Shown here one piece after another: positions 1 through 64,000 of a stretch of 64,000 bases of DNA. Made by a program: the position numbers and the translations under genes. The stretch is from Liolophura sinensis (taxonomy: Eukaryota > Mollusca > Polyplacophora > Chitonida > Chitonidae). The DNA is taken from positions 8,120,001-8,184,000 of the forward strand of contig NC_088300.1 in assembly GCF_032854445.1 (NCBI RefSeq). Direction: 5' to 3'. Under the pieces are notes generated by a model. That model was given only the letters and a program-made list of their open reading frames with translations. It was not told the DNA's origin and did not search any database. How positions within the stretch are numbered: the first letter of the stretch is position 1; each line of letters opens with the position of its first letter.

Positions 1-2294
1 GAGCAAAAAAACTGGTTTTTATGTCAGTCATATTATGAATTGTGGTCATTAAAACTACGTGTAATGTGGCACTGACATTGATATACCAGCAAATCAATTG
101 TAATATTAAACGAGATTGTGGAGATTTGGAGTGGAATATTATCCTCAATTATTGATATTTTGAAAAAATAAAACCATACAATTAGACAGGATACCACGTT
201 CCGATAACAACGAGGATCAGTAACCAAACGTATGCTGAGCGAATCTGTTACAGAATAAAATATGTTGTTGTGCTCTCCCCTGAGTGATTAGACTTTCACC
301 ATAAATATCCGATTTATGAAAACCTTATGAAATAACATATTTTCTGTAAAATAAGGATTAAGTTGAAAATTGCGCTTTGCTCCATGTCCTTACTATATCT
401 ATTTAAAAAAAATAGTTAATCAAATGCATGTTTTGGCATGTCCTTCGTTCATTTAAAAAACATAATGACCATAAAATACCTGCATGATTTAAATACTTTT
501 TCAAATTGGCTCACCCTGTATTTGTAATGTATTGATAGATGTTACCACCGTCATTTGCTATTTATGTATGATCTCGTACGTATTCCTTTGGAAAATGGTA
601 TTTTAAGTTGTTATGAAAACAGGTCTTCAGCGTTCAATTGACATTGAACGCTCATTCATGGTCTACGGATGGTAAACGAAAGTCGGATTTGAAGCTTAGA
701 TGCTAGTGAAACACGCCTGACTGAACAATTTTAGTGAAGTACAGTAATGATACATGTGTCGACGCCTTCATACTAAGCGATCGCCTTTGCCGCTTTTGAG
801 AACGGCACTTTGATGAAAGGGTTTCTAAATACCAAAGAATGTAAATGCAACGATCTGGAACATATTAGTGCTGATAACATGAAGACAGACATCCATCATG
901 TTGCCATAGCCAACGGCCTTTCCTCCTCCTCTATTCCTAAACATATTTGCTCGGGCCTGTTGTACAGCGTCGTATAGTATAGGGTTGGTAGAAGCGTCGG
1001 GCACGGAAAAGATGGTGACGATGTAAAGCTGGGGGCAAGTATACGTTGACAGGGCACCAATTTAACGAAGTCTGCTAAAAACAGCCCGCCTAAGGACCCG
1101 CGGTTCGTTTGTTTAATCTCTGCGAACACTAATTGGCAATATGGCTAGCCAGTGTCAAATTACTCTGCTTAATGGTGATCTGACCAGGAGATAGAAGGTA
1201 GTCGGATGAAGGGTCATTCAAACAGAACCCAAATAAGGCATTGTCCATTAGGCGGACAGCACAGGGGCATTCCGACCAACAGTACATGTCTTACTTTTCA
1301 ACAGCGGAAATGCCTCAAAACAGCTCCGAGACAGATCTCCCGTGTTCCCAAGTGAGTAACATCTGAAACGTGACAGCTCCTGCTCTTTCATCGCGAACAA
1401 ACACTAACGCTTTTAAACAGTTTCAAGGACGGGCTTCATGAGGTTGTATTGAAACTGGCAGAGTAGTCAATAATTGAAGAGTCGGCGTTTGGCTTAAAGA
1501 TGTTAACAATGATTCACCAGTTGTTCTCTAGTAAAAGTCGCTTATTTTGTGTGTGTCCTGTGTACCTGTGTACTTGTTTTGTTTGTTTTGTTTTTTCTTT
1601 GGTGGGAGGGGGGGGGGCTTTTTTTTTTTTTTTTTTTTTTTGAACTGAGTGGGATTTGTCTTTCGATTTATACTGGCCTGGAACATCCATAATAACTGAT
1701 TATTAGCACGGTATATAAGCATATTTATAGCTGTGCGAGTAAAACATGAAAATGAAGGATCTGGTACTGGATCTGAATACACGGCTACATGACAATGCTT
1801 GCGTGTCCATTTTTACCCCGGTACACAGTGTTTTGTTGGGGCTTTTATATTGGATATTCCCTTTAAGGCTTACCATGGTAATTTTAGCTCACATGCATAT
1901 TACTTTCTACTCCAAATATGAGTTTTGGTAAGGATATGAAAATCAGCATCAGATATCATGGAAGGCAGACTTTACACGAATGAGGGTTCAGTCAGGTGCA
2001 CAAGGACGGTCAATTGACAGGTCACATACACTGACGTGATATATGATATGGGCATAATAATAGGGTTGGGAATTATTAAACTCACAGTCTCTCATTCTAC
2101 AAAATTGATCGGAAATGTTTTCGGAAATGAGGGCGAAGATGAGCTGACAACGTTTTACATATGCTCACTCGTGGATAACATCGATGTCCGTATCTTGTGT
2201 AAATTGTTTGTTATAAACTAGTATTTACTGTGCACTGATACTGGCTGTGAGAGCCACCAAAGTGGAACCACCAAACATCAGGTTCCATACTCAA
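1..2294. other. No gene recognised
   Basis: AT-rich sequence with only short unrecognisable frames on both strands. The only marked feature is the G/T run at 1601-1641. Confidence 0.6.
1601..1641. repeat. G-run followed by 23-nt T-run
   Basis: Ten G, one C, then 23 T. The poly-T could be the A-tail of a minus-strand retroposed sequence, but I recognise no element beside it. Confidence 0.85.
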
Positions 2295-2296
2295 TA

Positions 2297-2681
2297 CAGG
2301 GCATGCGCCGCTCTCTACCCTCAGCTTTACACCACTGCCACCAATAGACAAGCTTGACCTATGGAGTCTGTAAGACGCATATAGACTTGTTTAGGCATAG
2401 CCCCATCACTTGTCTCCTCCCACGGAACTATTTAATCAGCATTCATCAATAACATTGCTTCAGGTTTTGGTTAGAATCATGTTATACATACTCTAGATAA
2501 AGAGAATGCATGTGTATAAAGTATTATTAGAGACAAAGGTTGAGACCAATTAATTGGTTTTTATGACATCACTTCCTGCCTCATCACCGTTACCCCCAAT
2601 GACCTCGGCGATGTTCAAGATTTCTGTGCAAAATTTGCCATTGGTGGCAGTGATGTAAGGTAGACAGCGACGCATGCGCTG
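2297..2681 (-). mobile_element. MITE copy 1 (385 bp, TA target duplication)
   Basis: Non-coding element with inverted ends: CAGGGCATGCGCCGCTCTCT at the left and the reverse complement of CAGCGCATGCGTCGCTGTCT at the right. The arms stay similar for about 50 bp, through CACTGCCACCAAT. It is flanked by TA on both sides (2295-2296, 2682-2683). It matches 44447-44829 over its whole length in opposite orientation. This is a non-autonomous DNA transposon; TA flanks suggest a Tc1/mariner-type source. Confidence 0.85.
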
Positions 2682-2683
2682 TA

Positions 2684-5074
2684 ATAGATACAGCTGTAGA
2701 TATTAGGTACCGACCTATTAACTACCTCGTCTACATGGTAATGGTTGGTCTGTTATCAGGGTACTAGTACCAGGTTGATGTCTCTTCGCCTTATGGAAAA
2801 TTGGTCGAGATACTTATCACTGTTCATAAATTCAACGGCCATATCATGTCAAAGTCGACAGATTAAACACGACAATTCGGTCAGTGCTAACATATACATA
2901 CGAGGAGCTGGATGTGATAAGACAGACACAGCATCTAGGTATTTCGATCTGGAGAGCTCACCTGAAGCCTACATGTGCTGGCTGTCGTTACACGGGAACA
3001 CACGTACACGTCAAAAAATCTTTACAAGATAAAATTACGTAATTTGTGATAAATTACATTTTTTTTACCTAATTCTGCTGAAGTCATGGTCCAGGGTGGG
3101 TAGGTGAATATAAAAGCCTAACTCAGGTAAATTGATTTGACACAGGTTAGGTACATGTACCAGTATAATAATTTACCATTTATTACACTGCCTTCGTTTT
3201 TCTGGGCCCTGGTGTTCAAAACTGTTTTAAGCAGGTTTAATTTTAGGCCAAGTCTTAAGTTTAGAACTTAGCCCAAAAACAATTGCTTAACATTATATTA
3301 AATATAAACTATGAATCAACTACTTTGACTTTGGACAACTGCGTCGGCGGCTGAATTCGGCTAAAATTTAAATAGAAAACTGACTTAATACCAGTATTAA
3401 CTAATACACATTAGAACAACTGGACCCTGGATTTACTCTCTATGCTCTGTAGTCTTCTATATCGTACTGTTATGTAAAGGGATCCCACTCACATTTCCCA
3501 TTCTGTCCGGTTTTCCGGCGTACCTTATCAGATCGTGGCACCCAGTTATTCACCATCTACGAAGCATGGACTGGGTTGACAGATGCTAATATATGACGTT
3601 AATAAAGCGGTATACAAATAAACACAAGTGTAGATGTTGGCTGCCAGACACTAGACAGAAATGATAGCATGCAGCGGAATGTACAATGTGAAGTTCGTTC
3701 ACCCGGTTAAGTAATGTGTTCTAAGAATTTAGTTACACGTTGGCCTAAACCAGTTTCGTAATTTATGTATGATTTCACGTCAGGTTGAGATATTAATGGT
3801 GATGGTGTTATCGAGGTGGCAATGCCTCCATTAATACTCAGTGGCTGTAGAGAAGATTAGTACAGTGACATCAGAGAGTCAAAGATTGCCAGTCTAAAAC
3901 TGGAGCACTGAGATGCAGCCGATGTTCAGGTATACTGGTATGTACCACAAAATCAGGTGGCGATGTTAAAGAAACACCAGTACTGTGATACTATCTTGAT
4001 GGGGGCGTATTACCCTAGCACGGCTTACATATCTGTAATGGTAATTGAACATGCTTACTCTGAACTTACCGAACTCGAATACAATTCCGTTTACTCAGCC
4101 ATGGCTCATTTCAGTGGCATGTGGCAAATGATGGGAAGATACATGTAGTGCCATTTTTTCCTTCGAAAGCAACTTTTTGGTTTATGGTCAACACGATGTT
4201 TCGATATAGTTACTAACATCGTTATAAGCCTTGTTAATTGACCTCAAAAATGTTATACACGAAGAGACATGTGTGACAGAACTTAGCAGCTGGGATTTGA
4301 ACCAGCGATTTGAGGGTTTGGAGCAGACTAAAGGGAAATTCCCTCCAGCGCGGATGTAGATGGCGCTTTTATATCACCCTGTTACACCCTTACGGCCTTA
4401 TATTTGTTATATATACTACGTTTACAGGTGGTATTAGTTTACCACATTCTGTCACGGTATCAACAAAGTTGTGCTGTGGAAAATTGAATGGAAAGTGAGG
4501 AGGATAACTTTTTTCTTTCGATTCTGCCCTCGTATTGTTAGTAAATAGGACTGATGGCAGATGAGTAGTTTCTTTCATTCATTTATTTATTCAGGTTACA
4601 GATTTTTGCATACAAAGTATACAAAGTAAATGTACAAAATATTCATTTCCGTGACGAAAAACAACTGATGTCTTCCACACGATTTCACTTGTCCATATTG
4701 TCCCGCTATCTTATCACAAATATCGTTATGTTTAGCTGAGACAAAACTCAGTTCTCAACAGAAATAATGTCCGTCCCCTGTGATTCCACGAGAGCCGAAC
4801 ACGTTACGTTAATGATGGTATCCGAAGACAGGCCCCGGGAAAGCCACCTTTGATGTCCATATTTGTTATTCTTTAACATGTATCTGTCATACATGTAGTT
4901 TGATCCTAATGAGTCTTATCTCGGAGATACAATAACGTCACCCATACCTCAGTAGCCTTAGGCCGCTATGTTGTTTGGAGAAAGGCACTCTGTGCATGAA
5001 AATAAATCTTGACTTCTCATGGGGATAATGAGTCACTGTAAAACTGACGAAGACAGTGACTCCTGACTTAATGA
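2684..5074. other. No gene recognised
   Basis: Short frames only, without domain or splice support. A tRNA-head-like fragment (GGGATTTGAACCAGCGAT near 4292) may be a SINE remnant. Confidence 0.55.
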
Positions 5075-5211
5075 TTTGATTTATTTATTTGATTGGTGTT
5101 TTACGCCGTACGCAAGAATATTTCATTTATACGACGGCTGCCAGCATTATGGTGGGAGGAAACCAGAATGAGCTAGACTTGAACTCACAGCGACTGCACT
5201 GGTGAGAGGCT
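5075..5211 (-). mobile_element. tRNA-derived SINE A, internally deleted
   Basis: On the minus strand it has a B-box-like GTTCAAGTC head and an AAATAAATAAAT tail, with the conserved core around GTCGTATAAATGAAATATTC. About 70 bp of the usual central part (the GGGTTTCCC-rich region seen at 8677-8879) is missing. Confidence 0.8.
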
Positions 5212-5734
5212 AGCTTGAAGAAAGATTTTGTGACTTTGCGTCATTTTTCCATAGCCAAGTCAGATTTATTATGAAAATATCTTCCCAAAATCTAAATGAA
5301 AGAGTCTGTTATCAATCAGAAGGTCCTGCTATGGTCGGTAAATTCCCTGAAGTTGGTACAGCCAGCTAGGCCATATGCTTACAGGCCATGAGCAGCAGTC
5401 CCGCTAAGACACGAAGCTCCTGTCCACTAAAAGAAACATCGGCCTTTTGAACACGCAACCGAGCTGATACTCTTCAGTTGGGTATCAGGCGTCACCAAAC
5501 GATTGTTTGCTATTTATTTTATTGATAAACGATGTTAAATTTTTGAAAATATTTTGATAACATTTCTGGAATACTACTAATGTTCACTTTAACATGACGT
5601 CTTGACGTGCCTGTGGAAATATACAATAAAATGGCTATACGCCCAAATGGCACTTCAACGTCAGCATGCATTGATAACATCTGGTCTCTCGTCGGATATT
5701 TTTTTACTGTTCACTTAAGCAACTCCTATCCTTT

Positions 5735-5880
5735 GTATTTATTTGATTGCTGTTAAACGCTAGAAATTGTTTCACTTATACGATGGCTTTCATTCGTATG
5801 ACTCGTGGGAACCGGAATATCCCTGGTGAACCAGTGGCCTTTGGCAAGTTACAGACCAACTTGACTGCCCCATGTTACGA
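5735..5880 (-). mobile_element. Diverged SINE A/B-type fragment
   Basis: The tail region (TATTTATTTGATTG on +) and TTTCACTTATACGATGGC match the SINE A core. The next part (GTGGCCTTTGGCAAGTTAC) matches the element at 29690-30000 instead, so this looks like an old member of the second subfamily. Confidence 0.6.
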
Positions 5881-6004
5881 ACAGGCAGGCACACTTATTC
5901 ATCAAAGGAAGCGGACCATAAGCGCCGCTTGTTGTCACCATGGCCCCATGAACTGCGATCTGAGGAATGCCAGAGGTCGAGTTGAGCCCTCACCGTGACT
6001 GCTT

Positions 6005-6795
6005 TGTAGTGAAAGCCTCGCACATTAACCCACATCTGGTGTGCCTCTTGGTCGAAGTTAGGCACCTCAAGCCTCAACTGGTTTGCTCGTGTTGGAGGTC
6101 ACACACCTTAGCCTTCACCCAGTGTGCCTCGTGGTGGAAGTCACGCATCTTAACCCTCCCCTGTTGTGCTTCGTGGTGGAAATCACGCACCTTAACCCGT
6201 ACCCACTGTTCCTCATGGTGGAAGTCACGCACCTTAAGCATCACCTGGTGTTCCTTGTGGTGTAAATCACACACCTTAAGCCTCACCCGGTGTGCTTCGT
6301 AGTGAAAGTGACTCACCTTAACCCTTATCTGGTGTGCCCCGTGGTGGAAGTCACGCACCTTAACTCTCCTCTCCTGTTTCTTGTGGTGAGGTCACGCACC
6401 TTAACCCTGACCCGGTGTGCCTCGTAGAGGAAGTCACGCATCCGAACCCTCATCTGGTGTTCCTTATGGTGTAAGTCATGCACCTTAACCCTCGCTAGTG
6501 TGCCTCGTAGAGGAAGCCACGCACCTTAACCCTCACCTCACTCGTGGTAGAAGTCCTGCATCTTAACCCTCATCTAGTATGTCACGTGATGGAAGTTATG
6601 CACCTTAACCCACACCTGGTGTGCCGCGTAGAGAAAGTCACGCACGTTAACCCTCTCCTGGTGCTCCTTGTGGTGGAAGTCACGCACCTTAACCCTCACC
6701 TAGTGTGTCTTGCGATGGAAGTGACGCACCTTAACCCTCAGCTGATGTAACTTATTCTTCACGTGGTGTAGCTCGTGGTGGAAGTCAAGCAACTA
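6005..6795. repeat. 42-bp tandem array, about 19 copies
   Basis: The unit resembles GGTGGAAGTCACGCACCTTAA followed by CCCTCACCTGGTGTGCCTCGT. Because 42 is a multiple of three, each frame repeats a 14-residue peptide; frames stay open on both strands for 60-110 codons. Copies are diverged at many sites. No start, splice or protein-domain evidence for coding. Confidence 0.9.
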
Positions 6796-7874
6796 ACCAC
6801 CAATTCCGTGTTCCCTCATTCTCCAGCCATTTGGCAGAATATATTCAGGATGTGTATTGATATTTATCTACCATGAGAATTAAAGTGAACCTAAAGTCAG
6901 CCACTAAATTTTAAAAAAAACGCAAATACCCTACTAAAGAGTTTCAGTTCTGTTCTGGTCTCAAACGGCCGAGGATTGGCAGTGTCTCAGGACGAATTTC
7001 GTTGGGTACAGCATCGTCTTTCAACGCCCATGCAGTTCTCCGATGTTTGGAAGACATCGATTCCTTAATGAAGATTTCCTTAATGAATCTGACTTCGCTA
7101 AAGAAAAACTATGCGACAAAATCTGTCCACTTTCCGGAAATGCCTGTCCCGATGCGGTTTTGTTGCCAGCTTATCCTGACAAGTTAGTGCAGCATATTCC
7201 GCAAACATGTTACCATTGTGACACATGTAGTCCTCCTATCACAAAAAAGATTTCTCACAACACCCATTGTTCAACGTGCCGTTTCATTTCAACAAAAATT
7301 TTGTCACCCGAGACACTGTTGTCTTCGTCTCGCATACATGCTTATGCTGTGTAACATTACCATTTAAAAATATTCTGAATGCAATTTTACTGAAATAATG
7401 TTGATGTCCAACATATCGATTTGTCACTCAGGCCAGGCAATTGTGGTGGTGAGCAAGATAGACGAATACAGGCTACAGGTTATAGGTAACAGAGATCAGA
7501 CCTTAACAGAGGTCTTAAGTATCACACCTCAGACAACTTGACCTTCACAAAGGTCTTAAGCCTCATATCTCTGACAATTAAACCTTGATGAACGACCAGA
7601 CGTTTTAGCTTTACATGAGGTACTTAGTTTCGTGGACCTCTAGGCAGAGTCGTCTACTTACTAGCCCGATTGCCATTACACCTGTGAATGGATACTTTCA
7701 TGTCATAGTTCCGTTTGTTTCGATGTTTGGAAGTGACAAATTTATACTGCACTCAATTCCTATGATGTTCGTTATTTAACCAAATGCTTATGTTGATTGT
7801 TGATTACATGTACATGTATATCTTGTACATGGTAATAGCGTTTGACGCTGGTTTTGCGTCACAGGGTTTATCAG

Positions 7875-9035
7875 TGCAGGATGGTGAATTCTGGTTAAGT
7901 TTATCAGTGCTGGTTAACTTTATCAGTGCTGGTTAAGTTTGTTAGTGTTGGATAGGTTTACCAGTGCTGGTTAGGATTATCAGTACTTGTTAGATTTATC
8001 AGTGCTGGTTAAGTTTATCAGTGCTGGTTAGGTTTATTAATGCTGGTTAAGTTAATTACTGGTTAAGTTTATCAATTTACTACTGGTTAAGTTTATCACT
8101 GCCGGTTAGGTTTATCAGTGCTGTTTAGCTTTATTAGTGCTGCCTAACTTTATCCGTGCTGGTTAGGTTTATCAATGCTGGTTAATTATTACTCGTTAAT
8201 TTTATCATATTACTACTGGTTAAGTTTATCAGTGCTGGTTAGGTTTATCAGGTTAGGTTTATCAGTGCTGGTTAGGGTTTATCAGTGCTGGTTAGGGTTT
8301 ATCAGTGGAGGAATGTTGAATTCTGGTTGAGTTTATCAGTGCTGGTTAGATTTATCAGTGCTGGCTAAGTTTATCATTGCTGGTTAGGTTTATTAATGCT
8401 GATTAAGTTTATTACTGGTTTATCATATTACTACTGGTTAAGTTTATCAGTGCTGGTTAGGTTTATCAGTGCTGTTTAGGTTTATCAGTGTTGGCTAAGT
8501 TTGTCAGTGTTGGTTAGGTTTATCGATGCTGGTTAAGGTTATTACTGGTTAAGTTAGGGTTAGGGTTTATCAGTGCTGGTTAGGGTTTATCGGTGTTGGT
8601 TAGGGTTTATCAGTGCTGGTTAGGGTTTATGAATTTCGGTTGAGTTTATCAGTGGTGGTTAGGGTATATCAGTATCATTTATTTATTTATTTGAGTGGTG
8701 TTTTACGCGTACTCAAGAATATTTCACTTATACGACGGCGGCCAGCATTATGGTGGGTGAAAACCGGGCAGAGCCCGGGGGAAACCCACGACCATTCGCA
8801 GGTTGCTGGCAGACCTTCCCACGTACGGCCGGAGAGGAAGCCAGCATGAGCTCACTTGAACTCACAGGTGCGAGACTTCTGGAGGGTTTATCAGTGCAGG
8901 GTAGGATAATGAATTCTGGTTCAGTTTATCAGTGCTGGTTAGGGTTTATCAGTGCTGTGTGAGATTCTCAGTCATGGTTACACGTGTAAGTTTATCAGCG
9001 ATGGTTAAGTTTATGAATTCTGGTTAAGTTTGTCT
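7875..9035. repeat. 20/21-bp tandem array (TTATCAGTGCTGGTTAGG type), split by a SINE
   Basis: Dozens of copies of GGTTTATCAGTGCTGGTTAG with single-base changes. From about 8270 a 21-bp form with an extra G creates GGTTAGGGTTT, and about 8555-8570 reads TTAGGGTTAGGG. A SINE sits at 8677-8879 and the array resumes after it. Confidence 0.92.
8677..8879 (-). mobile_element. SINE A inserted in the 20-bp array
   Basis: Most complete SINE A copy here: ATTTA-type tail at the left, GTGTTTTACGCG, TATACGACGGCGGCCAGCAT, a GC-rich middle (CCGGGCAGAGCCCGGGGG), CTTCCCACGTACGGCCGGAG, and the B-box region at the right end (TTGAACTCAC). The tRNA A-box end is missing, so it is 5'-truncated. Confidence 0.88.
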
Positions 9036-12000
9036 TGCTGCATGGTCCAATTTATTCACGGTTGTCCACTTCTACATCAGACTAACTGAAAATGTCTTGA
9101 TATTCTAATATCAATGAAATGGAATTAATGTTGCATAGGTATAACATATTTTGCTGTCTAAAAATAATTAAAATAAGTTGTGAGTGAATAGTAAATGACT
9201 ATGTTGCTCACAACAATGTCTTACTCATTTGAAGATCACTTTGTCTGCTTTCCTAATTATCACACTATCACCACTGCTAATACTTCTCTCTTCCCTCTTG
9301 AGCTGTACGATTTATTTTGTTCTTTGCTGATCCAAGATTTGCGCGAAACGCCCCAATTATTTACGAAGATTGAAGGTTTCCATGTTTAGCTTACAGTCCG
9401 GGTGTGAGACTCATCCCACCCACCACAAACAACTCAGCATTTAACCCGCACTACAGTTTACCGCCCATTCATCCATCCAAAATTTGTCAGGTAGCGCCAG
9501 ATAAAAATTGACATCGGCACTAGCACCGGTGTTGTGAATTTGAGAGGATAGACGGCGAGCAGCTGCGGCAATAAGGTCCCGCTTTCAAGAGTCATGATGA
9601 AAACTATAAAGGGGAGGTGCATGGATACACAAGCTTTGAGAATTCAGATAGCCTTGATCTACTAGACAGGTGTAACCTGTCATTGTGATGTATTGAAGTT
9701 TTATTGAGCAATAACGCCGAGGTCGCCATGAACAATACGAACTGGTTATCATGCTCAATATCCACCAATACATTGAACTGACGGCCAAACTTCATATGTC
9801 CGTTTATGTAAATCCCTCATACAACAATAAGTGAGTATACAGTTTATATAAGTGTAACAGTGAAGACAGTGAGGGTTCAAGTATTCATAAACTGGTTTAT
9901 ATCAGAATGGTTCTGCTATTGTTACATTTTATGACGAACGGTAGCATATATCCGTAAAGGATTACATTGATATGTGGGCATTACCTATCAATCTAATTGT
10001 GTGCCTTCTACAAATCACCACGGAACATGGGCGTATGGAGGCGGACAGAGTAAGTCACGCTATGTAGGAAGTCATGTTTATTTGAACTCTGTTGGGATAT
10101 GAATATCACCAGTGAGATTTACGTGTGTTGGGCAATGCAGCGATAACAAAAAGACATTTGGTTCGCCAGCTGGCCATACCAAGAGCAACCTACGCTCTCG
10201 CTGAGGGCGTTCTGGGTATTAGCAAAGGTTAATTAACTGGAAATATATGCAACGGCCCATTAGACCATGTCCATGGCAATTGCACATTTCCCGATCATTT
10301 AACACTTTTTATGATGAGAGTACATAGCATTAAGACACATAACAGCGCCTCAGAAATGTTTGTTCGATAAAAATATGTAAAGTATAGTATACAGAGAAAG
10401 TGCTCTAACTGCATCTTCCTTACAAGAATGCGGTCGTAGAGCATATCAATGTGTAGAGCTTGTTGTGTTGCTTGTCACTGGCAATTTTTTTTACATTTTA
10501 CAGAGCTGAATATTCGCGTCAGTTTACAAGAAATAGACTTTAGTTATGCATACGACATATTTGTGTGGTAATATTAATCAGTCAAATCTTCATGATAAAC
10601 GAGATGGTAATTAAATGCCTTATATTTCATGTCTGTCGGGAACGGATTATGCATGTAAATAAGGGCTATGTGTTGTCATTCAGTTGTCATTTCCACATCT
10701 GAAGTGTTTATATAATTAGATGTTACAATTTCGACAGAAGATGCCGCTACTTCAAAAAATCTGCAAAATATTACCAGAAGCAGAATTTTGCGGTAGTGTA
10801 GAAATTAGTAACCAATCATGCAGTAATGTCAACTGCTGGTGTAGTAATCTGTGCAGCCACTACGATAGCAAAAAGACAATAATATAACATATAGGATCGT
10901 CTGCCGAGTGGTCTTATGACAGGGTAACACAGGAAACGTTTTAACGAAAAACATTATGTGGAAGTGAATTAATGAACGTTTATGAAATTGTAATCAGGGA
11001 AGACAACTCTGACATCCTGTCGCCCTGGAGATGATATGACACATTGAAATGACATATTCATTCGGTGCCTTTGTCTGGTTTTTGATGGTCTTATGTAACT
11101 TTGACGCTATGTGTGAACATCCATGCGCAGACATCTCTGAGGGTTAAACAATGCCAAATGCCGTGTGCTGGAAACTCGTTGTGTCGGTGGGTAAATCAAG
11201 AGGGAGGAGTGCAGTTACGCAAAAAGAACACCGCCCGACAGTTACGCAAACAGAACACAGCCGACAGTTAAGCACACAGCCCACAGTTACGCAAACCGAA
11301 CACAGCCGACTGTAACTATTGTTCGGAAGATTAAGAATTGAGTCAATACGAGGGGCCAAGAATAAGACATAAGCTAAGACATGGTGGTCTTCGTTTGGCT
11401 CTCTTGCATACATATGGTTATATAAGTTACACAAACTTATATCAACTTGATTACTGGCCTCATGGTTTACGAGAAACAGCATACAATACGAAATGCCTGA
11501 GTTGTTTTTTGCTCTAACAATGACACATTTACACCGCTTTATTCTGTTACACTTATGTCAGCTGAACAAGAATGCTTATATACAATAAAGAAGCAAAGAA
11601 GTTGGAAGTACTACGGTTTACACCTCGTATAGAGATCACCGCCGTCTTATAAGTAAAATGTTGTTAAGATTGGCGTTAAAACACATTCACGGTCTGTAGA
11701 TAATAACAGTGAGGCATACATGTTCCAGCATAATGGGTTCTCACTGGGCAGTAGTACTGCATTTTGTGTGGGGACCCTGTGGTTTACCATAGAGACATAC
11801 TGTATGGTGTCCTCGCTACGATTACGGTTGCTTTGTGCCATGAAGCGTTCAGGATATTTGTCCTCATTTACACCCACAAACGCATTATTTGCTAAATTTC
11901 TCAAAAATCTGTACTGTGCCATGTGTATTTTTCATCACACGAATCTTACCTTATTCGAACTGCAGGAGAAGAACCTTCAGCATCACTGGCATTATAGACT

Positions 12001-12203
12001 GATGTTTAGCTGTCTCTTTCTCCCGGAAAAAGTACCAATATACTTATTTTATGCGTATTTTTCTCTGACATTATTTTTGAAAACCATGCGATTTTTTGTA
12101 ATCGTTATCAACTTTTCATTCAATGGGATGTGAACGACATGTGAATCCATAATGGCAAATTAATACATGACAATAAAGAGATCAGTATTCATAGAGCGGG
12201 TTC
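9036..12203. other. No gene recognised
   Basis: The longest frames are 112 aa (minus, 11482-11144) and 137 aa (plus, 11720-12133). Neither shows a motif I recognise. A short imperfect repeat of ACAGTTACGCAAACAGAACA type lies at about 11212-11310. Confidence 0.55.
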
Positions 12204-12213
12204 TCAATACATC

Positions 12214-12343
12214 CTAACCTAAGGATGGTTGTGGGTGTCCCCCGGGCTGTGCACGGTTTCCTCCCACCATAATGCTGGCCGCTGTCGTATAAGTGAAATA
12301 TTCTTGACTACAGCGTAAAACACCAATCAATTAAATAAATAAA
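12214..12343 (+). mobile_element. 5'-truncated SINE A with target duplication
   Basis: Core CCACCATAATGCTGGCCGCT, TATAAGTGAAATATTCTTGA and tail TTAAATAAATAAA in plus orientation. It is flanked by a 10-bp direct repeat TCAATACATC at 12204-12213 and 12344-12353. Confidence 0.85.
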
Positions 12344-12620
12344 TCAATACATCTGATATCAATTTGTAAGTTAAATGGAAGTTAAGTGACAATTTAATGG
12401 GATTATAAAACAACCCAGTCCAGAAAACTCCTTTCTGTCGCCAACAAAGACGTCTAAAACTTTATGCTCTTCTGTTCTTTCTTGTAGTACGTCTTTTCGG
12501 TATGACGTATGTGTTCATGGAAGATTTAGGAAGTACACAACCACTGCAACGTTACAAAACCACGTGTTCTTAATGCGCTTTGAATTCCTTTCGTCGTGTG
12601 TCAGGCTCTCCCATTGCCAT

Positions 12621-12849
12621 TACCTCAGCATTCTAATAGCCTCAGTATTTTGATAACCTCTGTACTCTGATAACCTCAATATTCTGATAACCTCAGTATT
12701 GTGATATCCTCAGTACTTTGATGATCTCAGTACTCATTTGATAACCACAGTAACCTTATAAGCTCAGTATTGATGAACGTAGTATTGTGATAGCCTCAAT
12801 ACTCTGAAAACCACAGTACTCTGATAACCGCAGTACTCCGATAACCTCT
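12621..12849. repeat. 17-bp tandem array, about 13 copies
   Basis: The unit is CCTCAGTATTCTGATAA with substitutions and a few indels. AT-rich, non-coding. Confidence 0.88.
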
Positions 12850-12872
12850 AATAACGTAGACAAGAAAAAGTA

Positions 12873-13080
12873 TGCAATTCTGCAACGACGGTCAAGAAAG
12901 GGTATCGTATTATACCACAACAGTCAAGAAAAGGTATTCCATTATACTACAATGGTCAAGTAAATGTGTCCCATTATACCACGATGGTCAGGAAAAGGTA
13001 TCCCATTATACCACGATGGTCAGGAAAAGGTATCCCATTATACCACGATGGTCAGGAAAAGGTGTCCCATTACAGCACGA
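12873..13080. repeat. 32-bp tandem array, about 6 copies
   Basis: The unit is ACGATGGTCAGGAAAAGGTA plus TCCCATTATACC. The last copies before 13080 are nearly identical, suggesting recent expansion. Short open frames across it are by-products. Confidence 0.9.
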
Positions 13081-13150
13081 CGGACAACCGTCGAGGAACA
13101 AAATCTTTCTCTTTTGACATCATGGCGACTGGGTGTGAGATAACAAAAGT

Positions 13151-13230
13151 GATATCCTCCCACCATAATACCGTCGTAGAAGTGAAATATTCTTGAATAC
13201 GGAGTAAAACCACCAATCAAATTAAATATA
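13151..13230 (+). mobile_element. 5'-truncated SINE A fragment
   Basis: Matches the core (TCCTCCCACCATAATACCGT, GAAGTGAAATATTCTTGAA, ACCAATCAAATTAAAT) in plus orientation, directly after the 32-bp array. Diverged tail. Confidence 0.75.
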
Positions 13231-13239
13231 ACTGAGTGA

Positions 13240-14391
13240 AATACCCCTTATATCCTCATCCTTCACCCTCATATAGATAATAAATAATAATACTTGACTT
13301 TACAAAATATGTTTCATATCGGATGTGTTAAGGGAGATCCGTAGAAAACGCTGGTTCCAGATATGTGCGCTTCATTTCTGACGTTTTATCGGGTGATTTG
13401 AATAAAACCTGTCATACATTATTTAATACTACATTGTAAACCAAATCACCACAGAGATAATATAATTGTCTTCTACATTTATTTTGCAACACCACTGCCG
13501 TGACCATTACCCCAGAGTAATAATCAAATGCCGTAATGTTCAACTTTATGTGTTCGTCTAAAAGAACGAAATGTCAGGCTGTCTGTTCACATATTCCCCG
13601 CGCGCAGTAATCTTGTAGAATCCGCAGAATAAAGGCGATTACACAGTGATTTGCGTTTTCCACCATTCCGTGCTTTTTTTGTCGACTCCTGCGGTATTTC
13701 TAGACTGACGTCCACAGGTTTGAAATCCCCTTCACCGCAAGCCCTTGGGATAACATTTAGGGCTAATACCATTGTCCGCAAATCGATCTCCAGAAGACCA
13801 TGTAGATCTGCCGAGGCACATAACACAGTGTCCATGCACGACAATTCCCAATAAACGCAACAGAAAAAAGCACAGCTGATTTGACTTAACTACTTCTGTT
13901 TTCTAAAGGCAATCGTTGAGTTACATCATTACATTTACCAGTTTGATTACCCGCAAATCTGCTCGAGCGTATCGAAGTAGCTCAGATCTTCCCGATGCTA
14001 ACCTTTTCCCTTTGCTAGACTGGTAGACGAAGTGTGCGATTTACAAACGTTTTACAATGTTTTATAGGGAAACAACAAAACGACAACGGAATTATACGCA
14101 ACATTTAGCTCTTCGTGACACTCAGTATCGGTTTATGTGGACAAAACTGATCTAGCATACAACTGAGAACCATATATTGTTTTCCTATGCAATATAATGC
14201 GGAACGCGCGACAGTTCCTTGCATTCTTCGTGCTCTGTACCACTGTCACAATTCACCATGATACCCTGTCTGTAAGTCTTTTCCGGTTGCCCGAAACTTT
14301 TCGGCACGTTTTCGTGGAAATGTCAAAAGGCAGAATATCTGGTTATGGTTGTTTATAGCCTGTCCATTTGGTGGGCATCCATTTGAATCCG
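13240..14391. other. Globin 3' flank or 3' UTR
   Basis: AT-rich, no gene seen; part is probably the globin 3' UTR. Confidence 0.5.
13478..13483 (-). promoter_or_regulatory. Possible globin polyadenylation signal
   Basis: On the minus strand this is AATAAA, the first canonical hexamer I found downstream of the globin stop. It implies a 3' UTR of about 0.9 kb. Weak evidence, because the hexamer is common in AT-rich DNA. Confidence 0.25.
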
Positions 14392-14526
14392 TCAGTAAAA
14401 TAGCATGGCTTCCTTTATAATATAGGATATAAACTTAAACAAGTCTGACCATGCTGATTCCATTTCCGGTGTCCAACGATCCCCTAAGGCCGGAGCAATG
14501 GCGTAAATAAACTGAGGCCCTATAAG
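14392..14526 (-). CDS. Globin exon 3 (helices G-H, stop)
   Basis: The acceptor is CTACTTTCAG. The exon opens with LIGPQFIYAI and continues with GDRWTPEMESAW, then helix H, ending at TGA (14394-14392). It has 44 codons plus stop. It lies more than 9 kb from exon 2, but the phase-0 junction and the globin G/H sequence leave little doubt that it belongs to the same gene. The C-terminal tail is short. Confidence 0.93.
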   Translation of the reverse strand, partial: LIGPQFIYAIAPALGDRWTPEMESAWSDLFKFISYIIKEAMLFY

Positions 14527-17500
14527 CTGAAAGTAGAAAGCAGAAAAAAGAGTATGAGGAATGAAGTAAATTATAACATGCCAGTAATGAGAGGTTGTCA
14601 TGCAGACTGTGAGGGTGATCCAAAGCAATCAGCGGTATAAAAATATATTTGCCTAAGGTCGAAGCTTCGAGCGTCAACAAGACTGTACCGACCGTGATGG
14701 TGAACATTATTTTTAACATCTCTGATAAAACCAAATGAATATTTGCCCCTTTGCCGATCAATAATCTCTTCTTCGGGTCCTTCACACAAACGAAGGGTTA
14801 CGGTGGCTGCATCATGCTCCGTCAGAAAACAAAAAAAGAACTATCATCTTCACCGGTTCGCTATAAGCTGTGGACTGTGAGGAGTTAAAGGGTCAGTCGT
14901 TAATTGCATTCCCTTTAAGTATTTTGTGCATGCTCATCGAGATTAGGAAATGAGGAGTAGTTGACGAGAAAGTGGTTAACGTGGTTAACTGAATATGAGC
15001 CGAATAGAAGCGAGCGACATTCCCAGGCTGAACCAAGCGCCTATTACCTAATATACGTCGGTCACTCCAACCTTTGAATTACTCATGCCATTGTTCGAAC
15101 CATTCGAAAATAAAACCTATTATTATACAGCATGCCAAGTTTCATTTTAAAAGAGATTAAGAGATTTTAGACGTTGTCCTCCATGTCTAAGGTAGAAAAA
15201 TAGGCAACATAATGAATTGGATTAGTCTCAGAGAGCCCGCTGTTAAAGGGATAAGTTCCGCCTGTAACAAAAGCACCGTGTGCTCTTCTCATTCTGAAAT
15301 AACAAACATTGTTAGTTCAACTTGATCCTCGCTTGTCCGAACAGAGATCCAGGTTCGGCTGGCAATTCTCTAGTATGGCAAAAGGAACCCAATAAACCCG
15401 ATCGAAAATTAATACACTGATAGAAGCCAGACGTGCCGCTTGGCCTCTACATTGTATTACTGGTACATTGAAATGGGTTTTGGCAAAATCTCAAGAAAAA
15501 ATCTGGCCCAAGTATAATTGTTATCAGTTCAGTCCGCAAACCCTACTGCTTTTGCGCGGCGAATCACTTCCGCTGGCTTGTGAAGGATTATGTTCTGTGG
15601 AGGTTATCACTGATTTCTACACACCAACTGCTTGTCGGGTAATTGGCGTAGGGATCCGTCAGCTAAAATCTGCCATCTTTATTGAAACTTGGGGTGCTCC
15701 GAGCGCATATACCTTCTCAGATCAACGAACAAGGAATACATTAGAGACATTCGAACCTGGAAAGTGCTACTATTATTAGGCTGGCTGTCACTGATATTGG
15801 AACTAGGAGTAAAACTACACGTCTGTTGGCGGTGATGGGAGGTATTTGTCCATGTAATACAATCAATATCTGCCGCACGGGCGCTGACTTCTGATTCTCA
15901 ACGCGTTGTCGGACGCTCCATGGTGAACAGGAAGGATCGAACCTATCCAGCCTCAAAGCTTTCTTTGCATACCATTATCTTTTATTGTTGCCCCATAGAG
16001 TTTTTGTGTGCCGAAGCATAATTTACTCTCAATTATGACGACATAAACAGAACTTGATGATGGACATACTCGCAGAGGCAACTGCGTTCGTCAGAATAAA
16101 TGTATATAGAAGCTAGAAAAAGCGCAACGTTTTCTGCTAGGGAACTGCACTTTCACATTCAACGACATAAACAATAGTTTTTGTCCTTAATGCTTTAATG
16201 GTGTTGTTTTCCTGGATCTCCCCGCGATAACTGTTCATATTTATCCCATTGTCTCATTTGTCGCGCACCTGTCAGAAGCACATAAAAGAAAGCAAAATTC
16301 CCGGATCTTTTTAGTTAAAACTCAAATGCTATATAACCATCTCCAGACATTTACGAGACAATTCGTTTAAATGGTTTTAAATCGTTGCCTGTCTGAGTGT
16401 GTCTGTCGCTGAGCACGTTTAGCATTGTGATTATTAAATGAAGTTAGCTTAGACTGCAAAAACTTTCTAAAACATATGTGATTATTAACCACACTTTAAT
16501 TATGCTGTCATTCATATACACGTTTTTTCTTCAACCATTAACTTGAAGACTTTATAAATGAAGGAATTTAATCAAATAATTTGGACTGATTTCCTGTGAA
16601 CATATGTTTATTATCTCTTTGTCTATTCCTCAAGTCACTTGCCATTACAACGCTTTTCCAACGACTAGTGGCTCTAAAGGTATTTCTGTAACTGAAACGA
16701 TTTGCTCTACAAATCATCTAACCCTTAAACCTATCTTCTATACCTGGATTATGCTTTTGATCTATATACAGTACAAAGAAACGTGCAAACGAATGTGAAA
16801 TAAAAAGGTAAGGTGTGTCGACAGTCAGGAAAAGTTCCGTTTTCTAAATTCCTCCATATAAAATCGAAGGACTGGACATTGTCAGTACATTTTTTACATC
16901 AGTAGGATGAAGATTATCGGGAAATTCCATTTATTTACAGAATATAATTTTGCGTTCTCAATAAAACGACTGATTTGGAAATTATCGGAACTGTTTCTTT
17001 CAATGAACAAATACCATACTTAGCCTGAAAGATTCTTTTGCCTGACCTGTAGATAACAAACAAAGATTTATACTTTCAAGAAAATCGCTAAATGAGCATT
17101 TCTAGATGGATTTACGCATTTTCCAAATCAACTGACCAGTGTGACAGTTTTCACAAAATTGACTTAGTCCGTTTCTTTGATCTACAATCAGCTGGTTTCA
17201 TTAGAAAAAATATCAAACGCTGGGACTGAAATTAATATTTCCTGCCTTTCTGATGTTGTATGTTCCCTCTTACTGCTAATCAGCACTCATGACGGAATTC
17301 ATGACGTAGTTTCTTTCTCAAAACTTATCAAGAATGAGCTTACCCTTGTGGATGCCTCCATTCGTCCATCCTTTCATGAATTTATCCAGCCATTTATTCC
17401 TGTACTTATATTGTTACCCAATGGAACATAAAACATCGATGATTTAGGTGGAAATTGACAAAATGCCCTGACACAATCGTTGAACGAAGTATTTCATTAC

Positions 17501-20500
17501 AAAGCGTTCCATGTGTGTAATCTTCCCAGTAATCTTTTCTTTCTCCATAATTACCCACTATCCAACCCCTCCTCATCACCACACTAGCGCTCCAACTCCT
17601 CTTTTAGTCATAATTGATGTCCAAATCACTCGGATCGCTCAAGTCAACCAAATGATCGGTTTCTACAGATCTGAACTACGTTAAAATAGGATAAATATTG
17701 GCGTATTTGTAAAACCCAAATTTACATCTGTTGTTGAAAGAATATACATTTAAGACCTTTGACAAAGGTATCTTAGATTGTGATAATCGTGGAGATGCAA
17801 GAGGGATATGTTACGAAGGTAGTACATGTAAGGGTGTTGCTGATTGAAAGGCTTCAGTGTAAATGGACAGGGGCATACATACATGTAGTATAGTTTGAGT
17901 GTGTACTGGACATCATTATTGTATAACAAAGTATAGGACATTTTGCGCCTATGTCACCTTTGACAAATTGGAACTTTATAATTTGTAACCTAAATATCAC
18001 GTTTTTGCAACTTTACTTTCAGCCTAAAAAGGTGCCTTTAATGATTAAGATTAGGCAAACATGCAAACTGTATTTACACTGTGGTTCATTTACGGAAAGA
18101 AACATACATTAGTAGTTCTTTATGTCCGGTAGAGCATTAGGGCCTGTAGAGCATTAGGCCCTGTAGACCATTAGGGCATGTACAGCAATGGGGCCTGTAC
18201 AGCATTAGGGCCTGTACAGCATTAGGACATGTACAGCATTAGGGCTTGTACAGCATTAAGGCCTGTACAGCATTAGGACCTGTGCATCATTAGGACCTGT
18301 ACAGCATTAGGGCCTGTCCAGTATTAGGACCTGTACAGCATCACGGTCTGTACAGCATTAGGGCCAGTGCATCATTAGGACCTATAAAGCATTAGGCTCT
18401 GTGCAGCATTAGGGCCTGTGCAGCATTAGGGCCTGTACAGCATTAGGGCTTGTGCAGTATTAGGACCTATATGGCATTAGAGCTTGTACAGCATTATCCT
18501 CCATGCTGCATTAGAGCCTGTACAGCATTAGGACATGTACAGCATTAGGGCTTGTACAGCATTAAGGCCTGTACAGCATTAGGACCTGTGCATCATTAGG
18601 ACCTGTACAGCATTAGGGCCTGTCCAGTATTAGGACCTGTACAGCATCACGGTCTGTACAGCATTAGGGCCAGTGCATCATTAGGACCTATAAAGCATTA
18701 GGCTCTGTGCAGCATTAGGGCCTGTGCAGCATTAGGGCCTGTACAGCATTAGGGCTTGTGCAGCATTAGGACCTATATGGCATTAGAGCCTGTACAGCAT
18801 TATCCTCCATGCTGCATTAGAGCCTGTACAGCATTAAGGCCTATCCAGTATTAGGCCCTGTACAACTTTAGAGCCTGTTAAAGTTTTAGGGCCTAGAACA
18901 TCATAGCTTTGTTGCCAGGAGATAAACGGACATGGAATATTTAATTATATGAGTTATTAAAGGTAGCTATGTCCTCAGGGAAACTCGGCAGTAAATCTGC
19001 GGGCAACGAGTCAAAATGTTACCGCGCCAGAGTGGAACAATACACATGTCTGTACAAGAGGGTCTGCAGGGCAATGGGACAATGAAATGTCTATTCCATT
19101 CCGCTGATCAAAATGAACTGGTAATGATCACTGATAGATGATTGGAAAGAGAACGCTATAGTCTAGGATCCACGTCACAGCCAGAATCCTGTAGTCAATC
19201 TACATCCCAACTTCTGTTTGTTCCTATTCAATACAATGAATGAGTCATTGGTCCCTAGTCAAGCCCATTTGTTCTTTTTTTGTATATTAATCCCTGTTGT
19301 TTCCCTGTGTCCATCATGTTTTGTAGCATGGCAATAAAATGTGTTTCTTATTAGGAAATAGGAGAGCAACAAATTGAATGCTGAACTTTTTTTTTAATTA
19401 AGTCCCATTTACAGAATTCCAGATAATCTGAGCTATTTTATCATATTATAGGCTGCAATCAAGTGAGTTGAATAGCTGGATAAGTTGTGCAGACAAAAAT
19501 GTTTTATGAATCGTCAACAAACAATTAATACTACAGACGCATATATATTAATAGCCAGAACAAATGCATGTAGACAAGTGCAAACATGATTTAGGATCGA
19601 AATATCCCTCACTTATGGTCGTTTCCTATCGCCCATTTTGACCCCACACACCTATGCCACCCCAATTATTTCTACACAGCATAAGGGTGTTCTCTGTTAT
19701 TTTCCTTCCACTTTTGTATCTTTGTACCACCCCAACACAACCATTCCTTTCCCAATCCAACATCAACCCACGAAACCATTCCCTTGCTCCTTACAAACCA
19801 ACGAAACCATCCCTTTGCTCCTTACAAACCCACGAAACCATCCCCTTGCTCCTTACAAACCCACGAAACCATCACCTTGCTCCTTACAAACCCACGAAAC
19901 CATCCCCTTGTTCCTTACAAACCCACGAAACCATCACCTTGCTCCTTACAAACCCACGGATAATCACCAGTGGAGGCTTCAGGTTTAGAACTACATTGTG
20001 AGATTTTCACTTAATTTTTCTGTCGGCGTCATGCTGTGTTTGCCACGACAGTCCCAAATATCATCCCAACTGTAATCCAAAATAACAAACTTGCGAATGA
20101 TAGTGGATTTTCACCTTGTTCTGTCTGGTATCCTCCCACCATAATGCTGGCTACCGTCTTAAAGGTGAAATATTCTTGAACATGGCCTAAATAACCCATC
20201 AAATAAATAAATCCAACATGATTCTTGAACAACCAGTTAAATCTGTTTCATGTAATGACTTTTATGGGCTCTTTTCTCCAAGGGTCCAAGTGCCCAAAGA
20301 CAACAAGACTTAAGGTGATAACTGCAATTCAAGAAACTTTACCTACACGAATTGGTGACAAATGGGTTGTCTTCATGAATGTATGCAAAGGTAACGCAAA
20401 TATTAAAGTACAACATACCTGACAATACTGAAAATCACATTGTCTTTTAAAAATAAACGTAGATGTAGAATTGTCAATATCGACGCATTATGTCTAGTAA

Positions 20501-23500
20501 AATGTGGACGACATGGAAATGTCGTGACATGAAATGGAAACATCGTTTAGACGAATAATGGGTGGATAAAACAACTTTTGATTTTATGATTATGTTCCTG
20601 ATTACTGATAAAAAGATTACTGGGTAAGGTAGCCAAAAAAATGAACTGACATCCTTTTTCGTTTGATTGTACATCGTTACGCGAGGTATAACTCAACCCA
20701 AAACTCTCACAGACATTGCCTCATACAGTCAATCATGAATGAAATTTTAAATGACATTCTACCCGCTAGTTTTGTCAACATTGAACTCTGAGTAATCCGG
20801 AGTGACTTTCAAGACTGTCACCCACGCTTTTTGCTGCTTAAGCCCGCGTAACCCAAAGGTTTTATCTTTCTGGTCACAATGTAGCACATCATTTTCCCAG
20901 TTCCCCTGATTTCACGGATGATTCCCGTCAGACTTACAATCGGCGGCTGTATCAGTGGCACCACCAGTCCGATCACCAAATAACCATCATTTGAAATGTC
21001 TGACGGGAAATGGAAAGATGGGAGGGGGTATATAGGACTCCACAAATAGAGAGCTTTGATTGGCCGGACCCACTTAACTGTTAAAAGTTTCCTCTGCCTC
21101 CTAAGGGAAGGTTAGACCCCTTTGATCATGGCATTGCAACACGTGATTGTGCTTAACAGCGGTTTCTTGATCTAATATCAAGGGATTTATTTCGCCATGA
21201 ACACAATTTACGGGCGATAACTGCTTATAGCGCCACCGTTGGCAATTTCCCAAGCACATCTGCTTCCATGACACGGAATAGACTTCACAGGGTGGCTAAA
21301 ATACGACTTCCGTTTATGTACCAATCCGGGATATGTACCGGTGTGTTCAACAGTATCTCGTACATCGCTCGGCTGGTTCCTAACGAGACCAACTCGCGAG
21401 TCAAAAGCGCTTTTCACACTACGGCAATTCATGGGCATAATAAAACGCTTGTCTCAAAACCGCATCGCGTGAGATAAATGAATAAGGATTAGATTACGGA
21501 GTCCATGAATTTAAAATGCAGAAGGCAAACTATAGTAGACTGCGACTTTTTGGAATCACCGGAAGTGCTATTTTACTTGGTAATAAGTAATTATGCAGAA
21601 GAGGTTTGTGGTTTAATGATCATTATGTTTAAATACCATACGAATGGGTGGCTGAGTAATTAAGATGCTAGTGTTTCAATCACTGGGACCCGCGATGAGT
21701 TGATTCGGTGCAGAGATTACTCTAACCTTTGAATTATTACTAAATAAATGGTCAGACTCAAATTTGCTGCAAATAAGTAATTTGATCTACAACTTTCACC
21801 AATCTGCCGGTGAATATCTGTGTTTGACACATACAAAACTCAGCTACTTTTCTAATAAGTGAATAATAGTTAAATATAGGTGAAAATATAAAAGACCGAG
21901 ACTATAGAATACTGTGGAGACAGCAGTGTGTAAGTCCAATTTGAATTTAGTCATTATTCAAAAACACCTATACATTTAGTGGTCATTTTGTGCCTGGATA
22001 CAAGCAGCACCAAGATGCTCTACTCAACCGTGTAAAGCCAACACAATTGTTTAAAGCCTACACAACCGTTTACAGCCAACCCAGTTTTGAGCCTATACAA
22101 TTGTTCACAACCTGAACTATGACATAGGTACCGTATAAGCGGTTGGTAAATGGGACCAACGAAAATAGTACATTGAGTTACGTTACTAGCATTATTACGA
22201 CATCAATGGATGGGCTCTCTAACGTTAGCTGTTCCAAAATCCCACTGAACTGACGGCAATCCCTTTGTAAGACGAGGTAGCCAAAAGTACACGATCTATC
22301 AAACATTGCTGTGGACGATAATCTTATCTAAACGGTAATTTCTTGTGGTCACTCTCTTTTGTCTGAGGCAATCATCTGCCCTCTATTTATGATATTACGA
22401 CGTAGAAACACGTCTGTGTAATGTGATGGCACATTTTTAATGTATGGTGACCCTACCCTTTAACCCTGAATATTTATTAAATCGGATTTTCCTCGCTTAT
22501 GTTTATCTGTGTGACGTCTATTGCCACAGAAATAAAGTCATAGGTGCTGAATACTTTATATGACTCTACATACTAGACCGTTTTAAATGCCTTGACTTGC
22601 CATGCACACAGTGTCTTCAAATGGCCGTTTGAGCTACAAAAGGCTGTTACTTGGTCATTGTAGTGCACTAAGGTGGAAATAGAATAATTAAAACAAAATT
22701 AGGTTAAAATGAAGAGTCAGCTTAATCAGAGAAGGCTTTCTCGTTTCTGAAGATTCATGCAACAATTACTTAGGTCTGGTGGTTTAAACATTTACATCTC
22801 CAAGCTGAAACATAAGTCCCAAAATAAAATTGCAACACTTAAGGTCAAACGTAGTCAAATCTTTATACATAACAGTTAAAATAAAGGGTTATATAATAAC
22901 ATGTAATAAGGAAATTTAAGTTGGATCTTCACACTTTACCCTGCGACTAAGGGGATATTAGTTTGTCTGCACAATTAATGTCCCAAATTAGGAAATATTA
23001 GCCGTTATTTTCGAACGTAACGGTCGTCAGTAGTGGCCTATCCCCCTAATGTTGAATGCCTGAGTGTTGCGTCTGCACAAGGAGATGCGTATCGGAACTG
23101 GCAGACACACAAACTGTTCATTGGGGTCATAAAAACGATGGCCAGATGGCCCAGTGTGTGGCTGTATCTGTTAGAGACTGCTGAGAAGAACCACCAAAGT
23201 TTATCCGACGTGTTTCCATCTTTCCTCAATGCTGGGTGCTGAGGTGTGATAGGATAAACATAATTGAAGACAAGGGTAATTGAGCTATAAACAAAGAAGA
23301 TCCCATTCAGCTCAAACCTCATAACCCGTGGAAGATAAACTTAGGAATTAGAGATCATCTGAGAAGTGTATGTTACACCATTGTATATGGGTAGTAAATA
23401 GTCGTAATTGAATTCTCGCAATGGCGAAAGAACTTTGTGATAAAAACTCCCCATGAGCGGCCTGAAAAACTTTCCGTTTTGTTCCGCGTAATCCCGTTAC

Positions 23501-26500
23501 CCGTGTTCATCGAGTGAAAACGTCGATATAATCGGTAATGTTACTCTAACGGCCTGCCGCCGACAGTGTATCGGTTACGCTAAGACCGGGTTGGCTCGTT
23601 CCCGACTCGCAGTAAAGCCAATGGATTTAGCATTAAACCATGATCCGGTTAACTTTCAGCAAAAAGTCAAGAGGCTTGGAGTACTTACATCAATATAATC
23701 GACCTTAGCGCTGTACATAACGTGCCTGGCTCCTAATTCGTGTAACATCTCTTCGAGCTTTTTGGGCTCGTCAATCCGGGACAAGCACTTCTCGACAGTG
23801 CCCATAACCCTCAGAGCATGAGAGCGCAGCTGGGAGCTGTGAGAGAGATCTTCCTTTGACATTCCCTTGAATGGCATAAAAACGTCCTGGACGTCAGGGT
23901 GGGTCTCAAAGAGGCTGCAGAAAAGAACAAGACCAATATTTAACGTTCATGTTATGAGAAGACTCATCAGGCATATCGGCTGACTTTTCAAAGTACGCTG
24001 ATTTTGGGCTATAGTATCCAGTTCTTCCACTTGACGTGGCTTAAATGGCCACTTGGGTATTGTTCAAACAATCCTGCACCAAAGTGAGAAAATATTGTCA
24101 GATGTTTCTTTGGAAGCAGAGCCGATCCACCCCGTGTTCTTCTTCGAACACCAGACAACTTTTTCATTATTAATTGATCTATGCTTTAAACCTGCACAAA
24201 ATGCTACTGCTGTCAGGTTTTCTGTTAAAGGTTAACGGAATTGACGAGGACTTTGCTTTACAATGAGTCTAACATCTGACAATGGTCGAGTCAGCTAGTC
24301 ACAGAGGTATCCAGCGTTTAGTCTAGTCCATTTGTCAACTGTCAAATAGAGATTATCAAAAATGGCGTTGTTAGAGTAGTTAGTAGACATAGAGTGCAGT
24401 ATCAATTCCGGCGATGCCTCATTGGCGTCAGCTAAAACATGTTCCAGTGAATAATTATACGGTCGATTAAGACACCAGATGATGCTACACTTCCCAAAGG
24501 ATGTCACTATAAAAGTCTTTTTTTCAGTTTCCCCGGGGCCTTGTTACATTCAGTATATCATTGATCATTTGTTATGGTAATCATAAAAATTTTGACTCAT
24601 TTCAAAATTAGAGGAGTTGTTCTCACTTGTTCGTCTGCGGCTTGAAGTCAGATTGGGTTGTTAGATACCTGGCGACGGGCGGGAGTTTTCATCGGGCTCA
24701 ACTAGATTTACTTTATTTACAAAAACCATGTAAGTTGATACAAGCGGTTTAATGCGTGTTTGAACATAAGATGACCACCCAGAGATGGATATCTTAGTGT
24801 TTACTAATAATATGCCTAATACTATACTGTTTTGAACTATTATAGTACTACATCCAAATTCTCCTGTGGCACTGTGCTACCGTTTAATTGCAACACAAAT
24901 ATGTACTATATTTCTCTGACAAATTTACAACGTAACGTTTTTCTAACCTCGTTTAGAAACAAATAAAAGGTTAGGAAGCTCGTACTTAATCCTCAAATAG
25001 GGGACCGCCGTCGTATAGGTGAGATATTTTTGAGCACGGCGCAAACGACCGATCAAATAAATAAATAAATAATCCTCAAGAACGTTTTGTGGGATCCGAG
25101 AATATTGCTGCGAATGGTAGATAATGGAACCAGTGGATTACCCATCGTTTAACGCCACACATCAACGCCATATCATCTGTCAGCTTCCAGGTTTCGATGA
25201 GTGATGAGAGTAAGTCACTGGGATAGTTCAATGCCTGCTTTTCTCTACATACAAACCTCACCTCCGTCACATATAAGGCTGTTAAACATCAGTCAGATAA
25301 ATTGATTAATGTAGACATAAGTGAATCACAAATGATTGTGAATATCACGAGTTGAAAGTTGAAAACTGATTTTAGACTGTGCTTCTAGAACATCAAGTAT
25401 TTTTTTCCTTGAACATTCCAAACCAATTTCTTTCGCATCAACCTACTTTCCTACTTCACTTTGCTTTTCAGTTTCCTAGGGATTTTGTGTTGAATTGGAT
25501 TTGTGTTGGAAGTCGGATTAATATCTCTTAATCTGGCTATTGTTATATATATATATTTCGAGTTCCAAGTAAGTCCACACCCACGCAACATCTCTAAGAT
25601 CACTCGTTTCAGTATTTTTGCATTCCAGTATTTTCCCATTCTTTGATGACAAGACTCACCTATTACTTACACTGTTGACGTGGATGTTCTTGTCAACAGT
25701 GCCATCTATCGTCTAATACCAGAACAATCAGAGCAGCATAAAATCATGTAGAAATCATCCATCTTGGTTCTGTGTATGAAGTAACAGTTAAATGCAATTC
25801 GTGTTTTCCCTGCTAACATTTTTACAAAAGAAATTTAGATGACAAATGGTGACAAACCCACGTGTGCAGTTGAGATGAAAGCAGCCAAGCCGTGGACATT
25901 TGTTACATGCCAGCTTTATCTCTATTACCCTGTTAAATTCTTTGCTATACTCATGATTGATTGCAGTCCTAGGGTTTAAAACTAATAAATAAAGAGAAAT
26001 ATTAATTGTACTACCCGCATACACGCTTATTTTGTGTAATTTTCCTTTCACAAAACAGCCTGAGTCAAAAGTAGAGTGGCAAAGCAGCTGTGAAATAGCG
26101 AACTTCCACAACCCATTACCATCACACATCAGTGGCATCTTAAATTGTGAATTTCTTTCGCCGACTGGTTGATTGATAGACGTTCATTGGAGAAGTTAGA
26201 TCAACAGAGCAAAGTACTTGAATGTTGGAAGTATAAAGAACCCGGTCCACATTTCTGGAATGGTTAAAGCACTAACACTTTAGCTTACAAACAAGCTCCT
26301 GATTGATAAAACCTAGACAGAGATCCTAAAGCCTTCACGCTACCATCGACTTGACAAATTTACGAGTAAAGAAGGATAGATTTTGGCGTGGTGTGCATCG
26401 CTTTAGTTGAGTAAGTACATGGTTGATGATCGCTTGTCTTCATTCCTTGAGTGGTCAAGGGTGTGTCGGTCACTGGCCGGTTAAGCGATTAGATCTGGCT

Positions 26501-27683
26501 TGTTCAATAAAACTCAAATTATACCGCATCTAAGCGCTTTAAATAGCCTGACTAGTGGCATATTTCAACTGACATTCATGGATATCAAACTGGAATGGAT
26601 GACAACTGGAGGATTCCTGTATTATTGATATAACGGGTGGGCCCTCTTAGAACAACTATATAGGGTCATTTCCAACTCGTGTTTTCCCTACTTGCCCCAA
26701 AACTCACTAGAACTGGCAGCCATTCTACAAACAATCGATTAGAGTTGAGACTCTCTAAGGAGACGTCGACTTATTTCAGCTTGGTCACGTTATAACCAAT
26801 TACTGAGATGTGGAACTGACGCACTGTACAGCGCATACAAGTATGGTGGCTCACTGCTTCAAAGGCTGCCTTCTGGTCATGACAATTGATCAGAAAGGAG
26901 CGCAGACTCCCTCGTCTGGGAATCCTACAATACATATAATCCTCCGTCACTTAGGACTCCGAGGAGTCGGAGGATAAGTCTCAAGAAAAATAGCTATAGA
27001 CATAAGGTCACTTCGTGCGTGTAATTATTTCAGCCATATCAGGCATTATGATTTTCTGAGGAGCTGTCGAATTGTTTCTTAAGGGGTCGATAGAAATAAT
27101 GACAGGTAATTTCATAGATATAAAGCAAGAAAGACAAGTTTCACCTAACCTCCCATTGTGTAACCCGTCTATAAACGAATAACACATCTGGGTTTTTTTT
27201 TTTTTAAAGGTAAAGAAAACAACTCAAGGTTTAAGAACAAGAATGGTCATTGATCTGCCAATAAATGCCGTGCAAGTTTCTTTTACCATAAAGACTAATC
27301 TGCAGAGAAAGACATGGGCAGTTAGCGTTAGCAGTTGGCAGTTTTTCGGTTAACTTTTGCGAAACACTCAGAAAACTTGTCAGAACGACCGTCTTATTTC
27401 AATAAAAAGATTTGCCAGGGGGGAAAGGGTGGACAACTGCAGGAATCCATACTTACTTCATGAACATAACGACTCCCACCTTAGCGATATCTTCCTGTAT
27501 AAACTGCCAACTTTCCAAAACTACTTTTTTCTGTTCTTCGGTAAACACCGGGGGATCCGCCGCTGGCCGTCGTTGCTGATGGTTAACGTTATCGTCTTCT
27601 GTTTGGGAATTTTGAACAAGATAATTCTTCCTCGTCTTCGCAGAAACTTTCTGCTTATTTGCGGAAGAGAAGTGACATCCCAT
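14392..27683 (-). CDS. Globin X-type haem globin, three exons, complete (195 aa)
   Basis: Joining 27683-27457, 23914-23689 and 14526-14392 on the minus strand gives 195 codons plus TGA, with canonical GT-AG junctions. The protein begins Met-Gly-Cys, as in globin X, where this motif is known to carry myristate and palmitate. A basic, polar leader of about 45 residues precedes helix A. By alignment with neuroglobin, Phe88 is CD1, His108 is distal E7 and His140 is proximal F8, so all key haem-contact residues are present. The introns fall at the ancestral positions: phase 2 at B12 (intron 3542 bp) and phase 0 at G7 (intron 9162 bp). The family is thought to be a membrane-anchored respiratory or redox globin, often neuronal. 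The C-terminal part (LIGPQFIYAI...) also looks like globin X. Function in this species is inferred; gene structure and family are well supported. Vertebrate-style myoglobin is unlikely given the leader and the E7 context. Confidence 0.93.
18135..18895. repeat. 17-bp tandem array with a 306-bp higher-order duplication
   Basis: The unit is CCTGTACAGCATTAGGG. Eighteen units (about 18215-18520) are repeated as a block at about 18521-18826, with the same order of variant units and only a couple of differences that I could see. It lies in globin intron 2. Confidence 0.92.
19765..19965. repeat. 31-bp tandem array, about 6.5 copies
   Basis: The unit is ACGAAACCATCCCCTTGCTC plus CTTACAAACCC. Copies are almost identical. 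Two plus-strand frames stay open through it because the unit has no stop in those frames. It lies in globin intron 2. Confidence 0.92.
20125..20213 (+). mobile_element. 5'-truncated SINE A
   Basis: TATCCTCCCACCATAATGCT, then a GTGAAATATTCTTGAACATG core and an AAATAAATAAAT tail, plus orientation, in globin intron 2. Confidence 0.8.
23689..23914 (-). CDS. Globin exon 2 (helices B end to G; haem pocket)
   Basis: The acceptor is a pyrimidine-rich TTTTCTGCAG and the donor is GTAAGTAC. The exon is 1 nt plus 75 codons. It holds the CD1 Phe (residue 88, in DVFMPFKG), distal His E7 (residue 108, in RSHALRVM) and proximal His F8 (residue 140, in GARHVMYS). It ends in phase 0 after VDYID, at the G7.0 intron position. 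Confidence 0.95.
23915..27456 (-). other. Globin intron 1 (3542 bp)
   Basis: A phase-2 intron at B12. It holds a short SINE with target duplication at 24997-25069. A minus frame of 116 codons at 26138-25788 is unrecognised. Confidence 0.9.
24997..25069 (+). mobile_element. Short 5'-truncated SINE A with target duplication
   Basis: Only the 3' end remains: CCGCCGTCGTATAGGTGAGA, then a diverged TTTACGCC region and (AAAT)n tail. A 10-bp direct repeat TAATCCTCAA flanks it at 24987-24996 and 25070-25079. It lies in globin intron 1. Confidence 0.85.
27457..27683 (-). CDS. Globin exon 1 (residues 1-75 plus 2 nt)
   Basis: The exon starts at ATG 27683-27681 and ends before the donor GTAAGT (27456-27451). 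It encodes the MGC acylation motif, a Lys/Arg- and Gln-rich leader, and helices A and B (FTEEQKKVVLESW...). The start was chosen because Met-Gly-Cys at the extreme N-terminus is the hallmark of the family. The exon ends in phase 2, the B12.2 position. The frame runs only one codon further before an intronic stop, consistent with a real splice. Confidence 0.92.
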
Positions 27684-29124
27684 GGTTATATAGCATTAGT
27701 ATTGTGTCTCACATGTACAGATGTTGCACGCACTCACGTATTCCTGAAAAACTGGCGATGCTGTAAGAGCAAACATAAATCCGAGCTGTTCAATACCCAA
27801 TCCATCGAGCTGACTGATCACTAGGCTCGTCAATGTACATTTTATACCAGATATTCCCAGGCATGCCCAATGCTTTCTGCTTCGCTCTTGTTTTGGTTGG
27901 GGAAAAATTGACGAATGATAATGTAGAATGTCTCAGATCCCAGCGATGTGAAAAGAAGTCTTTTCCAGAGAGGAAACAGTTTTGCAACGGGAAAAAAATG
28001 GGTTGGCTGGTTATCCTTTTTAAGCCTTCACCCTTTGAATGACCGCTGACATACTAAGAAACTGGTTGGAGGGAAGTTTGGTAATATCCATTTAGAAAAG
28101 ACTTCCTCTAGGCTGTCATCGTAATGTCAGTGAACACAGATAGGACTATCCCAGTGCGATGGCAAAACTAACATTTATCAGAAGGCGAGCCACTGCTGTG
28201 TATGTTTGCCCCGATGAGAAGGCTGGACTGACGCCGATGCGAATGGGACGAGATATGAGACTGTGCTATCCCTGAATCACGTCTTAAGGTTACCCAGCGA
28301 GGCTTTATCGAGGAAGCAGATCAAATATAATCCGCGCGGCCTGGCGAGTATACCTCTCGTTTTGGTCCGCAAAATGCTACAGTTTAGGTTTTATGGTCGA
28401 TATGGCACATCTATAATCCGCTCGTGGTGCACAGATTGAATTGGAAGCGCTGTGAAAACGACTGAAGCCCTCGGCACACTTTTCGCACTACGTGCATCTC
28501 TTTATATATATACGTGGTAGTTCTTCGTCGTTAGCAACGTGCCGATAAGCCCAGAGAGGTTTATTATGTAGGGTTTCCGAACAGTCATAAAATAGTACTC
28601 CGGGAACTTGATACAGAAGGCTAGAAGGCATAGTTAATAAACACACTAGCTCGTCTTCCGTGTCTCCCATTTCTGACACTGTTAAAGGATATAGAGTGCC
28701 TGTCGTTGGTTTGTAATATGAACTAATTACGCCGGAAGAGATCGAATCCTACCTAGATACTCATGAAACCTTTTCCCACTGTATGAAATTAATAAAGGGA
28801 CAAAACTCTGGATACACAGGGGTTACACAGGTCTTAAAAGCCGTAAATCGGCTTAAATGTTTCTCAAAAGAATTTCGGATAGCCTCTGTAGCCAGTTGTG
28901 ATTCTTTCAAATTTTCCATTTATATCATTGGAACTGCCTTTCCAATATTTTGTTATCAACGTTTAAATTACATTTCTAATGAAAACTAAACTAGTCTAGT
29001 TAGATATAATAATGGGTCGCAAATTTATCATAGTTTCTTTACGTGCTAAATCAGAGAAGAAAAAAACCATTTTGGGTAAGTTAAGGTTGACGTCAGGTTT
29101 AATAACAGATTAAAAAATGCTGAC
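27684..29124. other. Globin 5' flank
   Basis: No gene recognised. The promoter should lie here, but I see no convincing core element; about 28200-28500 is richer in CpG than its surroundings. Confidence 0.4.
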
Positions 29125-29139
29125 ATGAAACCAAAAGAT

Positions 29140-29665
29140 CATTGTATTACACCTGATCCGTTCGGTCTGTATGTTACCTCGGAGCCATTCGGCCAATATG
29201 TTACACATGATCCCTCCGGCCTGTCTGTTATACCAGAGCCATCCGGCCTGTATGCTACACCCGATCCGTCCGGCCTGTATGTTACACCTGATCTGTCTGA
29301 CCTATGTTTTACATCTGATCAGTCAGCAATGCATGTAACACACCATTTGTCCGGCCTGAATGTTACACATGATATGTCTGGCCTGCATGTTATACCGGAT
29401 CATCCCGGCCTATACGTTACAGAGAATCTTCCAGGACTGCATGTTACATCTAATCTATGAGGCCTGTGTGTTACACCGGACATGCCCGGTATGTATGTCA
29501 AACAAGATTTTTCTGGCCTGTATGTTACACGATCAGCCTGGGCTTGATATGTTATACCAGATCTGACTGAGCTGTATGTAACCTCAGATCTCCCCGGCCT
29601 GTATGTTACATCGAATGTGCTCGGCTTGAATGTTATATCGGATCACCCCGACCCATACATCGCAT
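29140..29665. repeat. 27-bp tandem array, about 19 copies, open frame through half
   Basis: The unit is GGCCTGTATGTTACACCTGA plus TCCGTCC. In the plus frame from 29125 it encodes 9-residue repeats of the GLYVTPDPS type for 111 codons until TGA at 29458-29460. No domain, signal peptide or splice context was recognised. Confidence 0.9.
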
Positions 29666-29689
29666 GTTCTTGTGTGATTAATTATTAAC

Positions 29690-30000
29690 ATTGTCTAACG
29701 CCTTACTCAAGAATTTGTCACTTATACGAACGCTGTCAGTTTTATGGGCTCTGAAGAATGAAGTGCCCGCAGTAAACCACCGACCTTTGGCAAATTATAC
29801 TGGCGAACTTTCCCATCTCTGGCGAAAAAGCAAAGAACCCAACACTACGCAAACGTCCCTATAAACATTTTTCTTCGCATATTATCACCAAGGCCCTTGT
29901 GTTCAACGTGAGCAGGGAAAACTACAGGTCATCTGTCCGAGGCCGGGATTGAACCGGTTCCTCGACTGAGATGTAGTTACACTGGCAGAAATACCGACAT
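29690..30000 (-). mobile_element. tRNA-derived SINE B, near full length
   Basis: On the minus strand the head shows GGTTCAATCCCGGCCTCGG (B-box GGTTCAATCC) near 29940-29965. The centre has ACCACCGACCTTTGGCAAAT on the plus strand, and the tail side carries the TCACTTATACGA block shared with SINE A. A distinct but related family. It directly follows the 27-bp array. Confidence 0.7.
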
Positions 30001-30673
30001 AAAAACTTGACGTTGTCTCTTCGTCGAGGTCAAAGAGGTTAAACGCGCATTTTTAACGTGTGATAAGTTATCTCATAAAGTGGATCACCGTGGCAGATCA
30101 AACCACACTTTAAAGCTTAATTCTGTCCCTTGTGGAAACTATCAAATTATAGAACTCCAATACATTGTGTTTGCTTTTACAAACAAAATCTATAGTCCTC
30201 GATTGCTCTCAACTGGTGTTGAACCAAGATACACTGTAATTTTACAGTGAAAAATGCTGGCAATTTTGTGACCAGTTCTTTTCACTTTAGATTTACAAGA
30301 TGTGCTGTTTAATAGTTACACCAAAAATAGTAGCATATTTCCAAATATGCTATTGTAAATAATCAGTTAACTCCAATGTAAATTAACAAAATCTACATAC
30401 CTACCGGGAGAACCAGTGTACATTTACAGCAAAGTTCACTGTTAATGGTCAGACCACTACAGTTTTACAGACAACGACTGGAGAAAAATTACACCACATA
30501 CGTGCAGAATTGCCCTGGAAAATGGTGTAAAATATTTACAAAATGATTTAATGTAACAATAAACAGTTCTTCAGGCTGTAAATTTGCATTCAATTCTTAC
30601 AGTGTTGCTTCATCAATGGCTTGATTTTGAAAATATTGTGTGACACTGCTTGTTTGAACTCGTTTCCTCTTGA

Positions 30674-30818
30674 TTTATTTATTTATTTGATTGTTGTTTT
30701 ACGCGGTACTCAAGAATATTTCACTTATACGACGGCGGCCAGCATTATGGTGGGTGGAAACCGGGCACAGCCCGGGGGGAAACCCACGACCATCCGCAGG
30801 TTGGTGGCAGACCTTCCC
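30674..30818 (-). mobile_element. 5'-truncated SINE A with perfect 16-bp target duplication
   Basis: The direct repeat ACTCGTTTCCTCTTGA at 30658-30673 and 30819-30834 bounds the element exactly. The element has the (AAAT)n tail, the TTCACTTATACGACGGCGGC core (plus-strand view) and the GC-rich middle, and lacks the tRNA head. Its sequence is close to the 8677-8879 copy, so it is fairly young. Confidence 0.95.
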
Positions 30819-32713
30819 ACTCGTTTCCTCTTGAAGATTCTTACATACATGTTCTACTAAGATATCAACCATCGCAAAAGAATTAAACAACCTGAAAGCA
30901 GCCACCTTGAAATACAATTGTCAGTGGACAAAGCAACAGTTTTTCAGCTTGAAAGCTCCCTGGATGAAGTTTTTAGCGGTCAATCAACACGAAGAATAAA
31001 GTAGATTTATCTTGTGTCAGAATTCACGGGCTTTTAGCTTAATGGCGTTAATGTGGTATATAGAGCAGCCTCAGGGTGGTGGTACTCATCATTCCATTAG
31101 ATTGTGTCACTATTAGACAAGAGATCACAGATGATGTTAAAATAAAGGGTACTCGATACAGTGCCTGTTCACGCCAAAGCTATGATCTCTGTGCAATAGT
31201 ACTGTGAAGTTAAGGTCATGCATTATGTATTGATTGCGGCAAAGGTTTGTAGCAAGTTGTTGACACGTGCAGCATATCGGTTTTCCATTGAACGATCGTT
31301 ACAATAATTCCACAAATTGTCGCAAACATAGGCCAGAATAAAGGTTCTGTATACCATGACATAGTCACAGTCGTAGCCATGACACTACAACATTTCGCTA
31401 GGCCACAAAACGACGGCAGACTTCACGTCAAAAAATCCATCAGAAATGACTGCGAGACATTTTTGTTATGCGCGTACCCATGAAATTAGATCACACCTTG
31501 TGTTTTTAGGCCCTTGTGTTTTTCATATTTATGCTGAATATATGTGGGTTTTATCTTTACATTACATAATTTAACGTTCCCATAGTTACAATCATACAAA
31601 CTGATGATAATATGTACATCAGAGTATACTGGGAGTATACTGGATCTATGCTTGACCACAGTCGTCCAGAAGTTCGGCTGTAGACGATAAAGGTGAGAAA
31701 GAATAATTGATATATTAGCCTAAAGTTATCAAATTAGGCGAAGACAGAAATTAGCTGACTTCTGTGGTGACAATCATATTCATGATATAGATTTCAGTTT
31801 TCTTTCGGCATAAAATGTCATGCTGGCACAAATGTAACAAAAGAATCGTGAACTAAAAGGGCAAACACCAAAGCTGCTGAAGAGTTTCCTCATATTCTGC
31901 TATACCGTGGGGCCACGCTGGAGGCTTAACACGTTTTGTTGTATAATTGGTGTAAAGGTGATTTCCCAACTGGATATGCGCTGTCACCAGAGCTGCTAAC
32001 TTGAATTCTCACGAGGCGAACTGTGATCGGGTGGTGATTATACAATATTTATACACCACAGTCCAGCGATGTACTGTATCGGATAATTCGGTCTAGACTT
32101 GCAAGCAGATTAGCGGTGTGCTGTTGGCGCAGAAAGGTGTCCGTTCTGAAAGTCATATTCATAAGAAAATAACCACAACAAAATCTGTTGTGAATCTGCA
32201 TCATTTTGCTCCAACAATATCATGTTCTCTACAGTATAAAATGGGCGTATTTATGTTAGAGACGGTATTTCGGGAAAATGTGGCACAGAGGTGAATTACG
32301 CACTGTTTGGTGATTAGTTTTATGATAAAAGTTGATAATGTTTTATAAACGACTCGTGTCTAAGCTAAACTGACTATCGTTTCCTTGCATTGAATGCGCA
32401 GGTATGCATGTGACCAGTTTGCCCGCAAAACCTCATCACAAAGGCAAAAATGAATATTAGGCTATAACTGGGCTTGGACCCCAATCCCCATTTCGATAAC
32501 TTCTTGCAGAAGAAAACAAATATTCGCTTGAGTCTGTAATAATAGTGTTACATCTACTGAGATGTATGGCAGCCAGATGAGGCCATCATCACCATTGCTA
32601 CCATCGGGTTGCAATGATGCGTCGCTATGAACCGTTGATACGATGTCACTAGTGGTAAGTTGGCCTCTGTATAACTCAGTGATTGTTCTAATATGTTCTG
32701 ATATCACATAATG

Positions 32714-32785
32714 AAATGAGATTGGAACAAATAGTGTCAATTTTGTGCGAAATGAGATTGGAACAAATAGTGTCAATTTTGTGTG
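32714..32785. repeat. 36-bp direct duplication, two copies
   Basis: AAATGAGATTGGAACAAATA plus GTGTCAATTTTGTGCG occurs twice in a row with one or two changes. It gives a 12-residue duplication in an otherwise unremarkable minus-strand frame. Confidence 0.85.
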
Positions 32786-33502
32786 ACAGCTCACAGATTA
32801 AATAATAAACTTGAGGTCGTGCACGATATCGTTGGGAAACTTGACCCGTGGGATGCCGATTTGCTACAGTTTTAGGATGCAATGCTGCCATGCTGCAATG
32901 ATACGTACTAATGATACGGTATATAACAGTTGTTACTTATATCCATAGGACAATGCTGTGATATTGCGATGATGACACGTTATATGGTACGATATCACAG
33001 GAATAAGGGGACTAGGGGAATGTTACCATATCACCGGTTAATCCTGGTATACATGCTGCGGACCGATGTTAACATATCATACCATCTCATTCCCTAAATA
33101 TTCCCTAAATAAATGGATTAGTTGAATATACTAGATTATGTGTACTGTGCGACGATCTAAGTCGACGTCAAGTTATTACCGCGAAAACCAGTGTGACAAG
33201 GATATTCCATCAAACGCTTTCACTCAAATATGGGTGGAAATGCTGAAAATGTACGTTTCAAGCATATCATTTAAGCATAATTTTCATCGAGACTGTCGTT
33301 TTCGCAAAAGGAATCATATACAAGATGAAAATGTAAATCTTAAGGCATCAAATCCTTACCCCACTTTAACTGTAAATAAAGCTCGTGGGTGTTATTCCAC
33401 CCATTTAGTCAACAAAGTATGTTATCAGGTGTTGAACCACCAACCGAGTATGGCTTAGGTTATGTTTTACTGCTGAACACCAGAGTAAGCGTAAATTAAT
33501 GT

Positions 33503-33560
33503 TCATTTATACGACGGCGGTCATTTTAATGGGTTGAAGAAATCAGAGTATGATGAGCAA
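33503..33560 (-). mobile_element. SINE A core fragment
   Basis: TTCATTTATACGACGGCGGTCA matches the core; flanks are too diverged to define ends. Confidence 0.45.
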
Positions 33561-34644
33561 ACCAGTAATAACAACTTCCCCGCGTGTGACCTTGCTTTTC
33601 TTCCAGAGAGAGAGAGATCTGTGCAATGTCGGTGGAGGGCAAGCAATTCCCAACCAACCGAGAAAATTTTCATATCCGGAGTTACATATAAGCTGGCAAA
33701 CAAAAACTGTGTAGACCCCGGAGGAAGTAAGCTGGAGAGACAACGATATCGACATTAGACCTACCTAAACGCATAGATAGACCGTAGATCAGAATGTGAT
33801 GTTGTGTGTCTTTAAGGACTATTAGCTAGAACAAGTTTCCTCTTCAAGCTTCACTATACACACGTGTACTAATGGGTGGAAACTAGAACGATTACACTGT
33901 TCTGTCCTAGACATTGCATTGATTTCGAGAAAGCGAATGTGGGTCAGAACTGAATATGGCTTTAGGGAGATTGGCCAGGAATTGACAACCTCCTGGGGAC
34001 GGGCTAAGCAAAAGTGTCGTAAACCAGGGGACGATAGCCGAATTGCACGGTTACCGGGGCTAAGTGCGTTATAAGGATATCAAAAGGTCGACCGTTACAT
34101 CCGGGGCAAATGCCAAAGATGTTAGAAAAGCCACCAGGGATGATCATATTTGAATAGTGTCGTCAATAAATCATTATTTCACCGTCAGCTTTTCCCAGAA
34201 GTTCGGTCAAACGAGGTGACGATTATTCTAATCAAGATTATTTCGATTTCAACCAAATTAATGACAACTGCAAAAGTAATTGTGAAATCTCCGGAGGGGA
34301 ATCCCCTGGCGTTTCTCCTTGAAGGCAAGAGGTGTAAAGACAAAACCAAGAACAGAAAGATAGATAAACATTGTTTTCAGAATCTGCGGGGCTAATGACA
34401 TAGGGAATTGGATGGAAATAATATTTGTGGAGCCAGTTGGAGAAGGTGGTGAATAACAAAAACTTTAGGCTTTAATGAAGTGAATTTACATGCGTTTCCT
34501 TAAATATAACTAACATTCAGAGCAATTCCTGTGGGATTTTTGTTTGAATTGGAGTAGTTCACAAACTCCACCGCCAAGGTTTTGCTTCCGGGAACTTCAC
34601 GAACGGGTATAGTGGTCTATAAAGCTAGTAAAGGTACATTCTGT

Positions 34645-34705
34645 ATTTGGGTGTGGCGTGGGGGTGGCGTGGGGATGTGGTGGGGGTGGGGTTGGGGGTT
34701 ATGCA
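34645..34705. repeat. G/T-rich stretch with G-quadruplex potential
   Basis: Several runs of three to five G separated by short spacers (GTGGGGGTGGGGTTGGGGGT near the end) on the plus strand, just upstream of the 43-bp array. Confidence 0.7.
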
Positions 34706-34894
34706 AGGTTCAACCACAGCCGCGTCCTACCCAACACCCCAAACCTGGGATTTCTGGCTTCTTCCAGTTGTTCATACTTAAGGCAAAAGTGCGAGAGTTG
34801 ATCAACTCGTTATGGGTATATAGCGATTCATTCAGATGTCATGTTTCGAGTTTTGGGAATGATTCTTCAGCCAGAACGTATTAGGCAATGTAAC

Positions 34895-36250
34895 TATCTT
34901 TTTGGAAGGAGACACAGTTGTGATAAGGCAATGTACCTGTCCTTCTAGGAGACACCGTTTTGATAACGTAATGCACCTATCGTTCTGGAAGGAGACACCG
35001 TTGTGATAAGGCAATGTACCTATCCTTCTGGAAGAGGACACCGTTGTGATAAGGCAATGTTACTGCCATTCTGGAAAGAGACACCGTAATGATAAGACCA
35101 TGTAACTGTTCTTCTGGGAGGAGACACCGCTGTGATAAGGCAATGTAATTGTCCTTCTGGAAAAAGATACCGTTGTGATAAGGCAATGTAACTGTCCTTC
35201 TGGGAAAACACACCTTTCTGATAAGGCAATGTAACTGTCCTTTTCGGATGAGACACCGTTACAAAAACTGTGCTTCTGGAAGGAGACACCGTTGCGAAAA
35301 GGCACTGTAACTATCCTTCTTGAAGAAGACACCGCTGTGATAAGGCAATGTAACTTCCCTTCTAGGAGGAGACACCGCTATGAAATGGAAATGTAACTTC
35401 CTTCTGTAAGGAGGCACCGTTTTGATAAGGCAATGTACATGTAACTGTCCTTCTGGAAGGCGACACCGTTGTGATAAGGCAATGTAACCGTCCTTCTGCA
35501 AGTAGACACTGTTGTGATGAGGCAAAGCAACTATCCTTCTGGAAGGAGACAGCGTTGTGGTAAGGCAATGTAACTGTTCTTTTGTAAAAGGACGCCGTTT
35601 TGAAAAGGCAATATAACTATCCTTCTGGAAGGAGACACCGTTTTGATAAGGCAATGTAACTGTTCTTCTGGAAGTAGACGCCGATGTGATGAGGCAAAGC
35701 AACTATCCTTCTGGAAGGAGACACCGTTGTGATAAGACAATGTAGCTGTCCTTCTGGAGGAAGACATCTTTGGGATAAGGCAAAGTAACTATCTTTCCGG
35801 AAAGAGACGAAGTTGTGATAAGGCAACGTAACTGTCCTTCTGGAGGGAGACATTACTGTAGTAAGGCAATGTGAATGTCATTGAGACACCGTTACGGAAA
35901 GGGATGTCACTGTCCTTCTGGAAGGAGACACCGTTGTGATAAAGCAATCTAACTGCCCCTCTGGAAGAAGACACCGTTGTGATAAGCAATGTAAAAGTCC
36001 TTCTGGAAGGAAACACCGTTGTGATAAGGCAATGTATAAGTTCTTCTGGAAGAAGACACCGCTTTGATAAGGCAATGTAACTGTTCATCTTGAAGGAGAA
36101 ACCGTTGGGATAACGTCATACAACTGTCCTTCGGGAAGAAGACACTGCTGTAATAAGGCAATGTAGCTGCCTTTCTGGAAGGAGACACTGTTGTAATTCT
36201 TCGTTAAGGAGGCATTGTAATGAAAGCAATGTAACCCTCATTCGGGATAG
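34895..36250. repeat. 43-bp tandem array, about 31 copies
   Basis: The unit is GATAAGGCAATGTAACTGTC plus CTTCTGGAAGGAGACACCGTTGT. The period is not a multiple of three and the minus-strand unit has no stop in any frame, so all three minus frames stay open for long stretches and each reads the same 43-residue peptide (PSRRTVTLPYHNGVSFQKDS...). Copies differ by scattered substitutions and small indels. Confidence 0.92.
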
Positions 36251-39200
36251 AGACATCGTCGTGGTTAGACTAATTAAACTGTGGTTGCAAAAATATTAAT
36301 TATTCTTTATAATTTTTAACAAATTTTTTAACAATTTTTATGGCTAATCTAGGATTAATTGACTATTCTGATAGTGTTGAGTTCCACAATGTGACCAGCC
36401 TGTCTCTGTCCAAGATATCTAGTATCGATTTAGCTCTTTTACAAGCGTAGTGATGTACGCATATAAAATTCACAACAATTGGCGCGGCCATTAAAGCTCA
36501 TCATAGCCTTTCTAGAGCAGAATGTTTAAATTCAGTAGGTCAAATGTTTAAAAGTGCATTTTCTTTCACTCTTCCTTTTAATTTCTATTTTAATTCAGTT
36601 TGTAGCTTTATTTATTTTTCTTAAGGTATCATTCACCTGACGATAGTTTATTTGACGACTAATGAGTTGACAATTTTGATCGGTGGCCACTTTTAATCTT
36701 TAAGCCAGTATACATGAGGTTTGAATTCCTATATCGTTTCAATAGTTGTCACAAGGAGCTCTCTGGAAAGCTGTGGCTTCTTTAAAACAAGGCCTCATAT
36801 ACCGCACCATGCTATTGTACTGATGTTAACCTTAGTAACAATGTTAAAACTAAGATACACAATTTGACCACTTGAGGGCGCTCTGGAGTAAACGACATAT
36901 TAGGGCATAAGGATAATAGTCCTACTCTGAATTTCTGTCAAATCTCTAAATTGTGAGGAATGATTTAAAATCGGGTATCACTCAAATGAATGGATTGCTC
37001 TTAGCCCAAGACCAGTCTGCGCACAGCAGTTCATCCAAATTTCTACATAAGTGTTTCCTTAAACTTGCAGACAGACAGATCGGCAAATAAATAAAAGCCG
37101 CTAAAAGCATGATGAAGCCTGGTTAGGTGATATAGGCCTACACAGCACAGAACTGATTCTGTACTTCAAATGGCGACTGACTTGTGCATATGTCCCTAGG
37201 AGCCGATACATATGTCTGGTTAATAGACTTTTGATATAATCTATCCACGAAAAGCTCATTTGTGCTGTTAGCAGCTTACAATGCAGTGAGTAGTGAAGTC
37301 ATCGATTGCCACCTGTCCTCGCCTGACGTCTATGAGGTTGTTATCTCCACTAATGATCCAGAATAACACTCCATGTCACCGCACGTCGGACGGAAACCTA
37401 CAGCCAATTACCCATTCATTACGTCACAGCGAAAAGCCTTTGTAATTTATTTGTCAAAACCTTCATATAATAAAACCGCTTGTCTGAGAGAGGTTCCGAG
37501 TTCTAGTGCTACCTGAACATACAAAAGCAATCATGATTCGTTCTGCATTCGGTTAACATACAGCACGTTCCATTCCTGAATCAAGCACCTATTTCTTATC
37601 AATACCAACACAACTAAATCCACACACAACAGTTCTTTCATTGAATGCACATTAACCTTCTGTTGCTCTTCATTTTTCATATTCTGTTTTCTCCTCCTCG
37701 CATTAATCCAACACCCTAGAATTTGGTTTCTACTGACATGATAATAGTCTACAGTCTCCAAACATATTTTGTGTTGCTTGCAATAATTTCATACTAAGTT
37801 ACTTTGTGTGGGAGCGGAATCGCGATGTCAACTGTTGTCATATATTGGAATATAAATGTGCAGCTTATGCGGTATTTAAATTATGTCATGCTATGTAGCT
37901 CAGTATCAAATGTATACGTAATAAAGTTTGAACATTTTTAGCAAGTAGGAGTTTTGTGAACATTTTGGGTGTTTTTTACTTGTTTCTAAATTTCTATACA
38001 CGGAAATATCTAAGGATAAGAAGGCCTATGACTTAAAAGTTCGCTTAATACGTCTTTCATGCATTTATCTCTTCGCTGCAAACACATTTGCTCCTCAAAA
38101 ATGACCCCCGTTTCCTCCGTTTGTGTTTAGCCCAAATCTTATCTCATTGAGGTTAGAGTTGCGTTCCCTGAATGAAACAGGCCGCCGATGTAATTGACAT
38201 ATTAGGTTAATTTGATTCGGCAAGCGTGTTTAAATGATCATTTGGGCGAACATAAGGCCAGAATGGTGTACGATGGCGCGACGGAAATTCATTTATCCTC
38301 ATGAGCTAAATCCTGTACCGGACATTTATCGTCAATTTGTCAGCCTCCCTACTAGTGTAGATTTCAAATACGTAACAAGTCATCACGCCATACGCACTGA
38401 GTGAATCAAGAGGAAAACTCGATGAAATTTTCTCCTCTTAACTTAGGCAAAAAAATGACAATGTGAATGATGGATATGTTCTTGTGTTCATCACCCTGGG
38501 GTGAGCAAATGTAGTGCCCCTGTACAGATACACATATACATGTGCGTCCCAGATGTTATGTTGGCATTTACTTGCATTTATCAGCACCTTTTGTGGGTTT
38601 TTATGGTGTGGAACCCACGCTTTTTCAGCTCAGAATTCTTCAAGATAAAAAAAATGACGCACACGAAGAACAGCTATTCAGGTAAACAGATTTGGGAAGT
38701 GCCGGACGCTAAATGTTAGAATGACATGTTTTTCTTGTGTAAAGTATTATAGTACATGTACAATGAGTTCAACGAAACAACACCTGCAGGAAATTAACTG
38801 TCGAAACAAAATATACCCATAAATACGTTCTGTGCGTGGGAAAATCTTCAAGCAACCTGCCCGTTTTTCTCTCGTCAAAATGCTTACTACCGTCGTATTA
38901 TTAAAATATTCTTCAGTACGGCTTATAAATCCCAATAAAATAAAATCAAATCAACAAATATTAATGTTTACACCATTATTTAACAAAATGTAGTGAAGAA
39001 ACGACGAGCAATAGTTGATTGCTGAAAAAGAATCGACAAGGCGCGGATCATGAATCAGCTGTTGCGAGTTGTTTCTCCTACTTAAACGTGTAGGTAGTAA
39101 TGTAACAACCATCGATTCTTTTTCAAGGTGTCATTTCAAACAAGTAATAAAAAAATGTTACATCACAATTAGCGTCAATGAATGCTTTTTCGTGCCCGCA

Positions 39201-41384
39201 GAGCCGCATTACTTGCATAGTTGAAAATAATACGTAGCATGGTTGATCTTTCGTGATAGTGTTACATGAAGTTTTAGTGCAACAGCGTTAGAGCTTTCAA
39301 CCAGTGGGAGTCTAGACGGTTTTACTCTTTATAGGTAACTACATGAGCACTCACTGGACAGTGATTCGATCTATGATTAGTTATGCGGGTAAATCTAAAT
39401 TGACTGAAGCTTACATACAATGTGGGGAAGTCTGATAGTAGATTATACAATTTCTGTCATATTGACATAACCAGGCCTCGAGATGTCCAAAATGTTCAAA
39501 ATCAGAATGCCACAAATTAGAACCTCCAGTTCACCTTAGTACACACTGTGTTTTGTTGTTCGATTTCATAATTTGTGCCTAAGACAACTGATGATGCCAA
39601 CCTGCCTTTTCTCACACTGGCAACATTTGGTGTTCTTGAAATGAAGGCGAAGAACGAAAGTGTTAGAACATACATTTCACTTTGATCAGAAACAAATAAA
39701 CCCTTCATATGTAACATTCTTATGATCGGTTAGACAAAGGATTGACGTCACAACAAACGTTTAAAGTCGTCTGAAAGTAGAAGGTTGTTAGACAAACAGT
39801 CTAACGTCTGACACAGAGCTGTGGGTTATATTGATGCAATTCTAGCGATCTAAAGCAACTCGGTGTAAGGCCTCGTGTTAAAGCACTCACACGATGATTG
39901 GCTTATTGTCACTAAGGCGCTGAGCGCAGTGAAGAGTGGACCTGGCGGAGTGATCTCAACGATTCTTTCTCTGTCAGAGGCTTTTCCTTCACTGCACCCA
40001 CTGTGCCTTATCCATTAAATACTTGCGATCCGCTTACCTCAGAAACATTGGTAGATAAAACAAAAGTTGTGGGAAAATCCCATTCTGAAACCTCTCCTGA
40101 TTTCTATGTTACAGAATCACTCTGTACTCGCGGACTTGAGAAGATAACATTTTACTATCTGCAAACCAACAAAGGTGTTAGTTATTGTTTAACAGAGCCA
40201 TATTTCCATCTGTGTCTATATCTCTAAGCCTGCACCACGTTGGCCAAATGATATGGAAGCCAGTCTGGTAGTGGGAAAATCTGTTTGACATAGCATCATG
40301 CAAAAAACCTTCAAATTCACAATTCCTGGCTTAGCCCTCGGCATAAGGCGTCAGGCCAAGTATTCATGGGCCGCTTGTCAGTATATAATGTGACTGGGCG
40401 TTATATCACTTACATGGCGTTCCAGTGAGGCAGCATTCCAAACATTACCAAAATAATGCTGAAAGAGACATTACATTCGATGTCAACACGCCAAGACGGA
40501 AGGCTTCAACTTTCATTCATGTTAAGCATGGAATATATACACGTCTTCACATCATGTGATTATTGTTGTTAAACGTTATCAAGAGAACAGTTTTAGATAC
40601 CTGCAATACTATTAGCTGTATTTCTGGGTTACTTTTCTAGTTATTCATGTATTTATAACTTCTACACTCATCACGCCATAAAACTTATTAGCGTCTTGTT
40701 AAAAAAGCTATGCAGTTACCACCACTACAATGGATACGTTGCGAATCCAAAGCTGTGATTATTGTTTAAATGGTCATTTGGTTCTTATTGTAATGTACAA
40801 ATATGTAAACTCCAAAGTCCCCATCACACACTTTTGAATCTCAGGTTGTGTTTTTTGCCGGAACCCTACCAGATTTTGTTTCTCGCGAACCCGATACACG
40901 TAGCATTACAGGATAGCAGTCTTAGTGGCAGTTTCAGTACAACAGCGGCTTGCAAAAAACATGATAGCTAGTTTTTATGGCTCATGAAAGGCTACAGATA
41001 AAAATCTACTCGGATTATCCAGTGGTGCTGTCATGCCAGAGGAAGTAGTGCGTTGGCTGTAAATGATCGAACAGCAACGGCTGGTAATACACTTCCGTCT
41101 GGAACTCGAGGTGCTTGGGAAAGGCGCCGCCATGAGGAATTGCCATATAACGTGTCAGGCTTGTGAAGGCGTCTCCACAACGGCCTCACGTTGCCAGACA
41201 TGGATATTCGCCCCTGGATATCAGTGAGCAAAAATGCTCCTAGCCTCATGAAATTTATTTTCTCAGCGAGGCCATGTGCTGCACAATATTTTATGACCGT
41301 GGAAATTTATTACTTCGAGGAGGGGTTTGACAGGTTACTCTTTTTTGCTCAGTATACTCACCTATACAGTGTTAGGATATGTCC
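36251..41384. other. No gene recognised
   Basis: Intergenic. Contains one diverged SINE (38830-38950). A 14-bp inverted pair (TGAAAAAGAATCGA near 39022 and its complement near 39112) is the only other structure seen. Confidence 0.55.
38830..38950 (+). mobile_element. Diverged SINE A
   Basis: GTGCGTGGGAAAATCTTCAA and GCAACCTGC match the central part; TACCGTCGTATTATTAAAAT and an AATAAAATAAAATC tail match the 3' end. Confidence 0.65.
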
Positions 41385-42570
41385 TTGTGACGTCCTCTAG
41401 CAGACTGTACCACCTGGCTCACACCTGTGTCACATGGTGTAGAACGAAATGTCCTTGTGACGTCCTCTAGCAGATTGTACCACCTGGCTCACACCTGTGT
41501 CACATGGTTAGAAAGACAAGTCTTTTGTTGAAGCCCCCTAATAGGTTCTACCACCTGACTCAGACCTGTGCCACATGGGTGGAAAGAAAAGTCTTTTGTT
41601 GAAGCCCTCTAAAAGATTCTACCACCTGGTTCACACCTGTGTCACATGGGTAGAAAGACAAGTCTTTTGTTGAAGTCCTCTACTAGATTCTACCACCTGG
41701 CTCACACCTGTTCCACATGGGTAGAAAGACAAGTCTTTTGTTGAAGTCTTCTAACAGATTTCACCACCCAGCTCGCACCTGTGTGACATGGTTAGAAAGA
41801 CAAGTCTTTTGTTGAAGCCCTCTAATAGATTCTACCACCTGACTCAGACCTGTGCCACATGGGTAGAAAGACAAGTCTTTTGTTGAAGTCCTCTACTAGA
41901 TTCTACCACCTGACTCAGACCTGTGCCACATGGGTAGAAAGACAAGTCTTTTGTTGAAGCCCGCTAATACCTGTGTCACTTAGGTAGAAAGACAAGTCTT
42001 TTGTGAAGTCCTCTACTAGATTCTACCACCTGGCCCATACCTGTGTCACATGGGTAGAAAGACATGTTTTTTGTGAAGTCCTCTAATAGATTCCACCACG
42101 TGGCTCACACCTGTGTGACATGGGTAGAATAACATGTTTTTTGTAAAGTCCTCTAACAGATTTTACAACCTGGCTCACATTTGTGTGACATGGACAGAAA
42201 GACATGTCTTTTGTCGAAGACTTCTAATAGAATCCGCCACCTGGCTCACACCTGTGTGACATGGGCTGAAAGACAAGTATTTCGTGACGTCCTCTCACAG
42301 ACTCTACCATCTGGATCACACCTGTGTGACATGGGTAGAACGATATGCATTTTTTGAAGTCCTCTAACAGATTTTACAATCTGGCTCACACCTGTCTGAC
42401 ACGGATAGAAAGATGTCTTTTGTCGAAGTCTTCGGGCAGATTCCACCACCTGGCTCTCACGGGTAGAACGACATGTATTTTGTTGAAGTCCTCTAATAGA
42501 TTTTCCAACCTGACCTGTCCTTGTAACATCGTCAGATTCCCTGACACCTGGCTCACACCTGTGTGACATG
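41385..42570. repeat. 71-bp tandem array, about 16 copies
   Basis: Unit features are GAAAGACAAGTCTTTTGTTG, AAGTCCTCTAATAGATTCTA, CCACCTGGCTCACACCTGTG and TCACATGGGTA. Copies in the middle (41650-41990) are most alike and outer copies are more diverged. One copy near 41950-41980 is shortened. Open frames inside are by-products. Confidence 0.92.
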
Positions 42571-44085
42571 GGGTCGATCTACTTGGCTTTGTGATCTCGT
42601 CCAGTAGAGAAGGCGGATTAGCCATGTTTTTTACGAAGAAACTTTACGAAAAGAACATTTCCGCAAAGTGACCAAGTATTGGCCCTGACCCCTCTAACCC
42701 CCATGCAGTCATCTTGAGCTTTATACATTTTGCCGGAAAAAACCAATACCATGCGTTTATATCTAATACTTTTCGTTCCACAAAAAGTGCAGGAAACACA
42801 TCAACAGAATATGTATCGTTATATGTAAATTGAGCTCAGGTAGCTCAGTTTATCGGAGGACTTTGTCGTCAGCTATCTTGTTAAATCGACAGAATAAAAT
42901 ATGGTGGTAATACAGAAAACTTGATTGCCATGTGTTAGCACAATTCCATTTTTCAACAGAAACTTCTTCAGGCAGATACCACAGTGTCATAACATAGTTC
43001 ACGTATGAATTCCATGGTCTAAGTTGCACAACATGCAGATTTGTTCCCCTTTTGTCGTTTCATACATATCTACCTGTCTGTCTAATTTTACGAATTCAAA
43101 AGTTAAGGCTCTTCATTATCCTGAATACTTTCCGAAATTATTAATCTTCAACGATTTCTATCTGATAGGCGGCACAGAACTCTGTTATCAGTTATTTTTG
43201 TATCATCATTAAGTTTTTAAAAGGGTGCAAGTACTTTCCACTGCCATAGTGGACATATGAGTTACAGGTTGATTGATTGTCTTGTCGTCAGCATTCGCGT
43301 GACTCGGTCAATACATGCAATACATGTGTAACAAGCATCTGATATCAACATCCATGGTACGAGAAGATACCCTGTTTTCACATGACTTTATCGTCGTGTT
43401 GGCGCAAGAAAGTTTTTATTTTCCCTAAACGGACGACGCCGGAACGCGTGGCCAGAATACACTGTAAGTCGTATTGTCCACAGCTAATCGATTGTGGCTC
43501 CGCCGTGATTGCTTTTGTCGAAGTGAATTAGGTTATTTCACAAATGGATCAAGGAAATTGATTAAGAATGTAATTACAATGGAAGGCCAATGCCTGTATG
43601 AAGTTGGCAGTGATATACCGTTAAGGTAAAATTGTAAAGGAATTCTGCCACCGATCTTTGATTTTCGTTCATCATTACCGGAGCACTTTGTCGTCAGTTG
43701 TAGGTCAATGGACCTTGGTAATTATCCGGTCTAATGCCTTTCTACAATACTTACTATAAATAAATGTTTATCTTGTTTCCTGTCAGATGTCATTTTGATA
43801 TAGGTCGAGCGGTTAAGATTGCTACATGGTGATTATAGGCTTGATGATGAGCAATGGAAATAACATGGATCGATGGAGGCGATGTAAAGGCCCCAGAGTG
43901 ACCTCCCTTGGCTTGTACATGAACATGAAATAATATCTCAAAAGAATGATCAGTGATAATCATTTTTTTTTTTGGATAATAAGGTCAGAACATTTAAGGG
44001 TCAGACTTGAGTCAGAACATGTAAAGGTCAGATTTCATCAAGTCTAAAAATAGGGTTAGAACATCTATTAAGGCTTAGCTGCCCC
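42571..44085. other. No gene recognised
   Basis: AT-rich intergenic sequence with short frames only. Confidence 0.55.
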
Positions 44086-44174
44086 GTTTCTTTCCACCAC
44101 AACGCTGGCTGCCGTCGTATAAGTGAATTATCCTCTAGTGCAGCGTAAAACTCCAACAAAATAAACAAATAAAT
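44086..44174 (+). mobile_element. 5'-truncated SINE A
   Basis: CACCACAACGCTGGCTGCCG, TCGTATAAGTGAATTATCCT, GCAGCGTAAAACTCCAACAA and an AAATAAATAC-type tail, plus orientation. Confidence 0.75.
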
Positions 44175-44446
44175 ACATCTGATGCTCAGATAAGCCCCAC
44201 TTTGATAATACGGTCAGAACATGGAAGGCGTAGATATAATACCTTCACCAGCACATCTCCTTGATCGGGTTGGTCACAATCAGTCATACCATCCTGACAG
44301 CTTCAACCAATTATTGGTTTCGCAGAGTACCTGTAAGTACCTACCCCGCGTATTCCGTCACAGCAGGAAGTACCCATTTAGGCAACTAGAGACTTACAGC
44401 ATATGTCGTCAGCTCGCGAGAGTGACGGTGTGACGCTTACTCCTTA

Positions 44447-44829
44447 CAGGGCATGTGTCGCTCTCTGCGTTAGCTTTACATCACCGCCACCACTAGCAAA
44501 TTTTGTAGAGAAATCGTGAACAACGGAGAGTTCGCTGGAATCACTTTAATGAGGCATAAAGTGATGACAGAAAATACAAAACCTCAACCCTTGTTTCTAA
44601 TAATACTCTAATATACACATGCATTCCTGTTATCTAAAATATGCACAACATGATTCTAACCAACACCCGAAACACTTTTTATTTTATTGTTGAATGCTAA
44701 TTAAATGGTTCCGCGCCTGGACACCAGTGGTGAGACTAAGCCTAAATAAGCGTATGTGCATCGCACAGGCTCCAACCTTGTCAAGTGGCGACACTGATGT
44801 AAAGCGAGCGTAGAGCGCCAAATACGCAG
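44447..44829 (+). mobile_element. MITE copy 2 (383 bp, TA target duplication)
   Basis: Same family as the element at 2297-2681, end to end but diverged. Shared blocks include TTCTAATAATACT, ATACACATGCATTC and AACATGATTCTAACCA. TA flanks are at 44445-44446 and 44830-44831. Its right inverted end is more mutated than its left. No transposase is encoded. Confidence 0.85.
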
Positions 44830-44831
44830 TA

Positions 44832-46528
44832 CAGGAAGAATGGGTGTAACGATTTCTCCATGGACGATTTGTGAACTACTGTTGACAGTCACGGCTAACA
44901 TAGCAGACTCCAGCATACAGAACAGTGGCGGCAGTGTGATAGCAAGTGGTCAGACGTACCTGACTGGTGAAATCCGGTTTTTCTTTATTTAGGGTTATAT
45001 TTCAACTATTCATGAAAAAGTCACGCAATGCATCCGACGCCCAACACACGTTTGATTGATTCTCGAACTTTGATTATCACATTTATAAATGAGTGATAAA
45101 TGAAATACAAAGAATGCCTTTATATGGTAAACCAAATACTTATTTCTTTTGGTCCAGCAAAGTGGTAGTTTAAAAAGGAGTCCCGCATCGCAGTGCAAAA
45201 CAACAGATGAATTAGGCCTACACAGTGTTCCACATGTCATATCAAACAATTTATTTTTGCATCAAACTCGACATCATTTATATCACAATGCAATAAAAGT
45301 AAACAGCGTCAAGTAGCTTTTTTTTAAACATCCCCATATTATATACAATATAATACAACAGTTGTGCACACAGTGATACATTTTTTTACATTTTCAAACA
45401 GCTTTGTCAACAATACATCGTTTTTGTTTGTTTTGAGGCTATGGAAGCTAAACAGACACGAGTCGTACGAAGGCATTTCGGAGGTGGTGAAAACTGACAC
45501 CGATTTACCGAAGTAGTTCCAGGTTTAGAGTGTACTGCCGCGGTGTGTTTTAACATCTCCGTAAGGTTTTCTTCTATTTGTTTATGTAAACCAGCACAAT
45601 ACTAAGTTTAAAACAGTTCATAAAACACTGGTCAAATTATGTTTTTTACAATAAAATTTAAGTGTTGTCTGTTTCCACTCTTTAGCTGTATGATACAAAA
45701 TGGTTGCATTTCCAGTGAATCGGCCAGGCCATGATTAAAACAAATGTTTGTTGAGGGTGGAATGAAAGAGTCAATAAATTCGGGCCAACTAATTTTTTTT
45801 CGAGAAATTTGGGAATTTCATTCTTCGGGAGACAAAAATTACCGAGCACAGACCACTGCATTTCTCCGATTTACCGAAATTAGGTTCAATATTACAGGTT
45901 TGCTTTCGCCGGAGTCAGAAGAAAATTCCTTTCAGCAACTACATTACAGCATATTGATCTTCACACCATCAATGTAGGTCCTAAAAATCTAACAATGGCA
46001 TCGTTGAAAACCTAACGGTTTGCTGCAGCAGATAGTCACACATCCGTTGGACCTACCGTTTAACATCACCAGTCAGTGTGGCCTAGTACTGCTCGGTACG
46101 TCAGTGCACCGTTAGATCAGTTGGCCGACATTAGTGCGGATAACACGTTATAATCCTGCAATTACATTGCACACTAACCAGACCCCTTCTGAACCCGCGG
46201 TTTCTGTTTTTTTTCTTTCTTAATCATTTGTGTTCAAAATGCGCTCCTTTGTTTCTTTTGAATCCTTTCTTGTCCATGTACAATTTTTTTTATGTTTTCA
46301 ACAGTGTCATCATTTCTTTGTGTTAATAGCTGTATTTTTTAACGGCTTTTATCATCGATGACATTCCGATTCAGAAATAGGTATATCGCTAAGGTATGCA
46401 AACAAGAAGTTGTGGCAACAGGCAGTAAACGGTAAAAGACAATGTGGGTACTTCATCGTTTCAGACAACCAGTCCCTATATTTCTGACTGTGTCGTCGTT
46501 GGACATGGTAATCAGCAGGTGTAGCTAC
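44832..46528. other. Receptor 3' flank or 3' UTR
   Basis: AT-rich with several poly-T runs. No gene recognised. Probably includes the receptor 3' UTR. Confidence 0.5.
45250..45255 (-). promoter_or_regulatory. Possible receptor polyadenylation signal
   Basis: AATAAA on the minus strand, about 1.27 kb past the receptor stop. The stretch between is AT-rich with T-runs and no gene, as in a 3' UTR. Tentative. Confidence 0.3.
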
Positions 46529-47583
46529 TCAGTTAGTGCTGTAGATATTGGTCCTCGGAAAGCCCACAAATGGGTTGTGCTTGTCTCTGTTGTCCTGGTG
46601 TTGACGGTGGCCTTGTCTTGAAGACCGCGGATAAGGGCTAGGTTTGGGACAGACCTCTGCTGCCATGGCTAAGTACCTGTCCAAATCTCCTTGTGAAATC
46701 ATCTGTCTGTACGGTTGTGGTAGGGTTCTAGGTGAGTCCTCTGGTGGATCGTCCCGGTCATATCCCCAGTAGTGACGAAGGTTATCCAACATCATCTTAA
46801 TGTCTTGGATCATGGTACCCAAGTCCATTAAGAGAATACCTCCGAATATCAACAGCAACATGGCCACCCCCAGATACCCAACGCTCAACGTTTGCCACCG
46901 TCGATCCATATTTACGCTCTTGTACTTCCGTATGTGCTTGGAAATATTCTTCTTGTTGATTTCAAGGTCTTGAATAATACTAGACAAAAATTCCTGTCGG
47001 TCACGTGTAGACGTTAAGTGTATAATACAAGTACAGTCGCACTCGGTGGCCACGATCGTTTCCGTAAGAGATGCGTTGGCCACTGATGTTTTGGTCTTCA
47101 TGCTTACCTCAGTGGCGTTGATCTCGAGCGTGGACGTCATTTCAATGTATGGAAAATCATCCGACGACATCTCGGTACACATTTGCCCTGTGGGTGTTAT
47201 TTCCACTGGTGTTCTTTCAGCTGGCGTCATAAGCGTGGATGTCAGATCAGTATTATCAGAAGGTTCCAAACTAAAGTGCGAAATATCCAATGCTGTTATT
47301 TCTACTGCATTAATGGAACTGGTCATAACAGACGTCGGCATCTCATCCTCAGTGACGCCATATGACGAGCTTGGTGTAGGTTCAATGGCTGGAGATGAAG
47401 CCAGAACTGCAGAAGTGGATGGTTCCTCTGTCAGATCACTTTTAGTAGGTAACCCTTCCTGTTCCTTTGTTGGCAGACACCCGTTGTAAGGATCTTCACG
47501 GGGAATAATGTCACAGTATTTCTCTACTTCAAAATACTCATCCTGGTAAACCGTAATTTTAGGCCTTTCAAAGTTTACAAATG
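46529..47583 (-). CDS. Receptor exon 5 (stalk, juxtamembrane module, membrane helix, tail)
   Basis: The acceptor TTTGTTTACAG precedes 2 nt + 350 codons + stop. Contents in order: a Tyr/Glu-rich linker with two cysteines, a Ser/Thr-rich stalk with degenerate VEIT/TST motifs, ECDCTC, an amphipathic segment with KKNISKHIRKYK, then MDRRW, a 24-residue hydrophobic helix ending FGGILLMDLG, and a Pro-rich tail containing YRQM and YLAM. The C.C.C / KK / DR / helix layout is one I remember from unnamed mollusc membrane proteins. Confidence 0.88.
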
Positions 47584-50500
47584 CTGTAAACAAAATTTGT
47601 GCAACAATTAATGATGTCCTTAATGGTGTCTGCTTACATAAAGTTATCACAGACTTGGTTAATTGTGATCCTTATTGCAACATATGCTAAATATATATGT
47701 TGTCATGGTAGCTACAACCAATCGTTTTGTTGAACTGGGCCTAAATCAATCTGTACTTTCTAAGCCATATTGAAGTTTTAAATTTATTCTTAAGTCAAAA
47801 AACGATTTAAGGAATCGGCCCCAGGGTCTGTTGAACACCTGATCTACTATGAGTATGTTACACCGTGTTCAGCGTAAAGAAGGAATTTATACCATCTGAT
47901 AGCAGTAAAACTTCTACAAATTACATGAAATCCACAACTTACGTTCGAAACATTCCTTGATATACAGATCCCAGGAAGCTGACTCTTCTGTAATATTTGT
48001 GTCCGTCAGTGGTTCGGATGTAAGGTAAAGAATGCAGACAGCCGTGTCTGTAGTCACACCGCTGAACCAGCACTCCTTTCCATTCACCTTGTCCTGGTAT
48101 CCCTGACAGGTGACAAGGCACTCCGTGTAATCGGTTACATTTACAATCTTCAAACTTATTGACGTATTTTCAAGAGAAGCCTCTGGGATGCGAGTATAAC
48201 TCATTTTACTGAACGCACATCCGCCTTAAACCAAAAAATAAGCAGTTTAATAAATATGACAGTTTTGTACAGGTCACGGCTTTGCGGTAATACAACTAGG
48301 TCTTGTTCATCATGGCAATGAAATCTGTCGTCTCAGTGTACGCCGTGTCTCCATCACAGTTTAGAAGAATAGGGCTACTATGTGCTATTGGGTAGGAGCC
48401 GACATTTGTTGCCTTACCTTCAAAAATACTGTGAACGTTAGCGAAAAGCAGTTCTAGCATTAAAAGAGATACTGTGTCCGTTTTCAAGAAGCACTCTTAG
48501 CATTAATGTAATTAAGACATACTGTGCTGGCTTTCAAAAAAAACCGTCTTAGCGTCAATGTATTTAAGAAATGCTGTGCGCGCTTACACGTGGAGGTCTT
48601 AGCGTTTGTGTCAATACTTAAATATGCTTGCACTAAACCATCTTAGCGTTAATGTATTTAATGAATACTTTGTGCGCTTGGAAGAAGCCAGATCAGCGCT
48701 CACGTAACTAGGAGATACAGTGGTCGCTTACACGAAGTCATCTTAGCGTTACTCTAACTACCATAGCAATAAAGAGAGAGGGCCAACATTTTATTTCTTT
48801 TAAATGTGGAACTCGATCCTGTCGTCTGGGATGTCTCATCAAGGCAACAACGAACAGAGGTACGTAATAACAACTGTTATAACACATATGTTGTAAATGA
48901 AAATAATGGTGATTATGGAATAGGTATTCTATCACAAACCCTATTGCATGCTGTCAGTTTTGGAGATGCGCCAGTTTTTTCTTAGTTATGACCTTAAATA
49001 CGGTATTTTTAATTTACAGAAAATGTTATGATTAGACTGATTAATTCGGGTTTTGTAATGCTCAACATCAACACACAGAGGGCAGTGCAGCCTCCTCCCA
49101 TGAAAGCAGTTCCAGATTAGTTAACGTGATGGTTCAGAGCCGTAAATGTGGATGCAAAGCTGGAAAAATGGTATTCCTAGTTGCCGCAATGTATGTTGTA
49201 AAACATGTATAGGATTCAGTATTCTGTGCAAGCGTTTAACCCGGTCGTCCACATACATTATAGTGTGTTAACTCAATTGTTTGTAGATTTTTCTTTTTTT
49301 ATTGCACAGGCCCTAATGTCGTTTAATTTTATTATATACTATCACAAATGCATTCTCTGCCTGTTGCCAATCAGTTGTCTCCTAGTATGGAATAGGATAG
49401 TGTAAAGTTGATACCACAGCTTATAATTGGTCGTGGTTTGTGGCTAATCCACAAAAGTCACACATTTTTCATCTCCAATTTTAGTCCCTAAAGGTTCCCG
49501 TCACCATGACAAGCTTATAAAGTTTATATATCATCTCCTGTAGAAACCCATAACTCTTGTACACCATCCAGGGGCAACACTTACCGCCTTCAACTGCGCA
49601 GATAAATGACACGTTGGTGCCTTCCATAAAGGTTTCCATAATTCTCGGTTCTAATTGGTTTAGCTGCATCGTTATCCCACCGGAGATTCGGTAACCGCTG
49701 GAGGCAGTGTGGTTAACCACAAGTTGATCAGGACACATCGGCTTTATCAAATCAAATTTCGTCTCTTCGCCTTGTCTGATAAGCGTGATCCCGTCAGTCA
49801 CAAGATGTATCTTCGACCTAGTAAGCAATGTAACAGTATAGCAATGTGGGTATAGTGATCTTCCTGTATAGGGCTACATATATTTGTACATTATGGACTG
49901 GTGTTTAAAGGTAGAAAAACAAAAAACAAAAACAAAACAACAACAACACTAAAATTAAAGTATATGTCGGATTAAAGATCATTAAACATCATTTTAATGA
50001 TTCCATTATAATTTTTCCAACAGACCTCTGTTTAACATTTTTGGACATGGCAGATTAGTATTAACTTACTGGAGTAATGCATCCCAGTTGTCGCGTACGA
50101 TAGTCAGCCACGAGTTTAACGTGCCCGCGAAGTACTCTGTGAAGAGCCAGCCGTTTTGGTCCCTGCACGTCTGCCACGCCTCCTCTACATCCCGCGGGTA
50201 GTAGTAAAGGGTGATATCCGTTTTATGGGACGGCCCAAAGTTGAAACATTCTGAGGAAAGACATGGAAGGCTGCAGACGTGGAAGTAAAGATTAATGACT
50301 TGGAGGAGATTGTGATCTTAGGCCATAACCTCACCTTCAACTTTAATTCACCATTTTCGTATAGACGTTTTAAAACCTTAATATACTGCGACTGCAAAAA
50401 AAGTGTGTAAAGATTTAGGTTTTGGTCCTAGTAGGATAGTTTGGACTGGAAGATTGTGGAGTATAAAGAATTTGTAAAAGGAGATGGGGTAAAAGATACA

Positions 50501-53500
50501 GGTGGTGTAGGCCTATAAATTTTATGGGCAATAAGACGACAAGGGTAGAGATTTAATTCAGTCCACAAAAGGATCTTTCGAGACTCAGCGAGGTAAGAAG
50601 AGTTCTAACCTGTGTGACATCACGCACATCTGCAGGTGATATTGGTGTTTATTTGCCCAATTTCCCTTGCCATGCAAAAGATCAAGGTAGAATGAAGTAT
50701 TGATAAAGTCTTGTTAATAAGCTTTCGGGCATGTCTTATAGAGACTCCAGTTTTGGAAATACCTTCTTGCACAAGAAATTGATATGGGACTGTCAAGAAA
50801 ATGTGCTGTTGAAACTAAAGCCAAGGGATTTGTACTTGTTCACTACATGTATCCATAGGAAACTGGCATCAAACCCTGACCAGAATTCTGACACTCAGCC
50901 TTTGGATGTCAGTCAAATATTCTGAAATCGACATTGTCCCGTAACTATAGATGACAAAACTGCTACAGGTATATGTTTAGCATAAATTTGAATATAAAAC
51001 TGTAATTGTGTCAGAACAGTGTTGGATTCTACCATGGTACACGATTTACATACTGGCTTCACTCATTCACCTAAAACAGTTTTTGTCGTTCCATCATCAC
51101 TGAAAAGTATTGACTGCTTCTCCTCGCGCCATACCGTCCTTATTTCGTACTTTACATACTTTCTTAGCTCTTTAGTGGTTTGCGTTAAACGTCGTTTTGT
51201 GAATTCGCCTTGCGATTGTTGAACGGAACGTCCATTTTGGTTGACCGCTGTTGTCCTTTTCGACGAATAGATCGATATTTACTTATTTAGAAGCTGTGCA
51301 TCAAAATGCCAATCACTCACAACGTCCCAAAGACTTACCCGAGCTCACAACATATCTTGAAATGATACAAACGAGAATTTTATCCAGTTTCTTCCTGAAG
51401 CGACTTAAATGCACACCTCTGCCGACGAACAGCAAAAGTTTCAAAAGCTTCATTTGAAGAGTTACTTCTCTTACTCATCTGTGGCCCACGCGGTTAACGA
51501 AAATTTCCAAATGTGCTAACCATCATGTTTTAAACTAGAATCCAGGAGGTACTGCTTTCGTAACGCTTGCGCGTGTCCCATAACAATTTGTGATAATAGG
51601 ATAACACACGCAGCTTTGCCGAGGTAAACAACAGATGAAAAATGGCCATAATTGTGTTTTAAATGGATGAAAGGGCCTCAAAACTGATCTGAACAAAAAT
51701 TGATCTGTAGCATATCATGGTGCAGAGTACCAATTTTCAATTAAGTATAATCAATATTTTGAAAAAGTCCATAAAACTTTGTAATGAAAAGTGGGCAAAA
51801 AGGGTTATAATTTTGGCCAAAATATTACGAAACCAGAACTTGATTTGTAGCTTGTCATGGTGTAGCAATGTACCCAGTGTCAAATCAACACTCTGAAGTC
51901 CGGAAAACTTTCTTGTGAAGGACTGGTGGGCTGAGAGATGGGGTCCCTCCCAGTTCTAATAAAATCTCCTCAACACATCACCACCACCCCCCCCCCCCCC
52001 CACCACCCCCACACCCCACCCCCATCGGCATACCACACCCTGCACCCATCCTCCGAGGCGCATCAAAATGTGGATTAATATACACAAGACCAATTTCCAG
52101 AACAACTTTTAACACAATTAAACCACAGAAAAATATCCAAGAAATATTATCTCCCGGTTGAGTGTGTTTATATACAGTTATGAAACAGAGCGTCAGAGAT
52201 ACTAGACACTCCATCCATATTTACCTGTACTTCTACAAAAAAATATTGTAATATTTTTGCAACACCTTAGAGAATAATGCCAGAGCAGCAGCGACGGTGC
52301 GATAGTTGGCAAATGATTAAATGTATAACCTGTAAAATCCATAGTTCATAATATAGCTCTTCGTGTCTCACTCGTGTCATACGTTTCCTGTATGCAAAGC
52401 TGGCGTTGCTTAATCATGTACTAGGAAACCAAGATCTTTCTGCATTATATAGCTGAGCTTTTCTGACATTAAGGCAGGGACCAGTAATCAGTTATCGATT
52501 TCTGGCTCCCTAACAGAAGAGTGTCGTTATAAGGCATAAAGTGATCTGAACATGGGTTTGCAGCTTTCCTTCCTGCTGGTATCGTTCAGCCACTCTCTTG
52601 GTGATTAATTGCCTGTTTGGTAAGGGGTGCTTATAGTCCATCGGAGTGTTCTACCGACTATACCCACTTTGTTTTGTCCTATTGTGGCACCCAAGACTCA
52701 CACACCCCTACTTGTTGAATCCCTACGTTCGGTCTGAGAACTTCAGACTGCAAACTTAGATTTGGTTCAGATAGCAAGGCTACCAAAGAGCTCGCCTGTA
52801 GAAGACACATGAATTTCAAACTTCGTTTGAGTACGTGAAGTACTCAAGTCGTGAATTTGGTAATTCAGAATGATTAATATGCATTATGGAACAGCCCTAT
52901 CGCCCTGATACAATAAGTCATATTTTGTGATTTACCATAATTAACACGTGAGCACATCACCCTCGTGTCATTTTGCTTTATATGCATGTAAAACCTCAGC
53001 TCAATATATGTAGTACTTTTTGAAGCACCACTCCTAATATTATGTTTAACATTGATTCTAATATACAAAAGGCTAAGTAGTGAATTTGGTAATTTACGGT
53101 ATTTAATATCACCGATGGGACATGACACCTGTGTTATTTTGCTCTAAATGTACGTGGACAACCTGAGCTCAATACAAGCAGTACACTACTCCTAACACTT
53201 TGTTTAGCTGGACGTCGACGCCGACGCTCGGGGTACAGCATAAGCTAAAGTACAGGCGAATAAAAAAATCTTATCTTTCTCTTTCAAATTGATAAAGCGT
53301 CTGGTTAGAGCGAATGGTCAGAGCGTCTACTTTGAAGTAGGGAGACCCGGGATCAAACACGGGTCTGTCATATCAAAGTGGTACTTCTTGCTGCCTCGCT
53401 AGGCGCTCAGCACTGATGGGTTAGAGCAAGGAAACGTGAGTGATTGGCCCAGTGTCAGTACACCATGACATGGGTGTCATGATATACTTCAGTGGAGGCA

Positions 53501-55705
53501 GCATGTTGTCGCCCTGCCACAAGAAGACACAGTATATGTATAGGCCTATGTAAAAACACCTAATGACTCCCCGTCGTCATATGACTGGCAAACTTTTAAA
53601 TACGACGTTAAACCCCAAGCGTTCATTCATTTAATTGATTGAAACATGATTGTCAACTGAAAGTGATGTCCACTGCACTGATTTGATTGATTGGTGTGCT
53701 CAGTCAGTAACAACAATAATAAAACTTTATTTCAGGCTTTCAGTCCATAGAAAGGGGCGTGGAAAACAGTCAGCGTTAAAGGAGCAAGAGCAATTCCTTG
53801 AACAGTTAGAAACTGTATAAAAGAACGTTGTGCCATTTTGCACGCAGTATAGAATGCTTTAAAGACTAAGTTTTGAGGGTGGAGGAAATCGACTTGCCCC
53901 AAGTACAACACCGGCTGACTATCTTGACGACAAGTGACGTACATTTTCGCCCGCCAAGTCTGTGTCACATCAGTGGTAGACTACCCTGACGCGAACATTA
54001 TGTCACAGAGCCAAGCAGTGCATTGTATGTAATGAAAAGGAATCGAAGGGTAACAGAATTTATATTTTACACCCAGACACCGTCACGCGAAAAGGCAACA
54101 TTTGGCCTAAGCTTGCCGTTGATTGATCTAAAGTGCATGACCACTGTGGAGGGAGTAAAACAGAATGGCAGCATGGAATATGCAGTTTTTTCGTTTTAAG
54201 GGGTACAATAGACTTTAACACCTTCGTCTTGGTGTGTGTTGTGTAACGAAACAAGGTTCAGCGGTATCGGTTTACACAACACACACCATGACGAAGGTGT
54301 TAAACCCTTCAGCAGTAGTGATGCAAACCATATGTCCCAAACATTGGTTGCAAATGTTCAATCTTTCTATGACGTCATGACGTCACAGTTGCTTTCACCA
54401 GGAATGGAATGAAAAGTAACTCTATCACGAGAACGTGGCCAGTGGAACGACGCGCTAGTGGCCACCGAGAAGAGAACGGAATGGACCCCAGGACTTCGAT
54501 TGTATTCGGTGGTCATTTACGCCGTCGAGTCAGCGCAATGTTCTAAACTACGGCTTAAAACAAATAAAATAAATAAATAACCATAAAGTCTCACCAATAC
54601 AAGAGTATTGCGTCCATACAATAATAATATATAGAGTGAACGTCAAACCCTTAAGGCATATGGACTGATATCAGCTGTTTGGAACTGTTTAGTTGTGACT
54701 CGAAGCGTAGCTGCCTACAGTCAGTCCATTGGACATGGTTCTGATAAGATCCTAGCCGGTACAGACTCATATACACTATATGTGTCACAGATCCCTTCGT
54801 GAAATCTAACGGAAAAGACAGCTAGAATGTTTACTCTATAAAGCAGAAGATGTATAGTTGTTTGAAGGCAACAAGAAATCCAAAGCATGGACAATTGTAC
54901 TGCCACTATCATTGTCTCACAAAATTACACCTTTTGAGAGTGATCTCGTAATCTTTAGGGTATAAGGGAATGATCGTCTTCGGCATGATACTTCAATGGC
55001 GGCGGATTCACCGTGTTACAATAAGATACAGCATATATAATTATGTACGCATACTGAATGATTCCTCGTCACCATATGACGGAAGAATTGGTAAGTAGGC
55101 CTACGACGTAAATCCCAAGGCATACGCACATACATACACATACAGAGTAAGAAAACACCGCCATTTTCAAGCCTTATTAACGACACACAGTTGTAATGTT
55201 TGTTAATGGGGACCTGTCAAACGCCCAGCAGCAGGACGTCATTTTGTTGACATCAAATGTTCCTTCCCCAGCTCCTCATTATGACGTCACATAAAGAGTG
55301 TACGACGTTTCAATACAAACTGATAGATTGTAACACTATAGACGTTCCGTAACAATCCATTTTTGACAAAACAATGGCTGAAGGTCTTGCTTCACATTAG
55401 CGCCATTGAGTTGAGTGTGATAGGCCGAAAGTTTTTAACAATTTCCCCATACATGCTGCAAGAGAGAAATTTGGTCCACATACAATCCGATACAGTCAAT
55501 AATTACTACCCTGAATTGATTTCGGCTGTAACTTAATCTAACTGGTCTTATAACATTATTGTGGTTATAGAATGCACCGTATTATCGTTAGTATAGGAAT
55601 GCTGGATACACTGACATGATGTATACCTGAGTCACAGTCCGTGTCCTCGGTGTAGACTGGTATTACCATGACTGACACCAAACCTGACACCAACAGCGAA
55701 TACAT
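46529..55705 (-). CDS. Lectin-like/PAN/mucin-stalk type I membrane receptor, five exons (609 aa)
   Basis: Exons 55705-55627, 50250-50070, 49817-49585, 48224-47943 and 47583-46529 join in compatible phases (1, 2, 1, 1) into one 610-codon frame, stop included. In order it has: a signal peptide (about 1-17); a C-type-lectin-like region (about 24-164) with EEAWQTC near the start and SFICAVE near the end; a PAN/Apple-like domain (about 166-258) with the ECLVTC...KECWF cysteine pattern; a Ser/Thr/Pro/Glu-rich mucin-like stalk (about 298-436); Cys440-x-Cys-x-Cys444; a basic stretch; a membrane helix (about 490-513); and a 96-residue tail. The tail has two YxxM motifs (Tyr550, Tyr562), the consensus bound by PI3-kinase p85 SH2 domains when phosphorylated. 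Several N-glycosylation sequons lie outside the membrane. I do not recognise a named gene. A cell-surface recognition or signalling role is inferred from the domain order. The lectin call is the weakest part: one expected cysteine pair is not evident. Confidence 0.82.
47943..48224 (-). CDS. Receptor exon 4 (PAN/Apple-like domain)
   Basis: The acceptor ATTTTTTGGTTTAAG and donor GTAAGT bound 2 nt + 93 codons + 1 nt, a symmetric phase 1-1 exon as expected for a shuffled domain. Cysteines in TECLVTC, GKECWFSG and TAVCILYL follow the PAN/Apple spacing. Sequons NTS, NVT and NIT are present. The symmetric phase means it could be skipped or swapped without a frameshift. Confidence 0.82.
48440..48760. 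repeat. Degenerate tandem repeat of about 60 bp, about 5 copies
   Basis: Recurring blocks ATCTTAGCGTTAATGTATTT, then AAGAAATACTGTGCGCGCTT, then ACACGAAG. Strongly diverged. It lies in receptor intron 3, just upstream of the PAN exon. Confidence 0.7.
49585..49817 (-). CDS. Receptor exon 3 (lectin-like domain, second half)
   Basis: The acceptor ends in CTTACTAG and the donor is G|GTAAGTG. The exon is 1 nt + 77 codons + 1 nt. It has Cys115 and Cys160; Cys160 sits in SFICAVE, similar to the last strand of C-type-lectin-like domains. Sequons are NHT and NVS. It enters in phase 2 and leaves in phase 1, matching its neighbours. Confidence 0.8.
50070..50250 (-). CDS. Receptor exon 2 (lectin-like domain, first half)
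   Basis: The acceptor is TTTCCTCAG and the donor is GTAAGTTA. The exon is 2 nt + 59 codons + 2 nt. It contains VEEAWQTCRDQNGW, which resembles the helix-2 region of C-type-lectin-like domains (aromatic, Ala, Cys, then Gly/Asn-Gly). The short 252-bp intron to exon 3 supports their pairing. Confidence 0.8.
51980..52025. repeat. Poly-C/CCA low-complexity tract
   Basis: A run of about 15 C, flanked by CCACCA and CACCCC repeats, in receptor intron 1. The Gly-rich minus-strand frame through it is an artefact. Confidence 0.9.
53276..53640 (+). mobile_element. tRNA-derived SINE C, near full length
   Basis: A-box-like TGGTTAGAGCGAATGG at about 53303-53318 and B-box-like GGGATCAAACAC at 53349-53360 form a tRNA-type pol III promoter. 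A body with GCCTCGCTAGGCGCTCAGCA and GATTGGCCCAGTGTCAGTAC follows. The 3' end reads GTCGTCATATGACTGGCAAA then TACGACGTTAAACCCCAAGC with a CATTCATT tail. It resembles SINEs I remember as widespread in molluscs. In receptor intron 1. Confidence 0.85.
54214..54304. repeat. Near-perfect 33-bp inverted repeat (hairpin), 25-nt loop
   Basis: The left arm 54214-54246 starts TTTAACACCTTCGTC and the right arm 54272-54304 ends GACGAAGGTGTTAAA. The arms pair with one mismatch in 33. It lies in receptor intron 1. Confidence 0.92.
54955..55135 (+). mobile_element. 5'-truncated SINE C
   Basis: Shares the 3' half of the 53276-53640 element: ATGATACTTCAATGGCGGC, CTCGTCACCATATGACGGAA and CTACGACGTAAATCCCAAGG with a CATACATACACA-type tail. 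More diverged than the first copy. Confidence 0.75.
55627..55705 (-). CDS. Receptor exon 1 (signal peptide)
   Basis: ATG at 55705-55703 opens a 26-codon exon that starts MYSLLVSGLVSVMVIPVY, a hydrophobic signal peptide, followed by an acidic stretch with Cys24. The donor is G|GTATAC, phase 1, which matches exon 2. A polypyrimidine tract and AG lie just upstream on the minus strand (about 55720), so a 5' UTR intron is possible. An upstream out-of-frame ATG lies between that AG and the start. Linking this exon to exon 2 across 5.4 kb rests on phase and sense only. Confidence 0.65.
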
Positions 55706-56966
55706 CCAACAAGAGCATCCTTTCTGAAAGAGGGGTAGATTTATAAAGACATTGATTTATTTTTATGCTTTTGTATCCCACTTAACATAAACATATACAG
55801 ATTAAGAAAAACGGATAAGACACATTGTCATTGGGCTCTGACAGGTTTCTCCTGCATTTTTATGCGCCTGAAGAAGAAAGAAAATCAAGCACTACTTCGA
55901 AATAGATGCGACATCCGGCAAAAAGTATATCATGTATTCATACCCAATGATTGCTTAAAACTATTGTGAAAAACATTACTGACCGACAGACGTATCGAGC
56001 GATAAGTACATGGAGCTTGAGCATCTAGATTTTTTTGTATACGCACTGACTACATAAGAAACAGTTTTTCAAAACGTTTCCATATCTACCTGTTCAATTG
56101 CTCTGCAGATCTTTTTCTTAACACATCCTCTTGAGACAGGTGACCGTTCAGTGGTTTGGAGAGTCATCGCAGCCACGGCCCTCAAGTCCGGAAACAGATG
56201 GATAGATTCTAAATGTGACGGCTTTCTGCTCTAGCCAATGTACTGTATGTTTGTGACATTTGCACAGTTAATATATATTTCATGCATGGGCCTATACACC
56301 GAAACATCGAAACTTGGTGTTGTCACATAAATAATATTTCCCGGGCAATAAGCAAACACTGTAACGTGACACTAGTTAACACTAATTTATTAATACCGAA
56401 TGTCCCTTTAACCCATATATCTCTTATGAAAAACACAAGCGTCTGAAGTCAAAATATGTTTATAGACATGCATGTACATCCAAAGATTCGGTGGCCTGCG
56501 GTGTGCAGTTTGCGTGAGACAGCTGAAGTTATTGACAAAGTGCAAAAACATCGATTAACATAGAAAGGCTGTTGCAAATGCAATGGAAAGATATAGTACC
56601 AGAAGAGAGCACACACTGTTACATGTCTAAAAAAACATTTTGATTAGCGCTTACCAATGGAAGGGGATGTATTATGTATAGATTTGTAGATCGTCAAGTA
56701 AAACACTCAAGTCTATAAGACTCGAACCTATGCTGGCTCATTAATTGTTAAAACCATTATCGCTTGAATGACTAAGGGCTGCTCCTTTGTGTACAAGAGG
56801 CTGGTGTTTAACCAGGAACCTCACGGATATCGAAAATCATGGAACCAGTTCGGAGCCGTGAAAGTGACATGGTGAGAACAAAAATGTAAACAGAAAAGAA
56901 TAACAACACAACTTTAAAAGTTTTACTTACGTTTTGCTTTCCATAATAAACTGTTCGAGGCGCAGC

Positions 56967-57133
56967 TTAATAAAGATCTCGAGAGAACAAGTTGCAAAAC
57001 TATGTCGTGCTGACGAGATCTTTGTTGAGTCGCGCGCAGGACCTGGGACTAATAAAACATAAAATATATATGCGCTATAATTAGTCTCAGGCAAGACGTA
57101 GCAATTATCTCGTGCTCTCGAGATCTTTATTAA
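56967..57133. mobile_element. Palindromic element, 19-bp perfect inverted ends
   Basis: TTAATAAAGATCTCGAGAG (56967-56985) is the exact reverse complement of 57115-57133. Inside, CCTGGGACTAAT and ATTAGTCTCAGG form a second inverted pair, and the CGAGATCTTT motif recurs. Looks like a fold-back MITE. Confidence 0.75.
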
Positions 57134-57696
57134 ATCATGTGCACAAGATCTTTGTTAAGTCTCGTCAATAAACGTCAATATTTCTCTCGATATCATTTTT
57201 GTTCATTCCCTTGGCGTGTAAACATGCAGTTGCACTAAGTAATAAAATAAACCATGATAAGCTCTGTGATCGCTCAACCATGTTTTCTCAAATAAATCAC
57301 ATATTCTAGGTTTATCAGAAAAGTAATAAAGAGTGTAAAGCGATGTTTAAAAACGAACCTCATTTGTATACTGATTTCATTATAAGGGAGTCTATGTTTG
57401 GTTGCTGTTGTTATGTCGAATTTTATCGTTACCAGACTGCCTGATATAGGACAGGTAACCCGTGACAGTGTTTCTTCGGCGAGGCTACAGATGCTTGGGT
57501 TCATTCCAGGTCAACAGAACTATTTGTGTGCGCAGTAATATATTAAGTGGCCGTCATTTTATTGTGAAAGGCAAACAGTTTATCAAGCCTACATTAATTT
57601 CTTAATCTTTCTGGTGATAAACGTAATACAAACTGCTAACTACATAGATATAAATAATTACGCCTCAGTGATATTTAAATACCGTTCTCTTTGCAG

Positions 57697-57752
57697 ACCT
57701 ACTTTGTCTCGGAATCGATTGGGACGAATCACAAAATGGTGGATCTGTCAAG
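57697..57752 (+). other. Candidate small exon upstream of BTBD9
   Basis: A 56-nt stretch with a strong acceptor (CTCTTTGCAG) and a strong donor (AAG|GTATGT), containing ATG GTG GAT CTG TCA. Spliced to the acceptor before 60600, its frame would stop after nine more codons, so at best it is a 5' UTR exon with a short upstream ORF. Supported only by splice signals. Confidence 0.2.
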
Positions 57753-59014
57753 GTATGTTTGTGTTTGTGTTTTGACATTTCATACTTCGCAAATTAACTC
57801 TTAGGCCTCGATGATTGTGTTATATTGTAAGTGATTGTTGTGTGTGTGTTTAAAGGAACGAATGTTGACGTCTCTTTAACTGAGATGTCTACTACAGGTC
57901 ACACTTATGAGTTGCCAATGCCTAACCAAATCCGAAACCGGCGACCGTAATTTGTATTTGAGGCATGTCTAGCTTTCTTACCACCAGGCGGGGTAAATTA
58001 CATTAATTATTGCTCTATATCTCCCAGCTCATCAGTGCATATAGGAAAGGAGAATGTTTTCTTTTTCAGTGTGTGTACAGAACAATTTGTTTTGTTTTTA
58101 TTTTCAAGGCGATAGCAAAGCAGCATGTGAACACATGACTACTTGATTCATTCGAATGAAGTTGAACAGGGTGAAAAAATGCTTTGGGTATGAATGTGAA
58201 CTATGGTAATACAGCCATATCTTGAACATCTAGAATATAACGTTCGCCTTCACCTGTCATGCATGTGATTTTAAATATCTGTATAATAGTCTATTTCTTT
58301 TAGAGTCGCCAATATTCAACAGTCTTTAAAATCAGTCATTCGCGCTACCAAAATTGACTTAAGTCAGTGTCACATAACAACATAAGCTGTAAACGTGGAT
58401 ATGTTTGAAGTTCATATCCTTCCTGGGAAAAGGAAGTTAGAACACTTTTTCTAATTCAATATGTAGAAGTCCATAAGCTCGGTTTCGATGGCAAGAACCA
58501 ATTGCCTCGAATGATGTCATAACTATTTTAAAGAAGTGGCATGCTGGGTATTGGGTGGAGTTTGACATGTGTTGAAGGAGGGTGACACCAGCTGCCTAAA
58601 CTTTAGCATAAACCCTGTTTCTGAATCTGCCATATTTGAAACCGTTCACACATTGTAATATAATGTAACCTTAATAAATGAATTTTACTTTATTTCTTGT
58701 AGTATATGATCTCACGACAGTGTAGCTGTAGAGGTGGACATTAGGAAATTAAAGCGATATTATTCGCAGAGACAGTAGTATAAGTTATGTTATTGCATGG
58801 TGTTTGTTCTGACCACTTGTTGGTGCAGCCATAGTAAAACAAATTACTCTTCATGCCCATTGTCCAGCATGCACCTTGTTTTTGAATAATTATCAGAGGC
58901 ATAGTCACCAGAGGCACTGGTGTTGAAACTGAGCTTATGGAGTTTAACATTATGAATAAGAATCTGACTATCTAAAAGAAACAGACTATTGTCCATCTAG
59001 ATGAACTCAATGTG

Positions 59015-59552
59015 CTATTTTAATATTCTGACATTCATTGTAGCACTGAGTCCATTGCCACCTCTTTAACAAATTGCCGCATATCTGCGCACTCTAACTT
59101 AATGGGGCTGATTTCAGTGTTTGCGCTGACAACATCCAAACTTACCTAAAATACTTGTTTTTTTTTATACCCTTTTGGTTTGAATTACGAAGATTGAAGT
59201 GGTTCTTGCAAACGGCAATGGGAATATGATAGTTTTCTCAAGGATTGCAACTCAGGTGCAATTTAAACCCAGAAGTAGGTCAGGTGACACTGCAAAATGG
59301 CTGTCTACGGCGAGGCCAGCTATAGCTGTCAGTTTGACCGCAAGGCAGCGAGTGAATTAGTTCCATTCGTATGGGTAGTAAATTAAGAGGATGGTATTAG
59401 AGATTCCACCAGAAAATTACATATAAATGCACAGAGGAAGTGTTTTGGAGTGCCACAAGTTGGAAAGAGATGGGAGTTTGAAACCTGTGCCATATTTTTC
59501 GAGATGCGTTGATGAACTCATTGTTCTGATGAATGTCAGAATATTAAAATAG
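59015..59552. mobile_element. Inverted-repeat-bounded element, 538 bp
   Basis: 24-bp perfect inverted ends: CTATTTTAATATTCTGACAT (first 20 shown) at 59015-59038 and its complement at 59529-59552. I see no transposase and no clear target duplication. The interior holds a short frame from ATG 59297 (MAVYGEASYSC...) that I do not recognise. Confidence 0.7.
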
Positions 59553-60638
59553 TATAAGTAAAGGAGTTGAAATCTTTCAGGGCCAATATAGCTCTAGGTG
59601 GCTATTTCAGCTCCTCGCCTTATACTGGGCTGGCAGAGTATCGTGGCCACAGGGGCAATCAATGGTAAACCATATGTCGTTTCACGCCATGTCGTTTAAG
59701 TCCTTCCTAAGCGATGTCTGCAGTCCGAAACAGGTGTCAACTGCGTCTCTTACCTCTTATTTCGCCTGCGCACGCAACATTCCACTTGGTAACAAGTACA
59801 GTGACTGTTGGTTGAGGAATATTTGGAAATGCCATATTCCTGGCTACCCGACCTACAGTCAAACAGTGTTGTTTAAATGGTGGGACATAGGTGGCAGACG
59901 GAGTAAGTGCTTCACTCACATGTACCTCTATGATAATCCAATAAAGTATCGTTTCAGGCGTGAAATGCCTCCAGGCCATACTGTTGTAAGTGATTTCAAC
60001 ACCACCGCCGAAGGCCTCCTCGTTAGCTCGGGTCACATGAACATTTGAATCGTTGTCATCAGTCAAACTCCTGGACTGTATAATTCATAGTTGACTTTAT
60101 TTAAGATAGTGCATAATTATGATACTATAAATAAAGCAGTTCCAAAATATTAAAATTGTGTTGCAAAATAATGCGCAAGACTAAGATTATCACTAACACT
60201 GTCAGAAAAAAAACTAAGTCCGTTTTCTTGGCACATTCCCAATATTGTATTCAGCCATGTTAAATACATGGCGGCTGTCTTGAAAACTCTTCTCTTTGGC
60301 TCATCATCCAAATATGTATTGCTGTCTTGGTTCTTGAGCTTGGTGATAGCAAATGTTGCTATATTAGTTGCTGAAATTTTTATGTGAAAATGATGACACT
60401 CAAGGACTGAGTTTGCAGTATAGTTTATTGACATACATATTCTGAATACAGATGGGGATTACTAGTTGCTGTTAATACTGTCCAGCGACAGTAGAACCTT
60501 TTCCAAAGTGGGGTTCAGGGGCTTACCTGGGGTTCCAGGGACATTGAATGGTTGTCAAAGAAGAGGACAGCGTTTACTCCATTTTCTGTTATATTGCAGC
60601 TTCCCTTGTGTGCTGTCGATGTAACAGAGTAGGACAGG

Positions 60639-60823
60639 ATGTGTGACAGGCATCACCTGCTCTCTCCTGTCCCTTCTGGGGCAGTGGAGCACATGAACTT
60701 CGTCTCTGACCACATGGCTGGACTTTTCCTATCAGCAGACTATGCTGACATTACTTTCCTCGTTGAAAATGTTAAATTCTCAGCCCATAAAGTTATACTG
60801 GCTGCTAGATCTGAATACTTCAG
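60639..60823 (+). CDS. BTBD9: BTBD9 coding exon 1
   Basis: 61 codons plus 2 nt, ending TTC AG|GTAAGG. It covers the N-terminal helix and the first half of the BTB domain. The likely non-coding part of this exon starts at 60600, after TTATATTGCAG. Confidence 0.94.
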
Positions 60824-63800
60824 GTAAGGAAGAATATTGTGTTGTTATCTTTGTGTGTATTTTTTTTAATATTGTTTCATTTGCCCACTTTAACCTTTGT
60901 AAACAATGAGTCAGAAAGATTGTGTCTACCTTGTAGTTCATCGGTTAAATAACAAGGTTTCTGGTCATAGTTCTAAGTATCTTAAACCAGCATTAAATAT
61001 ATTTTTAGATTTTTTTTTCAACCCAGTGAACATTTAATGAAACTTGGTCTTGTCACAGCTTCAGCATGTCTCTATTATTGACAGCAGTGTAATGTCACAT
61101 TTATTGTAGCCCTGATACTCTGATAAATAGCTTTCTCGGAAATAGGACATACTAGAAGGACTTTTTTCTACTGCTTGAAATGTTTGTGCAGTAGGCCTAC
61201 TACATTGTTCGTTCAGTTTACGAGTGGCCTGCAGATGCACGGCCAGGGTATCCCTGGTTCAGGTTGTAGCCTCCAGAGGGGTTTTGGTGATACGGGTAAT
61301 TCTAATTTTTAATAAATGTTTAGAAAATCATAATAGGATTGTTGTACAGCTGAATTCATGCTCAATTCTGACACAAATGGAAATAAATCTAAGCACAGTT
61401 TAGTTTACACAAAACAAAAGTGCATGCCAAGATGCAAGCGCACATGTGCACAGGAGCGAAGAGAGTTAATTTTGTTGTTAAGTAGCTTTCGGCACAGAGT
61501 TATCTCCTGCAACATCTCTCCGTAGGTTGCAATGGCTGCGAACAGTGTTTACTGTGCTTTCGGTGAATAATAAATGCGTGGTATCTTTATCATTCCGCCA
61601 TAAATTAGAAAGCAGAACTTACACTTGTCCATCCATTGACATCTCATGCTTGGCTTGCGATATTTTTTTTTGAGGTGAGGTTGGGGGATGGAGGGGAGGC
61701 CTGTTTTAAGTTGGCCTCTGCGTCAATCTTTTTACTGTCATTTTCGTTATTCCATATGCCCACTTTCTCTTTCTTTACTTGTTTGAGTTTACTCATTCAT
61801 GTTTTCCCTTTTAACAGAGCAATGTTATTTGGTGGCCTACGGGAATCATTACCGGAGACAAGGGAGGTTACCCTCCCTAACACATCTGCAGCTGCATTTC
61901 GGGCTATTCTACGCTACATTTATACTGGCAAGATGAGTCTCACTGAACTGAAGGTATTGCTTTTATTGGTGGTTACGTGAATGGGGCAGCCTCTCTCAAG
62001 AAATGACTACTTATTCATTAAAAATATTAATTTTTAATGAAGTCATGAATTGATGATTATAATTAATTGGGAAATGATGCATGATCCTTTTCACGATGTT
62101 CAATTTGTCACATTTGATCAAAAATGCAACATACATGTACATGTATATTGAATCATAACCAGATAGTGATATCCAACTGTTCAGCTTTAATGCTACCTTT
62201 CATATCAGATATACAACTGAACTTGTATGGCATCACATTTCTTGTTTTTTACATATGTATATGTAAATCTTACAAATTTCTGTGGTGGTATATATACCTG
62301 TATGTAGTTAATACCTCTTTCTGCTGTTATTAGCTTACTGTTACTAGGTAAGGTGAGGTCATGTGATGATGTGGGAAGGTGTAGGTTTTCAAGTAGACTC
62401 TACTGTTAACCTTGGATTTGCTGTGTACAATATCAGTCATTGGATTTTTCTGAATTTATACAGATTTTCTTATTTTATAAATCCTGATGCATTCCTCTTT
62501 TTCCATCTTTCATTCGGCTCAAGTGATAAACACCACCTGATGTCAGGGAAGGGAACTGGCCAGGCTGTCGACCGCATACAATCTTTTAACAGAGACTAAA
62601 AAGACTGCTTTGGTTTATTGTGAAGGTTTCATACTGTTTCTGTGAGTTTCAAGCTTATTCATCATTGAGCTACATGTTACTGAACTGTGTACTTTCAGGA
62701 GGAGATTTTACTGGATGTCCTAGGCCTGGCTCACCAGTATGGGTTCTTGGAGCTGGAGTCTGCTATATCTGACTTTCTCAAGGCCATTTTAAACATCCGC
62801 AATGTGTGTCTCATCTTTGACCTGGCTAACATGTACAATCTCAAGTCCCTGTGTCAGACGTGCGTGGAGTACATAGATCGTAATGCAGAGGAGGTACTCA
62901 CTGGAGAGGCCTTCCTCTCATTGTCACAGGTTTGCCACAAATTTCTCTCTCACAACACTCACCCTCACAAAACTAAGAGTGTGAATCAGAGCCATGGCAG
63001 TTGACTTCAGGCTAAAACAGTTAACTCCTGGCTCTGAGATCACAAAGCAATTTAAGACTTAAGTCAAAATTTCATTCATTACACTTGGCACTTTCCGTTA
63101 TTTTAGCTGAAATTTGTTTTACAGTGATTTTCCCAGAATTTACGGAGCGAAGCAATATTTTGACCTTACTATGTAAGAAATAACAAAAGTGATTTGAAAC
63201 TGTGACATACATATAAGTCTGTGATCCCTCCATGATCCCGGGGCCTGGCATTATAAGGCTGGCTGTCTGTTCATTTCATTTGATTATTGGTTAAGTTTTT
63301 TTTAACACCCTGGTGTTCAATGGTATTCAGGTTTATGGGTGGAGGTAACAGGAGTGCCCAGGGTAAACCACCAACCTTCAACAAGTTATGAGGCTGTCTA
63401 CAATATTGAGGACTTTTTGTGTGTGGAAATAGCCAGGCTTTTTTCCAGGCTGTTGTCATTTAATATTCGTTGACATAAGAGAACATGATTAAGTTGTTTG
63501 GTAAATATATTTTTGATCTGATGTTCTTGTTGAAAACAAACTCACTTGTCAGTATATATCACATGTGGCTTATAGTTGTGGCTGTTTATAAAGTTTGATA
63601 GGTCCAAGATTTGTTGTACTTGTGAATGTAGCATTAAATGTTTAGGTGATCAATCGCCAGGTGTGCTTTAATTCAGAGACGTTTATGCTTTCCAGTCTTC
63701 AATCCGAGAGCTCATAGCGCGGGATTCTTTCTGTGCCCCTGAGATTGACATTTTCAAGTCTGTGTGTGATTGGTCAGAGCACAATGTTGGGCAGGACCCG

Positions 63801-63960
63801 ACTCCTATCTTGGAGATGGTGCGCTTGCCGCTAATGACAATGCGGCAGTTACTAAACACAGTGAGACCTACAGGCCTGGTCTCGGCTGACTCTATCCTTG
63901 ATGCTATCAAAGTCCGTGAAGAGTCTAGGGACATGGAACTCAAGTACCGAGGATTTCTCT
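60639..63960 (+). CDS. BTBD9: BTBD9, 5' portion: BTB and BACK domains (272 codons seen, continues beyond window)
   Basis: Exons 60639-60823, 61818-61953, 62699-62929 and 63696-63960 join in matching phases (2, 0, 0) and leave in phase 1. The product follows human BTBD9 closely: an N-terminal EHMNFVSDHMAGL-type helix, the BTB fold (DITFLVENVKFSAHKVILAARSEYFR to YIYTGKMSLTELK, about 35-107), then the BACK domain (about 125-240) and DAIKVREESRDMELKYRG. BTBD9 is a BTB substrate adaptor for Cullin-3 ubiquitin ligase, linked in flies and mammals to sleep, dopamine and iron handling; these roles come from the family. The two discoidin-type (F5/8C) domains expected downstream lie outside the window. 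The start ATG is chosen by alignment with the usual N-terminus. The acceptor at 60597-60599 suggests a 5' UTR intron. Confidence 0.95.
61818..61953 (+). CDS. BTBD9: BTBD9 coding exon 2
   Basis: The acceptor CCCTTTTAACAG is followed by 1 nt + 45 codons, ending CTG AAG|GTATTG. It encodes AMLFGGLRESLPE... to YIYTGKMSLTELK, the second half of the BTB domain. Confidence 0.94.
62699..62929 (+). CDS. BTBD9: BTBD9 coding exon 3
   Basis: 77 codons between ACTTTCAG and TCACAG|GTTTGC. It begins EEILLDVLGLAHQYGF, the end of BTB, and runs into BACK (NIRNVCLIFDLANMY, then FLSLSQ). Confidence 0.95.
63285..63420 (-). mobile_element. Diverged SINE B fragment
   Basis: GGGTAAACCACCAACCTTCA and CAACAAGTTATGAGGCTG resemble the centre of the 29690-30000 element. 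It lies in BTBD9 intron 3. Confidence 0.5.
63696..63960 (+). CDS. BTBD9: BTBD9 coding exon 4 (last in window)
   Basis: The acceptor is TGCTTTCCAG and the donor is GTGAGT at 63961. It has 88 codons plus 1 nt, from SSIRELIARDSFCAPE to ELKYRGFL, the rest of the BACK domain. The antisense frame over this stretch is a shadow. Confidence 0.94.
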
Positions 63961-64000
63961 GTGAGTCATGCAGACATTTCTGTACCTTTTCTGACAGCAA

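Follow-up and report, generated by a model that had tools for sequence, protein, structure and literature searches.

A diverged gene for a predicted lectin-headed membrane receptor and its paralogues in the genome of Liolophura sinensis

Sequence comparison places a five-exon gene, on the minus strand of a 64,000-nucleotide stretch of Liolophura sinensis DNA (here called the window), as a diverged member in a large family of receptors with lectin heads and a common anchor, a family that apparently has no name. In order, it encodes a two-exon C-type-lectin-like domain, a PAN domain, a Ser/Thr stalk, and an anchor in which a C.C.C motif, a juxtamembrane stretch, and a membrane helix follow each other. 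In the reading that we favor (probability roughly 0.6), this gene is a diverged singleton of the family and specifies a type I membrane glycoprotein, whose head would bind a partner, whose anchor would pair and whose tail would couple the protein to processes inside the cell. Within this non-classical lectin-like receptor family, the gene is possibly a signalling or endocytic member.

Gene model and first exon

Inspection of splice sites in the sequence yielded five minus-strand exons with a joint open frame of 609 residues, GT-AG boundaries at all four introns, and entry phases of 0, 1, 2, 1, and 1 for exons 1 to 5. The proposed exon 1 (55627–55705) contributes a start codon and a signal-like peptide, MYSLLVSGLVSVMVIPV, and ends in a phase-1 donor (AG/GTATAC). 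Exon 2 (50070–50250, phase 1 to 2) and exon 3 (49585–49817, phase 2 to 1) cover the lectin-like region, exon 4 (47943–48224, phase 1 to 1) the PAN domain, and exon 5 (46529–47583, phase 1 entry) the Ser/Thr stalk, C.C.C module, membrane helix, cytoplasmic tail, and stop codon. Exons 2 to 5 are independently supported, because paralogues in the same genome are composed of like exon kinds in identical order and phases. At the level of sequence the gene is real, with exon 1 as its weak point. Of the gene model in the first-pass annotation, the introns, phases, and open frame were retained, and exon 1 is insecure.

The donor of exon 1, the least certain of the five, agrees with the consensus at 5 of 8 bases, and a distance of 5.4 kb separates it from exon 2. 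Among 14 paralogues, 7 have a signal-like exon about 0.25–1.24 kb upstream, a count that covers fetched upstream sequence only, excludes one overlapping candidate, and carries no chance rate. Within the window, an alternative first exon (51339–51453, minus strand) has an ATG, a phase-1 donor with 7 of 8 consensus bases and a weaker signal peptide. The weak donor and long intron of the proposed exon, together with this better donor, make it quite conceivable, at somewhat under even odds, that exons 2 to 5 form one gene whose true first exon and N-terminus differ from those proposed, either at 51453–51339 or in an unseen exon. Against such a change, the hydrophobic core of the proposed signal peptide is the better one (13-residue mean of 2.45 versus 1.86 for the alternative). 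A different first exon would be compatible with the favored receptor reading. Assignment of the product as a type I membrane protein is uncertain, as the predicted helix is clear and the signal exon is not.

PAN domain and lectin-like region

Presence of a PAN domain in exon 4, as claimed in the first-pass annotation, was confirmed by both sequence profile and Cys pattern. When exon 4 was scanned alone, Pfam family PAN_1 was matched at 21.6 bits (cut-off 21.4). The check that had been suggested for this claim was made with an HMM built on eight PAN exons from paralogues, the window excluded, which scored the exon at 42.8 bits (E = 1.2e-12). Five Cys residues were invariant across eight sequences, and PAN_1 was matched at E ≤ 0.1 by seven of eight PAN exons, including that of the window. 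A single-sequence fold model of the exon was poor (pLDDT 57.7); a PDB fold search with this model gave no match at E ≤ 0.001, and its best 50 PDB matches included no PAN protein. A profile of eight exons, window included, resembled the N domain of HGF at E = 8e-6 and plasminogen at E = 0.01. In contrast to these proteins, the window gene encodes a single PAN domain in a membrane protein, and a scan of all 609 residues returned no Pfam family at E ≤ 10.

The lectin-like region, judged by alignment, is degenerate, with a recognisable first half and an unrecognisable second half. Paralogue phases and shuffles identified exon 2 as the first half of a C-type-lectin-like domain: in global alignments with the first lectin exon of the paralogues it reached z = 5.3, a score attained by 0 of 1000 shuffles. 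Exon 3, assigned to the second half by position and phases, did not resemble their second lectin exon (z = 1.2; score reached by 118 of 1000 shuffles). The two spliced exons scored 2.4 bits against the paralogue lectin HMM, with at least 6 of 500 shuffles scoring higher, and in hhalign the match extended over just 31 exon 2 columns, at E = 0.014 and a probability of 3%. Pfam gave no Lectin_C match in the window protein, and in the lectin-like region it gave just one to NADH_u_ox_C at chance level (E = 0.21); all nine spliced paralogue lectin pairs matched Lectin_C. Of the earlier lectin-like assignment, exon 2 was upheld and exon 3 was not, and a whole-domain C-type lectin by profile is unsupported for this gene.

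In C-type lectins, the long-loop Ca2+/sugar motifs are EPN or QPD, plus WND. EPN, QPD, and WND are absent from window exon 3, which contains two Cys residues versus four in 14 of 15 paralogues. Among 15 paralogue lectin-C exons, WND or WID was found in none, EPN in one, and QPS in two. Since nearly all lectins of the family lack these motifs and the core of the window domain is partly lost, protein-type or PAN-carried binding by the window head would be likelier than classical sugar binding. A profile of the paralogue heads matched 254 PDB sequences at E ≤ 0.01, among them the mannose receptor group and Fc-epsilon RII, and the best 60 of these 254 are, judged by their names or known family, C-type lectin domain proteins. 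Window exons 2 and 3 share position and phases with the paralogue lectins, but differ from C-type lectins in their unrecognisable second half and missing sugar motifs. Neither PAN nor the C.C.C anchor is known to be part of C-type lectin receptors such as the mannose receptor group.

Stalk, anchor module, and cytoplasmic tail

The Ser/Thr-rich stalk and the membrane helix described in the first-pass annotation were both borne out. Ser and Thr make up 26% of residues 259–463, which comprise the stalk and the start of the module, and the predicted helix, VGYLGVAMLLLIFGGILLM (46826–46882, minus strand), has a 19-residue mean hydropathy of 2.41. The stalk would hold the lectin/PAN head off the membrane, where the head may bind a protein or glycan partner.

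The module that combines C.C.C motif (residues 440–444, CDCTC), juxtamembrane stretch and membrane helix (46730–47074, minus strand) is common to the family. Alignment of 21 modules revealed invariant C, C, R, S, R, and D residues, the last being the Asp that follows the helix, and the window module has the C.C.C motif, RRKY/SA juxtamembrane stretch, GxxG helix, and invariant Asp of the family anchor. It scored 115.9 bits (E = 1e-34) against a module HMM that includes the window sequence; with the window module as query, relatives were matched from E = 2e-16 downward. A scan of 21 members gave no convincing Pfam match, and no PDB relative was found at E ≤ 1; as the anchor is conserved, it would therefore constitute a new domain family. 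With its GxxG helix and the Asp at the inner end, the anchor may pair with itself or with a partner.

At 98 residues, the cytoplasmic tail (46532–46825, minus strand) is unusually long for the family, in which tails measure 14–51 residues in 34 of 36 genes. It contains YRQM, YLAM, and NPF. These motifs were chosen only after inspection of the tail, 20,000 shuffles of which gave at least two YxxM in 580 cases, NPF in 227, and both in 5. Two YxxM motifs and an NPF would couple the window protein to signalling or endocytosis, for which short-tailed relatives would need a partner.

Receptor family in the genome and related systems

Genome searches with the module returned 68 matches, 52 of them at E ≤ 1e-3, and 46 of these 52 lie within 100 kb of another. 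The order lectin-N, lectin-C, PAN, and module was found in 15 of the 18 paralogous loci that were read, among them 4 of the 6 picked for blank Pfam scans nearby. Both strands were scanned at 11 loci and in one stretch of the window, with no reverse-strand hits. This recurrence led us to reject the lone novel architecture proposed in the first-pass annotation; its domain order and phase-1 borders hold. Paralogue phases were read from the best-scoring splice site, each tie including a site of the stated phase. Lectin-N exons had acceptor phase 1 in 8 of 10 cases (two ties) and donor phase 2 in 10 of 10, lectin-C exons acceptor phase 2 in 8 of 9 and donor phase 1 in 8 of 9 (one tie each), and PAN exons acceptor phase 1 in 7 of 8 (one tie) and donor phase 1 in 6 of 8 (two ties), which are the phases of window exons 2 to 4 (1-2, 2-1, and 1-1 before the anchor).

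Tails that are mostly short, a Ser/Thr stalk and a degenerate lectin core would also suit a mucin-type protein at the cell surface with a structural or adhesive role, in the glycocalyx or in cell adhesion, its head being a spacer or self-adhesive element with neither recognition nor signalling. We regard this as unlikely, because head order is kept in 15 of the 18 loci while head sequences vary more than the anchor (mean pairwise identity 0.22–0.25 versus 0.34). Still less probable is a decaying paralogue that is losing its lectin domain on the way to a pseudogene: 609 codons are open, the splice sites are intact, and PAN and anchor scores are still good, even though exon 3 has lost its likeness to a lectin half, the DxRPSA stretch common in the family is diverged or lost in the window module, and the gene is a singleton far from the family clusters (nearest relative at E ≤ 1e-3 at 2.55 Mb; a weak one, E = 0.008, at about 0.48 Mb). 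The recognition role suggested for the window protein in the first-pass annotation is plausible.

At locus L049, F-type lectin exons take the place of the C-type lectin head on the same anchor. Evidence for F-type heads consists of domain-scan hits near modules and the reading of this locus: 3 of 68 modules have such a hit on their own strand no more than 15 kb upstream, and in the L029 frame, where an F-type tail was expected, Pfam gave nothing at E ≤ 1. F-type lectins (fucolectins, F5_F8_type_C_2) are an alternative head within the family and not a domain of the window gene. Together with phase-1-bounded PAN exons, the L049 exons lend some support to the exon shuffling suggested earlier. Shuffling between paralogues was also probed through the congruence of domain distance matrices. 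With mean identities of 0.22–0.34, rho lay between −0.02 and 0.29 and was reached in 38 of 2000 permutations for lectin-C/module, 63 for lectin-N/module, and 240 to 1136 for the four remaining pairs; the test is weak, because the unalignable lectin-C row of the window was entered as zeros.

As a long shot, the family could be a repertoire of at least 50 recognition receptors in which one constant, undescribed anchor is combined with either of two heads, C-type lectin with PAN or F-type lectin, mostly short-tailed, with a few long-tailed members that carry YxxM/NPF, the window gene included; it would then be a paired-receptor-like self/non-self system that evolved separately from those of vertebrates. 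As a recognition repertoire, the family, which is of greater interest than the single window gene, would offer a gene set (anchor HMM and head exons) for testing receptor diversification without antibodies.

Among the literature matches listed, none described the lectin-PAN-stalk-C.C.C architecture. One paralogue anchor used as query found no relatives in viral contigs, prokaryote contigs, or phages; as these collections are non-animal, the result is silent on other molluscs. Similar C-termini are presumably present in predicted proteins of other lophotrochozoans. Like the window family, the bivalve CTLDcps are molluscan C-type-lectin proteins that carry extra domains, but those named in the source include WSC, sushi, and scavenger-receptor domains (PMC10140915). 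Its main text does not name PAN, "Pan" as a word start occurring twice, in "pan-genome" and "Panel". It presents the bivalve proteins as uncharacterised, with lineage-specific domain architectures and a proposed immune role (PMC10140915).

A recurrent lectin-PAN-stalk-anchor gene

Splicing of five minus-strand exons (55705-55627, signal-like; 50250-50070, lectin-N; 49817-49585, lectin-C; 48224-47943, PAN; 47583-46529, stalk and anchor) yielded a 609-residue protein; every intron has AG/GT ends and the exons join in compatible phases. The gene proposed by the first-pass annotation stands and its domain order is sound, exon 1 being its insecure part. The genome (609,464,459 bases, 632 contigs) was searched, and 18 paralogous loci were read, comprising 12 (L041-L052) picked for nearby Pfam or PAN hits and the six top-scoring anchor modules without such hits (L053-L058), the window gene being excluded. 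Exon-level HMMs found lectin-N and lectin-C (the two half-exons of a C-type lectin domain), PAN and anchor module in this order at 15 of the 18 loci (11/12 hit-flagged, 4/6 unflagged). The lectin-PAN-stalk-anchor architecture, with its PAN domain and hydrophobic helix, was recurrent. HMMs for lectin-N, lectin-C and PAN came from 10, nine and eight flagged loci, respectively, which match by construction; independent of HMM building were L046, L054-L057, the PAN exons of L044 and L050 and the lectin-C exon of L051, with weak matches including L055 PAN (E 0.011) and L054 lectin-N (E 0.001). L053 and L058 showed no lectin-N/lectin-C/PAN set within approximately 9 kb, L053 having a marginal lectin-C only (E 0.018). 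For the 11 loci and one piece of the window scanned on both strands, the reverse strand gave no exon-HMM hits. In place of the set, L049 (4777-6530) has F-type lectin exons upstream of its stalk and C.C.C anchor, so that the shared anchor carries another kind of head.

Phases, called from the top-scoring splice site whatever its phase, were tallied over the hit-flagged loci, L046 excepted, and for PAN also without L044 and L050. Lectin-N had a phase 1 acceptor in 8/10 cases (L045, L052 tied) and a phase 2 donor in 10/10, lectin-C a phase 2 acceptor in 8/9 (L043 tied) and a phase 1 donor in 8/9 (L050 tied), and PAN a phase 1 acceptor in 7/8 (L043 tied) and a phase 1 donor in 6/8 (L042, L045 tied); at every tied site, one of the tied options was the stated phase. 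Window exons 2, 3 and 4 had phases identical to those of their paralogous counterparts.

Since paralogues carry the same kinds of exon, exons 2-5 are well supported. Exon 1 lacks that support and is insecure because its donor is weak (5/8 consensus bases matched), intron 1 is long (5.4 kb) and a rival first exon with a stronger donor lies at 51453-51339, although the hydrophobic core of this rival is worse than that of the proposed exon 1. Signal-like exons whose phase-1 donor reached a score of 5 or more lay approximately 0.25-1.24 kb upstream of the lectin exon in 7/14 paralogues, a raw frequency from which one candidate overlapping a lectin exon was excluded; the upstream sequence examined for the other seven, short for some, contained none. 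The proposed intron 1 holds an inverted repeat (54214-54304; 33-nt arms, 97% complementary, 25 nt apart) that is MITE-like, with at least 89 matching pieces genome-wide (40 of 218 candidates scored). Imperfect repeat units, mostly spaced by about 50 nt, occupy 48426-48756 in the intron preceding the PAN exon.

Lectin and PAN domains

All nine spliced paralogue lectin pairs matched Pfam Lectin_C, and a PDB search with their profile gave 254 sequences at E<=0.01, the 60 listed being C-type lectin domain proteins; judged by sequence, these pairs are C-type lectin domains. The lectin-like head claimed for the window gene was borne out for exon 2 but not for exon 3. Exon 2 resembled the first lectin exons of the paralogues (z 5.3, reached by 0/1000 shuffles), whereas exon 3 showed no resemblance to their second lectin exons (z 1.2, score reached by 118/1000 shuffles); leave-one-out paralogues gave z 9.0-18.5 in the same comparison. 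Over the whole region, the best Pfam match was at chance level (E 0.21), the paralogue lectin HMM scored 2.4 bits, exceeded by at least 6/500 shuffles, and the hhalign match was confined to 31 columns in exon 2. Exon 3 has two cysteines versus four in lectin-C of 14/15 paralogues. In view of the low HMM score and the similarity of exon 2 but not exon 3, we read the window lectin domain as degenerate, its second half being recognised through position and phases rather than sequence. In 13/15 paralogues, lectin-N contributes one cysteine and lectin-C four; this odd total of five could free one for an inter-domain or inter-chain bond.

The claimed PAN domain was present. On its own, the window PAN exon scored 21.6 bits with PAN_1 (cut-off 21.4), and an HMM from eight paralogue PAN exons, built without the window exon, gave 42.8 bits (E 1.2e-12; top of 500 shuffles, 8.1 bits). 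A Pfam scan of the full window protein returned no family at E<=10.

The head would bind a ligand at the cell surface. The loci read make Ca2+-dependent sugar binding of the classical kind unlikely for the family: EPN occurred in 1/15 and WND/WID in 0/15 paralogue lectin-C exons, and neither motif was found in the window gene.

The anchor family and cytoplasmic tails

The C.C.C and helix module of the window gene had 68 genome matches including itself, 52 of them at E<=1e-3. Of these 52, 46 had another of the set within 100 kb and 23 lay on the contig carrying the window. The window gene is a singleton: 2.55 Mb separate it from its closest relative at E<=1e-3, and about 0.48 Mb from a weak relative (E 0.008). 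Alignment of 21 modules showed invariant C, C, R, S, R and D; the window anchor lacks the DxRPSA stretch common in the family. With its GxxG and the invariant Asp, the family anchor may pack helix against helix or engage a partner. Pfam searches with each of the 21 modules gave nine families with one member apiece, none convincing (best E 0.011, DUF7167), and a PDB search with the module gave nothing at E<=1.

Pfam hits within 15 kb of the 68 modules were counted by side and strand, with 150/176 PAN, 150/376 lectin and 142/142 F-type candidate hits scored. Upstream on the same strand, C-type lectin accompanied at least nine modules, PAN_1 at least seven and F-type lectin three. Counts upstream opposite, downstream same and downstream opposite were at least 1, at least 1 and 0 in scored hits for C-type lectin, 0 in scored hits, at least 2 and at least 1 for PAN_1, and 0, 1 and 0 for F-type lectin. 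With the window gene's own PAN as query, at least six modules had a hit upstream on the same strand, at least one upstream opposite and at least three downstream on the same strand.

Among the matches listed from a literature collection that covers a minority of subscription-journal papers, no title or abstract start recognisably described this architecture. The nearest listed study, on bivalve C-type lectins (PMC10140915), describes lineage-specific lectin architectures; its main text names no PAN domain. Of the novel receptor architecture claimed earlier, the gene and its order stand, but the order recurs at 15/18 loci, and what is novel is the family with its anchor, not the window gene itself.

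Tails, measured from the invariant Asp, were surveyed in 37 rows representing 36 genes (L009 and L050 are the same gene). Lengths were 14-51 residues in 34/36 (L013, 21; L020, 41; L045, 15; L048, 14), the exceptions being the window gene (98) and L043 (89 or more, the sequence piece examined stopping there). The window gene's tail contains YRQM, YLAM and NPF; of 20000 shuffles, two or more YxxM occurred in 580, NPF in 227 and both in five, counts affected by selection of the motifs after inspection of the tail. YxxM and NPF motifs can bind PI3K SH2 and EH domains, respectively. The long tail at the L043 end (G000:C6:33197300) has the tyrosine motifs YNRDM, YIEN and YDLP, and this paralogue shows no clear C.C.C. 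Two open frames at L043 3898-4908, within the intron separating PAN exon and anchor, resemble a Tc1/mariner-type transposase. Within the window, an open frame at 61609-61977 (+), ending FGGLRESLPETREVTLPNTSAAAFRAILRYIYTGKMSLTELK, resembles a BTB-domain exon.
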